DNA of 64,000 nucleotides from Arenimonas oryziterrae DSM 21050 = YC6267 (GTDB taxonomy: Bacteria; Pseudomonadota; Gammaproteobacteria; Xanthomonadales; Xanthomonadaceae): positions 806,001 through 870,000 of the forward strand of contig NZ_ATVD01000001.1 of assembly GCF_000420545.1 (NCBI RefSeq), given 5' to 3'. Position 1 is the first letter of the stretch. Each line of letters begins with the position of its first letter. The position numbers and the translations under genes were made by a program. Below, piece after piece: positions 1 through 64,000 of the stretch. The notes under the pieces are model-generated. The model saw nothing but the letters and a program-made list of their open reading frames with translations. It was not told the origin of the DNA and ran no database searches.

Positions 1-364
1 GCCGTTGCACAAGCCGGTTGAAGTTCGTCTGCCGGCGCGCGATCACGATCAAGAATGCGACCATGCCCAGCAGCCACAGCGGCAGCAGCCAGGTCGCGGC
101 GGCGGGCGCCGACGCGGTCCAGGCTGACGCCAGCGACTGCGGCAAGCCGATGGTCACGGCGGGCGCGATGACTGGCAGTGTCTGCGGCGACGGCGCGGGC
201 AGCAGTACGGCCAGCACCGCCAACGGCGCGCCGACCCACAGCACATAGGCAACGCGCGCACCCCATCCGCGTCGCAGTGGCTGCCGCACCAGGGCGATGA
301 ACACGATCGCCGCGCTGATCGCCAGCGTCGCCTGCCCCAATTCGGTCAACAGATCAGCGTTCAT
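1..364 (-). CDS. BlaR1/MecR1-type M56 family sensor peptidase, N-terminal part (cut by window edge)
   Basis: Only the first ~121 residues lie in the window; the gene continues past position 1. The ATG at 364 overlaps the last codons of the upstream blaI-like gene by 11 nt, so the two are translationally coupled. The visible part holds two hydrophobic segments (about residues 9-25 and 38-57), a Pro/Ala-rich connector and a third helix near residues 92-110. This is the N-terminal membrane topology of M56 proteins, which sense a signal and cleave the partner repressor through an HExxH site that would lie outside the window. The identification rests on this topology and the BlaI partner, not on the catalytic motif. 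Confidence 0.8.
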   Translation of the reverse strand, partial: MNADLLTELGQATLAISAAIVFIALVRQPLRRGWGARVAYVLWVGAPLAVLAVLLPAPSPQTLPVIAPAVTIGLPQSLASAWTASAPAAATWLLPLWLLGMVAFLIVIARRQTNFNRLVQR

Positions 365-728
365 CGTCGAGACCCTCGATCAGTTTCTTCAGTTCGCCGA
401 TGTCCTTCTTGCTCAGCTTGCCCTTCTCGCTGAAATGCGCGACCAGGGGCGCGACGCGCCCGTCGAACAGGCGATTGAGCAGGCTGCGGCTCTGCCCGTG
501 CACCCAGTCCTCGCGCTTGAGCACGGGCAGGTAGCTGTAACGGCGACCGTCCTTGTCGGCGCGCAGCGCGCCCTTTTTCAGCAGCCGGTTGAGCAAGGTC
601 TTGATCGTGGGTTCCTGCCAGTGCTGCTCGCGCGCGAGCTCGGCGATCACTTCCTCGGCACTGCGCGGGCTACGTCGCCACAACACTTCCATCACGATGC
701 TTTCGGCGTCACTGATCTGGATGGTCAT
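354..728 (-). CDS. BlaI/MecI/CopY family transcriptional repressor
   Basis: A 124-residue protein of the usual BlaI length (about 120-130). The N-terminal two thirds form the winged helix; it contains ISDAESIVMEVLW and the recognition region WQEPTIKTLLNRLLKKGAL, both typical of the family. The C-terminal part (about 75-124) is the dimerisation and cleavage region. Family members bind dyads of the TACA-n2-TGTA type and are inactivated by cleavage by the co-encoded M56 protein. Such a dyad lies 15 bp upstream of its start (743-756), with a second copy beyond it, so autoregulation is likely. The antibiotic or stress signal cannot be told from sequence; no beta-lactamase gene is in the window. 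Confidence 0.92.
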   Translation of the reverse strand: MTIQISDAESIVMEVLWRRSPRSAEEVIAELAREQHWQEPTIKTLLNRLLKKGALRADKDGRRYSYLPVLKREDWVHGQSRSLLNRLFDGRVAPLVAHFSEKGKLSKKDIGELKKLIEGLDDER

Positions 729-742
729 TCCGGACTCTCTTG

Positions 743-756
743 ATTACATCTGTAAT
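743..756. promoter_or_regulatory. BlaI-type operator dyad 1
   Basis: The 14-bp sequence ATTACA-TC-TGTAAT is a perfect inverted repeat and contains the TACA-n2-TGTA core bound by BlaI/MecI repressors. It lies just upstream of the blaI-like start at 728. Assignment to BlaI is by motif and position. Confidence 0.75.
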
Positions 757-767
757 TTGAAATGAGA

Positions 768-781
768 ATTACACTCGTAAT
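768..781. promoter_or_regulatory. BlaI-type operator dyad 2
   Basis: ATTACA-CT-CGTAAT is the same dyad with one mismatched pair. Its centre is 25 bp from that of dyad 1, about two and a half helical turns. It sits directly in front of the divergent acetyl-CoA hydrolase gene, so a bound repressor could cover the promoters of both genes. Confidence 0.65.
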
Positions 782-786
782 CGTCG

Positions 787-2793
787 ATGTCAAGCCCCCG
801 GATCGGGCATGCGATACTCGAAGCCGCCCGTTTCCGGAAGCCCGATGTGACCCTGAATCGACTCGACGAGGCCGTCGCGGCCGTGCTGCAGGCCGCCGGC
901 CCGCATCTGGCGATCGCGGCGCCTCTCGGCCTGGGCAAACCGCATCGCCTGCTCAACGCGATCTACCGGCATGTCGCGGCACATCCCGAATGCAGCCTGC
1001 GCATCCACACCGCGCTGTCGCTGACGCCGCCCAAACCCGGCGCCGGGCTCGAAAAACGCTTCGCAGGTCCGTTTCTCGACCGTCACTTCGGTGCGGACTT
1101 CGAGGCGCTCGACTATGCGCTGGCGCAGAAGAAGGATGCGCTGCCGGCCAATATCCGCGTCGAGGAGTTCTATCTGCAGTCGGGCGGGCTGCTCGCCTCG
1201 CACCAGGCGCAACGCAGCTACGCCAGTCTCAACTACACGCATGTCGCGCGTGCGGTCGCCACGCGCGGCGTCAACGTGCTCGTGCAGCGCGTCGCGCGCG
1301 AGCCCGGCGGCGAGCGGTTCAGCCTGAGCAGCAATCCGGACTTGAGTTTCGATCTGCTCAACGAAATGGCGCGCCGCGGCCTGCCGCGACCCTTCGTGAT
1401 CGCGGAAATCGATCCGCATCTGCCCTGGGTCGGCGGCACGGCGGCGGTGGCGCCGGACTTCTTCGATGCCGTGCTCGACCTGCCCGGCCCCGCGCCGCAA
1501 CTGTTCGCGCTGCCGCGACAGGCGGTCAGCGATGCCGAATTCGCGATCGGCCTGTACGCCAGCACCCTGGTCAAGGACGGCGGCACGCTGCAGATCGGTA
1601 TCGGCTCCCTGTCGGACGCGTTGTGCCATGCGCTGATCCTGCGTCACACGCGCAATGCCGAATACCTGGCCTTGCTCGACGCGCTCGCACCCGGACTCGC
1701 AGACAGCACGCTGGTCGCCGAGGACGGCGGCACGGCACCGTTCGTGCACGGCCTCTACGGCGCGAGCGAGATGGTCAACGACGGCTTCATGCATCTGTTC
1801 AATGCCGGCATCCTCACCCGTCGCGTGCTCGACGACGTCGGCGCGATGCAACGTCTCAACGATGGCCAGGCGACGGCGGACGATCACGCGCGCCTGGCCG
1901 CCGACGGGCATTGGCTCGACGGCGGTTTCTACCTCGGCTCGCACGCGCTGTATCGCTGGATGCGCGACTTGCCGGACGCCGCCAAACGCGGCCTGGGCAT
2001 GACGCGCATCTCGCACATCAACGAACTCTACGGCGGCAACGAAGTCCTCGAGCGCCTGCAGCGCCGCGATGCGCGCTTCTTCAACACCTGCATGATGATG
2101 ACCGCGCTCGGTGCGGCGACCTCGGATGCGCTGGCCTCCGGGCGCGTGGTCTCGGGCGTTGGCGGCCAGTACAACTTCGTGGCAATGGCGCACGCCTTGC
2201 GCGATGGCCGCAGCGTGCTGCTGTTCCGTTCCCTGCGCGAAAACCGCGACGGCAGCACCTCGTCCAGCGTGTTGTGGAACTACGGCCATACGACGATTCC
2301 GCGCCACTTGCGCGACATCGCGATCACTGAATACGGCATCGCCGACCTGCGCGACGCCTGCGACGAGGACTGCGTGCAACGCATGCTCGGAATCGCCGAC
2401 GCGCGCTTCCAGGCCGAGATCGCCCGCGCCGCCCGCAGCGAGGGCAAGATCGCCGACGACTACGTCCTTCCGCCCGCGCTGGCGCGCAATACGGCGACGG
2501 AACTGCGGCGATTGCTCGCGCCGTTCCGCCGCAGCGGCCTGCTGCCCGACTACCCGCTGGGCAGCGATTTCACGCCGGTCGAAGAACGCCTGGTCAAAGC
2601 ACTCGGCTGGCTGAAGTCCGCGACCGCCACACCTGGCGGCAAGTGGCGCACGGTCTTCGACGCGATCAGCACGCGCGGCGATCGCGATGTCGAGGCGATG
2701 CAACGCATGGCGCTCGCGGAACCGAAGGGATTTTCGGAATGGCTGGAAGCGCGACTGGTGGCGCTGGCACTGCGCCGGACCGGCGATCGCTGA
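787..2793 (+). CDS. Acetyl-CoA hydrolase/transferase family protein
   Basis: A 668-residue protein of the acetyl-CoA hydrolase/CoA-transferase superfamily, expected to move or hydrolyse a CoA thioester in the cytoplasm. The C-terminal signature ITEYGIADLRD (about residues 511-521) and the glycine-rich block VSGVGGQYNFVAMAHAL support this. It is longer than the ~500-residue acetate CoA-transferases, with N-terminal and C-terminal extensions. The ATG at 787 has no ribosome site and directly abuts operator dyad 2. A GTG at 847, preceded by GGAAG at 836-840, is a better start and would give 648 residues. It is divergent from the BlaI/BlaR1-like pair and probably shares its operators. The substrate is unknown. 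Confidence 0.85.
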   Translation: MSSPRIGHAILEAARFRKPDVTLNRLDEAVAAVLQAAGPHLAIAAPLGLGKPHRLLNAIYRHVAAHPECSLRIHTALSLTPPKPGAGLEKRFAGPFLDRHFGADFEALDYALAQKKDALPANIRVEEFYLQSGGLLASHQAQRSYASLNYTHVARAVATRGVNVLVQRVAREPGGERFSLSSNPDLSFDLLNEMARRGLPRPFVIAEIDPHLPWVGGTAAVAPDFFDAVLDLPGPAPQLFALPRQAVSDAEFAIGLYASTLVKDGGTLQIGIGSLSDALCHALILRHTRNAEYLALLDALAPGLADSTLVAEDGGTAPFVHGLYGASEMVNDGFMHLFNAGILTRRVLDDVGAMQRLNDGQATADDHARLAADGHWLDGGFYLGSHALYRWMRDLPDAAKRGLGMTRISHINELYGGNEVLERLQRRDARFFNTCMMMTALGAATSDALASGRVVSGVGGQYNFVAMAHALRDGRSVLLFRSLRENRDGSTSSSVLWNYGHTTIPRHLRDIAITEYGIADLRDACDEDCVQRMLGIADARFQAEIARAARSEGKIADDYVLPPALARNTATELRRLLAPFRRSGLLPDYPLGSDFTPVEERLVKALGWLKSATATPGGKWRTVFDAISTRGDRDVEAMQRMALAEPKGFSEWLEARLVALALRRTGDR

Positions 2794-2823
2794 CGCGGAT
2801 CGCCGGACGCGGGCGGCGAGGAA

Positions 2824-4827
2824 TCAGCGCAGCTGTTTGGCTGCCGCGACGACGGCTTCGACGGTGATGCCGAAGTGCTGGTAAAGCGCGTCGATCGGCG
2901 CCGACGCGCCGAAACTGTCGATGCCGATCACGGCGCCTTCCAGACCCACGTACTTGCGCCAGAAATCGGTGACACCGGCTTCCACCGCGATGCGCTTGCG
3001 GCAAGTCGACGGCAACACCGACTCGCGCCACTGCGCCGACTGCCGGTCGAAACGATTCGTCGACGGCATCGAGACCACGCGTGCCGCGATGCCCTCGCCT
3101 TCGAGCTTGCGCGCGGCCTGCATCGCCAGCTCCACTTCCGAGCCCGTGCCGATGAGGATCAGGTCGAACTTGCCGCCGGCCGGCTCGTGCAGGACATAGC
3201 CACCGCGCGCGACATCGGACAGCTGCTGCGGATTGCGCGCCTGGTGCGCGAGATTCTGTCGGCTGAAGATCAGGCAGGTCGGCCCGTCGCGACGCTCGAT
3301 GCCGCGCTGCCAAGCCGCCGCCGATTCGACCGCATCGCAGGGACGCCAGACTTCGTTATTGGGGATGTAGCGCAGCGACGCCAGATGCTCGACCGGCTGG
3401 TGGGTCGGGCCGTCTTCGCCCAGGCCGATCGAGTCGTGGGTGAACACGTGCACGACATTGGCCGGAATCAATGCCGACATGCGCAAGGCGTTGCGCGAAT
3501 AGTCCGAGAACACCAGGAAGGTCGCGTCGTACGGCAGGAAGCCGCCGTGCAGCGCCAGACCGTTGCTGATCGCGCTCATGCCGAACTCGCGCACGCCGTA
3601 GTAGACGTAGTTCGCGTTGGCGTCGTTGCTGGTGACCGACTTGCTGCCTTTCCACAAAGTGAGATTGGAATGCGCCAGATCGGCCGACCCGCCGATCAGT
3701 TCCGGCAACAGCGGACCGAAGGCTTCCAGCGCCATCTGCGAGGCCTTGCGCGAGGCAACGACCGGACCCTCGGCCTGCAACTTGGCCAGGTAGGCCTGCG
3801 CGGCGTCGGAGAATCCTTCCGGTAGTTCGCCATGCGAACGACGGACCAGCTCGGCGGCGAGTTCCGGATACTGCTTGGCGTAGGCATCGAAGGCGCGATT
3901 CCACTGCTCCTCGCGCACCAACCCGGTATTACCGGCGCGCCAGCCATCGGAAATCTCGGACGGAATGACGAACGGCGCATGCGGCCAGTTCAACTGCGCG
4001 CGCGCGGCGGCGATTTCGTCCTTGCCCAGCGGCGCGCCGTGCGCCGATTCCTTGCCCTGCTTGTTCGGCGCCCCGAAACCGATGACGGTGCGGCAGCAGA
4101 TCAGGGTCGGCTTGTCGGTCTCGGCCTGCGCGGTCTTGATCGCCTGCGCGATTTCCACCGGATCATGGCCGTCGACCTTGCGGATGACCTGCCAGCCGTA
4201 GCTTTCGAAGCGCGCGGCGGTGTCGTCGGTGAACCAGCCATCGGTGTTGCCGTCGATGGAGATCTTGTTGTCGTCCCAGAAGCAGATCAGTTTGCCCAGG
4301 CCCCAGGTGCCGGCCAGGGACGCGACTTCATGCGAGACGCCTTCCATGAGGCAGCCGTCGCCAAGGAAAACCCAGGTGTGATGATCGACGATCGCGTGCT
4401 CGGGACGGTTGAAGCGTTGCGCCAGCAGTTTTTCCGCGAGCGCGAAGCCGACGGCATTGGCCAGGCCCTGGCCGAGCGGGCCAGTCGTGGTTTCGACGCC
4501 GGGCGTTTCGTGCCGCTCCGGATGACCGGCAGTCTTGGAATGCAGCTGGCGGAAGTTGCGGATTTCTTCGATCGGCAGGTCGTAGCCGGACAGGTGCAGC
4601 AAGGCGTACTGCAGCATCGAGCCGTGGCCGTTGGAGAGCACGAAGCGGTCGCGGTTGAACCACTGGGGGTTGTTCGGGTTGTGGCGCAGGAAGTCGTTCC
4701 AGAGCACCTCGGCGATGTCGGCCATGCCCATGGGCATGCCCGGGTGGCCGGATTTCGCCTGCTCGACGGCGTCGGCAGCGAGAAAACGGATGGCGTTGGC
4801 GAGGTCGCGGCGGCTGGGCGTCGGCAT
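2824..4827 (-). CDS. tkt: Transketolase
   Basis: A 667-residue, full-length transketolase of the pentose phosphate pathway, transferring a two-carbon unit from ketose to aldose phosphates with thiamine diphosphate. Visible signatures are [13 protein letters not shown] (about 25-37), the thiamine diphosphate motif beginning GDGCLMEG (about 155), and the pyrimidine-domain block with [19 protein letters not shown]. The C-terminal domain runs to the end. It converges with the acetyl-CoA hydrolase gene, with 30 bp between the stop codons. The start ATG at 4827 lacks a strong ribosome site but gives the usual N-terminus. Confidence 0.98.
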
Positions 4828-4930
4828 GGGGGCGTGCTCGGGAAAGTGAACGAGGCGCCCGGGTGGCCGGGCAGCCTATTTTCCCTGATGCGGGGCCGCC
4901 TGTCGCGCTTGTCCGGCGCGCGCGGGGGTG

Positions 4931-6244
4931 TTAGCCCAGGACCGCCGTCTCGGTCTCGCGCGTGCGATGCGAGACCACCACGGCCGTCGCCAGGTCGCCG
5001 GTGACATTGAGCGAGGTCCGGCACATGTCCAGGAAGGTGTTGACGCCCAGGATGATGGCGATGCCCTCGGGCTTGAGCCCGATGATGCCGCAGATCATCG
5101 CGATGACCGGCAAGGAGCCGGAGGGAATGCCGGCCGTTCCGATGCCGCCCAGGATGCACAGCCCCAGCACCATGACCTGCTGCGTCAGCGGCAGATGCAA
5201 GCCCGACACCTGGGCCAGGAACAGCACGGTGATGCCCTCGAACAGCGCCGTGCCGTGATGATTGGCGGAGGCACCCACCGTCAGCACAAAGCGGGACACC
5301 TTGCGCGGCAAGTTGAGGTTTTCTTCGGCCACGCGCAGCGTCACTGGCAAGGTCGCAGCCGACGAGGCGGTCGCGAAGGCGGTGAGGATCGCCTCCTGGC
5401 TGCCGCGGAAGAACACGCGCGGGGACATGCCGCCCATCGTGCGCACCCAGACAGGCAGCACGACGAACATGTGCAGGGCCAGGGCAATCAACACGGTCGC
5501 CACGAAGAAGAACAGGCCCTTGAGCGCATCCAGTCCCAGGGTCGCGCACAAGGTAAACATGAAGCAGGCAACCGCATAAGGCGCGAGCCTGATCACCATC
5601 GCGATCAGCTTCATGCAGACCTCGAAGATGCCCTGCAGGACCTGCTTGAACGCCGCGGTCGCCGGGCTCGGCGTCATGACCAGGCCGATACCGAACATCA
5701 GCGCGAAAAACACCACGCCCAGCTTCTGCTTGTCGTCGACGGCGGCGGCGATGACGTTGTGCGGCACGATATTGATCAGCAGCTCGATGAAGTTGAGCTC
5801 CTGGCCCTTGGTGGTGATGTCGGTGGCCTTGGTCGCGTACTGCGCCATCGCCTGCTCGATGAGCTGCGGATCGAGGTGATGACCGGGCTGAATGAGATTG
5901 ACCATCAGCAAGCCGATGGCGACGGCGATGCCGGTGACCACCGCGGTGTAGATCAGCGTCTTCCAGCCCAGGCGTCCAAGGCTGGCGATGTCTCCAAGTT
6001 CGGCCACGCCGAGCACCAGGGCCGAGAACATCAAGGGCACGACGAGCATGAACAACAGATTGAGAAAGATCTGCCCGAACGGTTTCGCCAGGTAGGTCGT
6101 CAGGCCCAGGACGAGATCCGTGTTCTGCATCTGCTGCCAGTTGACCAGCAAGCCGATCAGTCCGCCCAGCAGAAAGCCGATCATGACCTTCACGTGCAAG
6201 GGCAGGCCCTTGCTGGGCGGCAACGGGGTGGCTTCGGGATTCAT
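4931..6244 (-). CDS. Dicarboxylate/amino acid:cation symporter (DAACS family)
   Basis: A 437-residue inner-membrane sodium- or proton-coupled carrier for C4-dicarboxylates or acidic amino acids. The family's Ser-rich hairpin is visible as TAFATASSAATLPVT, followed by VSRFVLTVGASANHHGTALFEG and, late in the protein, GGIGTAGIPSGSL. About eight hydrophobic segments are present. The start at 6244 is preferred because GGAG lies 9 nt upstream; the frame is open 25 codons further, but that stretch is Arg/Cys-rich and not membrane-like. There is no adjacent two-component system of the Dct type, so the exact substrate is not assigned. Confidence 0.93.
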   Translation of the reverse strand: MNPEATPLPPSKGLPLHVKVMIGFLLGGLIGLLVNWQQMQNTDLVLGLTTYLAKPFGQIFLNLLFMLVVPLMFSALVLGVAELGDIASLGRLGWKTLIYTAVVTGIAVAIGLLMVNLIQPGHHLDPQLIEQAMAQYATKATDITTKGQELNFIELLINIVPHNVIAAAVDDKQKLGVVFFALMFGIGLVMTPSPATAAFKQVLQGIFEVCMKLIAMVIRLAPYAVACFMFTLCATLGLDALKGLFFFVATVLIALALHMFVVLPVWVRTMGGMSPRVFFRGSQEAILTAFATASSAATLPVTLRVAEENLNLPRKVSRFVLTVGASANHHGTALFEGITVLFLAQVSGLHLPLTQQVMVLGLCILGGIGTAGIPSGSLPVIAMICGIIGLKPEGIAIILGVNTFLDMCRTSLNVTGDLATAVVVSHRTRETETAVLG

Positions 6245-6432
6245 GGGGCCTGCTCCAGGAGTGGATCGACGCGACCGGCACAGGCCGCAGCACGCGAACC
6301 GGGCGACCGGAGCCGCCACCGGAACGTCGCGCCGTTCAAGACGTCCGGGGTCGTCCTGCGCATCGGGGTGGTGTCAAAAACTCGGGCGAGCATACACCAG
6401 GCCTCCGCTGGCCCGGGCACCCCGCAGGCGGA

Positions 6433-7647
6433 TCAGGCGGCGCCGAGCAACTCGTCGAGCGTCTGCGGCTTACCGATGAGGTAGCCCTGCGCATAGTCGC
6501 AGCCGAGCCGGCGCAGGATCGCCAGCATCTCCTCGGTCTCGATGCCCTCGACGACCACTTCCGTGCCGAGCGCCTTGCCCATGTGCACGATCGCCTCGAC
6601 GATTGCCAGCGAGCGCGGATCGTCGACCATCGCCCGCGAAAACGCCTGGTCGACCTTGATCGTGTCGAAGGCCAGCCGATGCATATGCGAGAGGTGCGAA
6701 TAACCGGTGCCGAAATCGTCGAGCGCGACCTTGATGCCGTGGCGGTGGCAAAGCTCAATCACGTCCGCGACCAATCCGTAGTTCAGCGCCTGGCTTTCGG
6801 TGATCTCGATCTTGAGGCTGCCGCGCGGCAGGCCGGCGGCGTCGACGCGCGCGACGATGCGTTCGATCAGGCCCGGATGGCCGAGCTGCCGCGCCGAAAC
6901 ATTCACCGCGATAAAAGGTTTGGGATCCGCGCCGCTGTCGATGAAGCGGGTGACGGCCTTGCACGCGGTATCGAAGACGTATTCGCCGATCGGCACGATC
7001 AGCGAGGTTTCCTCCGCGAGCGCGACGAACTCCATCGGCGAGATCGCGCCGCGCTCGGGATGCGTCCAGCGCACGAGCGCCTCGTAACCGGCGATGCGTC
7101 CTGAGGCAACATGCAGCAAGGGCTGGTAGCGCACGTCCAGGCCGTCGTTGACCAAGGCTTCGCGCAGATGCGTTTCCAGGCGGATCTTGCCGATGCCAAG
7201 CTGCTCGGACGGCGTTTCGCTGATTTCGCTGAGCTTGTCGCGCTTGCCCTGCATCGCCGCCAGCGCGCCGCGATAGCGCTTGAGTTGGCCTTCCATGAGT
7301 GAACGGATGATCGGATCGGTTTTCGACAGGCGTTCGGTGATCTGCGCCCGGTCGATCGGGAAAAGCATGCAGTCGCCCAGGGCGATCGCCGTGGCGGTGC
7401 GCGGCGCGTCGTCGATGACGGCCATCTCGCCGAGCAGGTCGCCTGGGCTCAGGTGGCTGAGCACGATGCGTTGCCCATGCTGGGTCGCACTGATCTCCAC
7501 CTCGCCCGATTCGATCAGGAACGCCGTGGTCGGGGCATCGCCTTCGCTGAATATGACATCGCCGGCCTGAAGGTGAATGCGCAAAGGACCCACGGACACC
7601 TCGCCGGTGCAATCGATATCTAACCCATAAACGACACAGGGCCGCAT
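6433..7647 (-). CDS. Cyclic nucleotide-binding domain plus EAL c-di-GMP phosphodiesterase
   Basis: About 404 residues. An N-terminal cNMP-binding domain (about 20-140, with GDLLGEMAVIDDAPRTATAIA) is joined by a short helix to an EAL domain (about 165-400). All catalytic positions of active EAL enzymes are visible: EALVRW, NVSARQ, ITES, DDFGTGYSHL, KVD, EGIETEE and QGYLIGKP. It should hydrolyse c-di-GMP under control of a nucleotide or another small ligand. There is no GGDEF domain. The start is uncertain: the ATG at 7647 lies in the loop of a strong hairpin (7635-7660), and a GTG at 7593 is an alternative. It lies downstream of pilQ, in keeping with control of surface motility, but this link is inferred. 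Confidence 0.9.
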   Translation of the reverse strand: MRPCVVYGLDIDCTGEVSVGPLRIHLQAGDVIFSEGDAPTTAFLIESGEVEISATQHGQRIVLSHLSPGDLLGEMAVIDDAPRTATAIALGDCMLFPIDRAQITERLSKTDPIIRSLMEGQLKRYRGALAAMQGKRDKLSEISETPSEQLGIGKIRLETHLREALVNDGLDVRYQPLLHVASGRIAGYEALVRWTHPERGAISPMEFVALAEETSLIVPIGEYVFDTACKAVTRFIDSGADPKPFIAVNVSARQLGHPGLIERIVARVDAAGLPRGSLKIEITESQALNYGLVADVIELCHRHGIKVALDDFGTGYSHLSHMHRLAFDTIKVDQAFSRAMVDDPRSLAIVEAIVHMGKALGTEVVVEGIETEEMLAILRRLGCDYAQGYLIGKPQTLDELLGAA

Positions 7648-7660
7648 AGGCGGCCCTGTG
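7635..7660 (-). terminator. Hairpin after pilQ, probable terminator
   Basis: An 11-bp perfect stem (7635-7645 with 7650-7660) and the 4-nt loop 7646-7649. On the minus strand it follows the pilQ stop at 7682 and is followed by TCGTTT, a weak U-tract. On the plus strand it is followed by a five-T run eight bases on. It overlaps the 5' end of the EAL gene. Confidence 0.6.
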
Positions 7661-7681
7661 TTCGACACTTTTTAGCGACTA

Positions 7682-9835
7682 TCAGCGACGCGAGACCTGC
7701 AGGACGCGCGGGGTCACGAAGATCAGCAGCTCGGCCTTCTCGACCGAACGCGACTTGCTGCGGAACAGCGCGCCGAGGAAGGGCACATCGGCGAGGAACG
7801 GGATCTTGGTGACGTCCTGACGATTCTTGAACTCGTAGACGCCGCCGATGACCACGGTCTGACCGTTGTCGACCAGCACGGCCGTGCTGACTTCGCGCTT
7901 CTGGATCTGCGGCACGTCGCCGCTGGGCGTGGTGATGAAGTTGCGGACTTCGTCTTTCTTGACCGCGAGGGTCAGGTAGACGCGGCCGTCCTGGGTGATC
8001 GTCGGGGTGACCTTGAGCTCAAGCAGAACTTCCTTGAACTGCACGGTCGCCTGCGGCACCGAGGTACCGCCACCGGTGGAGGCCGTCTGCTGCACGGTCA
8101 CGTAGCCGATCTCGTCGCCCTGGCGGATAACCGCCTCGCGCTGATTGCTGGTGATGACGCGCGGGTTGGAGACGACTTCGCCGCGGCCTTCGCTTTCGAG
8201 CGCCGACAGTTCGAGATCGAGATTCGAGCTCGGACGCAGGATGCTCAGGTTCAACGCACCGGCCGCAGTGGCGAGCGGCAGGTTGATGTCGAAGCCGCCG
8301 GTACGGACGGTGTCGCCGCTGGCGCTGGTATCGGTGTTGCTGACGCCGAACTTCGCACCGAGGTCACGCGCAAAGCTTTCGGACGCCACCACGATGCGGG
8401 CTTCGATCAGCACCTGGTCGACCGGGCGGTCAAGGGTGTTCAGCAGCTCCTTGATTTCCTGGATCTTCTTCGGGATGTCGATGACCAGCAAGGTGTTGGT
8501 GCGGTTGTCGAAGCTGACGCTGCCGCGCGAGGACAGGAAGCCGCGCTGCGACGCGCTGCCGCCGCCCGAGGCACCGGCCGACTGGCCGGTCTTGCTGTTT
8601 TCGGTCAGCAGCTTCGCGATGTCTTCGGCATTGCCGTAGTTGATCGGGATGTACTCGCTGGCGAGCTCGGAGCGGGTTTCGAGAGCGATGCGCGCATCTT
8701 CACGCGCCTGCTCGAAGTCGGCCAGCTCTTTCTGCGGCGCGACCCAGACGACGTTACCGTCGCGACGCTTGTCGAGCTGCTTGGCGCGCAGAACGATTTC
8801 CAGCGCCTGGTCCCAGGGCACATTGATCAGGCGAAGGGTGACGTTGCCCTGCACCGTGTCGGACGCGACCACGTTGAGGTTCGACTCTTCGGCGATCAAC
8901 TGCAGCACCGTGCGAACGGGCACGTCCTGGAAGTTGAAGGTCACCGGCTTGCCGGAGTAACGCTGCGAACCACCCGAGGTGCTGACGGCACCGGCGGCGC
9001 GACCGGACGAGGCGGCCGAACCGATCACCGTGCCACGCTTGGGCGTGATCTCGATGATGTATTCGTTGCCCGTCTGGTAGGCCATGGTCTCGTAGGCGCC
9101 GTTGGTGTTGATCACCAGGCGGGCACCACCGGCATTGGCCTTCGGCTCAAGACTCTGGACCGGCGTGGCGAAGTCGGTGACGTCGAGGCGGCGGCGCAGG
9201 TTTTCGGGAAGCGAGGCGTTGCTCACGTCCACGACGACCTGGTTGCCTTCGTTGCGCATGTCGGCGGCGGCACCGTCGCTGTTGAAGCGAAGGACCACGC
9301 GACCGGCACCGTTGTCGCCACGACGGAAGTCGATGTTGGAGACCGCGATGTTGGTGGCGACACGCTTGCTCGGATCGGACGAGCTGGCCATCGCCGTGCT
9401 CGCTGCCGCCGGTGCGCTGCCTGCGTCCACGGTCAGGACGAGCAGGTTGCCCGAGCTGCGCGTGGTGTAGCCGGCCGGTCGGAACAAGTCCACGACGACG
9501 CGGGTGCGGCCACCGGCTTCGGCGGCGGAAACCGCAGAAGTGGCACCGCTGCCCACGGCCACGCGTCGGGTGCTGAGCCCGTTGCTGGTGTCCGGAAGGT
9601 CAATGGCGATACGCGGCGGGCTGTCGGTGGTGAAAGCCTGGACCTCGCCAACGGGATTGGCGAACTGCAGGGTGATATCCACCTTGCCTCCCGGTGCCGC
9701 TGCATAGCGCACATCCTGCAGGACATTGCCTGCGAGCGCTGCGCTGCTTGCCAGCAGAAGCCCTAGCGTCAGAGCTCCCGTCCCGAGGGCCTGCAAGATG
9801 CCCCTGCTTTCGCCGATCTGTTTCATTGCGGTCAT
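7682..9835 (-). CDS. pilQ: Type IV pilus secretin PilQ
   Basis: The outer-membrane secretin through which the type IV pilus passes; 717 residues. In order: a signal peptide ending near ALAGNV, AMIN domains that bind peptidoglycan (about 35-270), a secretin/TonB short N-terminal domain (about 300-370, FNFQDVPVRTVLQLI), an N-domain with EYIPINYGNAEDIAKLL, and the secretin barrel region (about 485-715) containing GGFDINLPLA and ending SVEKAELLIFVTPRVL. The ATG at 9835 is chosen because GGGGGAT sits 6 nt upstream; an upstream TTG at 9850 is less likely. It is the last gene of the pilMNOPQ operon, starting 15 nt after the pilP stop, and is followed by a hairpin. Confidence 0.97.
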   Translation of the reverse strand: MTAMKQIGESRGILQALGTGALTLGLLLASSAALAGNVLQDVRYAAAPGGKVDITLQFANPVGEVQAFTTDSPPRIAIDLPDTSNGLSTRRVAVGSGATSAVSAAEAGGRTRVVVDLFRPAGYTTRSSGNLLVLTVDAGSAPAAASTAMASSSDPSKRVATNIAVSNIDFRRGDNGAGRVVLRFNSDGAAADMRNEGNQVVVDVSNASLPENLRRRLDVTDFATPVQSLEPKANAGGARLVINTNGAYETMAYQTGNEYIIEITPKRGTVIGSAASSGRAAGAVSTSGGSQRYSGKPVTFNFQDVPVRTVLQLIAEESNLNVVASDTVQGNVTLRLINVPWDQALEIVLRAKQLDKRRDGNVVWVAPQKELADFEQAREDARIALETRSELASEYIPINYGNAEDIAKLLTENSKTGQSAGASGGGSASQRGFLSSRGSVSFDNRTNTLLVIDIPKKIQEIKELLNTLDRPVDQVLIEARIVVASESFARDLGAKFGVSNTDTSASGDTVRTGGFDINLPLATAAGALNLSILRPSSNLDLELSALESEGRGEVVSNPRVITSNQREAVIRQGDEIGYVTVQQTASTGGGTSVPQATVQFKEVLLELKVTPTITQDGRVYLTLAVKKDEVRNFITTPSGDVPQIQKREVSTAVLVDNGQTVVIGGVYEFKNRQDVTKIPFLADVPFLGALFRSKSRSVEKAELLIFVTPRVLQVSRR

Positions 9836-9850
9836 CGTGCTATCCCCCAA

Positions 9851-10378
9851 TCAATTGTCTTCAAGGGCAATCTTGGCCTGGCGTTCCAGCCAGCCGCCCG
9901 CCCCGTCCGGTACCAGTTCGACCATCTCAATGCGATCTTCGTAAACCGCAGTGATCCGGCCGTCGCTCTGACCCAGGTAATTTCCCGGCCGCACTCTATA
10001 GGTCACCTTGTCCGGCGCCATGACCAGTCCGACCACGCCAGCGCCGGAACCGATCGTGCCGACCATGTTCAGGCTGTCCAGCGGATAGGCCTCCAGGGCC
10101 TCCTTGCGCCGCTCGGGATCGGGCCGCAGGCCGTTGCCGGCGTTGCGATCGGGAACCGGGGCACTGAACGGGTCACGCATGCCCTGCGCGTTGTATTCGA
10201 AGGTCTCGAACTGCTTCATGACCGGCAGCGGATCGAGCGGCGGCGCGGGACGCGCCTTGACCTCGGCCACCCAGGCCTCGAGATCCCTCGAACCGCGTGT
10301 GCAACCGGCCAGCGCGATGCACGCGCAGGCGAGCAGCAAGGTGTTGCGGACTCCGGATTTGAGCCGTGATTTCGTCAT
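9851..10378 (-). CDS. pilP: Type IV pilus inner-membrane lipoprotein PilP
   Basis: A 175-residue lipoprotein that links the PilN/PilO inner-membrane complex to the PilQ secretin. The signal peptide ends in the lipobox LAGC (about residues 22-25). The family core is visible at YPLDSLNMVGTI and in VRPGNYLGQSDGRI. The ATG at 10378 is used because it lies 1 nt after the pilO stop and gives a proper lipoprotein signal; the frame is open 11 codons upstream inside pilO. Length and position are as expected for PilP. Confidence 0.96.
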   Translation of the reverse strand: MTKSRLKSGVRNTLLLACACIALAGCTRGSRDLEAWVAEVKARPAPPLDPLPVMKQFETFEYNAQGMRDPFSAPVPDRNAGNGLRPDPERRKEALEAYPLDSLNMVGTIGSGAGVVGLVMAPDKVTYRVRPGNYLGQSDGRITAVYEDRIEMVELVPDGAGGWLERQAKIALEDN

Positions 10379-10379
10379 G

Positions 10380-11036
10380 TCACTTAGCTCCTCCGGCAGC
10401 AGCCGGGGCACCCGGCTGGGCCGCTTGCTCGGCTGCGGCGACTTCTTCGTCGTCCAGGTAACGATAGGTTTTCACGGTGCCCGACAATTCCAGGCTGTCA
10501 TTCTTGCCACCGCGCGGCTTCAGCGAGATGTCGTGCATGGTCATGATGACCACGCGCGGCAGCGACGCGACACCGCTGACGAAGGCGCCGAACTGGTGGT
10601 AGGAACCCACCATGCGCAGCGTGATCGGCTTCTCGGCGTAGAACTCTTTCGTCGTTTCCGGGCCGGGCTGGAACAGCTCGTTGTTGATGCCGCTGGCCAG
10701 GGCCGTCTGCGACACGTCGACGATGAGGTCGGGCATTTCGTTCTTGCTCGGCAGCTGACGGAGCATCTGCTGCAGCATCAGTTCCATCTGCGCCAGCTGC
10801 TGCTTGAGCGGCTCGAGGTTGGCGGCGCGACCCTGCTTGTCCTGGAACTCGTCGCGCAGGCCTTTCTCCTGCACTTCAAGCGAGGCCAGCTGGGTGCGGC
10901 GGTCCGAGACGAAGAAGTACCAGGCCAGGGCGATGATCAGCAGCGCCAGCAGCACGCAGGCGCCCAACTTGACCGGGAACGGCCACGAGCCCGGGTTGCT
11001 GGTGTCGAGATTGCGGAGATCGACTTTCTTGCTCAC
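10380..11036 (-). CDS. pilO: Type IV pilus assembly protein PilO
   Basis: A 218-residue inner-membrane protein with a short cytoplasmic N-terminus, one membrane helix (about 24-43), a periplasmic coiled coil (about 48-95) and a ferredoxin-like fold that pairs with PilN. The block GSYHQFGAFVSGVASLPRVV is a PilO hallmark. It starts at GTG 11036, which overlaps the pilN TGA, so translation is coupled. The last ~25 residues are Ala/Pro/Gly-rich, like the longer tail of the neighbouring PilN. Confidence 0.96.
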   Translation of the reverse strand: MSKKVDLRNLDTSNPGSWPFPVKLGACVLLALLIIALAWYFFVSDRRTQLASLEVQEKGLRDEFQDKQGRAANLEPLKQQLAQMELMLQQMLRQLPSKNEMPDLIVDVSQTALASGINNELFQPGPETTKEFYAEKPITLRMVGSYHQFGAFVSGVASLPRVVIMTMHDISLKPRGGKNDSLELSGTVKTYRYLDDEEVAAAEQAAQPGAPAAAGGAK

Positions 11037-11820
11037 GAGTTGTTACCTCCCGAGGCGGGCGCTGCGTTGGCGGGAGGCGGAGTCGCAGGCGGCGTGGCGG
11101 GTGGCGGCGTGGCTGCGGGAGCGGCCGGGGCCGGCGCAGTCGTCGCGGGAGTGGTGGCGGCAGGCGCGGTGAGCGGCGGCGTCGCGGGCGTGGCGGCGGC
11201 GGGCGCTGCCGGATCCGGAACGATCGCATTGCCATTGGCGTCGACCGTCGGCACCGGATTGCCGTTTGCATCGACCGCACCCGGCGTCGTCAGCGTGACC
11301 TTCAGCGAGAAGGTGTACGGCAGGCCCTTGTCGGCGCCCTTGGCTTCGATGACCGTCAGGTCGGGCTTGGTCATCCAGCCCGAGGCCTGCAGGTTGCGCA
11401 TGTACGTACTGACACGCGCGTTGGACTGCGCGTAGCCGGCCAGCGTGAGCTGGTCGCCGTTCTGCTGGATCGTGTCCAGACGCAGACCGTCGGGGATCGT
11501 GCGGACCAGCTCGTCGAACAGATGGACCATCTGCGAACGGCTCGACTGCAGCTGCTCGATGACTTCCTTGCGCTTGAGCAGGCGGGCCTTCTTCTTGTCC
11601 AGTTCGGCGATCTCGGCGATCTGCTTCTGGACTTCGTCGATCTGGCTCTGCAGATATTTGTTGCGGCTTTCCTGCCCGCTGATCTGACCCTGGTAGTACA
11701 TCACGATGAACAGGCTCACCAGCAACGCGGCGAGCGCTGCCAGACCCAGCAGCCCGTAGAACTCCTGCAGGCGTGCTTTGCGGCGCTCTGCGCGCCAGGG
11801 CAATAGATTGATTCTGGCCA

Positions 11821-11821
<1 letters not shown>
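11033..11821 (-). CDS. pilN: Type IV pilus assembly protein PilN with long Ala/Pro/Thr-rich tail
   Basis: A 262-residue protein. Residues 1-10 (MARINLLPWR) are the conserved PilN peptide that docks in PilM. A membrane helix follows (about 22-42), then a periplasmic coiled coil and an alpha/beta core ending near residue 180. From about 185 to 262 the protein is a low-complexity Ala/Pro/Thr tail, preceded by a repeated VDANGN unit. PilN is normally about 180-220 residues, so this tail is an extension. The start overlaps the pilM stop by one base (TGATG). The tail coding sequence is very GC-rich and could in part be a repeat expansion. Confidence 0.95.
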
Positions 11822-12903
<1,082 letters not shown>

Positions 12904-12929
12904 TTACACGCTATTCGTGCGCCGTTACA

Positions 12930-12957
12930 TTAATAACGAATTTTTCCGAAATGGCAA
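12930..12957 (-). promoter_or_regulatory. Candidate sigma-70 promoter of pilMNOPQ
   Basis: On the minus strand TTGCCA (12952-12957) and TATTAA (12930-12935) are separated by 16 bp, 51 bp upstream of the pilM GTG. It matches 5/6 and 4/6 bases of the consensus and lies in the only AT-rich part of the intergenic region. Confidence 0.5.
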
Positions 12958-13081
12958 TGCCCCCCTGCCAAATTGGACTGGAAGCCCCCTGGAACCCCCC
13001 CCCGGATCCGCCCATTCCCAAGGCCTTTACGCGATTTTCCCGGTGTTCCGGCCGCGTCTCCTGAGAACCTGCCCCTCGTTC

Positions 13082-13087
13082 TATACT
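13082..13087 (+). promoter_or_regulatory. Candidate -10 element of mrcA
   Basis: TATACT matches 5/6 of the -10 consensus, 38 bp upstream of the mrcA ATG. The -35 is poor (CTGAGA at 13061-13066, spacing 15). The rest of the 246-bp gap to pilM holds nothing else recognised. Confidence 0.35.
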
Positions 13088-13125
13088 CCGCGTCCCGCCC
13101 GATGTAAACGCCGGAGAGGCCCTGG

Positions 13126-15582
13126 ATGGCCCGTATTACCCGATGGTTGCGACGCTTGGCCCTGCTGGGCGCCGTCCTCGTTGTCCTGGCCGCCCTGGCC
13201 CTGGGCGTGCTTTATCTGCTCATCGCCCCCCGCATTCCCGACGTCCAGGGCCTGCGCCATATCGAGCTGCAGGTGCCGCTGAGCGTATACAGCGCCGATA
13301 ACAAGCTGATTGCCCAGTTCGGCGAGACCCGGCGCTACCCGGTCAAGGTCGAGCAGATCCCGCTACAGGTCAAACAGGCCTTCATCGCCATCGAGGATGC
13401 GCGGTTCTACGAGCATCAGGGCCTGGACTACAAGGGCATCGGCCGCGCCGTCTGGCTGCTGGCAACGACCGACAACAAGCGCGTTCCCGGCGGCAGCACG
13501 ATCACTCAGCAGGTCGCCCGAGGCTTTTATCTCAGCGACGAATACAGCTACAGCCGCAAGCTGATGGAGATGCTGCTGGCGCTGAAAATGGAGCGCGAGC
13601 TGACCAAGAACGAGATCCTGGAGCTGTATCTCAACAAGATCTTTTTCGGCAATCGCGCCTACGGCGTGGCCGCCGCCGCCGAGTACTACTACGGCAAGAA
13701 ACTCGACCAGCTGACACTCGCAGAAGCGGCCTCGCTGGCTGCGATTCCGAAGTTTCCGTCGAGCGGAAATCCGATCATCAATCCGGAGCGCGCGCAGATC
13801 CGCCGCAACTATGTGCTGCAGCGCATGCGCGAAGTCGGCTTCATTTCGGTCGCGCAGGAACGCGCGGCGCAGGCCGAGCGCAACATGGCGAGCCGGCACG
13901 AACCGAAGGTCGAACTGGACGCGCCCTACCTGGCCGAAATGGTCCGCCGCGCGATGCAGGATCGCTACGGCGACGAGGCGGAAACCAGCGGTTTCCGCGT
14001 CTACACCACGGTCTCCAGCGTCGACCAGCTGGCGGCGGCGAAAGCCGTGCGCGACGGCCTGATCGAATACGACCGCCGCCACGGCTGGCGTGCGCCGGAG
14101 GCCCATCTGGACGTGGCCGCAGACGAAGACGCGAAGGCGCTGCGTTCGCGCCTGCGGCCGTATCCGTTTGTCGCCGGCATGCCGGTCGGCATCGTGGCCT
14201 CGGTCGCCGGCAGCTCGGCGACGGTGATCACGGCCGCCGCCGATCCGGTGACGATCGACACCACCGCCAGTCGCTGGACCGGACGCAGCCCGGGGCAATT
14301 GCTCAAGCGCGGCGACATCGTGCGCCTGCTGCCGACCGACAAAGCCGGTGTGTTCGAACTGGGACAACTGCCCAAGGCCGAGTCGGCGCTGGTGTCGCTC
14401 GCGCCCGAAGATGGCGCCGTGCGCGCGATCATCGGTGGCCTGAGCTACTCGCGCAGCAAGTTCAACCGCGCCACCCAGGCGCAGCGTCAGCCTGGCTCGA
14501 GCTTCAAGCCCTTCCTGTACTCGGCCGCGTTCGAGCGCGGCTACACGCCCGCCAGCATCGTTCTGGACGCCCCGGTGGTGTTCAAGGACCGCGCCGGCCA
14601 CGTCTGGCGCCCGCAGAACGACAATGCGACGTTCGCCGGCCCCATCCGCCTGCGCGAAGCCCTGGTGCAGTCGCGCAACCTGGTCTCGGTGCGACTGCTC
14701 GACGCGATCGGCGTCGATTTCGCGCGCAAGTACATCACCCAGTTCGGCTTCAAGATCGAAAGCCTGCCGCCGAACCTGTCGATGTCGCTGGGTACCGCCT
14801 CGCTGACGCCGATTTCCATGGCGCGCGGTTATTCGGTCTTCGCCAATGGCGGCTTCCTCATCGAGCCGTATTTCATCACCCGCATCGTCGACCGCAATGG
14901 CGTCGTCATCGGCAACACGCACGCGCCCCGCGCCTGCCGCGCCTGCCCGGAGCGACTGGCGCGCGAACAACGCACCACGGTGGTCGTAGACGGGTTCGAC
15001 TTCAGCGCCGGCGGTCCCACGGCCACCAGCACCGAGGCCACGGCGAAATTCGACCCGGATTTCGTCGGCCCCTCGCCCCTCGCCCTGGCACCGCGCGCGA
15101 TCGACGAACGCAGCGCCTTCCTGACCAGCTCGCTGATGCGCGACGTCGTGCTGCGCGGCACGGCCACCGCGGCCAAGGTGCTCAACCGCGCCGACATCGG
15201 CGGCAAGACCGGCTCGACCAACAACCATCGCGACGCCTGGTTCGCCGGCTTCGGCGGCGACCTGGTCACCGCGGTCTGGGTCGGCAACGACGACTTCAAG
15301 TCGCTCGGCTACCGCGAGTACGGCGGCAAGGCGGCCCTGCCGATCTGGATCAACTACATGCGCAGCGCGCTCAAGGACGAACCGATCGCCGATCAAACGC
15401 CGCCGGCCGGCGTGGTCACCGTGGCGATCAGCCCGGGCAGCGGCAACCTGCTGCCCGAGGGCACGCCGGGTTCGTTGAAGGAATTCATGAAGCAGGAAGA
15501 CTACGACCGCATGCTGACCAGTAGTCCGGTCCAGGACTACAGCGGCAACAATGCCGATGAGGCTTCGTTCGACGTCTTCTGA
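13126..15582 (+). CDS. mrcA: Penicillin-binding protein 1A (bifunctional transglycosylase/transpeptidase)
   Basis: An 818-residue class A PBP that polymerises and cross-links peptidoglycan at the inner membrane. One N-terminal membrane anchor (about 9-33) is followed by the GT51 glycosyltransferase domain (about 55-230; EDARFYEHQGLD holds the catalytic Glu, with GGSTITQQVAR). The transpeptidase domain shows SxxK at S458-K461, SxN at S516-N518 and KTG at 694-696, so both activities appear intact. A region after residue 600 contains a CRAC pair of cysteines not needed for activity. GGAGAGG precedes the ATG. Divergent from pilM, the arrangement common in gammaproteobacteria. Confidence 0.97.
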   Translation: MARITRWLRRLALLGAVLVVLAALALGVLYLLIAPRIPDVQGLRHIELQVPLSVYSADNKLIAQFGETRRYPVKVEQIPLQVKQAFIAIEDARFYEHQGLDYKGIGRAVWLLATTDNKRVPGGSTITQQVARGFYLSDEYSYSRKLMEMLLALKMERELTKNEILELYLNKIFFGNRAYGVAAAAEYYYGKKLDQLTLAEAASLAAIPKFPSSGNPIINPERAQIRRNYVLQRMREVGFISVAQERAAQAERNMASRHEPKVELDAPYLAEMVRRAMQDRYGDEAETSGFRVYTTVSSVDQLAAAKAVRDGLIEYDRRHGWRAPEAHLDVAADEDAKALRSRLRPYPFVAGMPVGIVASVAGSSATVITAAADPVTIDTTASRWTGRSPGQLLKRGDIVRLLPTDKAGVFELGQLPKAESALVSLAPEDGAVRAIIGGLSYSRSKFNRATQAQRQPGSSFKPFLYSAAFERGYTPASIVLDAPVVFKDRAGHVWRPQNDNATFAGPIRLREALVQSRNLVSVRLLDAIGVDFARKYITQFGFKIESLPPNLSMSLGTASLTPISMARGYSVFANGGFLIEPYFITRIVDRNGVVIGNTHAPRACRACPERLAREQRTTVVVDGFDFSAGGPTATSTEATAKFDPDFVGPSPLALAPRAIDERSAFLTSSLMRDVVLRGTATAAKVLNRADIGGKTGSTNNHRDAWFAGFGGDLVTAVWVGNDDFKSLGYREYGGKAALPIWINYMRSALKDEPIADQTPPAGVVTVAISPGSGNLLPEGTPGSLKEFMKQEDYDRMLTSSPVQDYSGNNADEASFDVF

Positions 15583-15651
15583 GCCATGAGGTTCGAACCC
15601 TGACGATCAGCCGATCGGCGCGTGCCGTCGGCAGGCCGCAACGGAGCCGTC

Positions 15652-16281
15652 ATGCCCCCGTCCCGCAAGCACGAGGAAGCCCGCAACCACGAGCGCCGCC
15701 AAGTCGCGGCGGAGGCGGCGCGCCTGATGGCAACCACCGGCCTGCGCGATTTTCAGCAGGCCAAACTCAAGGCGGCGCACCGGCTGGGGATCAGCAACGA
15801 GGCCTCGCTGCCGCGCAATGCCGAGATCGAGGCGCAGCTGCGCGACTACCAGCGCCTGTTCCAGGGGCAACAGCAGCCGCAGGAGCTGCACGCGCGGCGC
15901 GCGGCGGCCATCGACGCGATGATCTTCTTCGAGCGCTTCCAGCCGCGCCTGGTCGGGCCGGTGCTGGAAGGCACCGCGGACGCGCATTCACCGGTGAGCC
16001 TGCACCTGTTCGCCGAGGACGCCGATACCGTCGCCCGCCATCTCATCGACGCCGGCATCCCCGCCCTGCCGCAATCGCGCCGCCTGCGATTGGATCGCGA
16101 GCGCGAAAGCGACTTTCCGGTCTGGTCGTTTTCCGTCGACGACCTCGCCTTCGAACTCACCGTGCTGCCGCCCGCCCTGCTGCGGCAGGCGCCGCTCGGA
16201 CCGCTGGATGACAAGCCGATGCCGCGCGCGACCCTGGCGGCCCTGCGCACGTTGCTGGCCGGCGAGGCGTCCGGGCCCTAG
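15652..16281 (+). CDS. Uncharacterised protein, nucleotidyltransferase-like family
   Basis: A 209-residue soluble protein. The N-terminal helical segment (about 1-60, with AAEAARLMATTGLRDFQQAK and LPRNAEIEAQLRDYQRLF) and the middle block GPVLEGTADAHSPVSLHLFA recall a conserved proteobacterial family usually called nucleotidyltransferase-like; this is from memory of the pattern and no catalytic motif is proven. The ATG at 15652, with GGAG 7 nt upstream, is preferred over one ten codons earlier. It follows mrcA by 69 bp on the same strand and could be co-transcribed. Confidence 0.7.
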   Translation: MPPSRKHEEARNHERRQVAAEAARLMATTGLRDFQQAKLKAAHRLGISNEASLPRNAEIEAQLRDYQRLFQGQQQPQELHARRAAAIDAMIFFERFQPRLVGPVLEGTADAHSPVSLHLFAEDADTVARHLIDAGIPALPQSRRLRLDRERESDFPVWSFSVDDLAFELTVLPPALLRQAPLGPLDDKPMPRATLAALRTLLAGEASGP

Positions 16282-16297
16282 CCGGCGCGACGCAAAA

Positions 16298-16320
16298 AGA
16301 GCCCCGCAATGCGGGGCTCT
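16298..16320 (-). terminator. Terminator of gltA (possibly bidirectional)
   Basis: A 10-bp GC-rich stem (16298-16307 with 16311-16320) and a 3-nt loop. On the minus strand it is followed by TTTTTG, 19 bp after the gltA stop. On the plus strand it follows the 15652 gene with only TTCTCC, so termination in that direction would be weaker. Confidence 0.85.
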
Positions 16321-16338
16321 TCTCCGGAAAGGCGCGCC

Positions 16339-17628
16339 TCAGCGCTGCGCAATCGGCGTGTAGTCGCGCGACACCGCGCCGGTGTAGATCTGGCGCGGAC
16401 GGCCGATCTTGTTTTCCGGGTCGACCTGCTGCTCGAGCCAATGCGACACCCAACCGGCGGTACGCGCGATCGCGAACATCACCGTGAACATCTCGGTCGG
16501 AATGCCCAAGGCCTTGTAGATGATGCCCGAGTAGAAATCGACGTTCGGGTAGAGCTTGCGCTGGATGAAATACTCGTCCTTGAGCGCGGCTTCCTCGAGC
16601 TTCATCGCCACTTCGAGCAGCGGGTCGTTGACGCCGAGCTCGCCGAGCACCTGGTGGCACATCTCGCGGATGATCTTCGCGCGCGGATCGAAATTCTTGT
16701 ACACGCGGTGGCCGAAGCCCATCAGGCGGAAGCCCGAATTCTTGTCCTTGGCCTTCTCGATCGCGCTGCCGACGTTTTCCGGGCGGCCGATTTCCTTGAG
16801 CATCTCGAGCACGGCTTCGTTGGCGCCGCCATGCGCCGGGCCCCAGAGCGCCGCGATGCCGGCGGCGACGCAGGCATAAGGATTGGCACCGGTCGAACCG
16901 ACCAGGCGCACGGTCGAGGTCGACGCGTTCTGCTCGTGGTCGGCGTGCAGGATGAACAGCAGGTCGAGCGCGCGCGCGGCGACCGGCTTCATGACCAGCG
17001 GCTCGCTCGGCACTTCGAACATCATGTGCAGGAAGCGCTCGACATATTCGAGGTTGTTGCGCGGATAACGGATCGGCCAGCCGATCGAATAGCGGTAGCA
17101 GGCGGCGGCGATCGTCGGCACCTTGGCCAGCAGGCGGATCGCGGCCAGGCGACGCTGCTCGGGGTCTTCGAGGTCCAGGTCGCCGTGGTAGAACGCGGCC
17201 AACGAACCGAGCATGCCGGTCATCATCGCCATCGGATGCGCGTCGTGGCGAAAGCCGTACAAGAAGGTGCGGAAAGCCTCATGCATCATCGTGTGATGCG
17301 TGACTTCGTGTTCGAACTTGGCGAACTCGGCCTGGTTGGGCAGCTCGCCGTTCATCAGCAGGTAGCTGACTTCGAGGAAGTTGGAGTTCTTCGCCAGCTG
17401 CTCGATCGGGTAGCCGCGGTACATCAGCACGCCGGCGTCGCCATCGATGTAGGTAATCGCGCTGCGGCAGCTGGCCGTGGACATGAAGCCCGGGTCGTAG
17501 GTGAACTTGCCGGTTTCCTTGTAGAGCTTGCCGATATCCACGCAGTCCGGACCCAGCGTGCCGCTGTGGACGGGAAGCTCGACGCTCTTGTCGCCGGCGT
17601 TAAGAATCACGCTCTTGTTGTCGGACAC
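16339..17628 (-). CDS. gltA: Citrate synthase (type II)
   Basis: A 429-residue hexameric-type citrate synthase, condensing acetyl-CoA with oxaloacetate at the entry of the TCA cycle. Active-site blocks are visible: [17 protein letters not shown] (catalytic His), [15 protein letters not shown] (second His) and [10 protein letters not shown] (catalytic Asp). The N-terminal domain typical of NADH-regulated type II enzymes is present. The GTG at 17628 is chosen because AAGGAG lies 8 nt upstream; the frame is open 12 codons further, but those codons are not family-like. A strong terminator follows. Confidence 0.98.
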
Positions 17629-17811
17629 AGGCACACTCCTTGAAGGCTCGTGCGGCCGCCGCAACCAAGGGCGACGCCGCTGACAGGGGATGGACCGTCA
17701 CCAAGGCTTCGGCCAAGCGCCAAGTATCGCATAGGGAATTTGCGCAAGTCAGTGCGAAAGGCAGGCGAACCAAGGACGGACGTCCGAGGCGTGCGCCGCG
17801 CCACAAAAGCG

Positions 17812-17836
17812 AACGGCCACCGCAGGGGTGGCCGTT
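17812..17836 (-). terminator. Terminator of rpmE2
   Basis: A 10-bp stem (17812-17821 with 17827-17836) around a 5-nt loop, 59 bp after the rpmE2 stop, followed on the minus strand by CGCTTTTG. The remaining bases up to the gltA start (17629-17811) should hold the gltA promoter, but no convincing -35/-10 pair was found. Confidence 0.7.
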
Positions 17837-17895
17837 GCCGGTGAAACGCTAACCGATGCAGCGCGGCCTGTCGGCCGGTCTGCGTCGCGACGCCC

Positions 17896-18144
17896 TTACT
17901 TGGCGGCGGTGTAGCGCTTCTTGAACTTGTCGATGCGACCGCTGGTGTCGCTGACGCGCTGCTTGCCCGTGTAGAACGGGTGCGTGGCCGAAGAAATTTC
18001 GACCTTGATCAGCGGGTATTCCTGGCCGTCTTCCCACTTGATCTTTTCCTTGCTCGAAAGCGTGGAACGGGTCAGGAAGGCGAAATCGGAAGTGACGTCC
18101 TGGAAGACGACGGCGTTGTAGCTGGGATGGATGTCGGCTTTCAT
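17896..18144 (-). CDS. rpmE2: 50S ribosomal protein L31, type B
   Basis: An 82-residue L31 of the type B form. It begins [17 protein letters not shown] and ends in the basic KRYTAAK. It lacks the CxxC zinc pairs of type A L31, so it binds no zinc. In many bacteria this form is a Zur-controlled spare, but no Zur-like palindrome is seen upstream. In Xanthomonadales the type B form commonly serves as the main copy, so constitutive expression is inferred. Confidence 0.96.
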
Positions 18145-18179
18145 GGAAAGGTCCGCGCTGATTCGTGGAAAAGACCGCT

Positions 18180-18209
18180 ATTTTAGCCATCATCCGGCCC
18201 CCACCGCAA
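18180..18209 (-). promoter_or_regulatory. Candidate promoter of rpmE2
   Basis: On the minus strand TTGCGG (18204-18209) and TAAAAT (18180-18185) are 18 bp apart, about 35 bp upstream of the rpmE2 ATG. The -10 matches 5/6 bases; the -35 is weak. Confidence 0.4.
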
Positions 18210-18254
18210 GCCGGCCGGACATCGCCCGGCGGAAAGCCGGTCCAGCCGGGCGGT

Positions 18255-19187
18255 TCAGGCCCCCAGACAGGCCCGGATACGGGCCTCGAAGGCCGCCTGG
18301 TCATAGTCCATGACGATGCGGGCATTGGCCGGCAACCCCATCCGCTGCGCCCAATCCACGATCGTGGCGCCCCGGCTGTGCCGGCCCTCGGTCTCGATCC
18401 GGGCATGCCGGCGCTCGTCCCGGACGATGCCGGCCGGCACCAGCGCGGCCACCATGGCCAGCGCGTCGGCCGAATGCCAATGCGATCCGCGCTTGCCCTC
18501 GGACCAGGCCCGGGTCTTGCGCGAAATGCCGTCGTAGAAGCGGGCGCGATGGTCGCCCCGGGCCAGCCAGGCCTCGAATTCGGTATGCAGGAAGCCGTGC
18601 CGGAGCACCGCTTCCCAATCGATGAGGTCGAAGGCCGGGAAGGCGCGGAAAACGACATCTGCCGCCTCCGGATCGAAGGCGATGTTGAACTCGGCCGGGA
18701 TCGAGGTATTGCCCTGCCCGGTCACCGCACCGCCCATGATCACCAGACGGCCGATACGCGTGGGCAAGTCCGGATCCAGCCGCAGGGCGAGCGCCAGATT
18801 GGTCAGGGGCCCGAGCGTGACCAGCAGCAACCGGCCCGCGTGCGCCTTCGACAGTCGGATGATTGCCAGCGCCGCATGTTCGTCGGCCGCCGTGCTCGCC
18901 GCCGGGGCGTAGTCCGTGTCGCCGAAGCCGTCCAGGCCATGCACATAGGCGGCATCTTCGGCCTCGTGCACCAGTGGCACCGGGCAGCCCGCGTAGACCG
19001 GTACCGAGACGCCGGCGACCTCGCAGAGCTTCAGTGCATTGGCCACCGTGTGACGCAGCCCGACATTGCCGGCCGCGATCGTCAGACCAAGCAACTCGTG
19101 CGCCGGATCGTGGAAGGCCATCAACAGGGCGAGCGCGTCGTCCACGCCCGGGTCGGTGTCGATGAGCAGCGGGATTTTCTGGGACAT
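18255..19187 (-). CDS. Nucleoside hydrolase (IUNH family)
   Basis: A 310-residue inosine-uridine-preferring-type nucleoside hydrolase, splitting the N-glycosidic bond of ribonucleosides in salvage. The N-terminal calcium-binding motif DTDPGVDDALALL (10-22) is intact. The later blocks LGPLTNLALAL, IMGGAV and, near the C-terminus, HSADALAMVAAL, which carries the catalytic His and metal Asp region, are all present. Length is as usual for the family. Substrate preference (purine or pyrimidine) cannot be told. It sits alone between rpmE2 and recG. Confidence 0.94.
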   Translation of the reverse strand: MSQKIPLLIDTDPGVDDALALLMAFHDPAHELLGLTIAAGNVGLRHTVANALKLCEVAGVSVPVYAGCPVPLVHEAEDAAYVHGLDGFGDTDYAPAASTAADEHAALAIIRLSKAHAGRLLLVTLGPLTNLALALRLDPDLPTRIGRLVIMGGAVTGQGNTSIPAEFNIAFDPEAADVVFRAFPAFDLIDWEAVLRHGFLHTEFEAWLARGDHRARFYDGISRKTRAWSEGKRGSHWHSADALAMVAALVPAGIVRDERRHARIETEGRHSRGATIVDWAQRMGLPANARIVMDYDQAAFEARIRACLGA

Positions 19188-19284
19188 GAAGGACTCTTGG
19201 GCTCAGTGCCTGAAAGGGAATGAAGCGGGACAGGGACTATCGAGTGAAGCGCCCGCCAGCGCAAACGCGACCCGGCGACCAGTC

Positions 19285-21405
19285 TCACGCACCGGCAAAA
19301 CGCGCCGCGCTGCCGACCCAGCGCGCGACGATGCGATCAGCCAAATCGGGAGCTTCCGCGAGCAGGACTTCCGCCGCCCGATGTACCGCCGGCAACAAAT
19401 GCGCATCGCGCACCAGATCGGCGATGCGGAATCCCGCCAGGCCGGTCTGGCGCGTGCCGAGCAGCTCGCCCGGGCCACGCAGTTCGAGGTCCTTCTCGGC
19501 GATCACGAAGCCGTCGGTGGTCCGGCGCATGACGTCCAGGCGCTCGCGTGCCATCTGCGACAAGGGCGCCTTGAACATCAGCACGCAGCTCGAGGCCTGC
19601 GCGCCGCGGCCGACACGTCCACGCAGCTGATGCAATTGCGCCAGCCCGAGGCGTTCGGCGTTTTCGATGACCATCAGACTGGCATTGGGCACGTCGACCC
19701 CGACCTCGATGACCGTCGTGGCGACGAGCAACTGCAGTTCGCCCGCCTTGAAGCGCGCCATCACCGACTGTTTGTCGGCCGGCTTCATGCGCCCGTGCAA
19801 CAGGCCCAGGCGCAGCTGCGGCAGGGCCGCCGCGAGCGCGTCGAAGGTGCTTTGCGCCGACTGCGCTTCGATTTCCTCGCTCTCGTCGATCAGCGTGCAG
19901 ACCCAGTAGACCTGGCGTCCTTCGGCGCAGGCAGCGCGAATGCGCTCGACCACCTCGCCGCGACGGTCGCCGCTGATCGCCACCGTCGTGACCGGCGTGC
20001 GACCCGGCGGCATCTCGTCGATGACCGACACATCGAGATCGGCGTAGGCCGACATCGCCAGCGTGCGTGGGATCGGCGTCGCGGTCATCACCAATTGGTG
20101 CGGCACCTTGCGGCCATCGCGCCCCTTGTCGCGCAGGGCCAGGCGCTGGTGGACGCCGAAGCGGTGTTGCTCGTCGACGATGGCGAGCGCGAGATCGGCG
20201 AAGGCCACGCCTTCCTGCATCAGCGCATGGGTGCCGATGACCACGGGCGCCGCGCCGGAGGCGATGTCCGCCAGCACCGCCGCTCGCGCCTTGCCGGTGA
20301 CCTTGCCGGCCAGCCAGACGATGCGCACGCCGAGCGGCTCGAGCCAGGTGCGGAAATTATTGAGGTGCTGTTCGGCCAGCAATTCGGTCGGCGCCATCAG
20401 CGCGACCTGTCGCCCTGCCTCCACGGCACGCAGGGCGGCCAACGCCGCGACCACGGTCTTGCCGCTGCCGACATCGCCCTGCACCAGGCGCAGCATCGGC
20501 TCGGGACGCTGCATGTCGACGACGACTTCCTTGAACACGCGCTGCTGCGCCCCTGTCAGGGTGTAGGGCAGATTGCCGAGCAGGCGCTGGCTCAACTCGC
20601 CGCGCGCCTTGATCGGTGTCGCGCCATGCGCGCGCAGGGCGATGCGCTGACGACGCAGGCTCAGGTGGTGGGCGAGCATTTCCTCCAGCGCCAGTCGCTG
20701 CAAGGACGGATGCCGTCCCGCGGCGAACAACGCGATGTCGGTGTCGGGTGGCGGGCGGTGCGCGACCAGCAAGGCCTCGCGCAGCGAGGGCAGGTCCAGT
20801 GTCGCGCGCAACGCCGCGGGCAACAGCTCCAGCGACGGTGCCGGCGGCAGGCGACGCAGGGCTTCGCCGATGATCTTGGTCAGGGTCTGCGGCCCGATGC
20901 CTTCGACTGCCGGATACACCGGGTCGAGCGAATCGCGCAGGGCGCCATCGTCGGACTCGGCGAGAAACCGGTAGCTCGGATGCACCATTTCCAGGCCGTG
21001 CGCGCCGGGCCGGGCTTCGCCGTAGCAGCGTATGCGGCGGCCGGGCAGGAACTGCGCCGCTTGCGCGCCATTGAAATGGAAAAAACGCAGCGTCAGCGTG
21101 GCGCGCGATTCGTCACCGATCGCCACACGCAACATCGGACGGTAACGAAAGCCGCGCTCGACGGCTTCGACGCGTCCCTCCACCTGCGCGGTCTGTCCGG
21201 GCACGAGCGCGCGCATCGCCACGATCTGCGTGCGGTCTTCGTAACGCAGCGGCAGGTGCAGCCAGAGATCCTGCAGCGTCGACAGCCCGCGCGCGGCAAG
21301 TTTTTCCGCCACGGCGGGACCCACGCCGGGCAGGCAGGTGGTCGGCGCATCGCCGGCCGGCGACAGCGTCGGTTCGGCGACAGCCGTCGGGCCGCGTCCG
21401 GCCAC
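19285..21405 (-). CDS. recG: ATP-dependent DNA helicase RecG
   Basis: A 706-residue RecG that remodels stalled forks and Holliday junctions. The N-terminal wedge/OB domain (about 25-240) is followed by two helicase domains: Walker A GDVGSGKTVVAALAALRA, the DEQHRFG form of motif II, motif III TATPIPRTLAM, and motif VI in LHQLRGRVGRG, all intact. It starts at GTG 21405, directly after the ridA TGA with no gap, so the two are coupled. The C-terminal region is the usual length. Confidence 0.97.
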   Translation of the reverse strand: MAGRGPTAVAEPTLSPAGDAPTTCLPGVGPAVAEKLAARGLSTLQDLWLHLPLRYEDRTQIVAMRALVPGQTAQVEGRVEAVERGFRYRPMLRVAIGDESRATLTLRFFHFNGAQAAQFLPGRRIRCYGEARPGAHGLEMVHPSYRFLAESDDGALRDSLDPVYPAVEGIGPQTLTKIIGEALRRLPPAPSLELLPAALRATLDLPSLREALLVAHRPPPDTDIALFAAGRHPSLQRLALEEMLAHHLSLRRQRIALRAHGATPIKARGELSQRLLGNLPYTLTGAQQRVFKEVVVDMQRPEPMLRLVQGDVGSGKTVVAALAALRAVEAGRQVALMAPTELLAEQHLNNFRTWLEPLGVRIVWLAGKVTGKARAAVLADIASGAAPVVIGTHALMQEGVAFADLALAIVDEQHRFGVHQRLALRDKGRDGRKVPHQLVMTATPIPRTLAMSAYADLDVSVIDEMPPGRTPVTTVAISGDRRGEVVERIRAACAEGRQVYWVCTLIDESEEIEAQSAQSTFDALAAALPQLRLGLLHGRMKPADKQSVMARFKAGELQLLVATTVIEVGVDVPNASLMVIENAERLGLAQLHQLRGRVGRGAQASSCVLMFKAPLSQMARERLDVMRRTTDGFVIAEKDLELRGPGELLGTRQTGLAGFRIADLVRDAHLLPAVHRAAEVLLAEAPDLADRIVARWVGSAARFAGA

Positions 21406-21789
21406 TCAGTCGAACGCGAGAATGGCGTCTACCTCGACCTGCGCACCACGCGGCAGGGCGGACACCTGGATGGTCGAGCGGGCCGGATACGGCGCGCTGA
21501 AATACTCGGCCATGACCGCATTCACGGCAGCGAAGTCGCCCAGGTCGGTGAGATAGATGCCGATGCGTACGACATCGTCGAGCGAACCGCCGGCCGCGAC
21601 GCAGACCGCCTGCAGATTGTCGAAAACGCGGCGCGTATGTGCGGCGATGTCGCCATCGACGAGCTGACCGGTCGCCGGATCGAGCGGAATCTGTCCCGAC
21701 AGGAACACCGTCTTGCCGCAGCGCGTGGCCTGCGAATACGGGCCGATGGCGGCGGGAGCGCGGTCGGTGGCGATGGGCTGGCGGGGCAT
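21406..21789 (-). CDS. RidA family reactive intermediate/imine deaminase
   Basis: A 127-residue trimeric Rid protein that hydrolyses reactive enamine/imine intermediates from PLP enzymes. The family blocks are visible: [20 protein letters not shown], the conserved Arg in [14 protein letters not shown], and the C-terminal [12 protein letters not shown]. The Arg needed for activity in the RidA subgroup is present. It lies between spoT and recG on the same strand, adjoining recG with no spacing. Confidence 0.95.
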
Positions 21790-21832
21790 GGCGGGACTCG
21801 GCGGCGGAAAGCGTGAGTTTAGCGCGGCCGCC

Positions 21833-24007
21833 CTACTTGCGTTCCACGCCGTGCACGACGCTCAGGCGCCGCACCCGCCGGATCACGTCGGCCAGGTGTT
21901 TGCGGTTGCGCACCTCGATGCCGAACTCCATGACCGAGATGCGCAGGTCGCGCTCGCGGTATTCGACCGAATCGATGTTGGAATCGCTTTCCGCCACCGC
22001 CGCTGCGACCTGGGCGAGCACGCCGGGCTTGTTGTCGACCTCGATATGCAGCGCAGCGCGGTAGTCGCCTTCGACATAGCGGTCCCAGGCCATCGGCACG
22101 CAGCGTTCGGGATGCTTGCGGTATTCGGTAACGTTCGGGCAATCGGCGCGGTGCACCACCACGCCCTTGCCGGCGGTGATGTAACCCATGATGTCGTCGC
22201 CGGGAATGGGATAGCAGCAGCCGGCGAAACTGAGCACGCCGCGTTCGGCGCCGGTGATCAGGATCTGCTCGCCGGTGACCAGGCCCTGGTTCGGACGCAG
22301 CGGCACTTCCACGTCGCCCTGCGCCAGCACCTGCGCAACTTGCGCGGGCATGCGGTTGCCGAGGGCGATGTCGGCGAGCAATTCCTCCAGACGACGGTAG
22401 CGGTGCTCGGTCAGGAACTGCTCCAGGCGCTCGCCGGAAACGCGGTCGAGCGAGCTGTCGCGCTGCTCCAGCGCGCGGTCGAGCATGCGGTGGCCCAGGT
22501 CGACGGCGTCTTCGTGCTCGAGGCGCTTGAGATGGTGACGGATCGCCGTGCGCGCCTTGCTCGAGACCACGAACTCCAGCCATTGCGGGCTGGGCGTGGC
22601 CGAGGGTGCGGTGATGATTTCGACCGTCTGGCCACTGATGAGCTTGGTGCGCAACGGCACGAGCTTCTTGTCCACGCGCGCGGCCACGGCATGGTTGCCG
22701 ACGTCGGTGTGCACCGCGTAGGCGTAATCGAGCGTGGTGGCGTTGCGCGGCAGGGCCAGGATGTCGCCCTTGGGCGTGAACAGGTAGACCTCGTCGGGAA
22801 ACAGGTCGACCTTGACGTTTTCCAGGAACTCGATCGACGAGGCCGCCGATTCCTGGCTGTCCATGAGTCCGCGCACCCAGTCCTGGGCGCGGATCTGGGC
22901 ATTGTTCATGCCCTGTCCGATGTTCTTGTAGAGCCAGTGCGCCGCGATGCCGCGCTCGGCGATCAGGTCCATTTCTTCCGTGCGGATCTGCACCTCGACC
23001 GGCGAGCCGTAGGAACCGAACAGCACCGTGTGCAGGCTCTGGTAGCCGTTGGCCTTGGGAATGGCGATGAAATCGCGGAAGCGCGCATCGAGCGGTTTGA
23101 ACATCGAGTGCACCGCGCCCAGCGCGTGGTAGCACTGCATGACCTTCTGCACGACCAGCCGGAAGCCGAACACGTCCATGACCTGGTCGAAGCTTTTGTT
23201 CTCCTCGCGCATCTTGCTGTAGATGCTCCACGGCGCCTTCACCCGCCCGACCAGCCGGAACGGCAGGCCTTCCTGGGTTAGGCGGTGAGCGATCTGCGCT
23301 TCCAGCGTCGCCATCGCTTCGCGCCGCATGACCGGCTGACTGGCAATGCGCTTGGCGATGACCTTGTGTCGCAGCGGATGCAGGGCACGGAAACCGAGAT
23401 CCTGCAGTTCGGCTTTGATCCGGTTCATGCCCAGGCGCTGGGCGATCGGCGCGTAGATCTCCAGCGTCTCGCGCGCGATGCGCCGACGCGATTCCGGACT
23501 CATCGCATCGAGCGTGCGCATGTTGTGCAGGCGGTCGGCGAGCTTGATCAGGATCACGCGCAGGTCGCGCGACATCGCCAGCATCATCTTGCGGAAACTT
23601 TCCGCAACCGCTTCCTGTTTGTCGGCGAACTGGATCTTGTCGAGTTTGGTGACGCCGTCGACGAGCTCGGCGACCGGCTCGCCGAACTCGGCGACGATCT
23701 GGCTACGCGGCAGCGGCGTGTCTTCCAGCGTGTCGTGCAGGATCGCCGCGCACAGGGTTTCCACGTCCATGCGCAGTTCGGCGAGGATGCCGGCGACTGC
23801 GATCGGGTGCGTGATGTAGGCCTCGCCGGACTTACGCTTCTGGCCGTCGTGCGCGGCTGCACCGACCTCGTAGGCGCGGCGCACTTTCAGGATCTGCGCC
23901 GGCGTCAGGTAGTCGGCCAGACGCAACTCGAGTTGCCGCACGGCCTCGGGACAGGGGTCCGGGCACGGCGTGAACGTCGGATCGACATGGGTCTGCAAAC
24001 GGGTCAT
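21833..24007 (-). CDS. spoT: Bifunctional (p)ppGpp synthetase/hydrolase SpoT
   Basis: A 724-residue long RelA/SpoT homologue controlling the stringent response. In order: HD hydrolase domain (about 60-165, with the intact HDxxED as ILHDTLEDT), synthetase domain (about 245-360), TGS domain (about 395-460, [14 protein letters not shown]), a zinc-finger-like region with [10 protein letters not shown], and a C-terminal ACT domain (about 650-720). The intact HD motif separates it from hydrolase-dead RelA. It lies downstream of rpoZ, but a hairpin terminator stands in the 101-bp gap, so it may have its own promoter. Confidence 0.96.
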
Positions 24008-24061
24008 ACCCGGAGCCTACGCGGCCACGCGCAGCCCTTCAATGCGCGGCGCCGAAAACAA

Positions 24062-24083
24062 AAACGGCCCCGAAGGGCCGTTT
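24062..24083 (-). terminator. Terminator of rpoZ
   Basis: A 9-bp stem (24062-24070 with 24075-24083) closed on the minus strand by a UUCG tetraloop and followed by a T-rich tract (TTGTTTTCGG) after the stem's own three T. It lies 26 bp after the rpoZ stop and in front of spoT. Confidence 0.8.
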
Positions 24084-24108
24084 CGACTGCTTGCAATGCC
24101 GCCGATGC

Positions 24109-24408
24109 TCAGTCGTCGCCGCCCTTGGACAGGTCGTCGTCGACGACTTCGGCCGCTGCCCATTCCAGGGCTTCACGCTCGGCGCGTTCACGCTCGGCTT
24201 TTTCGACTTCCTCGATCAGGCCGAGGTCGATCTTGCGCGCGGCGATCTCGCGCAGTGCCAACACGGTCGGCTTGTCCTGTGATTCGCTGTTGTCCAGGGT
24301 CGGCTCGACGCCCTTGGCCAGCTGGCGGGCGCGCTTGGACGCCATCAGGACCAGCTCGAAGCGGTTGTCCACGACGGACAGGCAGTCTTCTACGGTGATG
24401 CGGGCCAT
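24109..24408 (-). CDS. rpoZ: RNA polymerase omega subunit
   Basis: A 99-residue omega subunit that stabilises beta-prime and, with it, forms a ppGpp site in proteobacteria. The N-terminal signature [20 protein letters not shown] and the block SKRARQL are conserved. The C-terminal ~30 residues are highly charged and variable. Order gmk-rpoZ-spoT is conserved in gammaproteobacteria. Confidence 0.97.
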
Positions 24409-24523
24409 ACGGTCTCCTGGGCGGGACGGTGCCCGAGGGGCCCGTCCGCAAAATCAATGAGTTACGCGGAACTGGGCATTATACGCGAGCCCGGCCCCCG
24501 GGTTCAAACCCGGTGAGCCCCGT

Positions 24524-25144
24524 TCAGCCGAGCAAGGCCTGGATCAGGGCGGCATGCCGCTCGGACTGGGCCGGCCGGCGCAGGCGCTGGGCCACGAAGA
24601 TCGCGCGCAGCTCGGCGGCGGCGGCGTCGAAATGCTCGTTCACGATGACGTAGTCGAACTCGCCGTAATGCGACATCTCTTCACGCGCGGCGGCCAGGCG
24701 CCGGGCGATGGTTTCCTCGCTGTCCTGGCCGCGGTTGCGCATGCGCGTCTGCAGCGCGTCCCGCGACGGCGGCAGGATGAACACGCTCACCGCCTCGGGC
24801 ATCTTCTCGCGCACCTGGCGCGCACCCTGCCAGTCGATCTCCAGCAGCACGTCCTTGCCGGCCGCCAGTTGCGGCTCGACGGACTGCCGCGCGGTGCCCT
24901 TGTAGTCGCCGTGCACGAGCGCGTATTCGAAGAAATCGCCGGCGGCGATCATTCGCTCGAACTCGTCCTTGCTCACGAAATGGTAATGCTGGGCATGGCG
25001 CTCGCCGGGCCGCGGCGCGCGCGAGGTGAACGAGATCGACAGCGAAATGCCCGGCTCGCGCGCCAGCACCGCATTGACCAGGCTCGATTTTCCGGCCCCG
25101 GAGGGCGCGGCGACGATATAGAGGGTGCCGCGTAATGTGGTCAT
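24524..25144 (-). CDS. gmk: Guanylate kinase
   Basis: A 206-residue cytoplasmic kinase converting GMP to GDP with ATP. The P-loop [11 protein letters not shown] (13-23), the GMP-binding block [20 protein letters not shown] and [14 protein letters not shown] are present. The start ATG overlaps the yicC stop by 4 nt, so both are translated from one message. Length is standard. The 115 bp to rpoZ hold only a short palindrome (24498-24513). Confidence 0.97.
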
Positions 25145-26004
25145 TCGAGGTTCTGCACTTGTTCGCGCAATTGTTCGATCAGCACCTTCAGCTCCACCGC
25201 GGCCTGCGTCGTGCGCGCGTCAACCGACTTGGAGCCGAGCGTGTTGGCCTCGCGGTTGAATTCCTGCATCAGGAAGTCCAGGCGCCGGCCCACGGCCTCG
25301 GGCAAGCGGAAGATGCGCCGCGCCTCGGCCAGATGGCTGCCCAGGCGATCGAGTTCTTCGTCGACATCGATCTTTTGCAGATTGAGCACGACTTCCTGCT
25401 CCAGCCGGCCCGGATCGAGCGGCAGTTTCAGATCAGCGAGCTTGGCTTCCATCTTCGCGCGCAGGGCCGTGCGGATGTCCGGCAGCCACTGCCGCACCTG
25501 GGCGACGATGCGCTCGATGCCGTCGATGCGTTCGTTCATGACCGCCGCGAGATTCGCCCCTTCGCGCTCGCGCGAGGTCACGAACTGCGCGAGGGTTTCG
25601 TCGAGCAGGGCCATCGCCTCGGCCTGCAGGCCGGCGGTATCAAAGCTCTCTTCTTCAACCACGCCCGGATAGCGCAGCAACTCGGTGAACTGCACGCGCA
25701 TATCCGGAAACTCGCCATGCAGACGCGCGTGGATCGCGGCGAGCTGGGTGACCAGACGCTCGTTGACCTGGATCGTGCCGACGTTGCCGGCCGCGGCGCG
25801 ATAGCGGAAATTGAGATCGACCTTGCCGCGCGAGATCTTCTGCGCCACCCGCTCGCGCAACGCACCCTCGATCGCCCGCAGCTCTTCCGGTGCCCGCACG
25901 GCCAGTTCCAGGAAGCGATGGTTGACCGCACGCAGTTCGCAGCTGAGCTGGCCACCGGTGGCGGCGCGTTCGCAGGCGGCGAAGGCGGTCATGCTGCGGA
26001 TCAT
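25141..26004 (-). CDS. YicC family endoribonuclease
   Basis: A 287-residue YicC family protein. It begins [13 protein letters not shown] and contains [20 protein letters not shown]; the C-terminal DUF1732 part shows [21 protein letters not shown], the family's most conserved block. YicC of E. coli has been described as an endoribonuclease; here function is by family. It overlaps gmk by 4 nt and is divergent from rph, with 66 bp between the starts. Confidence 0.93.
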
Positions 26005-26070
26005 GCGGAGCTCCGGTTCGGGTCGGGCGTGAATGGTAATCTAGCCGACCCAGTTTTGTCGGATGCCCCC

Positions 26071-26799
26071 ATGACCTCCTTTTCCCGGCCCAGCGGCCGC
26101 GCGCCCGACCAGCTGCGCGACGTGCGCATCGAACGCCAGTTCACCAAGCATGCCGAGGGTTCGGTCCTGATCAGCTTCGGCGATACCCGCGTGCTGTGCA
26201 CGGCCAGCGTCGAGAACCGCGTGCCCGGCTTCCTGCGCGGCAAGGGCGAGGGCTGGGTCACGGCCGAATACGGCATGCTGCCGCGCTCCACGCACGAGCG
26301 CATGGGCCGCGAAGCGGCCAGCGGCAAGCAGGGTGGGCGCACGTTGGAGATCCAGCGCCTGATCGGTCGCTCCCTGCGCGCCTGCGTCGACCGCAAGGCG
26401 CTCGGCGAACGCACCATCACCCTCGATTGCGACGTGCTGCAGGCCGATGGCGGCACGCGCACCGCGGCGATCACCGGCGCGTATGTCGCGCTGTGCGACG
26501 CGATCTCGGTCCTGAAAAAGCGCGGCGACATCACGCGGGAACCGGTGCTGGGTGCGATCGCGGCGATTTCCGTCGGTATCTTCCAGGGCGTGCCGGTGCT
26601 GGACCTGGACTATGCCGAGGATTCGAACTGCGACACCGACATGAATGTGGTGATGAACGACGGCGGCGGCTTCATCGAGGTGCAGGGCACCGCCGAAGGC
26701 CATGCGTTCCGCCGCTCGGAGATGGATGCGCTGCTGGCGCTGGCGGAAAAAGGCGTCGGCGAACTCGTGCAGATGCAGCGCGCTGCGTTGGGCCTGTAA
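26071..26799 (+). CDS. rph: Ribonuclease PH
   Basis: A 242-residue phosphorolytic 3'-5' exoribonuclease that trims tRNA 3' ends. Conserved blocks are seen throughout: [38 protein letters not shown] and [19 protein letters not shown]. The ATG at 26071 gives the usual N-terminus; the frame is open far upstream through the divergent yicC region but that part is not coding. It is followed at 13 bp by rdgB. The order yicC/rph/rdgB/hemW is commonly conserved. Confidence 0.97.
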
Positions 26800-26812
26800 C
26801 GCGCCCCATCCC

Positions 26813-27406
26813 GTGAACAGGATCGTCCTCGCCACCTCCAACCGCGGCAAGCTCGCGGAAATGCAGCCCTTGCTGGCCGATATCGGCCTGGAGCTCGTCA
26901 CGCAGGGCGAGCTGGGCGTGAGCGATGCCATCGAAGACGGACACAGCTTCGTCGAGAACGCGCTGATCAAGGCCCGCCATGCCGCCGAGGTCACCGGTCT
27001 GCCGGCGATCGCCGATGATTCGGGCCTGATCGTCGACGCGCTCGACGGTGCGCCCGGCCTGATCAGTGCGCATTACGCCGGCGTACATGGCGACGCCGCC
27101 GGCAATATCCGCAAGTTGCTCGACGCCATGGAGCGCGTGCCCGACGGCGCCCGTCGCGCGCGCTTCCTGTCGGTGATCGTGCTGCTGCGCCATGCCCGCG
27201 ATCCGCATCCGATCATCGCCGAGGGCCTGTGGGAAGGCCGCCTCCTGCACGCACCCCGCGGCGACGGCGGGTTCGGCTACGACCCGGTGTTCTTCGATCC
27301 CCTGCTCGGTCTCGCGGCCAGCGAATTGCCTGCGGACGTCAAGAACCGCGTGAGCCACCGCGGCCAGGCACTGGCCCGCCTGCGCGAGCAACTCCCGCGC
27401 CTGTGA
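26813..27406 (+). CDS. rdgB: XTP/dITP diphosphatase (RdgB/HAM1 family)
   Basis: A 197-residue enzyme hydrolysing dITP, ITP and XTP to monophosphates so that damaged purines are kept out of nucleic acids. The N-terminal ATSNRGKLAEM, the central ADDSGLIVDALDGAPG and GFGYDPVFF are diagnostic. The GTG at 26813 is used because the protein then begins at the conserved first strand; there is no convincing earlier start outside rph. Co-directional with rph and hemW. Confidence 0.96.
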   Translation: MNRIVLATSNRGKLAEMQPLLADIGLELVTQGELGVSDAIEDGHSFVENALIKARHAAEVTGLPAIADDSGLIVDALDGAPGLISAHYAGVHGDAAGNIRKLLDAMERVPDGARRARFLSVIVLLRHARDPHPIIAEGLWEGRLLHAPRGDGGFGYDPVFFDPLLGLAASELPADVKNRVSHRGQALARLREQLPRL

Positions 27407-27429
27407 GCGGCCGCGTGGGACAATCGACC

Positions 27430-28584
27430 ATGCTCATTCCGCCGCCCCTGTCGCTGTACATCCACATCCCGTGGTGCGTGCGCAAATGCCCGTATTGCGA
27501 TTTCAATTCGCACAACCAGCCGCAGACGCTGCCGGTCGAGGAATACCTCGCGGCGCTGACCGCCGATCTCGAACAGGACCTGCCACTGGTCTGGGGTCGC
27601 ACGGTGCACAGCGTATTTTTCGGCGGCGGCACACCGAGCCTGTTTCCGCCCGACGCGATCGGCCGCATTCTCGATGCCGCCAGCGCGCGCCTGCGTTTCG
27701 CTCCCGGCGCCGAGATCACGATGGAGTGCAATCCCGGCACCGCCGAGCACGGCCGATTCGAGCACTACCTCGCCGCCGGCGTGAATCGCCTGTCGTTCGG
27801 CGTGCAGAGTTTCGACGACGGTTGCCTGCAGCGGCTGGGCCGCATCCACGACAGCGGCGAGGCGGAATACGCCGTCAAACTCGCGCAGGACGCCGGCTAC
27901 GACAACATCAATCTCGACCTGATGTACGCCCTGCCCGAGCAGACGCTGGCGATGGCGCTGCACGACGTGGAGCGCGCGATCGCGCTGGCGCCCACGCATC
28001 TGTCGCACTACCAGCTCACGCTCGAGCCCAACACCGTGTTCGCGGCAAAACCGCCGACCGGCCTTCCCGCCGACGACGATGCCTGGGACATGCAGGAGCG
28101 CTGCATTGCGCGCATGGCCGACGCCGGTTTCGCGCAGTACGAAGTCTCGGCGTACGCGCAACCCGGTCGGCAATGCGCGCACAACCTCAACTACTGGCGT
28201 TTCGGCGACTACCTGGGCATCGGCGCCGGCGCGCACGGCAAGATTTCCTCCGGTGCGAGCGGCGACATCCTGCGCCGCTGGAAAGTGAAGAATCCGCGCG
28301 AGTACCTGGCGGCGGCAGCGAGCGAAGCACGCATCGGTGGCGACGATCCGATCGCGGTCGACAGCCGCGCGTTCGACTACATGCTCAACACGCTGCGACT
28401 GGTCGAGGGTTTTTCGCTCGCCGATTTCGAAGTACGCACGGGCTTGCCGCGCGCAACGCTCGACAAGCGCCTGGACCATGCCCGGTTCATGGGCTGGCTC
28501 GAGCGCAGCGGCGACCGCGTCGTCCCGACCGAGCTGGGCCGGCGCTTCACCAACGACGTGGTGTCCCTGTTCCTGCCCGACTAG
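27430..28584 (+). CDS. hemW: Radical SAM heme chaperone HemW
   Basis: A 384-residue HemW (formerly called oxygen-independent coproporphyrinogen oxidase-like). The iron-sulfur motif CVRKCPYCDF (about 16-25) fits the CxxxCxxC pattern, followed by FFGGGTPSLF and the HemW C-terminal domain. It lacks the extra N-terminal region of true HemN. Family members bind heme and deliver it to target proteins. It follows rdgB by 23 bp in the same direction, and the ATG gives the expected IHIPWC start region. Confidence 0.95.
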   Translation: MLIPPPLSLYIHIPWCVRKCPYCDFNSHNQPQTLPVEEYLAALTADLEQDLPLVWGRTVHSVFFGGGTPSLFPPDAIGRILDAASARLRFAPGAEITMECNPGTAEHGRFEHYLAAGVNRLSFGVQSFDDGCLQRLGRIHDSGEAEYAVKLAQDAGYDNINLDLMYALPEQTLAMALHDVERAIALAPTHLSHYQLTLEPNTVFAAKPPTGLPADDDAWDMQERCIARMADAGFAQYEVSAYAQPGRQCAHNLNYWRFGDYLGIGAGAHGKISSGASGDILRRWKVKNPREYLAAAASEARIGGDDPIAVDSRAFDYMLNTLRLVEGFSLADFEVRTGLPRATLDKRLDHARFMGWLERSGDRVVPTELGRRFTNDVVSLFLPD

Positions 28585-28651
28585 GCGCGGCCCTGCGTCC
28601 GAAACCCGGGGAATCACGCGATTGATACATCGGCCTGCCGACAATCGCGAC

Positions 28652-28837
28652 ATGCTCGATTCCGTCTTCCTCACCTGCCCGTTCTGCGGCGAGCGCTTCG
28701 AAGCGCTCGTCGACGCCTCCGGCGGCGAGGCCGACTACATCGAAGACTGCCCGGTCTGCTGCCGACCCATCAGCCTGCACCTGCGCACCGGCAGCGACGG
28801 CGGCTTCGAAGGCCTGGACGCCGATCGCGACGAATAG
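28652..28837 (+). CDS. Small CPxCG-type cysteine-rich protein
   Basis: A 61-residue protein with two metal-site-like pairs, CPFCGERFEALVDASGG (first pair at about 9 and 12) and DCPVCCRP (second pair), followed by an acidic tail. It belongs to the CPXCG motif-containing small protein family, presumably binding zinc; its role is unknown. The ATG lies 67 bp after hemW, with no strong ribosome site visible. It may be co-transcribed with hemW and lies just upstream of the cobalamin riboswitch. Confidence 0.8.
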   Translation: MLDSVFLTCPFCGERFEALVDASGGEADYIEDCPVCCRPISLHLRTGSDGGFEGLDADRDE

Positions 28838-28890
28838 CCGGCACGCCCTCGCTGGCCCCCGCCGGCCTGCTCCATTACACTTCGCGCCGC

Positions 28891-29046
28891 CCCAGGTGCT
28901 CGGGAAGCCGGTGAAAGTCCGGCACTGCCCCCGCAACGGTAAGCCAGAACTCCTTTCATCAAGCCACTGGGCCACGGCCTGGGAAGGCGAAAGGCTGACG
29001 CGATGGAAGCCATCGCGTCGCTGGCAAGTCCGGAGACCGGCCTCGG
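28891..29046 (+). ncRNA. Cobalamin (adenosylcobalamin) riboswitch
   Basis: The conserved elements occur in order: GGTGC and GGGAAGCCGGTGAA from 28895, CCCCCGCAACGGTAAGCC from 28928, GCCACTGGGC at about 28963 with GGGAAGGC at 28981, and the B12 box AAGTCCGGAGACCGGCC at 29026-29042. The aptamer is complete. It precedes a BtuB-type receptor gene, so cobalamin should repress that gene. About 150 nt separate the aptamer from the start codon. Confidence 0.95.
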
Positions 29047-29053
29047 GACCAGA

Positions 29054-29078
29054 CGCGCTTTCCGATCCGGAAGGCGCG
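29054..29078 (+). promoter_or_regulatory. Hairpin in the riboswitch expression platform
   Basis: An 11-bp stem (29054-29064 with 29068-29078, one G-U pair) follows the B12 box directly. No U-tract follows, so a translational or Rho-dependent mechanism is more likely than intrinsic termination. Confidence 0.45.
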
Positions 29079-29196
29079 ACCTAACGGCACGTTGCGGTGG
29101 GCGACGGGGCAACTCCTGTCGCGTCCGCGCCATGCGTTGATCCCCTCTCCTGCCCCGACCTGCACTTCCAAGCGGGTGTGCGTTTCAGGAGCTGTC

Positions 29197-30993
29197 ATGA
29201 ACCAAGTAATTCGCAATACCGCCCTGTCGGCGGCGATTTCCCTTTCCCTGCTGGGCACGGCCCGTGCCGACGACGCGAAGGACATCGACACCGTCGTTGT
29301 CACCGCCAATCGCAGCGCCGTGCCAGCCGATGAAGTGCTCGCCTCGGTCACCGTCATCGAACGCAGCGACATCGAAGCCAGCCAGGCACCCGACCTGCTG
29401 AGCCTGCTCGCGCGCCAGGCCGGCATGGACCTGGTCCGCACCGGCGGTCCGGGTCAGACCAATACCTTGTTCCTGCGCGGCGGCATCGCCAGCCACACCC
29501 TCGTGCTCATCGACGGTATTCGCGTGAACTCGGCCAACCAGGGCAACTTCGACTTCGCGCATCTGCCGCTGTCGCAGATCGAACGCATCGAAATCGTACG
29601 CGGCCCGCGCGCGGCCCTGTGGGGCTCGGACGCGATTGGCGGCGTCATCCACATCTTCACCCGCGATCCGTCGGCCGGTTACATCGAAGCCCGCGCCGGC
29701 AGCTACGGCCTGGGCGGCCTCAATGCCGGTTTCGGCACCGCGCATGTGGCGATCGGCGCCGGATTCGAGACCCAGCGCGGCTTCTCGGCGACCAATCCCG
29801 CTGCGGGCCCGGGCAGCTACGATCCGGACAACGACGGCTACACCAACCGCAACCTCAGCCTGCGCGTGCACGGCGACGTCGGCACCCAGCATGTGGCGCT
29901 GACCGGCCTGATCACCGACGCCGACGTCGAGTTCGATATCGGCGAGACCGCGGCGATCAACCGCGAGCTGGGCATCGTGCTGTGGGGCGAGATCAACGAC
30001 CGCTGGAGCCACAGCATCACGCTCGGCCACAACAGCGAAGACCTGAACACGCCGGACTTCGATTCGCACTTCGGCAGCGAGCGCAGCACGCTCGACTGGG
30101 TCAACACCTTCACCCTCAACGCCGACAACACCCTGAACCTGGGCGCGAACTGGGCCCACGAAACCGGCTTCTCGGAAAGCTCGACCGAGGTCTCGTTCGA
30201 CGAAGGCCGACGCAACCTCGCCGTGTTCGCGTCCTGGCGCGGCCACTTCGGTACGCAGACCTTCGAGCTGTCCGCCCGTCGCGACGACAACAGTCAGTTC
30301 GACGGCGCCACCACCGGCAATGCCGCCTGGGGTCTGGACGTCAACGACAGCCTGCGCGTGCGCGCGAGCTGGGGTCAGGGTTTCCGCGCGCCGAACTTCA
30401 ACGAGCTCTACTACCCGGGCTTCTTCGGCTTCTTCGCCGGCAATCCCGACCTGCGCCCGGAGCGTTCGATCAGCCAGGAAATCGGCGTCGACTGGCTGGC
30501 CACGCTGAGCCAGCGCGTCTCCGTGTCCCTGTACCGCACGCGGGTCCGTGACCTGATCGCGTTCACCAGCCCGACCTTCGGCGCCGAGAACGTGAACCGC
30601 GCCGCGATCGACGGTGCCGAACTCGATTACCACTTCGAACACGGCGCGTTCCGCCTGGACGGCAACGCCACCTGGCAGGACGCACGCAACGCGTTGACCG
30701 ACCTGCCGCTGCTGCGCCGTCCGGACCGCAAGCTGTCCTTGTCGGGCAGCTACCGGTTCAGCAACGACGCCGCCCTGGGTCTGGATGCGAGCGCCTACTC
30801 GTCGCGCCCGGACATCGGTGGCGACCTGCCCGGCTACGCCCGTTTCGACCTGCGCGGCTCGCTGCCGCTGACGGCCGGCTGGACGCTGGAAGCGCGCATC
30901 GAAAACGTATTCGATCGCGAGTACCAGTTGCTCGAGGGTTACAACACCCCGGGGCGCAGCGGTGTGGTGAATCTGCGCTGGAACGGAAAATAA
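29197..30993 (+). CDS. btuB: TonB-dependent vitamin B12 receptor, BtuB-type
   Basis: A 598-residue outer-membrane receptor. A signal peptide (1-24, ending ARA) precedes a TonB box region around DTVVVTA, the plug domain (about 45-150, with LIDGIRVNS and IERIEIVRGPRAALWGSDAIGG) and a 22-strand barrel ending in the aromatic-terminated-type segment GRSGVVNLRW. AGGAG lies 5 nt upstream of the ATG. The cobalamin riboswitch in its leader supports cobalamin or a cobinamide as substrate. No btuCDF or cob genes are adjacent. Confidence 0.93.
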   Translation: MNQVIRNTALSAAISLSLLGTARADDAKDIDTVVVTANRSAVPADEVLASVTVIERSDIEASQAPDLLSLLARQAGMDLVRTGGPGQTNTLFLRGGIASHTLVLIDGIRVNSANQGNFDFAHLPLSQIERIEIVRGPRAALWGSDAIGGVIHIFTRDPSAGYIEARAGSYGLGGLNAGFGTAHVAIGAGFETQRGFSATNPAAGPGSYDPDNDGYTNRNLSLRVHGDVGTQHVALTGLITDADVEFDIGETAAINRELGIVLWGEINDRWSHSITLGHNSEDLNTPDFDSHFGSERSTLDWVNTFTLNADNTLNLGANWAHETGFSESSTEVSFDEGRRNLAVFASWRGHFGTQTFELSARRDDNSQFDGATTGNAAWGLDVNDSLRVRASWGQGFRAPNFNELYYPGFFGFFAGNPDLRPERSISQEIGVDWLATLSQRVSVSLYRTRVRDLIAFTSPTFGAENVNRAAIDGAELDYHFEHGAFRLDGNATWQDARNALTDLPLLRRPDRKLSLSGSYRFSNDAALGLDASAYSSRPDIGGDLPGYARFDLRGSLPLTAGWTLEARIENVFDREYQLLEGYNTPGRSGVVNLRWNGK

Positions 30994-31007
30994 GCGAAAA
31001 GCGGCCA

Positions 31008-31029
31008 GTCCCCGGGCTCCCCCGGGGAC
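31008..31029 (+). terminator. GC-rich hairpin after btuB
   Basis: A 9-bp stem (31008-31016 with 31021-31029) and 4-nt loop, 14 bp after the btuB stop. There is no T-tract, so intrinsic termination is doubtful. Confidence 0.35.
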
Positions 31030-31102
31030 GGGCTCCGCCCCTAGTCGCGAGGGCACGCCTGTGCCTAGAATCGGGGTGGGGATCATGATCGGGGAGCGCC
31101 GC

Positions 31103-33643
31103 ATGTCTGCATCCGCCGGCCAGTCGCAGGCAATGCCAACCTTGGCATCGCGGCATTTGCCAAGGCGCGTTCGCGCCATGCTCGAGGGCATCCTCGAGTT
31201 CACCTCGGACGAACTCGAACGCGGCATCGTCGCCACGCTCAACGAATTCGAGCAACAGCTTTTCAAGTTCGCCGAGCAGGCGCGCAGCAACATGGTGCAG
31301 ACCCGCTGGCTGGAATCGCAGCGGCTGATCAAGCGCAACCGCCACGACCTCGTGCCGCGCTTTTTGATCGCACTGGAAGCCGAACTCGCCAACCTGCGCG
31401 AACCGCCGACCAAGGCCGGTTTTGCGCCCCTGCGTGCGCGTGGCAGCGAACTGTCCCTGGTCGACGACCTGGAGATGGACGAAACCAGCTTGCTCAGCGA
31501 GATGGCCAGCCGCGCGGAACTGCGCTGCAGCCTGCCGCTGTATCTGTTGGGACAGCGCTTCGGCGTGCTCGCCGGACGACCGGCCTTCGATCCCGAATCC
31601 CTGCCGATCGGTCCGCAGGCCCTGTGCCGCATGATCCGCAGTGCGTCCGACTGCCTCGAACTCACCGAAGAACACCGCCTGATGTTCCTGCGCGCCTTCG
31701 ACCGCCAGGTCATGCCGATGTACGGCAGCCTGGTCGAAGCCGTAAACACCTTCCTGGCCAAGAACGGCGTGCTGCCGCATCTGCAGTACGTGCCGCTGCG
31801 CGCGCGTCCCGCGTCGCAGGGCTACACGGCGGAAAAACCCCTCGAGGCCCCGCCCGCCGATCGACCCGCGCAGGCTGGCGGTTCGCCGCATGGTGGCGTT
31901 CCGGGCCAGGCCGGCGGCGAAACGCTGGGCCTGAGCCTGGAACCGGTGCATCGCGGCCAGCCCTCGGCGCGCGGCGACTACCGCGCCGGCTCCGGCGTTG
32001 CCTCGACGGGAGGCGATCCAGCCAACGCGCCGGATCCGGGTTTCCTCGAAACCGGACGCACCGGCCCGGCCTCGCATCCTTCGCGGCAACCGACCGCCAC
32101 CGGCGCCCCCGCCGATGGCTGGGGCGCTGGTCCGGTCAGCGGACCGGGCTCGGCCGGACCGGCTGCCGGTCCCGGTGAAGGCAATGCCGAAGAAAATTTC
32201 CAGCTCATGCGGCAGTTGCTCGCCGGCCGCCGCCAGCTGCTGGGCAAGCTCGGTTCCGATCGCGGCCGCGAGGGCAACGAACCCACCCAGGTCGCCACCC
32301 AGAACCAGATTCAGGACGTGCTCGGCAGCCTGCAGGTGAAAGCGGCGTCGCCGGTCATGGAGAAAGGCAAGCCGGTGATGCGCAACGTCACCCATCTCAA
32401 GCAGGACCTGCTTGCGATGCTCCGGCAATCCGCGCCCGACCAGCCCGCCCCGGCGCTGGCTGAAGAAGATGGCGACGCGATCGACCTGGTCGGCATGCTC
32501 TACGACAGCATCCTCAAGGACGTGAAACCCAATAGCCCTGCCTCGATCCTGCTGTCGAAGCTGCAGGTGCCGCTGCTGCGCGTGGCGTTGCAGGACAAGG
32601 GCTTTTTCACCAAGCAACAGCATCCGGCCCGCCTGATGCTCAACACCATCGCCGAGACCGGTGCCTACTGGCTCAGCGACGACGAAGCCGACGAAGCGCT
32701 CGTCAACAAGATGAATACCGTCGTCGACCGCACCGTGCGCGAGTACGACGGCGACATGGGCCTGTTCAGCAACCTGCTCGAAGATCTGAGCGCGCACCTG
32801 CAGACGATCACGCGCAAGGCTGAAGTTGCAGAGCGCCGGCATGTCGAAGCCGCGCGCGGCAAGGAAAAACTCGCCCATGCGCGCGAACGCGCCGGCATGG
32901 CGATGGAGAATCTGCTCAAGCAGCAGAACCTGCCGCGGTTCACCCAGACCCTGCTGAGCCAGGCCTGGACCGACGTGATGGCCTTGACCGCGCTGCGTCA
33001 CGGCGAGGATTCCGAAGTCTGGAAGCAGCAGCTGGGCTTCGCCGAACGACTGATCCAGATCGCCCGCACACCGGCAGGCGAACAAGCGGCCCTGGGTGAA
33101 AACGCCTCCGGCCTGCAGCAGGAAGTCGAACAGGCGCTCTCGCAGGTGGGCTACCAGGGCGACGAAGCCACCGCGATCGCGCAACGCCTGGTCCATCCGC
33201 AGTCGGGCAGCGAAGACGATGCCGCCAGCCGCACCGAATTGACCATGCGCCTGAAGGCGCGTGCACGCCTGGGCGAGGACCTGAAGGCCAAGAAGAGCAA
33301 GAAGGTGCCGCTGACCGCGCCCGAACAGGCGCGTTACGAGCAGCTCAAGCAGACGCCGTTCGGCAGCTGGTTCGAGTTCACCACCAACCAGCAGGGCGAC
33401 AAAGTCCGTCGACGCCTGTCCTGGTTCAGCACCGTCACCGGCCACGTGTTGTTCGTCAATCATCGCGGCCAGAAAGTCGACGAGCACACGCTCGACAGCC
33501 TCGCGCGCATGATGGTCCGTGGCCAGGTGCGCATCATCGACGAAGAGAAAGGCTCGCTGATCGATCGCGCCTGGAACACGGTGATGAACGCGCTGCGCTC
33601 CTTCGCCGGTCAGACCCCTGCTGTCGCGAGTCCCGCCCAATGA
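31103..33643 (+). CDS. DUF1631 family protein
   Basis: An 846-residue soluble protein of the DUF1631 family, whose function is unknown (sometimes mislabelled thymidine phosphorylase). The N-terminal part (about 1-245) is helical, with FTSDELERGIVATLNEFEQQ. A Gly/Pro/Ala-rich linker (about 245-365) follows, then a second helical region and a C-terminal block (about 750-815) with GSWFEFTTN and LSWFSTVTGHVLFVNHRGQK, which looks like a beta-rich segment. The ATG at 31103 is preferred over 31085 because GGGGAG lies 7 nt upstream. It overlaps the PilZ gene by 4 nt. Confidence 0.85.
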   Translation: MSASAGQSQAMPTLASRHLPRRVRAMLEGILEFTSDELERGIVATLNEFEQQLFKFAEQARSNMVQTRWLESQRLIKRNRHDLVPRFLIALEAELANLREPPTKAGFAPLRARGSELSLVDDLEMDETSLLSEMASRAELRCSLPLYLLGQRFGVLAGRPAFDPESLPIGPQALCRMIRSASDCLELTEEHRLMFLRAFDRQVMPMYGSLVEAVNTFLAKNGVLPHLQYVPLRARPASQGYTAEKPLEAPPADRPAQAGGSPHGGVPGQAGGETLGLSLEPVHRGQPSARGDYRAGSGVASTGGDPANAPDPGFLETGRTGPASHPSRQPTATGAPADGWGAGPVSGPGSAGPAAGPGEGNAEENFQLMRQLLAGRRQLLGKLGSDRGREGNEPTQVATQNQIQDVLGSLQVKAASPVMEKGKPVMRNVTHLKQDLLAMLRQSAPDQPAPALAEEDGDAIDLVGMLYDSILKDVKPNSPASILLSKLQVPLLRVALQDKGFFTKQQHPARLMLNTIAETGAYWLSDDEADEALVNKMNTVVDRTVREYDGDMGLFSNLLEDLSAHLQTITRKAEVAERRHVEAARGKEKLAHARERAGMAMENLLKQQNLPRFTQTLLSQAWTDVMALTALRHGEDSEVWKQQLGFAERLIQIARTPAGEQAALGENASGLQQEVEQALSQVGYQGDEATAIAQRLVHPQSGSEDDAASRTELTMRLKARARLGEDLKAKKSKKVPLTAPEQARYEQLKQTPFGSWFEFTTNQQGDKVRRRLSWFSTVTGHVLFVNHRGQKVDEHTLDSLARMMVRGQVRIIDEEKGSLIDRAWNTVMNALRSFAGQTPAVASPAQ

Positions 33644-33987
33644 ACGACTACCGCCGCGCCAAACGCCGCAAGGTCGGCTACAACGTCGAGATCGTCGACA
33701 CCATCACCGAGCAGCCGGTCGGCAAGCTCAGCAATCTGTCCGAATCGGGCATGCTGCTGATCCTGCACCATCCGCTGATGAACGATGCCCTCTACCAGTT
33801 GCGCTTCCGTCTGCCCGATCACGCCGGTGTCGAACGCGCGATCGAAGTCGGCGCACACGAACTATGGGCCGATGACGCCGCCGCACCCGGCCAGGTCTGG
33901 ACCGGCTTCCGCTTCATCGATGTCGCGCCGACCGATCTCGCCTTCATCCGCGAATGGGTCGACGCCCCCGGCAGCCAGTACGTCTGA
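33640..33987 (+). CDS. PilZ domain protein (putative c-di-GMP receptor)
   Basis: A 115-residue single-domain PilZ protein. The two c-di-GMP motifs are visible: the basic N-terminal RRAKRRK, which provides RxxxR, and NLSESGM, the (D/N)xSxxG motif, about 20 residues later. Both appear intact, so ligand binding is likely. The start codon lies in an ATGA overlap with the DUF1631 stop, so the two proteins are made together and may act as partners; that is inference. Confidence 0.9.
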   Translation: MNDYRRAKRRKVGYNVEIVDTITEQPVGKLSNLSESGMLLILHHPLMNDALYQLRFRLPDHAGVERAIEVGAHELWADDAAAPGQVWTGFRFIDVAPTDLAFIREWVDAPGSQYV

Positions 33988-33991
33988 GCGC

Positions 33992-35044
33992 GTGCCCCGG
34001 CGCGCACTCCTGCTGATCGGGCTGTGCCTGCTGGCCGCCTGCCAGCGCAGCGGCCCGGTTACCAGCGAACAACTGCATGTCTTCGGCTCGGTCGCCGACA
34101 TCGAGATCCGCGGCAGCTCGCCGGCCGTGGCCGAAGCGGCGATCGCCGAAGCCTCGGCGCGACTGGTACAGCGCGAACGCGAGTGGCATGCCTGGAAACC
34201 TTCCGACCTGACCCGCATCAATGCCGCGTTCCGCGTCGGCCAGTCCGCGCCAGCGCCGGCTTCGATCATCGAGATGGTGCGACGCTCGCAGGAGTTCGCG
34301 GTGAGCAGCGACGGCCTGCTCGATCCCTCGGTCGGCGGCCTGGTCGAGCTGTGGGGATTTCATACCTCGGAATTTCCCGTGACGACGCCGTCGCCTTCGC
34401 TCGAGCAAGTCCAGGGATGGGTGCGCGCGCGACCGCGCATCCGCGACGTGCGCATCGAAGGTGATCGCCTGGCCAGTCGCAATCCGGCCGTGCAACTGGA
34501 TTTCAACGCGATCGCCGAAGGGGCGGCGGCCGCGGAAATCGACACGATTTTCCGTCGGCGCGGCATCCGTCATGCCCTGATCAGTCTCGGCGGCGACGTC
34601 CTCGCGCTGGGCGACGGCCAGGGTCGCCCCTGGCAGGTCGGCATGAAGGACCCTTACGGCGGCGCGCTCGGCATGGTCGAACTCGGCGATCGCGAAGCCT
34701 TCTTCAACTCCGGCAACTACAACAAGTTCCGGCAGGCGGCGAACGGCGGCCGCTGGGGTCATATCCTCGATCCGCGTACCGGCATGCCCGCACGCGGCGC
34801 GGCGGCGACCGCGGTGCTCGCCAACGACCCCGTGCTCGCCGATGCCGCGTCGACCGCCTTGATGGCGGCCGGCCCGGCCGGCTTCCGGCGCATCGTCACG
34901 CAGATGAAAGTCGGCTGCGCGCTGATGGTGACCGAAGAAAACGAACTGCTGATCACCCGCGGCATGCGCGCACGCATGCAGTTCCTGCGCGAACCGGTCT
35001 CGCTTGGCGATCCGATCGACCTGGGGCCGGGCTGCACGCCCTGA
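33992..35044 (+). CDS. apbE: FAD:protein FMN transferase (ApbE family lipoprotein)
   Basis: A 350-residue ApbE protein that attaches FMN to Thr residues of respiratory flavoproteins in the periplasm. The signal peptide ends in the lipobox LAAC (about 15-18). ApbE blocks are present: LLDPSVGGLVELWGF, LDFNAIAEGAAAAEI, ALISLGGDVLALG and WGHILDPRTGMPA. The GTG at 33992, 4 nt after the PilZ stop, gives the complete lipoprotein signal. No Nqr, Rnf or other covalent flavoprotein is seen in the window, so its target lies elsewhere. Confidence 0.94.
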   Translation: MPRRALLLIGLCLLAACQRSGPVTSEQLHVFGSVADIEIRGSSPAVAEAAIAEASARLVQREREWHAWKPSDLTRINAAFRVGQSAPAPASIIEMVRRSQEFAVSSDGLLDPSVGGLVELWGFHTSEFPVTTPSPSLEQVQGWVRARPRIRDVRIEGDRLASRNPAVQLDFNAIAEGAAAAEIDTIFRRRGIRHALISLGGDVLALGDGQGRPWQVGMKDPYGGALGMVELGDREAFFNSGNYNKFRQAANGGRWGHILDPRTGMPARGAAATAVLANDPVLADAASTALMAAGPAGFRRIVTQMKVGCALMVTEENELLITRGMRARMQFLREPVSLGDPIDLGPGCTP

Positions 35045-35051
35045 CGCGCGC

Positions 35052-37700
35052 TCAGTCCTGCCGGGATACCGGCTGCGGCTTGTGGATCAGGAAGCCCTGC
35101 GCGTAGTCGACGCCCAGCTCGCGCAAGATGTCGCGGGCCCGCTCGTCCGCGACCCATTCGGCGACCACGACCAGACCCAGCTGATGCCCGATGTCGGTGA
35201 CGGCGCGCACGATCGACAGACTGACCGCATCGGTCTCGATGTTGCGGATGAAGCTGCCGTCGATCTTGATGTAATCGATCGGGAAGTTCTTCAGATAGCC
35301 GAACGAAGCCATGCCGGCGCCGAAATCGTCGAGCGAGAAATGGCAGCCGATCTCGCGCAGGCGATTCATCATCGCGATGACACGCGTCATGCTCGCCACC
35401 GCCGCAGTTTCGGTGATCTCGAAACAGACGCGATCGGCCGGCACGCCATAGGCCTGCAGTTTCTCGATGACGAAGCTCGGGAAGGTGTCGTCTTCGATGG
35501 TCAAGGCCGATAGGTTGATCGCGCACAAGCGCACCGGCTGCCCGGACGGATGCAGGTGGTTGAAATTGGCGAATGCCGTTTCCACCACCCAACGATCGAG
35601 CTGCGGCATCAGGCCGTAGCGTTCGGCCGCGGGGATGAAATCGCCCGGCGGCACCATGCCGCCCTTTTCGTCGCGCAAGCGGATCAGCAGCTCGAAATGC
35701 ACGCCCTGGCCCTCGCCCTGCGCCTGCAAGGGACCCAGCTCCTGGAAATACAGGATGAACCGCCCTTCCGACAGCGCCTGGCGCAGACGACTGGCCCATT
35801 GCAGTTCGCTGCGCCGGCGCACGATCTCCTGGTCGTTCTCCGAATACAGCTGCACGCGATTGCGACCGCGTTCCTTGGCCATGTAGCAAGCGGTGTCGGC
35901 CTGCGAATACACCTCGCGTTGATGACGTCCCGGCTCGCCGATCATCACCATGCCGATGCTGGCGCTGATGGTGTAGAGCCGCTCCTGCCAGGTGAACTGG
36001 AACTCCTCGATCTCGCGGCGCATGCGCTCGCCGAACGCCAGCGCTTCGCTGGGCGTGGTGCGTTCGATCAGGATGCCGAATTCGTCGCCGCCGAGACGCG
36101 CGATGACTTCGCCCTGGATCAGGTGGCTGCTGAGCAGATTGGCCAGCTGCGCCAGCAACTGATCGCCGGCCGCATGGCCGGAGGTGTCGTTGACGATCTT
36201 GAACTGGTCCAAGTCCAGATAGAACATCGCGACCTGCCGGCTCTCGTCCGCTGTCGCGATCGCCGCATCGAGCCGGCGCACGAAATCGCGCCGGTTCGGC
36301 AAGCCGGTCAGCGCATCGTGGCTGGCCTGGTAGCCGAGCAGTTCATTGAGCTCGCGCAATTCGGTGATGTCGTTGGCGACGGCGAGCAGGTGCGGCTTGC
36401 CTTCGAGCGAGATCAGCGACACCGACAGCGTCATCCAGTAAGCGCGCCGGCCGCTGCTGCGCACGCGCACCGAACGATTGATCATCGCCCAGCCGCCCTT
36501 GGCGATGTCCTCGAACTGTTCTTCGAGGCCGTCGTCCTCGAACAGTTCCACGAGCGTCTTGCCGCTCTGCTCGGGATCGGGGATCAGCAGGCGTTCGCGC
36601 GCGGCGTGATTGGCGTAGGCCAGCGAGCCGTCCTCGGCCCGCGCCAGCAGCACGAGCGTGGGCAGCAGTTCGTTCAGCGCACGGAAGCGCGCCTCGCTGT
36701 CGCGATACTGCGCGGACAGGTCCTTGGCCAGGCGAAACGCACGCGCGCGAGTATTGGCCAAGGACCAGGCCAGCGAGGCCATGAGCAGGCTGGCGAGCGT
36801 GCCGGTCGCAAAGGTCATGGCGGGCAGCGAGACCGACTGCATCTTGCCCGGCGCGCCGACCAGCTGCATGCGCCAGGTGCGTCCGCCGTAGCGGATGTCG
36901 CGCTGATAGCGATAGCTCAGCGCCTTGGGAGCAACGACAGACGCCTTTGCCGCGTCGCTGGCGAACAGTGAATGCGGCACGCCATCGGTCACGTCGGTGA
37001 TGCGGATGTCGAAATCCTCGCGCGCCTCTTTCGGCAGCGCGCGTTCGATGAGCGTGCTCACCTGGAACGACACGGCCAGCGAGCCGGTCAGGCGCGTCAC
37101 GCGCTCGGCCGGTGACGTCGGTGGCGCCCCGGGAGAAAAGACCGGCAGACGGATGATCACGCCGTCTTTCGGGCCGGGCAGACCCGCGCGCTGGATCAGC
37201 TCGAACGCGCCGGACATCGCCGGCTGGTCGGTGTCGCGCGAATAAATCAGCGCGCGCAGGTTCGCCGGCTGGCTGGTGATGTCCAGACCATGAAGACGAT
37301 CGTTGCCAGCACGCGGCGCGACCAGGTCAGTGATGAAATGCTCGCCGTCGGCACGCAGTTCGCGATGGGCGACGCCGATCGCCTGCAGGCTGGGAAAAAG
37401 CTCCTGCGGATGCAGGTTGGCGTAGATCGTGTCGAACTCTTCCGCCGTCACGTCCCGCGAGGCAAGAAACAAGGCCTGCACCGACCGCGCCAACAAGCCG
37501 CAATTGGCCAACTGCGACTGCACGGCATCGAAGCTGCGCTCGGCGACGCGTTCGGACTGCGCGCGTTCGGCCTGCACGAGCGCGGCGTGATGGACCTGGG
37601 TGGTGAACGCAGTCATCGCCATGCCCAGCACCAGCGCACCGACGGTCCAGAGCCAGGCAGGCTGTCCGAGGAACCCACCATCGTCGCGACGCCTGTCCAT
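35052..37700 (-). CDS. CHASE-PAS-GGDEF-EAL membrane signalling protein
   Basis: An 882-residue inner-membrane protein. Two membrane helices (about 15-33 and 288-310) bracket a periplasmic CHASE-type sensor. A PAS domain (about 325-450), a GGDEF domain (about 460-620) and an EAL domain (about 635-875) follow. The GGDEF motif RLGGDEFGI is intact; the inhibitory RxxD site is absent (IQGE at that place). In the EAL domain the signature reads ELL and VAEGVE reads VAEWVA, though the metal and catalytic Glu, Asn, Asp-Asp, Lys and Gln positions remain. It could make or degrade c-di-GMP; the balance cannot be predicted. It converges with apbE. Confidence 0.93.
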   Translation of the reverse strand: MDRRRDDGGFLGQPAWLWTVGALVLGMAMTAFTTQVHHAALVQAERAQSERVAERSFDAVQSQLANCGLLARSVQALFLASRDVTAEEFDTIYANLHPQELFPSLQAIGVAHRELRADGEHFITDLVAPRAGNDRLHGLDITSQPANLRALIYSRDTDQPAMSGAFELIQRAGLPGPKDGVIIRLPVFSPGAPPTSPAERVTRLTGSLAVSFQVSTLIERALPKEAREDFDIRITDVTDGVPHSLFASDAAKASVVAPKALSYRYQRDIRYGGRTWRMQLVGAPGKMQSVSLPAMTFATGTLASLLMASLAWSLANTRARAFRLAKDLSAQYRDSEARFRALNELLPTLVLLARAEDGSLAYANHAARERLLIPDPEQSGKTLVELFEDDGLEEQFEDIAKGGWAMINRSVRVRSSGRRAYWMTLSVSLISLEGKPHLLAVANDITELRELNELLGYQASHDALTGLPNRRDFVRRLDAAIATADESRQVAMFYLDLDQFKIVNDTSGHAAGDQLLAQLANLLSSHLIQGEVIARLGGDEFGILIERTTPSEALAFGERMRREIEEFQFTWQERLYTISASIGMVMIGEPGRHQREVYSQADTACYMAKERGRNRVQLYSENDQEIVRRRSELQWASRLRQALSEGRFILYFQELGPLQAQGEGQGVHFELLIRLRDEKGGMVPPGDFIPAAERYGLMPQLDRWVVETAFANFNHLHPSGQPVRLCAINLSALTIEDDTFPSFVIEKLQAYGVPADRVCFEITETAAVASMTRVIAMMNRLREIGCHFSLDDFGAGMASFGYLKNFPIDYIKIDGSFIRNIETDAVSLSIVRAVTDIGHQLGLVVVAEWVADERARDILRELGVDYAQGFLIHKPQPVSRQD

Positions 37701-37763
37701 CGACTCGTCCCCGGCTGTCCGGATAAGGCAGAATTGGCACGATATCCGGACGGATCCCGAGCC

Positions 37764-39080
37764 ATGGCAGCTTCAGCTTCTACTGTTTACAGCGACCACC
37801 TTGCGACAATCAAGGCGCGGACCGACCTGGCGCTGCAAAAATGCGGTTTTGATCACATGATCATTACTTCCGGGATCGCCAAGTACCGATTCCTGGACGA
37901 TATGCATTATCCGTTCAAGGCCAATCCGCATTTCCTGCACTGGCTGCCGCTGACCCAGCATCCGTACAGCTGGATCGCGTACACGCCGGGCAAAAAGCCC
38001 GTGCTCGCCTACTACCAGCCTGACGACTACTGGCATGTGCCGCCCACGGCGCCGGAAGGCGACTGGGTGGAACATTTCGACATACGCATCCTGTCCGAGC
38101 CGGCGGACGCCGTACACCACCTGCCGAGCACCGGCCGGTCCGCCATCATTGGCGAAGACGACTCCGGCCTGCCGGGTTTCGCGCCCAACAATCCCGAGTC
38201 GGTGCTCAACGCGCTGCATTTCCAGCGCGCTTACAAAACGCCGTACGAACTCTCGCGCCAGCGTCTGGCGCAACGCCGCGCGGTGCCGGGACATCTGGCC
38301 GCGCGCGCCGGTTTCCTCGCGGGACAGTCGGAAGCGCAGATCCACGCCGCCTACCTGGCCGCTACCGGTCACACCGATCCGGACCTGCCCTACAACAACA
38401 TCATCGGCCTCAACGAAAACGGCGCGACGCTGCACTACCAGTACAAAAACACGCAGGCACCGGCGCAGCACCGCGCGCTGCTGATCGATGCCGGCGCGGA
38501 AGTCGACGGCTACGCGTCCGACATCACGCGCACCTGGGGCAATGGCGACGCGCACTTCCAGGCCCTGATCGATGCGGTCGAACGCGAACAACTGGCGCTG
38601 TGCGCGAACGTGCGCGCCGGCACGGACTATCGCGATCTGCACCTGGACTGCCATCTGCGCCTGGGCCGCGTGCTCAAGGCGCTGGACATCGTCGACATGG
38701 ACCCGGGCGCGATGCTGGAAACCGGCGTGACCTCGACCTTCTTCCCGCACGGCCTGGGCCATCCGATCGGCCTGCAGGTGCACGACATCGCCGGCTACAC
38801 CGACGAAAACGGCCAGCTCATCCCGCGCCCCGCCGGCCATCCGTTCCTGCGCATGACGCGCACGCTGGCGCCCGGCATGGTGGTCACGATCGAGCCGGGC
38901 CTGTATTTCATCCCGACGCTGCTGGCCAAACTCAAAGAAAGCCAACACGGCCACGCGGTGAACTGGAAAAACGTCGAGCACCTCGCGAAATTCGGCGGCG
39001 TGCGCATCGAAGACGAAGTGCACTGCACCGACGGCGCTCCGGAAAACCTCACCCGCGATGCGTTTGCCGAATTGAGCTGA
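37764..39080 (+). CDS. pepQ: Xaa-Pro dipeptidase PepQ
   Basis: A 438-residue cytoplasmic prolidase of the M24B family, close to the usual PepQ length. Metal ligands are visible in LLIDAGAEVDGYASDITRTW (two Asp), FPHGLGHPIGLQVHD (His), VTIEPGLYF (Glu) and FGGVRIEDEVH (Glu). It should cleave X-Pro dipeptides and, as in other PepQ enzymes, may hydrolyse organophosphates. It is divergent from the CHASE-GGDEF-EAL gene, with 63 bp between the starts. Confidence 0.96.
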   Translation: MAASASTVYSDHLATIKARTDLALQKCGFDHMIITSGIAKYRFLDDMHYPFKANPHFLHWLPLTQHPYSWIAYTPGKKPVLAYYQPDDYWHVPPTAPEGDWVEHFDIRILSEPADAVHHLPSTGRSAIIGEDDSGLPGFAPNNPESVLNALHFQRAYKTPYELSRQRLAQRRAVPGHLAARAGFLAGQSEAQIHAAYLAATGHTDPDLPYNNIIGLNENGATLHYQYKNTQAPAQHRALLIDAGAEVDGYASDITRTWGNGDAHFQALIDAVEREQLALCANVRAGTDYRDLHLDCHLRLGRVLKALDIVDMDPGAMLETGVTSTFFPHGLGHPIGLQVHDIAGYTDENGQLIPRPAGHPFLRMTRTLAPGMVVTIEPGLYFIPTLLAKLKESQHGHAVNWKNVEHLAKFGGVRIEDEVHCTDGAPENLTRDAFAELS

Positions 39081-39107
39081 GCAAACGTGGCCCTAGGTCG
39101 CAGCGGC

Positions 39108-39223
39108 GACCCGAGGGGCTAGCCGCGACGACCGCTCGGTCGCAAGCGCCATCCGTGGCCAGCTCACGAGCGGCCATGCCGGCCATCCTGGCCGGCATTT
39201 CGTCGCGGCTAGCCCCTCGGGTC
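39108..39223. repeat. Structured inverted-repeat element, copy A
   Basis: A perfect 24-bp inverted repeat (39108-39131 with 39200-39223) encloses two further hairpins that fill nearly the whole loop: 39132-39138 with 39167-39173, and 39176-39185 with 39189-39198. The folded form would be a three-way junction with almost no unpaired bases. The inner core at 39133-39172 is homologous to the core of copy B in reverse orientation. It lies in a non-coding gap between pepQ and valS. Confidence 0.85.
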
Positions 39224-39295
39224 ACCACTGCTCGAAGCAAGTTTCGCGAGAGTCAGAAGCGACAAGCTCTTCGTTCACCCTTCCAATCTGCTCGA

Positions 39296-39427
39296 GCGTC
39301 GGCGACCGGCGGGGGCATCGTGGGTGGAGTGAAGGCCATGGATGGCCGTAACGGTCGCTCGTGCGCTGGCCAGGATGGCGCTCGCGCCCGAGCGACCACC
39401 GACGATGCCCCCGCCGGTCGCCGACGC
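39296..39427. repeat. Structured inverted-repeat element, copy B
   Basis: A perfect 26-bp inverted repeat (39296-39321 with 39402-39427) encloses a 5-bp hairpin (39334-39338 with 39343-39347) and a 9-bp hairpin (39353-39361 with 39389-39397). Read on the minus strand, its core (39356-39394) matches copy A's core at 36 of 40 positions, with three substitutions and one indel. The outer arms of A and B are not alike. The last ~130 bp of the gap (39428-39560) are more AT-rich near 39475-39500 and probably hold the valS promoter, though no clear -35/-10 pair is seen. Confidence 0.85.
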
Positions 39428-39560
39428 GTGCGCCTCAGCCCAGATTTCCATCCGCATCGCGCCCAAAGCCCTGTTTTGATAGGATTTGGGTATCAATTCG
39501 ACCCGACAGCCGCCCGGCCCTGCGCCGGGCGTGCCGTCTTTGCCCTTTGCAGTGAGCCCC

Positions 39561-42308
39561 ATGGACAAGAGCTTCGAGCCGCAGACTTTCGAGACCAAGT
39601 GGTATTCCCATTGGGAGACCACCGGCTGCTTCAAGCCGTCCGGGACCGGCAAGCCCTACACCATCATGCTGCCCCCGCCGAACGTCACCGGCACCCTGCA
39701 CATGGGCCATGCCTTCCAGCACACCCTCATGGATGCCCTGGTCCGCTACCACCGCATGCGCGGCTTCGACACCCTCTGGCAGGTCGGTACCGACCATGCC
39801 GGCATCGCGACCGAAATGGTCGTCGGCCGCAACCTGTCCCGCGAGAATCTGACCCGCGACGGCCTTGGCCGCGACAAGTTCATCGAAAAAGTCTGGGAAT
39901 GGAAGAAGCAATCCGGCGACACCATCACCCGCCAGATGCGTCGCCTCGGCACGTCCGGCGACTGGAGTCGCGAACGCTTCACGATGGACGAGGGCCTGTC
40001 GAAGGCCGTCGTTGAAACCTTCGTGCGCCTGCACGAACAGGGCCTGATCTATCGCGGCCAGCGCCTCGTCAACTGGGACCCCGTGTTGAAGACCGCGATC
40101 TCGGATCTCGAAGTCGTCAGCGAAGAAGAAGACGGCAAGCTGTGGTCGATCTCGTATCCGCTCAGCAACGGCGACGGCGCCCTGGTCGTGGCGACCACGC
40201 GCCCCGAGACCATGCTCGGCGACACCGCCGTCATGGTGCATCCGGAGGACGAGCGCTATTCGCACCTGATCGGCCAGACCGTGCGCCTGCCGCTGAGCGA
40301 CCGCGAGATTCCGATCATCGCCGACGACTACGTCGATCGCGAGTTCGGCACCGGTGTCGTCAAGGTCACGCCGGCGCACGACTTCAACGACTACGCCGTC
40401 GGCCAGCGTCACGGCCTGCCGATGATCAACATCCTCACGCCGACCGCCGAGATCAACGACAACGCCCCGGCCAAATACCGCGGCCTGGACCGCTATGTCG
40501 CGCGCAAGGCCGTGCTCGCCGATCTCGAGGCCGCCGGCCTGCTGGTCGAAGAGAAAAAACACAAACTGCAGGTCCCGCGCGGCGATCGCACCGGCCAAGT
40601 CATCGAGCCTTATCTGACCAACCAGTGGTTCGTGAAAATGGACACGCTGGCGGCGCGCGGCCTGGAACTCGTCGAGAACGGCTCGGTGCGTTTCGTGCCC
40701 GAGAACTGGATCAGCACCTATCGCCACTGGATGAGCAACATCCAGGACTGGTGCATCTCGCGCCAGCTGTGGTGGGGCCACCAGATTCCGGCGTGGTACG
40801 ACGCGAACGGCAAGATCTATGTCGGTCGCGACGAAGCCGAAGTCCGGCGCGTGCACGATCTCGCTGCTGACGTGGCGCTGACGCGCGAAAGCGACGTCCT
40901 TGAGACCTGGTTCTCGTCCGCCCTGTGGTCGCACAGCACGCTCGGCTGGCCCGACGGCGGCGACATGGCGAAATACGATTTCTCCAAGCGCCTGCCGACG
41001 TCGGTGCTCGTCACCGGCTTCGACATCATTTTCTTCTGGGTTGCCCGGATGATCATGATGACCGACCACTTCACCGGCGAAGTGCCGTTCAAGGACGTCT
41101 ATATCACCGGCCTGGTGCGCGACAAGGACGGACAGAAGATGTCCAAGTCCAAGGGCAACGTGCTCGACCCGATCGACATCATCGACGGCATCACCCTTGA
41201 GGCATTGATCGCGAAGCGTACGACCGGTCTGATGAAACCGACCGACGCGCCGAAGATCGAGAAAGCCACGGCCAAGGAATTTCCGGACGGCATCCCGGCC
41301 TTCGGCGCCGACGCACTGCGCTTCACCTTCGCTTCGCTCGCGACCCATGGTCGCGACATCAAGTTCGATCTCAATCGCGCCGAAGGCTACAAGAACTTCT
41401 GCAACAAGCTGTGGAACGCCGCGCGCTTCGTGCTGATGAACTGCGAGGATTTCGCTGCTGCCGGCGCGCCCGAGCCCAAGACCGACGCTGAGCGCTGGAT
41501 CCTGCACAGCTTGCAGAACATGCTGCTGAATGTGGAGAAAGGTTACGAAGACTACCGCTTCGACCAGGTCGCGCAGTCGCTGTACGAATTTGCCTGGAAC
41601 GAGTATTGCGACTGGTTCCTGGAGCTGGCCAAGCCCGCCCTGACCGGCGACGACCCGGTCGCGGCCAACAGCACGCGACACACCCTGCTGTATGTGCTCG
41701 AGATCCTGCTGCGCGCGCTGCATCCGCTGATTCCCTTCATCACCGAGGAAATCTGGCACGCCGTGGCACCCAAGATCGGCGTCGGTGGCGAGTCGATCAG
41801 CACGCAGCCCTATCCCGAATTCGACGCCGGCTTGATGAATCCGACCGCCGCGAACGACATCGAATGGCTCAAGGCGGCGGTCACCCAGCTGCGCTCGATC
41901 CGCAGCCAGATGACGATCGCACCGAACAAGGCTATTCCCCTGCTGCTCGAAGGCCAGGCCGACGACGAAGGCCAGATCGCGCGGCATAGCGCCTCGCTGA
42001 AATTCCTGGCGCGTCTGGAATCGATCGAATGGCTGCAGGGCGAGGCGCCGGCCACGGCGATGGCACCCCTGGGCGGCCTCAAGTTCCATATCCCGCTGGC
42101 CGGCCTCATCGACCTGTCCGCGGAAAAATCGCGCCTGGAAAAAGAGATCAAGCGCATCCAGGGCGAGATCGGCAAATGCCAGGGCAAGCTCGCCAGCGAC
42201 ACCTTCGTCGCCAACGCGCCGGCGGCCGTGGTCGAACAGGAACGCACGCGCCTGGGGGACTGGAACAACCAGCTCAGCGCCCTGCTCGAGCAACAAAAAC
42301 GCCTGTGA
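39561..42308 (+). CDS. valS: Valyl-tRNA synthetase
   Basis: A 915-residue class I aminoacyl-tRNA synthetase charging tRNA-Val. The HIGH motif appears in [15 protein letters not shown] (about 41-55) and KMSKS in [14 protein letters not shown]. The CP1 editing domain, anticodon-binding domain and C-terminal coiled coil ([20 protein letters not shown]) are all present. The ATG at 39561 starts the canonical MDKSFEPQ; a TTG 25 codons earlier keeps the frame open but is not family-like. It converges with rimI. Confidence 0.98.
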
Positions 42309-42334
42309 TCAGGCGGTAACGCGGGCCACCGAAG

Positions 42335-42829
42335 TCAGAGCTTCGGCGGCCACTGCGATTCGGGCGCGAGCAATTCCATCGCCATGACGATCGCGTCCTC
42401 GCGACCTTTCGCGGCCGGGTAGTAGTTCGGGCGCCGGCCGATCTCGTTGAAACCTTCGTCGTTGTACAAGGCGATCGCGTTCGGATTCGACGGCCGCACT
42501 TCCAGGAACACGCGGTCGGACATGTGCCAGCGCGCCAGATCGATCAGACGTCGCAACAATCGCCGGCCGTGGCCATGCCCCTGGTGCTCGGGTGCGACGC
42601 AGACATTGAGCACATGCGCTTCGCCGGCCGCGCAGCTGAGCACGCCATAGCCGATGATGCCCGCGCGCGCCTCGAACACCCAGCACTGGTGGCCGATGCG
42701 CAGGCAGTCGCGGAAGATGCCGGCCGTCCAGGGAAATTCATAGGCGCGCTGTTCGATCGCGATGACCGCGTCGATGTCGGTCTGGCGCATCGGCCGCAGT
42801 TGCGACGCGTCGGCGGCTTGCGCGTTCAT
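42335..42829 (-). CDS. rimI: Ribosomal protein S18-alanine N-acetyltransferase RimI
   Basis: A 164-residue GNAT acetyltransferase that acetylates the N-terminal Ala of S18. The acetyl-CoA loop is visible as VAPEHQGHGHGRRLL, and the C-terminal FLEVRPSNPNAIALYNDEGF and GRRPNYYP are RimI hallmarks. It starts 4 nt after the stop of the small upstream gene 42834-43118, so the two are likely one operon with pssA. Confidence 0.94.
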   Translation of the reverse strand: MNAQAADASQLRPMRQTDIDAVIAIEQRAYEFPWTAGIFRDCLRIGHQCWVFEARAGIIGYGVLSCAAGEAHVLNVCVAPEHQGHGHGRRLLRRLIDLARWHMSDRVFLEVRPSNPNAIALYNDEGFNEIGRRPNYYPAAKGREDAIVMAMELLAPESQWPPKL

Positions 42830-42833
42830 CGCG

Positions 42834-43118
42834 TCAGTGACCGCGGCGCAGGGCCCGCAGTTGCGGCCACAGCGTCCGCTTGCCGCGCGGATCGCGGCGC
42901 AGGGCCTCGAGATCGGTGATCAGGGCCGCGATGTCGCGCCCGTTGGCGGCGCGCTGCAGGGCTTGCAGCAGTTTTCCCGCGCTTGCCGGTGCAGCCGTCG
43001 CGGCCGGCGCATCGCTGTCCGCCATCGGCGCAACCGGCGCCACGGCGACACCCGCGCGCTGGTAGAGCGTGTAGCCCATCGCACCGAGCAAACGCTGCTG
43101 TTCGCCGGACCAGCTCAT
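42834..43118 (-). CDS. Small protein upstream of rimI, possible DNA polymerase III psi subunit
   Basis: A 94-residue protein with no recognised domain. Its N-terminus (MSWSGEQQRLLGAMGYTLYQ) resembles the N-terminal peptide of HolD, which binds the clamp loader, and in E. coli holD lies just upstream of rimI. A middle Ala/Pro-rich stretch (about 28-48) and a C-terminal helical, basic part follow. It is shorter than E. coli HolD (137). It overlaps the pssA stop by 4 nt. The assignment is positional and weak; otherwise hypothetical. Confidence 0.6.
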   Translation of the reverse strand: MSWSGEQQRLLGAMGYTLYQRAGVAVAPVAPMADSDAPAATAAPASAGKLLQALQRAANGRDIAALITDLEALRRDPRGKRTLWPQLRALRRGH

Positions 43119-43918
43119 GCGACCGGCTTGCGCATCACTTTCGTCCAGACCCAGTACGCGGGACCGGACAGGGCATACAGCAGGGCCAGCGCCAGCAGCA
43201 CGCGCGGCGGATCGACCATCAGCGCGACCAGCACGCCCACCACCAGCAACATCGCCCAGAACGGCACGCGCTCGCTCTTCTTGGCATCGGTGCCGCTCGT
43301 CGCCGGGGACTCCTCGGCCTTGGCGCCGCCCTTGAAGCTCGTGTACCGGATCCGGCTGACCATCAGCAGCGCGCAGGCCACCGTCACCGCCGCCGCGACG
43401 TAGCGCAGGGATTCACCGCTGAACTGGAAGTCGTTCATCGACCAGACGAAGGACATCATCACCGCCGCCGAGGACGGGCTGTTCAAGCCGATGAACCAGC
43501 GCTTGTCGACGACGCCGACCTGGGTGTTGAAGCGCGCCAGGCGCAGGGCCGCACAAGCGACGTAGAGGAAGGCCGCCGCCCAGCCGAGCTTGCCGGCCAG
43601 CGGCCCGTCGAGTTTCAGCGCGACCAGGGCCCAGTGATACATCACCAGGGCCGGCGCCATGCCGAAGCTGATCAGGTCGGCAAGCGAGTCGTACTGCACG
43701 CCGAATTCGCTGCTCGTCCCGGTCAGGCGCGCGACCCGGCCGTCGACGCCGTCGAACAGCGCGGCGACGAACACCGCCACGCAGGCCGGCACGAACTGGC
43801 CGTTGGCCGCGGACAGGATCGCGTAAAAGCCCGAGAACAAGCCGCAGGTGGTGAGCAGGTTCGGCAGCAGGTAGATATGGCGGCTGCGCGGGCGCGGGCG
43901 GTCGTCGGTCGGTTCCAT
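43115..43918 (-). CDS. pssA: CDP-diacylglycerol-serine O-phosphatidyltransferase
   Basis: A 267-residue inner-membrane enzyme making phosphatidylserine, the precursor of phosphatidylethanolamine. The CDP-alcohol phosphotransferase motif is complete: DGVDGRVAR, then GVQYDSLAD at the correct spacing (about residues 56-81). About seven to eight hydrophobic segments follow, as in the membrane-bound (type II) PssA. A charged loop lies near residue 210. The ATG at 43918 gives the standard start; the frame is open far upstream, but that is antisense to the DUF4124 genes. Confidence 0.94.
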   Translation of the reverse strand: MEPTDDRPRPRSRHIYLLPNLLTTCGLFSGFYAILSAANGQFVPACVAVFVAALFDGVDGRVARLTGTSSEFGVQYDSLADLISFGMAPALVMYHWALVALKLDGPLAGKLGWAAAFLYVACAALRLARFNTQVGVVDKRWFIGLNSPSSAAVMMSFVWSMNDFQFSGESLRYVAAAVTVACALLMVSRIRYTSFKGGAKAEESPATSGTDAKKSERVPFWAMLLVVGVLVALMVDPPRVLLALALLYALSGPAYWVWTKVMRKPVA

Positions 43919-44020
43919 GCGAGGAGTGTAACGGCTACGCCCGGCGGCCCATAGCCGCCCGCTTGCCAGCGGGGGTCGGGGGTGATAACTAGATCGCGTC
44001 GACCCCCCGCGGAGGCTGCC

Positions 44021-44392
44021 ATGTCCCGTCCAACCCTGCTTGCCATCGCCTTGCTCGTCGCGTTGCCCCTGCTCGCCTCGGCCGAGGATCGCGTCTACAA
44101 ATGGACCGATGCCAATGGCGTGGTCCACTACACCCAGATCGAACCGGACAAGGTTCGCAGCCAGGCGCGGGACATCAAGGTCCACACGCCGGAAGTCGCG
44201 CCGCCGAAGCCGACGCCCGAAGACACCGCCTGCCTGCGCGCGAAATTGAGCCTGGATCTGCTGGCGAAGGGCACGGCCCTGGTCATCGACAAGGACGGCG
44301 ACGGCCAGACCGAACGGATGACGGACGAAGATCGCGCCGCCGCCAAGGACCTCGCGGAACGGCAGGTCGCCGCCTTCTGCAAGACCCCGTAA
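44021..44392 (+). CDS. DUF4124 domain-containing secreted protein
   Basis: A 123-residue protein with a signal peptide (1-21, cleaved near ASAED) and the DUF4124 motif VYKWTDANGVVHYTQIEP (about 24-41). DUF4124 is a short beta-hairpin module in envelope proteins of gammaproteobacteria; its function is unknown. The rest is charged, with two Cys that could pair. GGAGG lies 5 nt upstream of the ATG. It is followed 16 bp later by a second DUF4124 gene. Confidence 0.82.
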   Translation: MSRPTLLAIALLVALPLLASAEDRVYKWTDANGVVHYTQIEPDKVRSQARDIKVHTPEVAPPKPTPEDTACLRAKLSLDLLAKGTALVIDKDGDGQTERMTDEDRAAAKDLAERQVAAFCKTP

Positions 44393-44408
44393 CCGGCGCG
44401 GGCGCGCC

Positions 44409-44693
44409 GTGAAGCTGTTCCTGGCTATCCTCGCCGGCGTCCTGTTGGCCGCTGGCCTGACCTGGTGGAATCGCCATGAAACCCCGCGCACGGCATCCGA
44501 CCCGGGGGCGGGCGACGAGACCGCACGCCGCGACGCCAACGCGCCCCACCCGCTCTATCGCTGGCGCGATGCGAACGGTGTGCTGCAGATCACCGACCAG
44601 CCGCCCAAAGGCCGTCACTACGAAAAGGTCACGCTGCGCGCGGACCAGAACGTGATTTCGAGCAGCGCGCCAGCGCCCGAGCCGCCGAACTGA
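44409..44693 (+). CDS. Small DUF4124-type membrane-anchored protein
   Basis: A 94-residue protein starting at GTG 44409. A hydrophobic N-terminal segment (about 2-20) acts as signal or anchor, and the DUF4124-like motif [18 protein letters not shown] lies at about 49-66. It is 16 bp downstream of another DUF4124 gene and on the same strand, so the two probably form an operon. Function unknown. Confidence 0.75.
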
Positions 44694-44748
44694 GCGGACG
44701 GCCCGCTACAATGGCCGCTTCCCGTCTTCGAAGCCCGCCAGCCCGCCC

Positions 44749-46449
44749 ATGCGCCTGTCCCAGTTCCACCTCTCGACCTCGAAAGAAACCCCCGCCGACG
44801 CCGAAGTGATCAGCCACCAGCTGATGCTCAAGGCCGGCATGATCCGCAAGCTCGCCGCCGGCCTGTACACCTGGTCGCCGCTGGGCCTGCGCGTGTTGCG
44901 CAATGTCGAGCGCGTGGTCCGCGAGGAAATGAACCGCGCCGGCGCGATCGAAATGCTGATGCCCTCGATCCAGCCGAAGGAATTGTGGGAAGAAACCGGT
45001 CGCTGGCAGAAATTCGGCGGCCAGCTGCTGAAGATCCGCGACCGCAAGGACGCCGAGTACGCCTACGGCCCGACGCACGAGGAAGTGGTCACCGATTTCG
45101 CGCGCAACGAGCTGCGCAGCTACAAGCAGTTGCCGCTGAACGTGTACCAGATCCAGACCAAGTTCCGCGACGAGATCCGCCCGCGCTTCGGCGTGATGCG
45201 CGCACGCGAGTTCCTGATGAAGGACGCCTACTCGTTCCACCTCACTGCGGAATCGATGGCCGTCACCTATCAGGCGATGTACGACGCGTATTCGCGCATC
45301 TTTACGCGCCTGGGCCTCAAGTTCCGTGCGGTCAACGCCGACACCGGCGCGATCGGCGGCAGCGCCTCGCATGAATTCCACGTGCTCGCCGATTCGGGCG
45401 AAGACGCGATCGCGTTCTCGGACGGCTCCGACTACGCCGCGAACACCGAAATGGCCGAGGCGCTGGCGCCCGGTCCGCGCGCGCCGGCGAGCGCGGCGAT
45501 GGCGAAAGTCGTCACGCCCTGGCAGCGCACCTGCGAGGAAGTCGCCAAGCTGCTCGGCATCGAACTCGCGAGCACGGTGAAATCGGTCGCGATGATCGGC
45601 GAGCAGGGCTTCGTGCTCGCGCTCGTGCGCGGCGACCACATGGTCAACGAGATCAAGCTGGCGAAGCTGCCGGGCCTGGCGGAATACCGTCTCGCGACGG
45701 AAGCGGAAATCCTTGCGCACCTCGGCAGCGAGCCGGGCTTCCTCGGCCCGGTGAAACCGCTGCAGCCCATCACCGTCATCGCCGATCGCAGCGTCGCCGC
45801 GATGGCCGACCTGGTCGTCGGCGCCAACGAAAAAGGCTTCCACCTCACCGGCGTGAACTGGGGTCGGGATCTGCCCGAGCCGGACCTGGTCGCCGACATC
45901 CGCAACGCCGTCGCCGGCGATCCCTCGCCCGACGGCCAGGGCACGCTGGGCATCGCGCGCGGCATCGAAGTTGGCCACGTGTTCCAACTCGGCCAGAAAT
46001 ACGCCGAGGCGATGAAGGCCACCGTGCTCGATGCCGAAGGCAAGGCGCAGGTGATGTTCATGGGCTGCTACGGCATCGGCGTGAGCCGCATCGTCGCCGC
46101 GGCGATCGAACAGAACTTCGATGCAAATGGCATCTGCTGGCCCGAGCCGATGGCGCCGTGGCGCGTCGCGGTGTGCATCATCAATCCGAAAAACGATCCG
46201 GCCGTGGTCGAAGCAGCGCAGGCGCTGTACATCGACCTCAATGCGCGCGGTGTCGACGCCTGCCTCGACGATCGTGGTCTGCGTCCGGGCGTGATGTTCG
46301 GCGACATGGAACTGATCGGCATCCCGCACCGCGTCGTCGTGTCCGAACGCGGCTTGGCGGCCGGCACCTTCGAGTACCGCGCGCGTCGTGACGCCGAAGC
46401 GGTCAATCTCGATCGCGCTGCCCTGTTCGCGCAGCTCGGCCTGGAGTGA
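44749..46449 (+). CDS. proS: Prolyl-tRNA synthetase (bacterial type)
   Basis: A 566-residue class II synthetase charging tRNA-Pro. It begins [20 protein letters not shown] and has the motif 2 region with [20 protein letters not shown], the YbaK-like editing insert (about 225-390, which removes misacylated alanine), motif 3 near [17 protein letters not shown], and the C-terminal anticodon-binding domain. The length fits the bacterial type with the insert. No clear terminator follows; the 199 bp to fabA hold a 7-bp hairpin at 46491-46508 without a T-tract. Confidence 0.98.
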
Positions 46450-46648
46450 TCGAGCACGCGGACGTCGTGCGGCGACCGCGCAATCGGCAAGGCCCCGCAC
46501 CCGGGGCCGCGTCGCATACGTCGCCGTAGGGGATAAGCCAATCAAGGCCTTGGAAAGTACGCCCCTGTATGTAGTCGCGGAGTGTCACGGGGCATGTGAA
46601 TAATTCGGGTTGAGTCGCCGTCCCTGCGACGTTCAAGGAAGACCCTCG

Positions 46649-47158
46649 ATGCAAGCCTCTTTTTCGCGCGAACAGCTCATCGCCTGCGGCCATGGCGAGA
46701 TGTTCGGGCCCGGCAACGGCCGCCTGCCCTTGCCCAACATGCTGATGCTCGATCGCATCACGCACATCGACGACGACGGCGGCGTGCACGGCAAGGGTCA
46801 GATCCGCGCCGAACTCGACATCCACAAGGACCTGTGGTTTTTCGGCTGCCATTTCGAAGGCGATCCGGTGATGCCCGGTTGCCTGGGCCTGGATGCGATG
46901 TGGCAGTTGGTCGGCTTCTTCCTTTGCTGGAAACAGAACCCCGGCCGCGGTCGCGCGCTCGGCGTGGGCGAGGTGAAATTTGCGGGCCAGGTTTTGCCGA
47001 CCGCAAAACTGGTGAGTTACGTTATCGATATCAAGCGGGTGGTCGAACGCAAACTGGTGCTCGCCATCGCCGACGCCAAGATGTTCGTAGACGGCCGCGA
47101 GATCTATACCGCGACCGACCTGCGCGTCGGCCTGTTCACTTCCACCGATTCGATGTGA
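46649..47158 (+). CDS. fabA: 3-hydroxydecanoyl-ACP dehydratase/isomerase FabA
   Basis: A 169-residue bifunctional enzyme that makes the cis-3 double bond of unsaturated fatty acids. The active-site His (H68, in [14 protein letters not shown]) and Asp (D82, in CLGLDAMWQ) are present. The ATG at 46649 is chosen because AAGGAAG lies 7 nt upstream; the frame is open 13 codons further. It is followed 7 bp later by fabB. No FabR- or DesT-like operator was recognised in the upstream 199 bp. Confidence 0.97.
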
Positions 47159-47165
47159 GTCCGTC

Positions 47166-48377
47166 ATGAAACGCGTCGTCATCACCGGCCTCGGCCTGAC
47201 TTCCTGCCTCGGCAACGACCGCCAGACCGTGACGGCCGCCCTGCGCGACAGCCGCGCCGGTATCCGCGCGATTCCCGAATACGCCGAACTGGGTTTTCGC
47301 AGCCAGGTCGGCGGCGTGGTCGAAGCCGACCTCGACGGCCGCATCGACCGCAAGCTGCGCCGTTTCATGGCCGACACCGCCGCCTTCGCCTATCTGTCGA
47401 TGGAAGACGCACTCGCCGATGCCGGCCTGGCGCGCGACCAGGTGTCCGATCCGCGCATCGGCGTGATCGCCGGTTCCGGTGGCGGCTCCTGCGCCAACCA
47501 GGTCGACGCCGCCGATCTTCTGCGTGCCAAGGGCGTGCGCCGCGTCGGTCCGTACATGGTCACGCGCACGATGACCTCGACGGTCTCGGCCAATCTCGCG
47601 ACCGCGTTCGGCATCCGCGGCGTGAACTATTCGATCGCTTCGGCCTGCGCGACCTCCGCCCATTGCATCGGCGCGGCGATGGAGCAGATCCAGCTGGGCA
47701 AGCAGGACATGGTTTTCGCCGGCGGCGGCGAGGAACTGCACTGGTCGCAGACGATGCTGTTCGACGCGATGGGCGCGCTGTCATCCAAGTACAACGCGAC
47801 GCCGGAACGCGCCTCGCGCGCCTACGACGCCGAACGCGATGGTTTCGTCATCGCCGGCGGCGGCGGCATGGTCGTGGTCGAATCGCTCGACCATGCGCAG
47901 GCCCGTGGCGCGCGCATCCTCGCCGAGATCGTCGGCTACGGCGCGACCTCGGACGGCGCCGACATGGTCGCGCCCTCGGGCGAAGGCGCGGCACGCTGCA
48001 TGCGCCAGGCGCTGGCGACGGTCGACGGCCCGATCGACTACCTCAACACGCACGGCACCTCCACGCCGGTCGGCGATCTGGCCGAACTGGGCGCGATCAA
48101 GGACGTGTTCGGTGACGCGGTGCCGCCGTTCTCCTCAACCAAGTCCTTGTCGGGCCATTCGCTCGGCGCGGCCGGCGTGCACGAGGCGATCTACTGCCTG
48201 CTGATGATGCAGGGCGGCTTCATCGCCGGCTCGGCGAACATCGACCAGGTCGATCCCGCGGCCGAGGGCATGCCGCTGGTGCGCGTGTCGCGCGACGCGA
48301 AGCTCGATACCGTGATGTCGAACAGCTTCGGTTTCGGCGGCACCAATGCCACGCTGGTGCTGCGCCGCTGGCCGTAA
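47166..48377 (+). CDS. fabB: 3-oxoacyl-ACP synthase I FabB
   Basis: A 403-residue condensing enzyme extending the unsaturated acyl chains begun by FabA. The Cys-His-His triad is visible: C161 in SACATSAH, H296 in [11 protein letters not shown] and H331 in [13 protein letters not shown]. Length fits FabB (about 404-406). It lies 7 bp after fabA in one operon, the standard anaerobic unsaturated fatty acid pathway arrangement in gammaproteobacteria. Confidence 0.97.
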
Positions 48378-48380
48378 GCG

Positions 48381-49646
48381 TCAGAGATTTCGTCGCGGCG
48401 AAATCAGCAGGCTGCCGAACAGGATGCCCGCGACCAGGGCGATCAAGGCGGTGATGACACCGAACGCGGTGTCCAGGCCGAGCATCACGTCGCGCTCGAA
48501 CACGAAGTTGAAACTGCGGAAGCCCAGGCTGCCCGGCACCAACAGGATGATGCCGGGCACGCGGATGAGCGCGCCGGGCCGGTTCCAGTAGCGGCCGTAG
48601 GCGTTCGACACCGCCGTCACCACCATGCTCGCGAAAAACACGCCGGTCGGCACGGTGTTGTTGTCCGCGCCCGGCAGCGTCGCGGCGAGTTTGGTCGCGA
48701 GATAACCCAGCCAGACCGAAGCCATGACCAGCAGCACGTCGCGGCGCGCGGCCTTGAACAGCACCGCGAACGCGAACGAGCCCGCCAGCAGGGTCAGCCA
48801 CGGCACCCAGTTCGGCAGCGCGGTGGCATCGGCATTCGACAAGGCCTGCCAGCCCAACAAGCCGACCACGTGCGCACCGGCGACGGCGCCGAAGGTGAGC
48901 TTGAGCAGGATCGTCAGCGCGCCGGCGAAACGCGCGGTGCCCGACACTAGCTGCTGGCTCGTCAGTTCCGAGACCGCATTGGTCAGGGTCAGGCCGGGCA
49001 TGAGCACGATGAGCGCGGCGACGATCACGCCCTGCAGCGACAGCGGTGCGATGAAGCTAGACACCGCACCGGCGGCGAGCGTGACGATAAACGCCGCGAG
49101 CGCTTCGTGCGCGTCGCGCAGACGCGGCCGGGTTTCGCTGTACACCGTCAGCGCACCGACGAGCACGCCCAGAATCGCCGCCGTGCACAGGTCCGCCCAG
49201 CCGGTGTGCTGCAGCAGGCCGGTGACCGAGGCCGAAGCCAGGCCGAAACTGAAAACCGCCAGCGGTTTGGCGTAGACGCGTGGCGGCCGGTCGAGCGCAC
49301 GCATCGCGCGCAGGCCTTCGGCGATATCGAGTTTGCCCGACAGCACGTCCTCGGCGATCGCGTCGGCCGCCGCGAGCCGACCCAGATTGGTGTCGCCCGG
49401 TTCGAGGCGGATGATCTGGGTGATCTGGTGCGGCGCACCCCGCTCGACGTCCGCGAAACTGATCAGCATGCCGGTCGGGTTCGACCAGATCTGCGCCTCG
49501 ATATCCAGCCGCTGCGCGACCTGGCTGACCGCTGCCTCCAGACGCTGCGCGGACGTGCCGTAGATGTGAAGACGGCGCGCGAGTTCGATCAGGAAGTCGA
49601 TGCGGACCAGATACGGGGCGCGGGCGTCGTTGTCGATCGAGGTCAT
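48381..49646 (-). CDS. Threonine/serine exporter family protein (ThrE-like)
   Basis: A 421-residue membrane protein. The N-terminal cytoplasmic domain (about 1-115; LARRLHIYGTSAQRLEAAV and PTGMLISFAD) fits the first ThrE domain, and about ten hydrophobic segments follow, with LIVLMPGLTLTNAVSELTSQ, typical of the family, and a second domain containing VPGIILLVPGSLGFRSF. Members export threonine and serine, but the substrate here is untested. The ATG at 49646 is preferred over 49658. It converges with fabB, with 3 bp between the stops. Confidence 0.9.
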   Translation of the reverse strand: MTSIDNDARAPYLVRIDFLIELARRLHIYGTSAQRLEAAVSQVAQRLDIEAQIWSNPTGMLISFADVERGAPHQITQIIRLEPGDTNLGRLAAADAIAEDVLSGKLDIAEGLRAMRALDRPPRVYAKPLAVFSFGLASASVTGLLQHTGWADLCTAAILGVLVGALTVYSETRPRLRDAHEALAAFIVTLAAGAVSSFIAPLSLQGVIVAALIVLMPGLTLTNAVSELTSQQLVSGTARFAGALTILLKLTFGAVAGAHVVGLLGWQALSNADATALPNWVPWLTLLAGSFAFAVLFKAARRDVLLVMASVWLGYLATKLAATLPGADNNTVPTGVFFASMVVTAVSNAYGRYWNRPGALIRVPGIILLVPGSLGFRSFNFVFERDVMLGLDTAFGVITALIALVAGILFGSLLISPRRNL

Positions 49647-49726
49647 GGCTAAAAGCATGGCATGAAAAGGATGGCAGGAAATCGTCGCGCGCCCGACAAT
49701 GGCCCGTCTCGGGGCAGGAAGCGGCA

Positions 49727-50614
49727 GTGACGAACGGACTCGGCGAACTGTGCTCGATCCTCAGTGCCCTGGCCTGGGCGATCGGCGTGATGCTGTATCG
49801 CCAGCTCGGCGCGACCCTGCCGCCGCTGCAGTTGAATTTCCTCAAGAACGCCCTGGTGCTGGCGATGCTATTGCCGGCGATCCCGCTGCTGCACGGCCTG
49901 AGCCTGCCCGCCTTCGACGGTTTGCAGATTCTCGCCGCCGTCGGCAGCGGCCTGCTCGGCATCGGTATCGCCGACACCCTGTACTTCCGCGCGCTCAACG
50001 AACTCGGCGCCGGGCGCATGGGCGTGATCGGCAATTTCTACAGCCCGTTCGTGATCGTGCTCAGCTTCGCCTTTCTCGACGAGCGCCTGCTGCCGGTGCA
50101 GGGGGTGGGCTTCGCCCTCGTCAGCCTGGGCGTGTGGCTGGCCGCCTGGCCGCGCCAGGGCAGCGCGCCGCGACCGGCGCACGTGCTGCGCGGTTTCTTC
50201 TTTGCCCTGCTCGCGATCGTGCTGATGGCGATCTCGATCGTGCTGGTCAAGCGCGTACTGGAGGCACAGCCGCTGCTGTGGGTCACCGGCCTGCGCATGC
50301 TCGGTGCGCTCGTGGGCATGGCGGCAATCGCCTGGCTGCGCGGAGAAACTGCGCAGTTGTCGCCGCCCAAGGTCGGCATGCCCTGGCGCAAGCTCGCGCT
50401 GGCGGCCTTCGTGGGTCAGTTCCTGGCGATGGTGCTGTGGCTGGCCGGCTACAAGTACACCCAGGCCTCGGTCGCGGCGATCCTCAACGAAACCGCGTCG
50501 GTCTTCATCCTGCTGCTGGCCTGGGCCTGGCTCAAGGAACCGCTGACCCGGCGTGCCCTGGCCGGGGTAGGGCTGACCCTGGGCGGGGTTTGCTGCATGC
50601 TTGCGGTCAGATGA
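49727..50614 (+). CDS. DMT superfamily (EamA) transporter
   Basis: A 295-residue inner-membrane protein with ten predicted helices in two EamA repeats; the repeats end with FYSPFVIVLSFAFLDERLLP and ILNETASVFILLLAWAWLKE. It starts at GTG 49727 with AGGAAG upstream. The substrate is unknown; relatives export amino acids or other metabolites. Its stop overlaps the start of the lipid ABC permease by 4 nt, so it is the first gene of that operon, though a functional link is not established. Confidence 0.92.
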   Translation: MTNGLGELCSILSALAWAIGVMLYRQLGATLPPLQLNFLKNALVLAMLLPAIPLLHGLSLPAFDGLQILAAVGSGLLGIGIADTLYFRALNELGAGRMGVIGNFYSPFVIVLSFAFLDERLLPVQGVGFALVSLGVWLAAWPRQGSAPRPAHVLRGFFFALLAIVLMAISIVLVKRVLEAQPLLWVTGLRMLGALVGMAAIAWLRGETAQLSPPKVGMPWRKLALAAFVGQFLAMVLWLAGYKYTQASVAAILNETASVFILLLAWAWLKEPLTRRALAGVGLTLGGVCCMLAVR

Positions 50615-51720
50615 GTTCCGCCCCCGCCATCACCCCGAGCCAGTCCGACCCGGACATCCTGCGCGCCACGGGCGAATGGACCCTGCCCCAGGCCGACGCG
50701 ATCCTCGCGCTCATCGAGCGCGCGCCCGAGCGCGCCAAGGACATCGACGGCCGCGACATCACCCGTCTCGATTCCACCGGCGCGATGCTGCTGTCGCGTT
50801 ATGCGGTGCGCGTCGGGCTCGGCCTGGCGACAGTCGAGGTCAAGCCGATCCACCAGAAGCTTGTCGATTCGGTGCGTCGCGTCTGCGAAACACCGCCGCG
50901 CAGCCGCCACCGCGACCACGGTTTCCGGGAAATGCTCGCGCGCCTGGGCTATTCGGTCGAGGACTACTACAACGAGATCAAGGCCCTGATCGGCTTCGGC
51001 GGCCTCACCCTGGAAACCGCCTTCCGCACCCTGCTGCGCCCGGCGCGCGTGCGCCTGACCGCGACCGTGCACCACATGGAAAGCGTCGGCCTCGATGCCG
51101 TGCCGCTGGTGCTGCTGCTGAGTTTCATGGTCGGTGCGGTGGTGGCGTTTCTTGGCGCGACGGTGCTGCGCGAATTCGGTGCCGAGGTGTTCGTCGTCGA
51201 ATTGGTCACGATTTCCTTCCTGCGCGAGTTCGCGGTGCTGCTGACCGCGATCCTGCTTGCCGGCCGCACCGCCAGCGCGTTCACCGCGCAGATCGGCGCG
51301 ATGCAGAGCGGCGAGGAAATCGATGCGATCCGCACGCTCGGCCTGGATCCGATCGAACTGCTGGTCCTGCCGCGCCTGACCGCGCTGATCGTCATGCTGC
51401 CGCTGCTGACCTTCCTGGCGATGATCGCCGGCCTGTTCGGCGGCCTCGCCGTCGGTGCCGGCAGCCTGGGCATTTCCCCGGAAATGTTCATCGCGCGCGT
51501 GCACGACACGATCGAGATCCGGCATTTCTGGGTCGGCCTGTCGAAGGCGCCGATCTTTGCGATCGTCATCGGCCTGATCGGCTGCCTGGAAGGCTTCCAG
51601 ACCCAGGGCACGGCGCAGTCGGTCGGCGAGCGCACCACGTCCAGCGTCGTGCAGACGATTTCGCTGGTGATACTGCTCGACGCCCTGGCCGCGCTGTTCT
51701 TCATGGAAATGGACTGGTGA
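50611..51720 (+). CDS. MlaE-type lipid ABC transporter permease with N-terminal STAS domain
   Basis: A 369-residue protein. Residues about 10-100 form a STAS domain (ITRLDSTGAMLLSRYA carries the DSTG-type motif), normally a separate protein (MlaB) in E. coli. The rest (about 110-369) is an MlaE permease with five or so helices and the conserved block LAGRTASAFTAQIGAMQSGE. It should act with the next three genes to move phospholipids across the envelope. The ATG overlaps the DMT gene stop. Confidence 0.92.
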   Translation: MSSAPAITPSQSDPDILRATGEWTLPQADAILALIERAPERAKDIDGRDITRLDSTGAMLLSRYAVRVGLGLATVEVKPIHQKLVDSVRRVCETPPRSRHRDHGFREMLARLGYSVEDYYNEIKALIGFGGLTLETAFRTLLRPARVRLTATVHHMESVGLDAVPLVLLLSFMVGAVVAFLGATVLREFGAEVFVVELVTISFLREFAVLLTAILLAGRTASAFTAQIGAMQSGEEIDAIRTLGLDPIELLVLPRLTALIVMLPLLTFLAMIAGLFGGLAVGAGSLGISPEMFIARVHDTIEIRHFWVGLSKAPIFAIVIGLIGCLEGFQTQGTAQSVGERTTSSVVQTISLVILLDALAALFFMEMDW

Positions 51721-52562
51721 GCGCCGTGGTCGTGCATGCGATGGCGCACCAGGAGGAACTGCCGCTGGCGATCCGCGTGCGCGGACTGACCAACACCTTC
51801 GGCGACCAGGTCGTGCACGAGAGTCTCGACATGGACGTGCGCCCGGGCGAGATCGTCGGCGTCGTCGGCGGCTCCGGCACCGGCAAGTCGGTACTGATGC
51901 GCGCGATCCTCAACCTGCGACGCCCGCAGGCCGGCGTCATCGAAGTGCTGGGCGTGAATGCGCTGTCCGAGGACAAGGACGCGCGCCTGGCCGTCGAGCG
52001 CAACACCGGCGTGCTCTACCAGAACGGCGCGCTGTTCTCGTCGCTGACGGTCATGGAAAACGTGTCCGTGCCGCTGAAGGAACACTACCCCGAGCTGCCG
52101 CTCGACATCGTGCACGACCTGGCGATGCTGAAGATCCGCCTGTCCGGCCTGGCCGATACCGCCGCAGCGAAATATCCCTCGCAACTATCCGGCGGCATGC
52201 GCAAGCGCGCCGGCATCGCGCGCGCCCTCGCGCTCGACCCGGCCCTGCTCTTTCTCGACGAACCCACCGCCGGCCTGGATCCGATCGGCGCGGCCGCCTT
52301 CGACGAGTTGATCCGTACCTTGCAGCAGGCCCTGGGATTGACGGTGTTCCTGATCACCCACGACCTCGATACCCTGTACACGATCTGCGATCGCGTGGCG
52401 GTGCTGGCCGACCGCCGCGTGCTCATCAATGCACCCCTGGCCGAGGTCGAGACCTTCGACCATCCCTGGGTACAGGAATATTTCCACGGTCCGCGCGGAC
52501 GCGCCGCACAGTCCGCGCAACAGTCGCCAAACGCCCACGCCGGCCCAGGCGAAAAGGAGTAA
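51717..52562 (+). CDS. MlaF-type lipid ABC transporter ATP-binding protein
   Basis: A 281-residue ATPase of the Mla family. Walker A (GGSGTGKSV), the Q-loop region, the signature LSGGMRKRAGIARAL and Walker B (ALLFLDEPTAGLD) are intact, with the H-loop in LITHDLDTL. The GTG at 51717 overlaps the permease TGA; an ATG eight codons later (51741) is an alternative start. It energises the STAS-MlaE permease. Confidence 0.94.
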   Translation: MSAVVVHAMAHQEELPLAIRVRGLTNTFGDQVVHESLDMDVRPGEIVGVVGGSGTGKSVLMRAILNLRRPQAGVIEVLGVNALSEDKDARLAVERNTGVLYQNGALFSSLTVMENVSVPLKEHYPELPLDIVHDLAMLKIRLSGLADTAAAKYPSQLSGGMRKRAGIARALALDPALLFLDEPTAGLDPIGAAAFDELIRTLQQALGLTVFLITHDLDTLYTICDRVAVLADRRVLINAPLAEVETFDHPWVQEYFHGPRGRAAQSAQQSPNAHAGPGEKE

Positions 52563-52564
52563 GC

Positions 52565-53491
52565 ATGGAAACCCGTGCGCATCATGTCCTGATCGGTCTG
52601 TTCACGATCATCGTGTCGATCTGCGCCGTGCTGTTCGCGCTGTGGGCGGCGAACTACGCATCCAATCGCAGTTGGGACACCTACCAGGTCGTGTTCAAGG
52701 AAGCTGTGACGGGCCTGGGCACCGGTGGCATCGTCCAGTACAACGGCATCAATGTCGGCGAGGTGAAATATCTCTCGCTCGATCCCAACGATCCGCGCCG
52801 CGTCATCGCCGTCATCCGCCTGCGTGCGGGCACGCCGGTGAAGGTCGACACCAAAGCCAAGCTCGCCTTCATCGGCCTGACCGGTGTCGCCCAGATCCAG
52901 TTGTCCGGCGGCATGCCCGACAGTCCGCGCCTGATGCCCACGCGCGACGTGCCGATCCCGACGATCGCCACACAACCCTCGGCCCTGCAGAACGTTGCCG
53001 AAGCCGCGTCTGACATCGTCGAACGCGTCAAGCTCATTCTCAGCGACGAGAACATCGCACGCGTCAGCGGCGCGCTCGACGACCTGCACCAGCTCACCAC
53101 GACGCTGTCGGGCGAGAAGGAAGACATCGCCGTGCTGATCAAGAATCTGCGCGACGCCAGCGGCCAGCTCAACGGGGTGCTCGACAAGGCCAATGGCAGT
53201 CTCGACACCATCGACACCCAGGTCGTGCAGGAATTGCCGCCGCTGATGGACAAGCTCGAGCGCACGCTGACCGAACTCGAATCAGCGAGCAAGAACGCCA
53301 ATGCGATTCTCGGCGACAACCGCGAAGCGATCGCGGGCTTCAGCCAGAACGGTCTCACCCAGGTCGGCCCGGCCCTCACCGACCTGCGCAGCCTGATCCG
53401 CGACCTGCGCCGGGTCGCGAACCGGCTCGACAACAATCCCGCCGGCTACGTCACCGGGCGCACGCGTCCGGAGGAGTTCGATCCGAAATGA
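52565..53491 (+). CDS. MlaD/MCE domain substrate-binding protein
   Basis: A 308-residue periplasmic protein anchored by one N-terminal helix (about 8-30). The MCE domain (about 38-118; GLGTGGIVQYNGINVGEV) is followed by a long helical region (about 150-290) that may form a tunnel or needle as in PqiB/YebT-like proteins. It is longer than E. coli MlaD (183). It follows the ATPase by 2 nt and overlaps the next gene by 4 nt. Confidence 0.92.
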   Translation: METRAHHVLIGLFTIIVSICAVLFALWAANYASNRSWDTYQVVFKEAVTGLGTGGIVQYNGINVGEVKYLSLDPNDPRRVIAVIRLRAGTPVKVDTKAKLAFIGLTGVAQIQLSGGMPDSPRLMPTRDVPIPTIATQPSALQNVAEAASDIVERVKLILSDENIARVSGALDDLHQLTTTLSGEKEDIAVLIKNLRDASGQLNGVLDKANGSLDTIDTQVVQELPPLMDKLERTLTELESASKNANAILGDNREAIAGFSQNGLTQVGPALTDLRSLIRDLRRVANRLDNNPAGYVTGRTRPEEFDPK

Positions 53492-54105
53492 AAGCTCTCA
53501 TCGCTCTCGCTCTCGCGGCTTTGCTCGCCGGTTGTTCGGTGCTCGGCGGCAAGGAACCGGTCAAGGTCTACGTGCCGCGCGCGATCGCCGCGGACGCGTC
53601 CACCGACTGGCCGAAGGTGGACTGGTCCCTGCTCGTGCTGCGGCCGGGTGCGGGCCAGGCCCTGGATTCCGAACGCATCGCGGTGCGCCCGGAAGCGGGT
53701 TACATCCAGGTCTACAAGGGCGCGATCTGGTCCGATGCGGCGCCGGACCTGGTGCAGAACGCCGTGCTGCGCCGGCTTGAGGATTCCGGAAAGATCCTCT
53801 CGGTCTCGCGTCCGGGCAGCGGCGTGCGCGGCGAATACCAGCTGGTCACCGAACTGCGTGCGTTCGAATCGACCTATCGCAATCCGGGTCAGCCCGAGGC
53901 GGTCATCGAAGTGCAGGCCAAGCTCATCCACACCACCGATGCCAGTGTCGTCGCCTCGCGCACCTTCCGCGACGTGCAGGCCGCGGGCAGCGAAGACGTG
54001 CCGGCGGTCGTGGAGGCCTTCTCGCAATCGCTCGACCGCGTCGCGACGCAACTCGCCGGCTGGGCGCTGAGCAACGGCCAGGCCAACGCCCGCAAGAAAC
54101 CCTGA
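53488..54105 (+). CDS. ABC-type transport auxiliary lipoprotein (PqiC-like)
   Basis: A 205-residue lipoprotein with lipobox LAGC at about 13-16. The core (about 25-195) fits the auxiliary lipoprotein family that accompanies MCE systems in place of MlaC/MlaA, as PqiC does for PqiAB. It probably sits in the outer membrane and receives lipid from the MCE protein. Its start lies within the MCE gene stop (ATGA), which makes a compact four-gene lipid transport unit. Confidence 0.88.
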   Translation: MKALIALALAALLAGCSVLGGKEPVKVYVPRAIAADASTDWPKVDWSLLVLRPGAGQALDSERIAVRPEAGYIQVYKGAIWSDAAPDLVQNAVLRRLEDSGKILSVSRPGSGVRGEYQLVTELRAFESTYRNPGQPEAVIEVQAKLIHTTDASVVASRTFRDVQAAGSEDVPAVVEAFSQSLDRVATQLAGWALSNGQANARKKP

Positions 54106-54114
54106 TCTCCGCCT

Positions 54115-54690
54115 TCACCGCGACGGCAATATGCGGCGAAAGGTGAGATTGATGCGCTCGCCGACCGGTCGCGCCGTTCGCGGCAGGGCGTGGCGATAGT
54201 TTTCCTGCGTCCGTCCGCGCATCACCAGCAGACTGCCCGATGGCAGATCCAGGGCGAGTTTGCGCTGCGGCTCGCGACGATGTTTGAGCACGAACCGCCG
54301 CGTCGCCCCCAGACTCAGCGAGGCGATGACCGGCTGCTCGCCGAGTTCAGGTTCGTCGTCGCTGTGCCAGCCCATCGCATCGCGTCCGTCGCGATAACGG
54401 TTGGCGAGCACACTGTTGAACTCCACGCCGGTCGCCGCCTGCAACCGCTCGCGCACCTCAGAAAGCGCCGGCAACCAGGGCCTGGGTTCGAAGCGCGTGC
54501 GCGAATACACGTAACTCGCTTCCGGATCGCCGATCCAGCAACTCAGCCGCGGTGAATCGACGTCGCGACCGAACAGGCGGATTCGATGGGTTTCCCAGGG
54601 GATTTGTGCACGCAGGACCGAGAACAGCGCTTCGGCTTCTGCGCCGGTCAACCACTGCGCATCGAAATCGAGCGTCGCGCCATCAAGCAT
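54115..54690 (-). CDS. AlkB-like 2-oxoglutarate/Fe(II) dioxygenase
   Basis: A 191-residue protein of the AlkB family (ALKBH2/3-like subgroup), which removes alkyl groups from DNA or RNA bases by oxidation. The iron ligands are visible as WHSDDE (HxD) and the His in YRHALP; the 2-oxoglutarate Arg lies in ERINLTFRRI. NSVLANRYRDGRDAMGWHSD is typical of this subgroup. The ATG at 54690 overlaps the amidase-like stop by 8 nt, so the two are co-expressed. No Ada-like regulator is adjacent. Confidence 0.93.
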   Translation of the reverse strand: MLDGATLDFDAQWLTGAEAEALFSVLRAQIPWETHRIRLFGRDVDSPRLSCWIGDPEASYVYSRTRFEPRPWLPALSEVRERLQAATGVEFNSVLANRYRDGRDAMGWHSDDEPELGEQPVIASLSLGATRRFVLKHRREPQRKLALDLPSGSLLVMRGRTQENYRHALPRTARPVGERINLTFRRILPSR

Positions 54691-56044
54691 CGCTGGCGCA
54701 GTCGGCAACCGCCGACAGGACTTCGCCGAGCTCGAGCAATCGAAGATCGCTGCCCGGCGCACCGACCAGTTGCAGACCCTGCCCTCCGGCGAGCGGCAGA
54801 CTCAACGCCGGGCAGCCGGCGAGGCTCGCCAGCGCGGTGAAGTCGGCGAGATTGGCCGGCTCGAGACTGCCCAGCAAGGGCGGCGGCGAAGGCACGGTCG
54901 GCAGCAGCAGGACATCGAACTGTTCGAACAGACGCCGCACCTGCACGACATAACCGTCGAGGCGGCGGTCGGCGCGCGCGAATTCCACCGCCGACTTGTT
55001 CTCGGCAAATGCCAGCAGCAAGCGCAGGCGCTCCGACGCACCCAGCAAACGCTCGCCATGCGCGGCCTGGATTTCCGCTTCCATGAGCAGCAGCGCCGCG
55101 CGTCGTGTCGCCGCGACCTCCATCGGCGCGATGTCGAGCGCCACCGGCATCGCACTGCCGAATACCGGCGCAACGCAGGCCATCGCCGCGCTGAATTTCT
55201 CCACGACCGCCGGCGCCACGCCGAGGGCGGCCAGATCGGCGACGACACCGGCACGCAATTCACCCGGCGCCCAGTCGGGCGGCGCCAGCGGGACGCGGCG
55301 CTTGCGCGAGCGCGGATCGCCCGCGTCGTAACCGGCGAGCACGGGCAGCAGCAGGGCCGCATCCTGCACGCAGCGCGTGATCAGGCCCGGGCAGTCCAGA
55401 CGCCGCAGCCCCGCGCCCATGCCGCGGCAACTGAGTTCGCCGAAGGTCGGCTTGTGTCCGACCAGGCCCATGAACGCGGCGGGGATGCGCACGGCACCGA
55501 GCGTGTCCGAACCCAGTGCCGCGATCGCATGGCCGGCCGCGACCGCCGCCGCCGAGCCGGCGGAGGCCCCGCCCGCCGCGCGACCTTCATGCACGGGATT
55601 GCCGACATCGCCGAAATGCGGATTGCGCCCGACCGTGCCGAACGCGGCCTCGTCGAGATTGGTCTTGCCCAGGATCACCGCGTTGGCACCGCGCAGCCGC
55701 CGCACGACATGGGCATCGTCGGCGGCCGGCGGCACCGAGCCAGGCAGGCCCAGACTCGTGGGCAGGCCCGCGACGTCGAAAACATCGGTGATCGCCAGCG
55801 GCACGCCATCCAGGCGACCCAGGGGCTTGCCCTCGGCGCGACGCTGGTCGGAGGCGCGTGCGGCGGCGAGCGCGCCGGCATCGTCGACCCAGGTCCAGGC
55901 GTGCAGCGCATGGTCGCGCGCGATCGCGCTCAGGCAGGCCCCGGTGAGCGCCTCGCTGGTCACTTCGTTGCGCGCCAAGGCGTGCAGGACGCGGTACAGG
56001 GGCGCCCGGCGCAGGCGGTCGGCGATCGCTTCGCTGTCGGTCAT
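54683..56044 (-). CDS. Amidase-signature family protein lacking the catalytic triad (likely pseudoenzyme)
   Basis: A 453-residue protein with the whole amidase-signature fold (LDGVPLAITDVFDVAG, LGKTNLDEAAFGTVGRNPHF, VGHKPTFGELS). All three catalytic positions are changed: the Lys of GVPxxIKD is Thr86, the cis-Ser of GGSSGG is Ala160 (GGASAG), and the nucleophilic Ser of TGGSIR is Ala184 (TLGAVR). The 24-residue spacing between the last two is normal. The frame is intact with no stop, so it is not a decayed gene by that test. The ATG at 56044 has no clear ribosome site. It is in an operon with the AlkB-like gene and divergent from ETF-QO. Confidence 0.88.
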   Translation of the reverse strand: MTDSEAIADRLRRAPLYRVLHALARNEVTSEALTGACLSAIARDHALHAWTWVDDAGALAAARASDQRRAEGKPLGRLDGVPLAITDVFDVAGLPTSLGLPGSVPPAADDAHVVRRLRGANAVILGKTNLDEAAFGTVGRNPHFGDVGNPVHEGRAAGGASAGSAAAVAAGHAIAALGSDTLGAVRIPAAFMGLVGHKPTFGELSCRGMGAGLRRLDCPGLITRCVQDAALLLPVLAGYDAGDPRSRKRRVPLAPPDWAPGELRAGVVADLAALGVAPAVVEKFSAAMACVAPVFGSAMPVALDIAPMEVAATRRAALLLMEAEIQAAHGERLLGASERLRLLLAFAENKSAVEFARADRRLDGYVVQVRRLFEQFDVLLLPTVPSPPPLLGSLEPANLADFTALASLAGCPALSLPLAGGQGLQLVGAPGSDLRLLELGEVLSAVADCASDA

Positions 56045-56141
56045 GACCACGCCATCGGGGAAAACCCGAGTTTCCTCGATTGCCCCGCCCCCGGCAAACC
56101 CGGACAATTCGATGCCATAGCGTACGGAAGGAGCCAGCGGG

Positions 56142-57743
56142 ATGAGCGAGCGCGATGTCATGGAATACGACGTGGTCACCGTCGGCGCCGGTCCGGCCGG
56201 TCTGGCGTTCGCGATCCGGCTCAAGCAGCTCAAGCCCGAGATGAGCGTGTGTGTCATCGAGAAAGCCTCGACGATCGGCGCGCATATCCTGTCCGGCGCG
56301 GTCATCGAACCGCAGCCGCTGGACGAACTGCTGCCCGGTTGGCGCGATGCCCCGCCGCCGGTCTGCGTGCCGGCCGGCCAGGACGAGTTCTGGATCCTGT
56401 CCAAGACCGGCGGCTTCAAGCTGCCGATCGTGCCGCCGCAGATGAACAACCACGGCAATTTCATCGTCTCGCTCGGCGCGATGTGCGCCTGGCTCGCGCC
56501 GCAGGCCGAAGCGCTGGGTGTGGAGATCTATCCGGGCTTCGCCGCGTCCGAGGTGCTCTACAACGACCACGGCGACGTCGCCGGCGTGCGCATCGGCGAC
56601 ATGGGCGTGGCCAAGGACGGCTCGCACAAGCCCGCGTACACGCAGGGCATCGACATCATGGCCAAGCTCACCGTGCTGGGCGAAGGCGCGCGCGGTCATC
56701 TGACCAAGCAGCTGGTGGACAAGTACAAGCTCGACCAGCACAGCGACCCGCAGAGCTATTCGATCGGCATCAAGGAACTGTGGCAGGTCAAGCCGGGCGT
56801 CTGCGAGCCGGGCAAGATCGTGCACACGATGGGCTGGCCGGCGGACCCGAAAACCTACGGCGGTTCCTTCCTGTATCACCTGGACAAGGACCGCATCGCG
56901 CTCGGCTATGTTTCCGGTCTCGATTACAAAGACCCGAACTACCAGCCCTACGAAGCCTTCCAGCAATGGAAGAACCATCCGAGCGTGAAAGCCCTGCTCG
57001 AAGGCGGCACGATTCTTTCCGCGGGCGCGCGCGCGATCGTCACCGGCGGCTACCAATCACTACCGAAGCTCGAAATGCCCGGCGCCTTGCTGATCGGCGA
57101 CGCCGCCGGCCTGCTCAACGTGCCGAAGATCAAGGGCACGCACCAGGCGATGCGCTCGGGCATGATGGCCGCCGAGCACGTCGCGCAATTCGGCACGTCC
57201 GAAGGTTGGGATGCGCAGCTGCGCGGCTCGGCAGTGATGCGCGAACTCAAGAAGGTCCGCAACTTCAAGCCCGGCTTCAAGAAGGGTCGCGTGTTCGGCC
57301 TGCTCAATTCGGGCTGGGAAACGGTGACGATGGGCTTGTCGCCGTGGACGATGGCGGTGACGCCGGATTATTCCTCGCTCGAGAAGCTCGACGTCGCCGA
57401 AAAGCCCAAACGCGACTATGTCGAACGCACGCTCGCGCCACGCGACCGTCTCGCCGGCGTGTACTACGCCGCCACCGAGCATGACGAGGACCAGCCGATC
57501 CATCTGCACGTGTCCGACACGGACATCTGCATCACGACCTGCGCGACCGAGTACGGCAACCCGTGCACGCGCTTCTGCCCCGCCGGCGTCTACGAGATCG
57601 TCAAGGACGAAGCCGGCCCGCGCCTGCAGATCAACGCCGCCAACTGCGTGCACTGCAAGACCTGCGACATCAAGGACCCCTACCAGATCATCACCTGGGT
57701 CACGCCGGAAGGCGGCGCGGGGCCGAATTATCAAAACCTCTAG
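56142..57743 (+). CDS. Electron transfer flavoprotein-ubiquinone oxidoreductase
   Basis: A 533-residue inner-membrane-associated enzyme passing electrons from ETF (acyl-CoA and amino acid dehydrogenation) to ubiquinone. The FAD motif VGAGPAGLAFAIRL lies at about 15-28. The C-terminal iron-sulfur cluster ligands are visible in NPCTRFCPAGVYE and AANCVHCKTCDIKDP. Length matches bacterial ETF-QO. The ATG is preceded by GGAAGGAG. The ETF alpha and beta genes are not in the window. Confidence 0.97.
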   Translation: MSERDVMEYDVVTVGAGPAGLAFAIRLKQLKPEMSVCVIEKASTIGAHILSGAVIEPQPLDELLPGWRDAPPPVCVPAGQDEFWILSKTGGFKLPIVPPQMNNHGNFIVSLGAMCAWLAPQAEALGVEIYPGFAASEVLYNDHGDVAGVRIGDMGVAKDGSHKPAYTQGIDIMAKLTVLGEGARGHLTKQLVDKYKLDQHSDPQSYSIGIKELWQVKPGVCEPGKIVHTMGWPADPKTYGGSFLYHLDKDRIALGYVSGLDYKDPNYQPYEAFQQWKNHPSVKALLEGGTILSAGARAIVTGGYQSLPKLEMPGALLIGDAAGLLNVPKIKGTHQAMRSGMMAAEHVAQFGTSEGWDAQLRGSAVMRELKKVRNFKPGFKKGRVFGLLNSGWETVTMGLSPWTMAVTPDYSSLEKLDVAEKPKRDYVERTLAPRDRLAGVYYAATEHDEDQPIHLHVSDTDICITTCATEYGNPCTRFCPAGVYEIVKDEAGPRLQINAANCVHCKTCDIKDPYQIITWVTPEGGAGPNYQNL

Positions 57744-57747
57744 CCGG

Positions 57748-58458
57748 ATGGCGACCTGCCTTGCGAATTGCTTGGGCAGCGGCGCGCTTGTGCTCTTTCT
57801 GGCGGCGTGCACGACCACATCGGCGACGCCAGCCCTTACGACGCCCGTCCCGATCGATGTATCGGAACCGACTTCCATTGAAGTTTCGGACGTGATTGTC
57901 GATCTCGACTGGGCCCGCTCCGCGCGGGTTCCACTCGATGGCAGTTCGCGCGAGCTATCTCGCAAGTTTTCGCGGTATTTCCTGAAGAAGTCGGTCGACG
58001 CCAGTCGTCGCGCCGGCATCGCACCCATGTCGGTTCTGTGCCGCGTGAAGAACCAAGATGTCTACCGCGTGAGCCGGCTGCGTGGTACGGACTACCAGGA
58101 TGAACACGTTACGCTCTACGTAAGCGCTGGTCAGGCCCGCGTGGAGCGCATCGAAGTTTTGTGGCCCGATGATGATGATCGGCTGCAAATCGCATCGAGA
58201 ACCAAGACCCTCGACCGCAACGCCTTGACGGCTGCCTTGCACGAGCTCGACGTCATAGGTATTTCGCAATTCCCTGCCGAAGTGCAGAGCGACATCATCA
58301 GCTTCCACACCAGCGTCTGGCTCATAGAGACCTGCATCGCACGGCAACAACGGTTGACGTACGACTCGAACGCGCTGGGCCTAGCCGATCCCGACAACAT
58401 CGGCAAAGGAAACCGCTTTACCGATGCAGTGAAACTGCTGAGATCACTGGCCGACTGA
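57748..58458 (+). CDS. Putative lipoprotein of unknown function
   Basis: A 236-residue protein starting 4 nt after the ETF-QO stop. The signal region ends with LFLAAC, a fair lipobox near residue 23, though the first residues carry extra Cys. No domain is recognised. The N-terminus of the mature part is Thr/Pro-rich; the rest mixes short strands and helices. Third-position GC appears lower than in its neighbours, with more TCG/CGT/AAG and GTT codons, which suggests a recently acquired or lineage-specific gene. Spacing suggests co-transcription with ETF-QO, but a functional link is doubtful. Confidence 0.65.
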   Translation: MATCLANCLGSGALVLFLAACTTTSATPALTTPVPIDVSEPTSIEVSDVIVDLDWARSARVPLDGSSRELSRKFSRYFLKKSVDASRRAGIAPMSVLCRVKNQDVYRVSRLRGTDYQDEHVTLYVSAGQARVERIEVLWPDDDDRLQIASRTKTLDRNALTAALHELDVIGISQFPAEVQSDIISFHTSVWLIETCIARQQRLTYDSNALGLADPDNIGKGNRFTDAVKLLRSLAD

Positions 58459-58485
58459 CGGCGCAGCAAGGGCGCTGGTCTGCTC

Positions 58486-59208
58486 CTAGGCTGCCGTGAG
58501 CGCCCGGGCAGCAAGCGTCGCCAGCGCCGCCGGAATCTCACTCGCGGAAGCAATCTGCAACAGCCGCGGATTGTCGATCTTGAAGCTGGTTTCGGCTTCG
58601 TGCGCCCAGGTCACGTGATAGGGCATGTACACGCCCCAACCGCCGAGGTCGACGACCGGCTCGATGTCCGAGCGCAGGGAATTGCCGACCATGCCGAACT
58701 GCACCGGCTGCAGGGCGAATTCGCCAAGCACGCGCCGGTAGGTCGGCTCGTTCTTCTCCGACACGATTTCGATGCGCTGGAAAATGTCGGCGAGACCCGA
58801 ACGGGCGACCTTGCCTTCCTGATGGAACAGGTCGCCCTTGGTGATCAGCACGAGCCGGAACTCGCGCGCGACCGCCTCGACCGCCTCGCGGATGCCCGGC
58901 AACAATTCGACCGGGTGCGCGAGGACTTCCTTGCCCAGTTCCAGGAACCGGTGCAGGTCGCGCGTGGAAATGCGTTCGTCGGTCAGCGCGATCGCGGTTT
59001 CCAGCATCGACAGCGTCATGCTTTTCACGCCGTAGCCGAACACCTGGATATTGCGACGTTCGGTGTCGAGCAGGCGCTCGTGCACGCGTGCATCCGCCAG
59101 GTCGACGTACTGGCCGAGGATGCGCTCGAATTCGGCGTGCACGGCCTGGTAATAGCCCTCGCTGTGCCACAGCGTGTCGTCGCCGTCGAAGCCGATGAGT
59201 TCGATCAT
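58486..59208 (-). CDS. HAD superfamily hydrolase
   Basis: A 240-residue HAD phosphatase-like enzyme. Motif I is GFDGDDTLW (about 6-14, with the nucleophile and acid Asp), motif II is in RLVLITKGD, the Lys of motif III lies in VSEKNEPTY, and motif IV is MVGNSLRSDIEP. A helical cap (about 20-95) follows motif I. Substrate unknown; relatives include phosphoglycolate- or nucleotide-directed phosphatases. Confidence 0.92.
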   Translation of the reverse strand: MIELIGFDGDDTLWHSEGYYQAVHAEFERILGQYVDLADARVHERLLDTERRNIQVFGYGVKSMTLSMLETAIALTDERISTRDLHRFLELGKEVLAHPVELLPGIREAVEAVAREFRLVLITKGDLFHQEGKVARSGLADIFQRIEIVSEKNEPTYRRVLGEFALQPVQFGMVGNSLRSDIEPVVDLGGWGVYMPYHVTWAHEAETSFKIDNPRLLQIASASEIPAALATLAARALTAA

Positions 59209-59283
59209 GGTGCCTTCCGATCAATCGCAGGCGCCTAGCCTAACCGCCGACGGAAAAATTCGCGACCGGCCGCCGGAAAAGAA

Positions 59284-59307
59284 CAGGCCGGGCATGTGCC
59301 CGGCCTG
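59284..59307 (-). terminator. Terminator of the gene at 59339-59752
   Basis: An 11-bp GC-rich stem (59284-59294 with 59297-59307), followed on the minus strand by TTCTTTTCC, 32 bp after the stop codon. It separates this gene from the HAD gene. Confidence 0.7.
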
Positions 59308-59338
59308 CGAGTAACGCACGTCGGATCAGAACCGATGA

Positions 59339-59752
59339 TCAGTGACGATCATGACCCCGGCCACGGCCGTTGCGATGGTCGTCGCGACCGTCGCCGTCGC
59401 GATCATGACCGCGGCGGCGGCCCCGATCATCGTCGCGGTAGCCGTATTCGCCCGGACGATGCATGCGGGCATCGTGGTAGTACGGCTGCGGGCGATAGTT
59501 CACCTGCACCGGTCGGCCGTAGTAGCGCGGCGGCGGCGCGTAACGATAGTAGTGACGGCGGCCCCATTGATCGTTGCTGTAGTAGACCGGCGTGCGATCG
59601 TAGCGGTAGTAGGGCTGACCGGAGACGAACACCACGTCGCCCAGGCTTACGACGACGCGAACGCGGGGGATTTCGGCCTGTGCCGCGGGCACCAGGGCCG
59701 CGCCGGCGAGCAGGGTGGACAGAGCAAGTACGAGCAAGCGGGAAGCGCGCAT
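59339..59752 (-). CDS. Secreted Tyr/Arg/Asp-rich protein
   Basis: A 137-residue protein with a signal peptide (1-26, cleaved near AQAEI), a short conserved-looking segment (VRVVVSLGDVVFVSGQPYYR), a Tyr/Arg/Pro-rich middle and a C-terminal tail of His, Arg, Asp and Gly (about 105-137). The tail may bind metal or nucleic acid, but no function is known. The ATG at 59752 gives the signal peptide; AAGGAG lies close upstream. Confidence 0.75.
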   Translation of the reverse strand: MRASRLLVLALSTLLAGAALVPAAQAEIPRVRVVVSLGDVVFVSGQPYYRYDRTPVYYSNDQWGRRHYYRYAPPPRYYGRPVQVNYRPQPYYHDARMHRPGEYGYRDDDRGRRRGHDRDGDGRDDHRNGRGRGHDRH

Positions 59753-59860
59753 GTTGGACTCCTTGTTTTCAACGCAGCACAAGACTCGCGCTTGCGCGAT
59801 GAATCGGTTTTGAACCCGAACACGCCGCCGCCGTTCCGTGCAGGCGCCAGTCAGCTTGAT

Positions 59861-60595
59861 CTAGGGCGTGTCAGAACGCGGCAGAGGCCGCAGGCTCGGA
59901 AGCTCGACGCCTTCCACCAGCGAGGTGGTCTTCAGACCCTCGTCCGGATGCGCGGGGTCTTCGGGATAGCGGCATTCGCCACTTGGCTTGGCGCAGAAGC
60001 GGAACGGAATGCGGATCGCGCTGGCGACCGGCTTGCCGTCGACATAGTCGAGGTCGAAGCGCGTGTCGGCCAGCACCGTCTCGATCGCATGCTTGAAGCG
60101 TTGTTCGGCGCGCGAGGAAGTCTGCGACAAGTAGACACGCTCATAGCCAGGCGCTTTTGCATCGGTGCTGCCGTCTTCGCGCACCTGCAGGCGCACGACG
60201 ACGAGGGCATCGTTCTGCTGACGCAATTCCTCGGACGGATATTTCGGCTCGGCGATCAAGGCCGCCTTCAGGCCGTTGCTGGCCTGGGTGAGGCGCAGTC
60301 GGAATCCGCCTTCGGGTTGGCGCTCGAATACCACGGTAAGCGACAGCGTCGTCGCGCTCGGCACCGGTTTGCCGGCGACTTTCGCCGGATCGAAATGCAG
60401 GGGCTTGGCCGCGGCCAGCACCGCACGCTGCACCGCCTCGGGAATATCGCTCAGGGGGCTGGCACGCACGATCGCACCGGCGGCATCGATCTCGACACGG
60501 AACAACAGCGTGCTTTCGCGATCCTGCGCGCGCGTCGCCGATACCGCGAACGCGGTGACCAGCAGACAGCAGCAACCCAGCAGGCGCTTGCCCAT
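59861..60595 (-). CDS. Secreted protein with TonB C-terminal-like region
   Basis: A 244-residue protein with a signal peptide (1-22). The body contains LLFRVEIDAAGAIVRASPLS and, later, ALVVVRLQVREDGSTDAKAP, both recalling the TonB C-terminal repeat that mediates protein contact at the periplasmic side. The ATG at 60595 with GGGAGCG upstream is used; the open frame continues 116 codons further but is low-complexity. Function unknown; no TonB membrane anchor is present. Confidence 0.72.
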   Translation of the reverse strand: MGKRLLGCCCLLVTAFAVSATRAQDRESTLLFRVEIDAAGAIVRASPLSDIPEAVQRAVLAAAKPLHFDPAKVAGKPVPSATTLSLTVVFERQPEGGFRLRLTQASNGLKAALIAEPKYPSEELRQQNDALVVVRLQVREDGSTDAKAPGYERVYLSQTSSRAEQRFKHAIETVLADTRFDLDYVDGKPVASAIRIPFRFCAKPSGECRYPEDPAHPDEGLKTTSLVEGVELPSLRPLPRSDTP

Positions 60596-60692
60596 CGTTC
60601 GCTCCCGTGGCCGGATCAGCAAAGCTCGAACGGCACGAGCCATCTTAACGCGGTGTGTGCTGGCGGCAACCGGGCCGGGAAACGCAAAAAAA

Positions 60693-60712
60693 GGGCGGCC
60701 CGAAGGCCGCCC
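60693..60712 (-). terminator. Terminator of the EF-hand gene
   Basis: An 8-bp GC-only stem (60693-60700 with 60705-60712) closed by a UUCG loop on the minus strand and followed by seven T, 59 bp after the EF-hand gene stop. It is a strong intrinsic terminator. Confidence 0.9.
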
Positions 60713-60771
60713 CGGCGAGGAGACGGGCCGCCTCAGTCGGCCCGCCTTCCCGGTCCTGCGATCACCTGGAA

Positions 60772-61194
60772 TCAGCCGTGCGAGCCGGCCTTTTTGGCGG
60801 CGACATGCGCTTTGTATTCGGCCACGGTCACGAAGCCGTCCTTGTCGGCATCGATCGTCGGAAACTGCTTGAGCAGGTTCGGATCGGCCTGCGCTTCGGT
60901 CGCGCTGATCTTGCCGTCGGCGTCGATATCGATCGACGACCAAGCCTTGGCCTTCGGAGCGGCCGGCGTCGCCGGCGTGGTGGTCGTGGTCGTGGTGGTG
61001 GTCGACGCCTGCGCCGAACCGTTCACCGCCCCGGCGACGTCGGCACTGCCGGCCACGGATGCGGTAGCCGATTGCGGTGCTTGCGCGGCGGCGTCGACGG
61101 CGGCCCCGGCCTGGGCAAGTTGGGCAAAACTCAGCGGCGAGATCAGTGCAGCGCCCAAAGCGATCAGGGCAAGATTGCGGTTGCGTGCATTCAT
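60772..61194 (-). CDS. Secreted EF-hand protein with poly-Thr tract
   Basis: A 140-residue protein: signal peptide (1-24), an Ala/Gln/Ser-rich linker, a run of nine Thr (about 65-73), an Ala/Pro segment, and two calcium-binding EF-hand loops, DIDADGKISATE (about 88-99) and DADKDGFVTVAE (about 114-125). Calcium binding is likely from the intact Asp/Glu ligands. Function is unknown. It is a single gene with its own strong terminator. Confidence 0.8.
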   Translation of the reverse strand: MNARNRNLALIALGAALISPLSFAQLAQAGAAVDAAAQAPQSATASVAGSADVAGAVNGSAQASTTTTTTTTTPATPAAPKAKAWSSIDIDADGKISATEAQADPNLLKQFPTIDADKDGFVTVAEYKAHVAAKKAGSHG

Positions 61195-61401
61195 GGGATG
61201 ACTCTCCTCGGATTTTTTGGGAGCCCCGCTTCGTTGCGGGACAAATCGAGGATTGGAAATTTTTCCTGTATCGACACTGACCCGAAAAACGCGAATGAAT
61301 GTTTAACGCGACTGTGATTGCCGCTTAGCACTTTCGTTCGTTTTGCATCGTTTTTGCGCGTGAACCACCATTCACAGCCTCATGCGCGTTCAGTTCCAGC
61401 G

Positions 61402-61422
61402 CGAAATCGCCGTGCGATTTCG
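61402..61422 (-). terminator. Hairpin after the lipoprotein gene at 61436
   Basis: A 9-bp perfect stem (61402-61410 with 61414-61422) and 3-nt loop, 13 bp after the stop on the minus strand. No T-tract follows, so termination is doubtful. The remaining bases up to the EF-hand start (61195) are AT-richer and should hold that gene's promoter, not resolved here. Confidence 0.4.
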
Positions 61423-61435
61423 TCTGTGGCTCGCC

Positions 61436-61900
61436 TCATTGTTTCGGTGCCGCGGGCAACGCCTCGCCCTCGGCCAGCTGCAGCGTGATCAGCACCGGTT
61501 CGCCCGGATTGTTGCTGCGCAATCGCAACTCGTGCGCATCCAGCGCGAGGATGTCGGTGGGATAGCTCACGCCCTCTTCGATCATCGTCAGCGCGCCATC
61601 GACATAGGTCCAGCGGCCGAACGCGGGCGTCGCGCCGGGCGCGGTCATCGCCAAGGTGCCGTCGGCGAGAAAGGTGTAGGTGGATCCGACCTGGACGGCG
61701 GACGACTCGGTCACGCGCCAGACCTTGTCGACGAAGCCCTGCGGCCGGGGCGCCTGCGCCTCGGCGACGGGCGGCGCGGGCGGCGGTGTCGGCACGGTCG
61801 CCGGCGTAGTGGCAGGCACGACGTCCGGTGCGGTCGGTGGTGCTGCCCGTCCGCAGGCGCAGAGCGCCACCAGCAGCATCGCCAGCAAAATGTTTTTCAT
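61436..61900 (-). CDS. Small lipoprotein of unknown function
   Basis: A 154-residue lipoprotein with lipobox LCAC (about 12-15), a Pro/Ala/Thr-rich linker (about 17-50) and a compact beta-rich domain (about 53-150: KVWRVTESSAVQVGSTYTFL and FGRWTYVDGALTMIEEG), which recalls META-like or lipocalin-like stress domains. The ATG at 61900 is preceded by GAGGA. Identification of the fold is only by pattern. It lies 10 bp downstream of the DUF4124 gene 61911-62411, and the two are probably co-transcribed. Confidence 0.75.
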   Translation of the reverse strand: MKNILLAMLLVALCACGRAAPPTAPDVVPATTPATVPTPPPAPPVAEAQAPRPQGFVDKVWRVTESSAVQVGSTYTFLADGTLAMTAPGATPAFGRWTYVDGALTMIEEGVSYPTDILALDAHELRLRSNNPGEPVLITLQLAEGEALPAAPKQ

Positions 61901-61910
61901 GTCCGCGTCC

Positions 61911-62411
61911 TCAGTGTTGTCCCGACACATCCGTGCATTGCTTGACGACCCAGTCGTTGAGGCGGCGCAGCTGATCGTCGCGCATTTCCAACCAGGGCTT
62001 GTCGCGAATCGACTGTTCCAGTTCGTGCGCCGTGCGGCAGGGACCTTTCGGCGGACCCTCGGGAACTACCGGTGCAACGACCACGGGTGGCGGTGGCGGG
62101 GCAGGCGGCGGCGTCTCCCGCGTGGTGCCGGCCATGATCGACAGGCTGCGTGCATCCGCGGATTCCTTCGCACGACGCGCTTCGGCCTGCTGCAGCTGTT
62201 CGGGCGTGGGTTGCGGATCGGGCACGGACTCGCGTTTCCACACCTGCACCGAACCCTTGGGGCATCGATCCGACTGGATGCTGGTTACGCCGTTCGCGTC
62301 CGTGCATTTGTACAGCGCGCCCGGGGCGGCTTCGCTGCGCGGCGGCAGCAGGCTCGCGAACGCGATCAGCGTGATCGCTCCGCCGACGGCGGCACGACTA
62401 GCGGCGTTCAT
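61911..62411 (-). CDS. DUF4124 domain-containing secreted protein
   Basis: A 166-residue protein with a signal peptide (1-28) and the DUF4124 module (ALYKCTDANGVTSIQSDRCP, about 31-50, with two Cys likely forming a disulfide). The middle is Gln/Arg-rich and Pro-rich, and the C-terminus (CRTAHELEQSIRDKPWLEMR) is helical with two more Cys. The start ATG overlaps the M28 peptidase stop by 14 nt, so the two are one operon. Third DUF4124 gene in the window. Confidence 0.82.
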   Translation of the reverse strand: MNAASRAAVGGAITLIAFASLLPPRSEAAPGALYKCTDANGVTSIQSDRCPKGSVQVWKRESVPDPQPTPEQLQQAEARRAKESADARSLSIMAGTTRETPPPAPPPPPVVVAPVVPEGPPKGPCRTAHELEQSIRDKPWLEMRDDQLRRLNDWVVKQCTDVSGQH

Positions 62412-64000
62412 TGGCACTCGCATCGCGCGCGGCGCGGAATTCCGAATCGGCGGCCCAGTTCGGCCAGCGCGAGGACTGCGCCAGATCGCGTCCGAACTCG
62501 CCAAGCATGCGCAGATCGCGCGCCATGCCGGTGAAGGACCAATCGGCCCGCCACTCGTCGGCCGGCTGATGATAGGCATCGGTGTTGTAGGCCTTGTCCG
62601 CGGCCTCGCCGGCTTCGACGCCGCCGTCGATCCAGTCGTTGCCCGAGCCATAGGAAATCGCCGGCACGCCGCGCTTGGCGAAGCTGAAGTGATCGGAGCG
62701 GAAGAAATAGCCCGCTTCCGGGTGTCCGTCCGGCGTGTAGGTCAGACCCTCGGTCTTCGCTTTCGCGACCAGATCGTCGATGAGCTGCAGCTTCGCGGTA
62801 CCCGAGATGCTGAAGTTGCGCGCCGGCCCGTGCGGATCGAGGGCATCGACATTGATCACGCCGACCGTCGTGGCCAGCGGATAGACCGGATTGGCCGAGT
62901 AGTACTCCGACCCCAGCAAGCCCTTCTCCTCCGCCGTCACCGCCAGGAACACCACCGAACGCGCGCTGCGCGGCTGCTGCGCGAACCAGCGCCCCAATTC
63001 GATCAGGCTGGCGATGCCGGTGGCGTTGTCGATCGCGCCGTTGTAGATGCGATCGCCCTTGGCATCGGGTTCGCCGACGCCCAGATGGTCCCAATGCCCG
63101 CTGTAGATGACGGTTTCGTTGGGGCGGCGGCGGCCGTCGAGCCGGCCGAGCACGTTCTGCGAGGTGATCACCTGGGTGTCGACGGCGTAGTTCGCCGAGA
63201 AGGACACGTCTTTCAGCGTCACTGGCTGGAAATCGCGCGTCTGTGCCTGCTTCTTCAGCGCCTCGAAATCCAGGCCGGCGCGCTGGAACAGGTCCACCGC
63301 GAAATCGCGCTGCACCCAGGCCTCGAGCGCCGGATGTTTCGCGGTCGGATCCTGGCGCACGATGTCGAACATCGTGTTGGTGTTGGAATTTTTCACCGTC
63401 GCCCAACCGTAGGACGCGGGCGCGGTCTCGTGCACGATCAGCAGGCCGATCGCGCCCTGGCGCGCGGCTTCTTCAAACTTGTAGGTCCAGCGACCGTAGT
63501 AGGTCATGCCCTTGCCGCTGAAATCGCCGACGCCGGTTTCGAAATCGGGATCGTTGATCAGGGCAACCGCGATCTTGCCGCGCAGGTCGACGCCCTTGAA
63601 GTCGTCCCATTGCCGCTCGGGCGCCTTGACGCCATAACCGACGAACACCAGGGGCGCGTTCTCGATCGCCACCGAGGTGCTGCCGTTCATCGCGGCGCGA
63701 ATGGCGATTTGCTCGCCCTGGGTCAGCGCCTGCGTCTTGCCGGCGACCGTCACGCCGAGCGTCATCGGACCGCTGAACTGGAAGCGGCCCAGCGGCACCG
63801 CCTGCGTCCAGCCGCGCTTGCCATCGACCAGATCGCCGCCCGGCTGCAGGCCGGCGGCCTGGAATTGCGCGATGAGATAGTCGATGGTTTTTTTCTCGCC
63901 GGCCGTAGCCGGGCCGCGGCCTTCGTAAGCATCCGACGATAGCTCTTTCACTTCCGCCGACAGACGCTGCGGGTCGATCGACGGCGACTCGGCCGCGATC
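62398..64000 (-). CDS. M28 family metallopeptidase, C-terminal part (cut by window edge)
   Basis: At least 533 residues lie in the window; the gene starts beyond position 64000, and the visible frame continues upstream through SAEVKELSSDAYEGRGP. The two-zinc ligands of M28 are seen in order: SGHWDHLG (His), GAIDNATG (bridging Asp), TAEEKGLLGS (Glu-Glu), NVDALDPHGP (Asp) and SDHFSFAKRG (His). A PA domain is likely inserted (about 130-260), as in periplasmic aminopeptidases of Xanthomonadales. It probably degrades peptides in the periplasm or outside the cell. Confidence 0.93.
   Translation of the reverse strand, partial: IAAESPSIDPQRLSAEVKELSSDAYEGRGPATAGEKKTIDYLIAQFQAAGLQPGGDLVDGKRGWTQAVPLGRFQFSGPMTLGVTVAGKTQALTQGEQIAIRAAMNGSTSVAIENAPLVFVGYGVKAPERQWDDFKGVDLRGKIAVALINDPDFETGVGDFSGKGMTYYGRWTYKFEEAARQGAIGLLIVHETAPASYGWATVKNSNTNTMFDIVRQDPTAKHPALEAWVQRDFAVDLFQRAGLDFEALKKQAQTRDFQPVTLKDVSFSANYAVDTQVITSQNVLGRLDGRRRPNETVIYSGHWDHLGVGEPDAKGDRIYNGAIDNATGIASLIELGRWFAQQPRSARSVVFLAVTAEEKGLLGSEYYSANPVYPLATTVGVINVDALDPHGPARNFSISGTAKLQLIDDLVAKAKTEGLTYTPDGHPEAGYFFRSDHFSFAKRGVPAISYGSGNDWIDGGVEAGEAADKAYNTDAYHQPADEWRADWSFTGMARDLRMLGEFGRDLAQSSRWPNWAADSEFRAARDASANERR

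Follow-up and report, generated by a model that had tools for sequence, protein, structure and literature searches.

A family of dispersed, usually paired three-way-junction repeats with GGA loops in Arenimonas and other Lysobacterales, and its probable relation to RsmA/CsrA

The window analysed here (the whole stretch of 64 kb) contains two copies, A and B, of a structured repeat. They are placed between a gene ending at 39080 on the 5' side, which from reading its sequence we take to be an M24-type peptidase gene, and a gene on the other side that on the same basis is presumably valS. The features are as follows, with the strand of the GGA motifs and, in brackets, the basis of each call.

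39108..39223, minus: copy A, three-way-junction element (fold z −10.95 on minus)
39108..39131, minus: copy A outer stem, arm one, 24 bp, perfect (inverted-repeat check)
39132..39173, minus: copy A GGA hairpin 2, loop ACGGAT, GGA at 39154-39152 (fold and detector)
39176..39198, minus: copy A GGA hairpin 1, GCCGGCC-AGGAT-GGCCGGC, GGA at 39188-39186 (fold and detector)
39200..39223, minus: copy A outer stem, arm two, 24 bp (inverted-repeat check)
39224..39295, no strand: spacer of 72 bp separating copies A and B (sequence)
39296..39427, plus: copy B, three-way-junction element (fold z −10.07)
39296..39321, plus: copy B outer stem, arm one, 26 bp, perfect (inverted-repeat check)
39334..39347, plus: copy B GGA hairpin 1, GGCC-AUGGAU-GGCC, GGA at 39340-39342 (fold and detector)
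39353..39397, plus: copy B GGA hairpin 2, loop CAGGAUG, GGA at 39373-39375 (fold and detector)
39402..39427, plus: copy B outer stem, arm two (inverted-repeat check)

A first-pass annotation of this DNA had described perfect outer stems of 24 bp in A and 26 bp in B, unrelated in sequence, enclosing cores that match at 36 of 40 positions within a three-way-junction fold, and this description holds. Both stems are perfect at those lengths; aligning core A (39133-39172) to core B (39356-39394) in reverse complement yields 36 identical positions over 40 columns with one gap, and the score of 31 compares with a mean of −1.2 and a maximum of 9 among 500 shuffles. For the outer arms, 419 of 500 shuffles score at least as high as the real alignment. 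The three-way junction was found in all four strands of the two copies, at −93 to −110 kcal/mol and z of −10.1 to −11.8, with none of 200 shuffles as stable. Our detector, which looks for a long outer stem enclosing at least two hairpins with GGA loops, returned four results in the window: copies A and B, with arms of 27 (including one mispair) and 26 respectively, and two weak candidates with arms of 11. It reads the loops as CAGGATG and CACGGATG in copy A, and as CATGGATG and CAGGATG in copy B. A scan of the A-B region for sigma-70-like promoters found none, which says little because shuffled sequences likewise give about zero. Just past copy B, on the minus strand at 39428-39460, a GAAATCT-like stretch resembles the GAAATCTCGC ends of repeats of about 285 bp, so that the unit may reach past B.

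The first-pass annotation had also suggested searching this genome and its relatives for further copies, with covariance models among other means, and looking for compensatory change in the outer stems. Further copies exist. At C3:204077-204163 of the same genome (G000), a DNA search turned up a third copy, C, which again has a long stem of its own. The loop pattern GCCATCCNTGGC has 13 matches in this genome and none in the reversed control; six of the 13 form three inverted pairs, 148 bp apart, and these three loci are repeats of about 280-300 bp with inverted ends and two three-way junctions each. Three more matches (L054-L056) were dismissed by eye as apparent chance matches in coding sequence. 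The same-genus genome G026 has one pair whose cores are nearly identical and whose stems differ yet remain paired. When a 70-base core was searched at the DNA level over 149 genomes, 11 (this one included) had a match; those in G003, G012, G041, G057, G065, G100, G115, G119 and G135 were folded and judged by eye to be chance matches in coding sequence, leaving this genome and G026 alone. A pattern from the B/C core had no match in a contig collection from which this genome is possibly absent, and a plasmid search for the family found none.

Because a single alignment of both subtypes misaligned the hairpins, two covariance models were built, R1 trained on A, B, C and the G026 pair, and R2 on the three other pairs of the G000 genome. 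Copies A and B score 99.3 and 91.7 bits with R1, of which each is a training row; copy B, which was not used to train R2, matches that model weakly (22.2 bits, E 0.0015). Both models were searched against 149 genomes, including this one, with 29 candidates scored per genome, so that copy numbers are lower bounds. On this scale R1 had matches at E<=0.1 in 40 genomes and R2 in 49, and at E<=1e-5, with hits above that value not counted, 15 genomes matched R1 and 24 further ones matched R2, or 39 of 149. All but the training genomes G000 and G026, that is 37 of the 39, lie outside the training sets, and the 39 span five families of the order (Arenimonas itself belongs to the Lysobacteraceae, Lysobacterales). 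As judged from these sequence matches, A and B together form an inverted pair belonging to a dispersed non-coding repeat family of Arenimonas and other Lysobacterales.

The architecture of the units is clearest in Arenimonas terrae (G004), which has at least 19 of them. Of its 20 R1 matches we read 19, leaving out a weak one (E 0.04), and all 19 loci are discrete units of about 540 bp. Taking as unit the sequence that three or more BLAST pieces of other copies have in common, the edges run from −298 to −425 through +153 to +227 relative to the R1 core, with a gap in 2 of the 19. Every row has a second type of three-way junction on the left, in opposite orientation, so that units of this species normally take the outward-pointing form of A-B. 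Copies L159, L160 and L164 have an insert that adds two CAGGA hairpins, and whole units can form large palindromes. In other genera, several elements were partnerless within the stretch examined with the detector. Units are usually inverted pairs of three-way junctions.

Compensatory change is present in both junction types. In the alignment of the 19 A. terrae copies (A4), the outer stem has changed on both sides at 16 of its 19 pairs while 97.7% of its cells are paired; these cell counts are of sequences, not of independent events, and leave out the last seven columns of rows L159, L160 and L164. Over the whole A4 structure, 20 pairs are changed on both sides, against 11.5+-1.6 in shuffles, and the covariation score is 0.335, against 0.119+-0.012 in shuffled and at most 0.124 in slid alignments. 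The number of pair types is in weak excess (35 against 30.2+-2.1, with 14 of 500 shuffles reaching 35), and helix 3 is weaker, at 72.2% paired. In the alignment of the left, or partner, type (A5, 19 rows of which 18 are distinct), 12 pairs are changed on both sides, against 5.7+-1.2 and with none of 500 shuffles reaching this number; its pair-type count does not exceed the shuffles (201 of 500). The outer stem appears to require pairing rather than a particular sequence, and the family offers an unusually clean natural data set for stem covariation within single genomes.

The mispairs that do occur are informative, since a G.U wobble becomes an A.C mismatch when the complementary strand is read. 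Among the 1952 outer-stem pairs of 96 detected elements (arms of at least 12, distinct arms), read on the GGA strand, there are 46 G.U, 2 A.C and 25 other mispairs. A looser count extending past the arms gives 113, 16 and 143, respectively. The lean toward G.U persists when the elements are clustered to 71 representatives (33 G.U, 2 A.C) where, taken genome by genome, 18 of 27 lean to G.U, one to A.C and eight to neither. It persists as well in the 74 elements left after removing A. terrae and the left type (34 G.U, 2 A.C), the latter excluded because the conserved G.U at its foot, present in 14 of 18 rows, is inherited. As a control, 433 other inverted repeats from these loci were scored on their plus strand and have 84 G.U and 91 A.C. 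The A4 inner stems alone, with six of each, show no asymmetry.

A possible objection to selection on structure is that the perfect, variable stems are the product of DNA-level correction between palindrome arms (template switching), the cores being alike through recent descent only. Near-perfect outer stems, changes that are mostly two-sided with few wobble intermediates, large palindromic units and hairpins that are cleanly missing at some sites would all fit this proposal. Correction is strand-symmetric, however, whereas the mispairs of the GGA strand are not and those of the other inverted repeats are, and some inner-stem pairs covary while the loops stay GGA. The strand asymmetry argues against arm correction as sole cause, which we regard as very unlikely; given the low share of G.U among the outer pairs, such correction may nevertheless contribute. 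The preference for G.U and rarity of A.C on the GGA strand show that the selected object is this strand folded on itself, and we are highly confident that the repeats make up a structured single-strand element family. The folded GGA strand is most simply taken to be selected as RNA, which is the simplest reading, not the sole one, as folded single-stranded DNA could in principle give the same bias. Selection on structure, or a structured RNA, was among the ideas of the first-pass annotation, and it gains support from the further copies, from the stem covariation with its shuffle and slide controls and from the strand-specific G.U excess.

We turn to the sites that can be compared between species. 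In the gap between the putative peptidase gene and valS, read by eye in all 27 same-genus genomes, units or unit ends are found in G000, G004, G019, G009 and G002, a single junction in G003, G018 and G022, a remnant in G010, a different palindrome in G023 and G026, and nothing in G025, G015, G016, G005 and G017; in the remaining 11 either the neighbouring gene is not the same or the sequence upstream is too short. The junctions at this site in G003, G004, G018 and G022 have kept their pairing with clearly different stems, except that G003 has a single unpaired base and G022 a single C.A mispair. The second site shared between species lies beside a gene that we take to be fba; here five of 26 genomes have pairs (G003, G004, G018, G019 and G020, identified partly by eye), and G022 retains a remnant. 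Other REP-looking palindromes, GTGGGAGGGACTTCAGTCCCG and GTAGGAGCGCCTTCAGGCGCG, with no unit, were seen at this second site in G026 (L253), G015 (L259) and G021 (L258). At L187 (G003), L193 (G010) and L257 (G022) one junction is cleanly absent, with flanks or stem foot kept, as if a hairpin had been lost by slippage.

Some units enclose passengers. At the valS site, G019, G009 and G002 have differing ORFs without a Pfam match inside the end or ends seen, only one end being present in G009 and the second core being lost in G002; the spacer corresponding to that between A and B thus holds passenger ORFs in some units of other species. These loci, L127 (G019:C129:600-3600), L235 (G009) and L216 (G002), differ in the passenger ORFs beside or between their outward-facing elements, which gives the site the look of a cassette for exchanging cargo. 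In G080 (L128, L129), an HNH gene (PF01844) and a gene for an addiction-module antidote (PF21716) lie within pairs whose elements are about 550-600 bp apart. Scanning seven passenger ORFs found no transposase.

These observations bear on the mobile, non-autonomous family that the first-pass annotation had also entertained. Discrete boundaries, dispersed copies and empty sites are all observed, so the dispersal stands, through the 19 A. terrae units and the presence or absence at two shared sites; no transposase was found in the units read, and target-site duplications were not clear by eye at the sites inspected. The associated RAYT transposase that it had envisaged finds no support in this genome, where neither of the two Y1_Tnp genes is flanked by elements, and a RAYT/REP origin was dropped for this genome. 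The GT(A/G)G head occurs in 13 of 100 elements and in 13 of 100 random windows. One Y1_Tnp (RAYT-like) gene adjoins repeats GCATCGCGGTCAGGCCCGCTCCCAC that apparently form a separate REP family of G000 (L065, G000:C2:709847-710134). At L064 (G000:C4:211716-212045) lie two adjacent, similar Y1_Tnp-type reading frames sharing the end sequence ACAGGGGTCAGAGTACCTTTTCTAAG.

The elements could be no more than the ends of non-autonomous transposons, with the GGA strand recognised as folded single-stranded DNA by an HUH, Y1-type or other transposase, as in REP-RAYT systems, and with no RNA function. Such a proposal accommodates the discrete, dispersed units, some with inverted ends, the variable occupancy of shared sites and the pairs that flank passenger ORFs, and folded single-stranded DNA would yield the same bias of G.T over A.C. 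It does less well with the lack of a transposase in the passenger ORFs examined, with the two unflanked Y1_Tnp genes and missing head motif, and with the pairing that four species largely retain at one site although their stems differ, something that transposition by itself would not preserve in resident copies; it also leaves the RsmA-site form of the loops unexplained. We consider it unlikely. The three ideas put forward at first, selection on structure, a mobile family and a structured RNA, are as a whole supported in part, and they are compatible with one another rather than alternatives.

The GGA loops, overlooked in the first-pass annotation, point to RsmA/CsrA as judged by their sequence. 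In a scan blind to GGA (outer arms of 16 bp or more enclosing two or more hairpins), 93 of 117 structures carried at least two GGA loops on the same strand, a share that does not come from a random sample because most loci had been fetched for model matches; about half of the remaining 24 resemble, by eye, decayed members. In a set of 100 elements with 203 GGA loops, a tally conditioned by the choice of elements through their GGA loops, 110 loops have the form C-ANGGAN-G and 84 the form CAGGANG, together 194 of 203, a few being CAGGAGG. PMC7652899 gives CAGGA(U/A/C)G for CsrB sites, to which CAGGAGG does not conform, RUACARGGAUGU as the CsrA SELEX consensus and an ANGGAN hexaloop for the RsmE site. 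According to the same paper, a CsrA dimer bridges two sites 10-63 nt apart (PMC7652899); all 103 distances between neighbouring GGA motifs in the 100 elements fall within this range (16-59, median 29). Most CsrA SELEX hairpins are described there as having stems of four pairs or fewer (PMC7652899), and many of the element hairpins have longer stems, which could weaken binding of RsmA/CsrA. This genome has one CsrA/RsmA gene, of the usual sequence (MLILTRRVGETLMIG...VHREEIFQRL), which retains leucine 4 and the HREE arginine. From this loop form and spacing, RsmA/CsrA is quite probably the ligand of the elements, and this is the best-supported function.

The explanation that we favour overall, and hold to be probable, is that the repeats are transposon-like elements whose GGA strand would act as RNA, probably docking RsmA, as a sponge or a cis tag. 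The GGA strand would be transcribed either from within the unit or by read-through of neighbouring genes. Each element would dock one RsmA dimer, with a hairpin for each subunit. With its two elements facing outwards, a unit would expose one GGA element whichever way it is transcribed. The outer stem may keep the hairpins separate and insulated, and a difference in stem sequence between the halves of a unit would favour local folding over one long hairpin. Many copies together could titrate RsmA, forming a distributed sponge, and each copy may also mark or protect its host transcript.

The elements might alternatively serve in cis alone, as bidirectional, RsmA-dependent tags for the stability, termination or translation of flanking transcripts, with no meaningful sponge effect. 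Most copies do sit between called genes, and an inverted pair presents a GGA element to transcription from either side; RsmA is reported to stabilise the hrpG 5' UTR in Xanthomonas (PMC3937308). A tag of this kind is harder to reconcile with sites that are gained and lost between species and with the lack of any preferred orientation or position toward neighbouring genes, as assessed from crude ORF calls, by which 14 of 60 elements fall inside spurious or real ORFs. A role purely in cis is a tentative possibility, and a sponge rather than a purely cis tag is to us a nearly even call, falling just short of probable; the two roles are inseparable from sequence alone.

If the probable docking of RsmA is taken together with the dispersal of the units, a wider and more doubtful proposal is that a self-spreading family makes RsmA/CsrA control genome-wide and tuned by copy number, with tens of mobile units each exposing a dual RsmA-docking RNA in either direction. 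Were this true, gain and loss of copies would reset free RsmA and tag new genes, and some units would also carry passenger genes between two RsmA-docking RNAs. A spreading repeat with paired RsmA-type sites would put the set-point of a global regulator in direct connection with mobile DNA.

The open literature, subscription papers being outside its scope, yielded no description of this repeat family. On the elements of the window region and 21 loci, no Rfam family reached its gathering score. The best match to the CsrB/RsmZ clan on an element was TwoAYGGAY, to copy A on the GGA strand (19.9 bits against a gathering score of 43); TwoAYGGAY (RF01731) and rsmX are both assigned in Rfam to clan CL00106, which we take to be the CsrB/RsmX/Y/Z clan. 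Matches by E-value to miRNA families (MIR918 and others) were set aside as long-stem artefacts, far below gathering scores.

For the order Lysobacterales, the only dedicated RsmA-sequestering RNA found in the open literature was RsmU of Xanthomonas campestris. Its report describes three or four GGA motifs and processing from the 3' UTR of one mRNA at one locus, and its authors consider that the RNA may be limited to Xanthomonas (PMC7694677). Compared by this description, RsmU resembles the elements in its bacterial order and its GGA motifs, and differs from them in being a single-locus 3' UTR product. The REP/BIME repeats of RAYTs are, like the elements, dispersed intergenic palindromes in alternating orientation whose palindromy is kept despite sequence change (PMC2817692); unlike them, the elements have no GT(A/G)G head and no linked rayt gene in G000, and form a three-way junction of about 100 nt instead of a single hairpin. 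TwoAYGGAY is not known to have a long, variable outer stem or to come as inverted repeat units. It is a predicted CsrA ligand and, like the elements, has two hairpins, in its case with AYGGAY loops (PMC4333381). CsrB/CsrC and RsmX/Y/Z share with the elements GGA hairpin loops in CAGGANG/ANGGAN forms and, probably, the ligand RsmA/CsrA. These sRNAs are encoded by few dedicated genes with many sites each, whereas the elements have two sites as a rule, set in a three-way junction with a long hypervariable stem, and occur as many dispersed copies, usually in inverted pairs.
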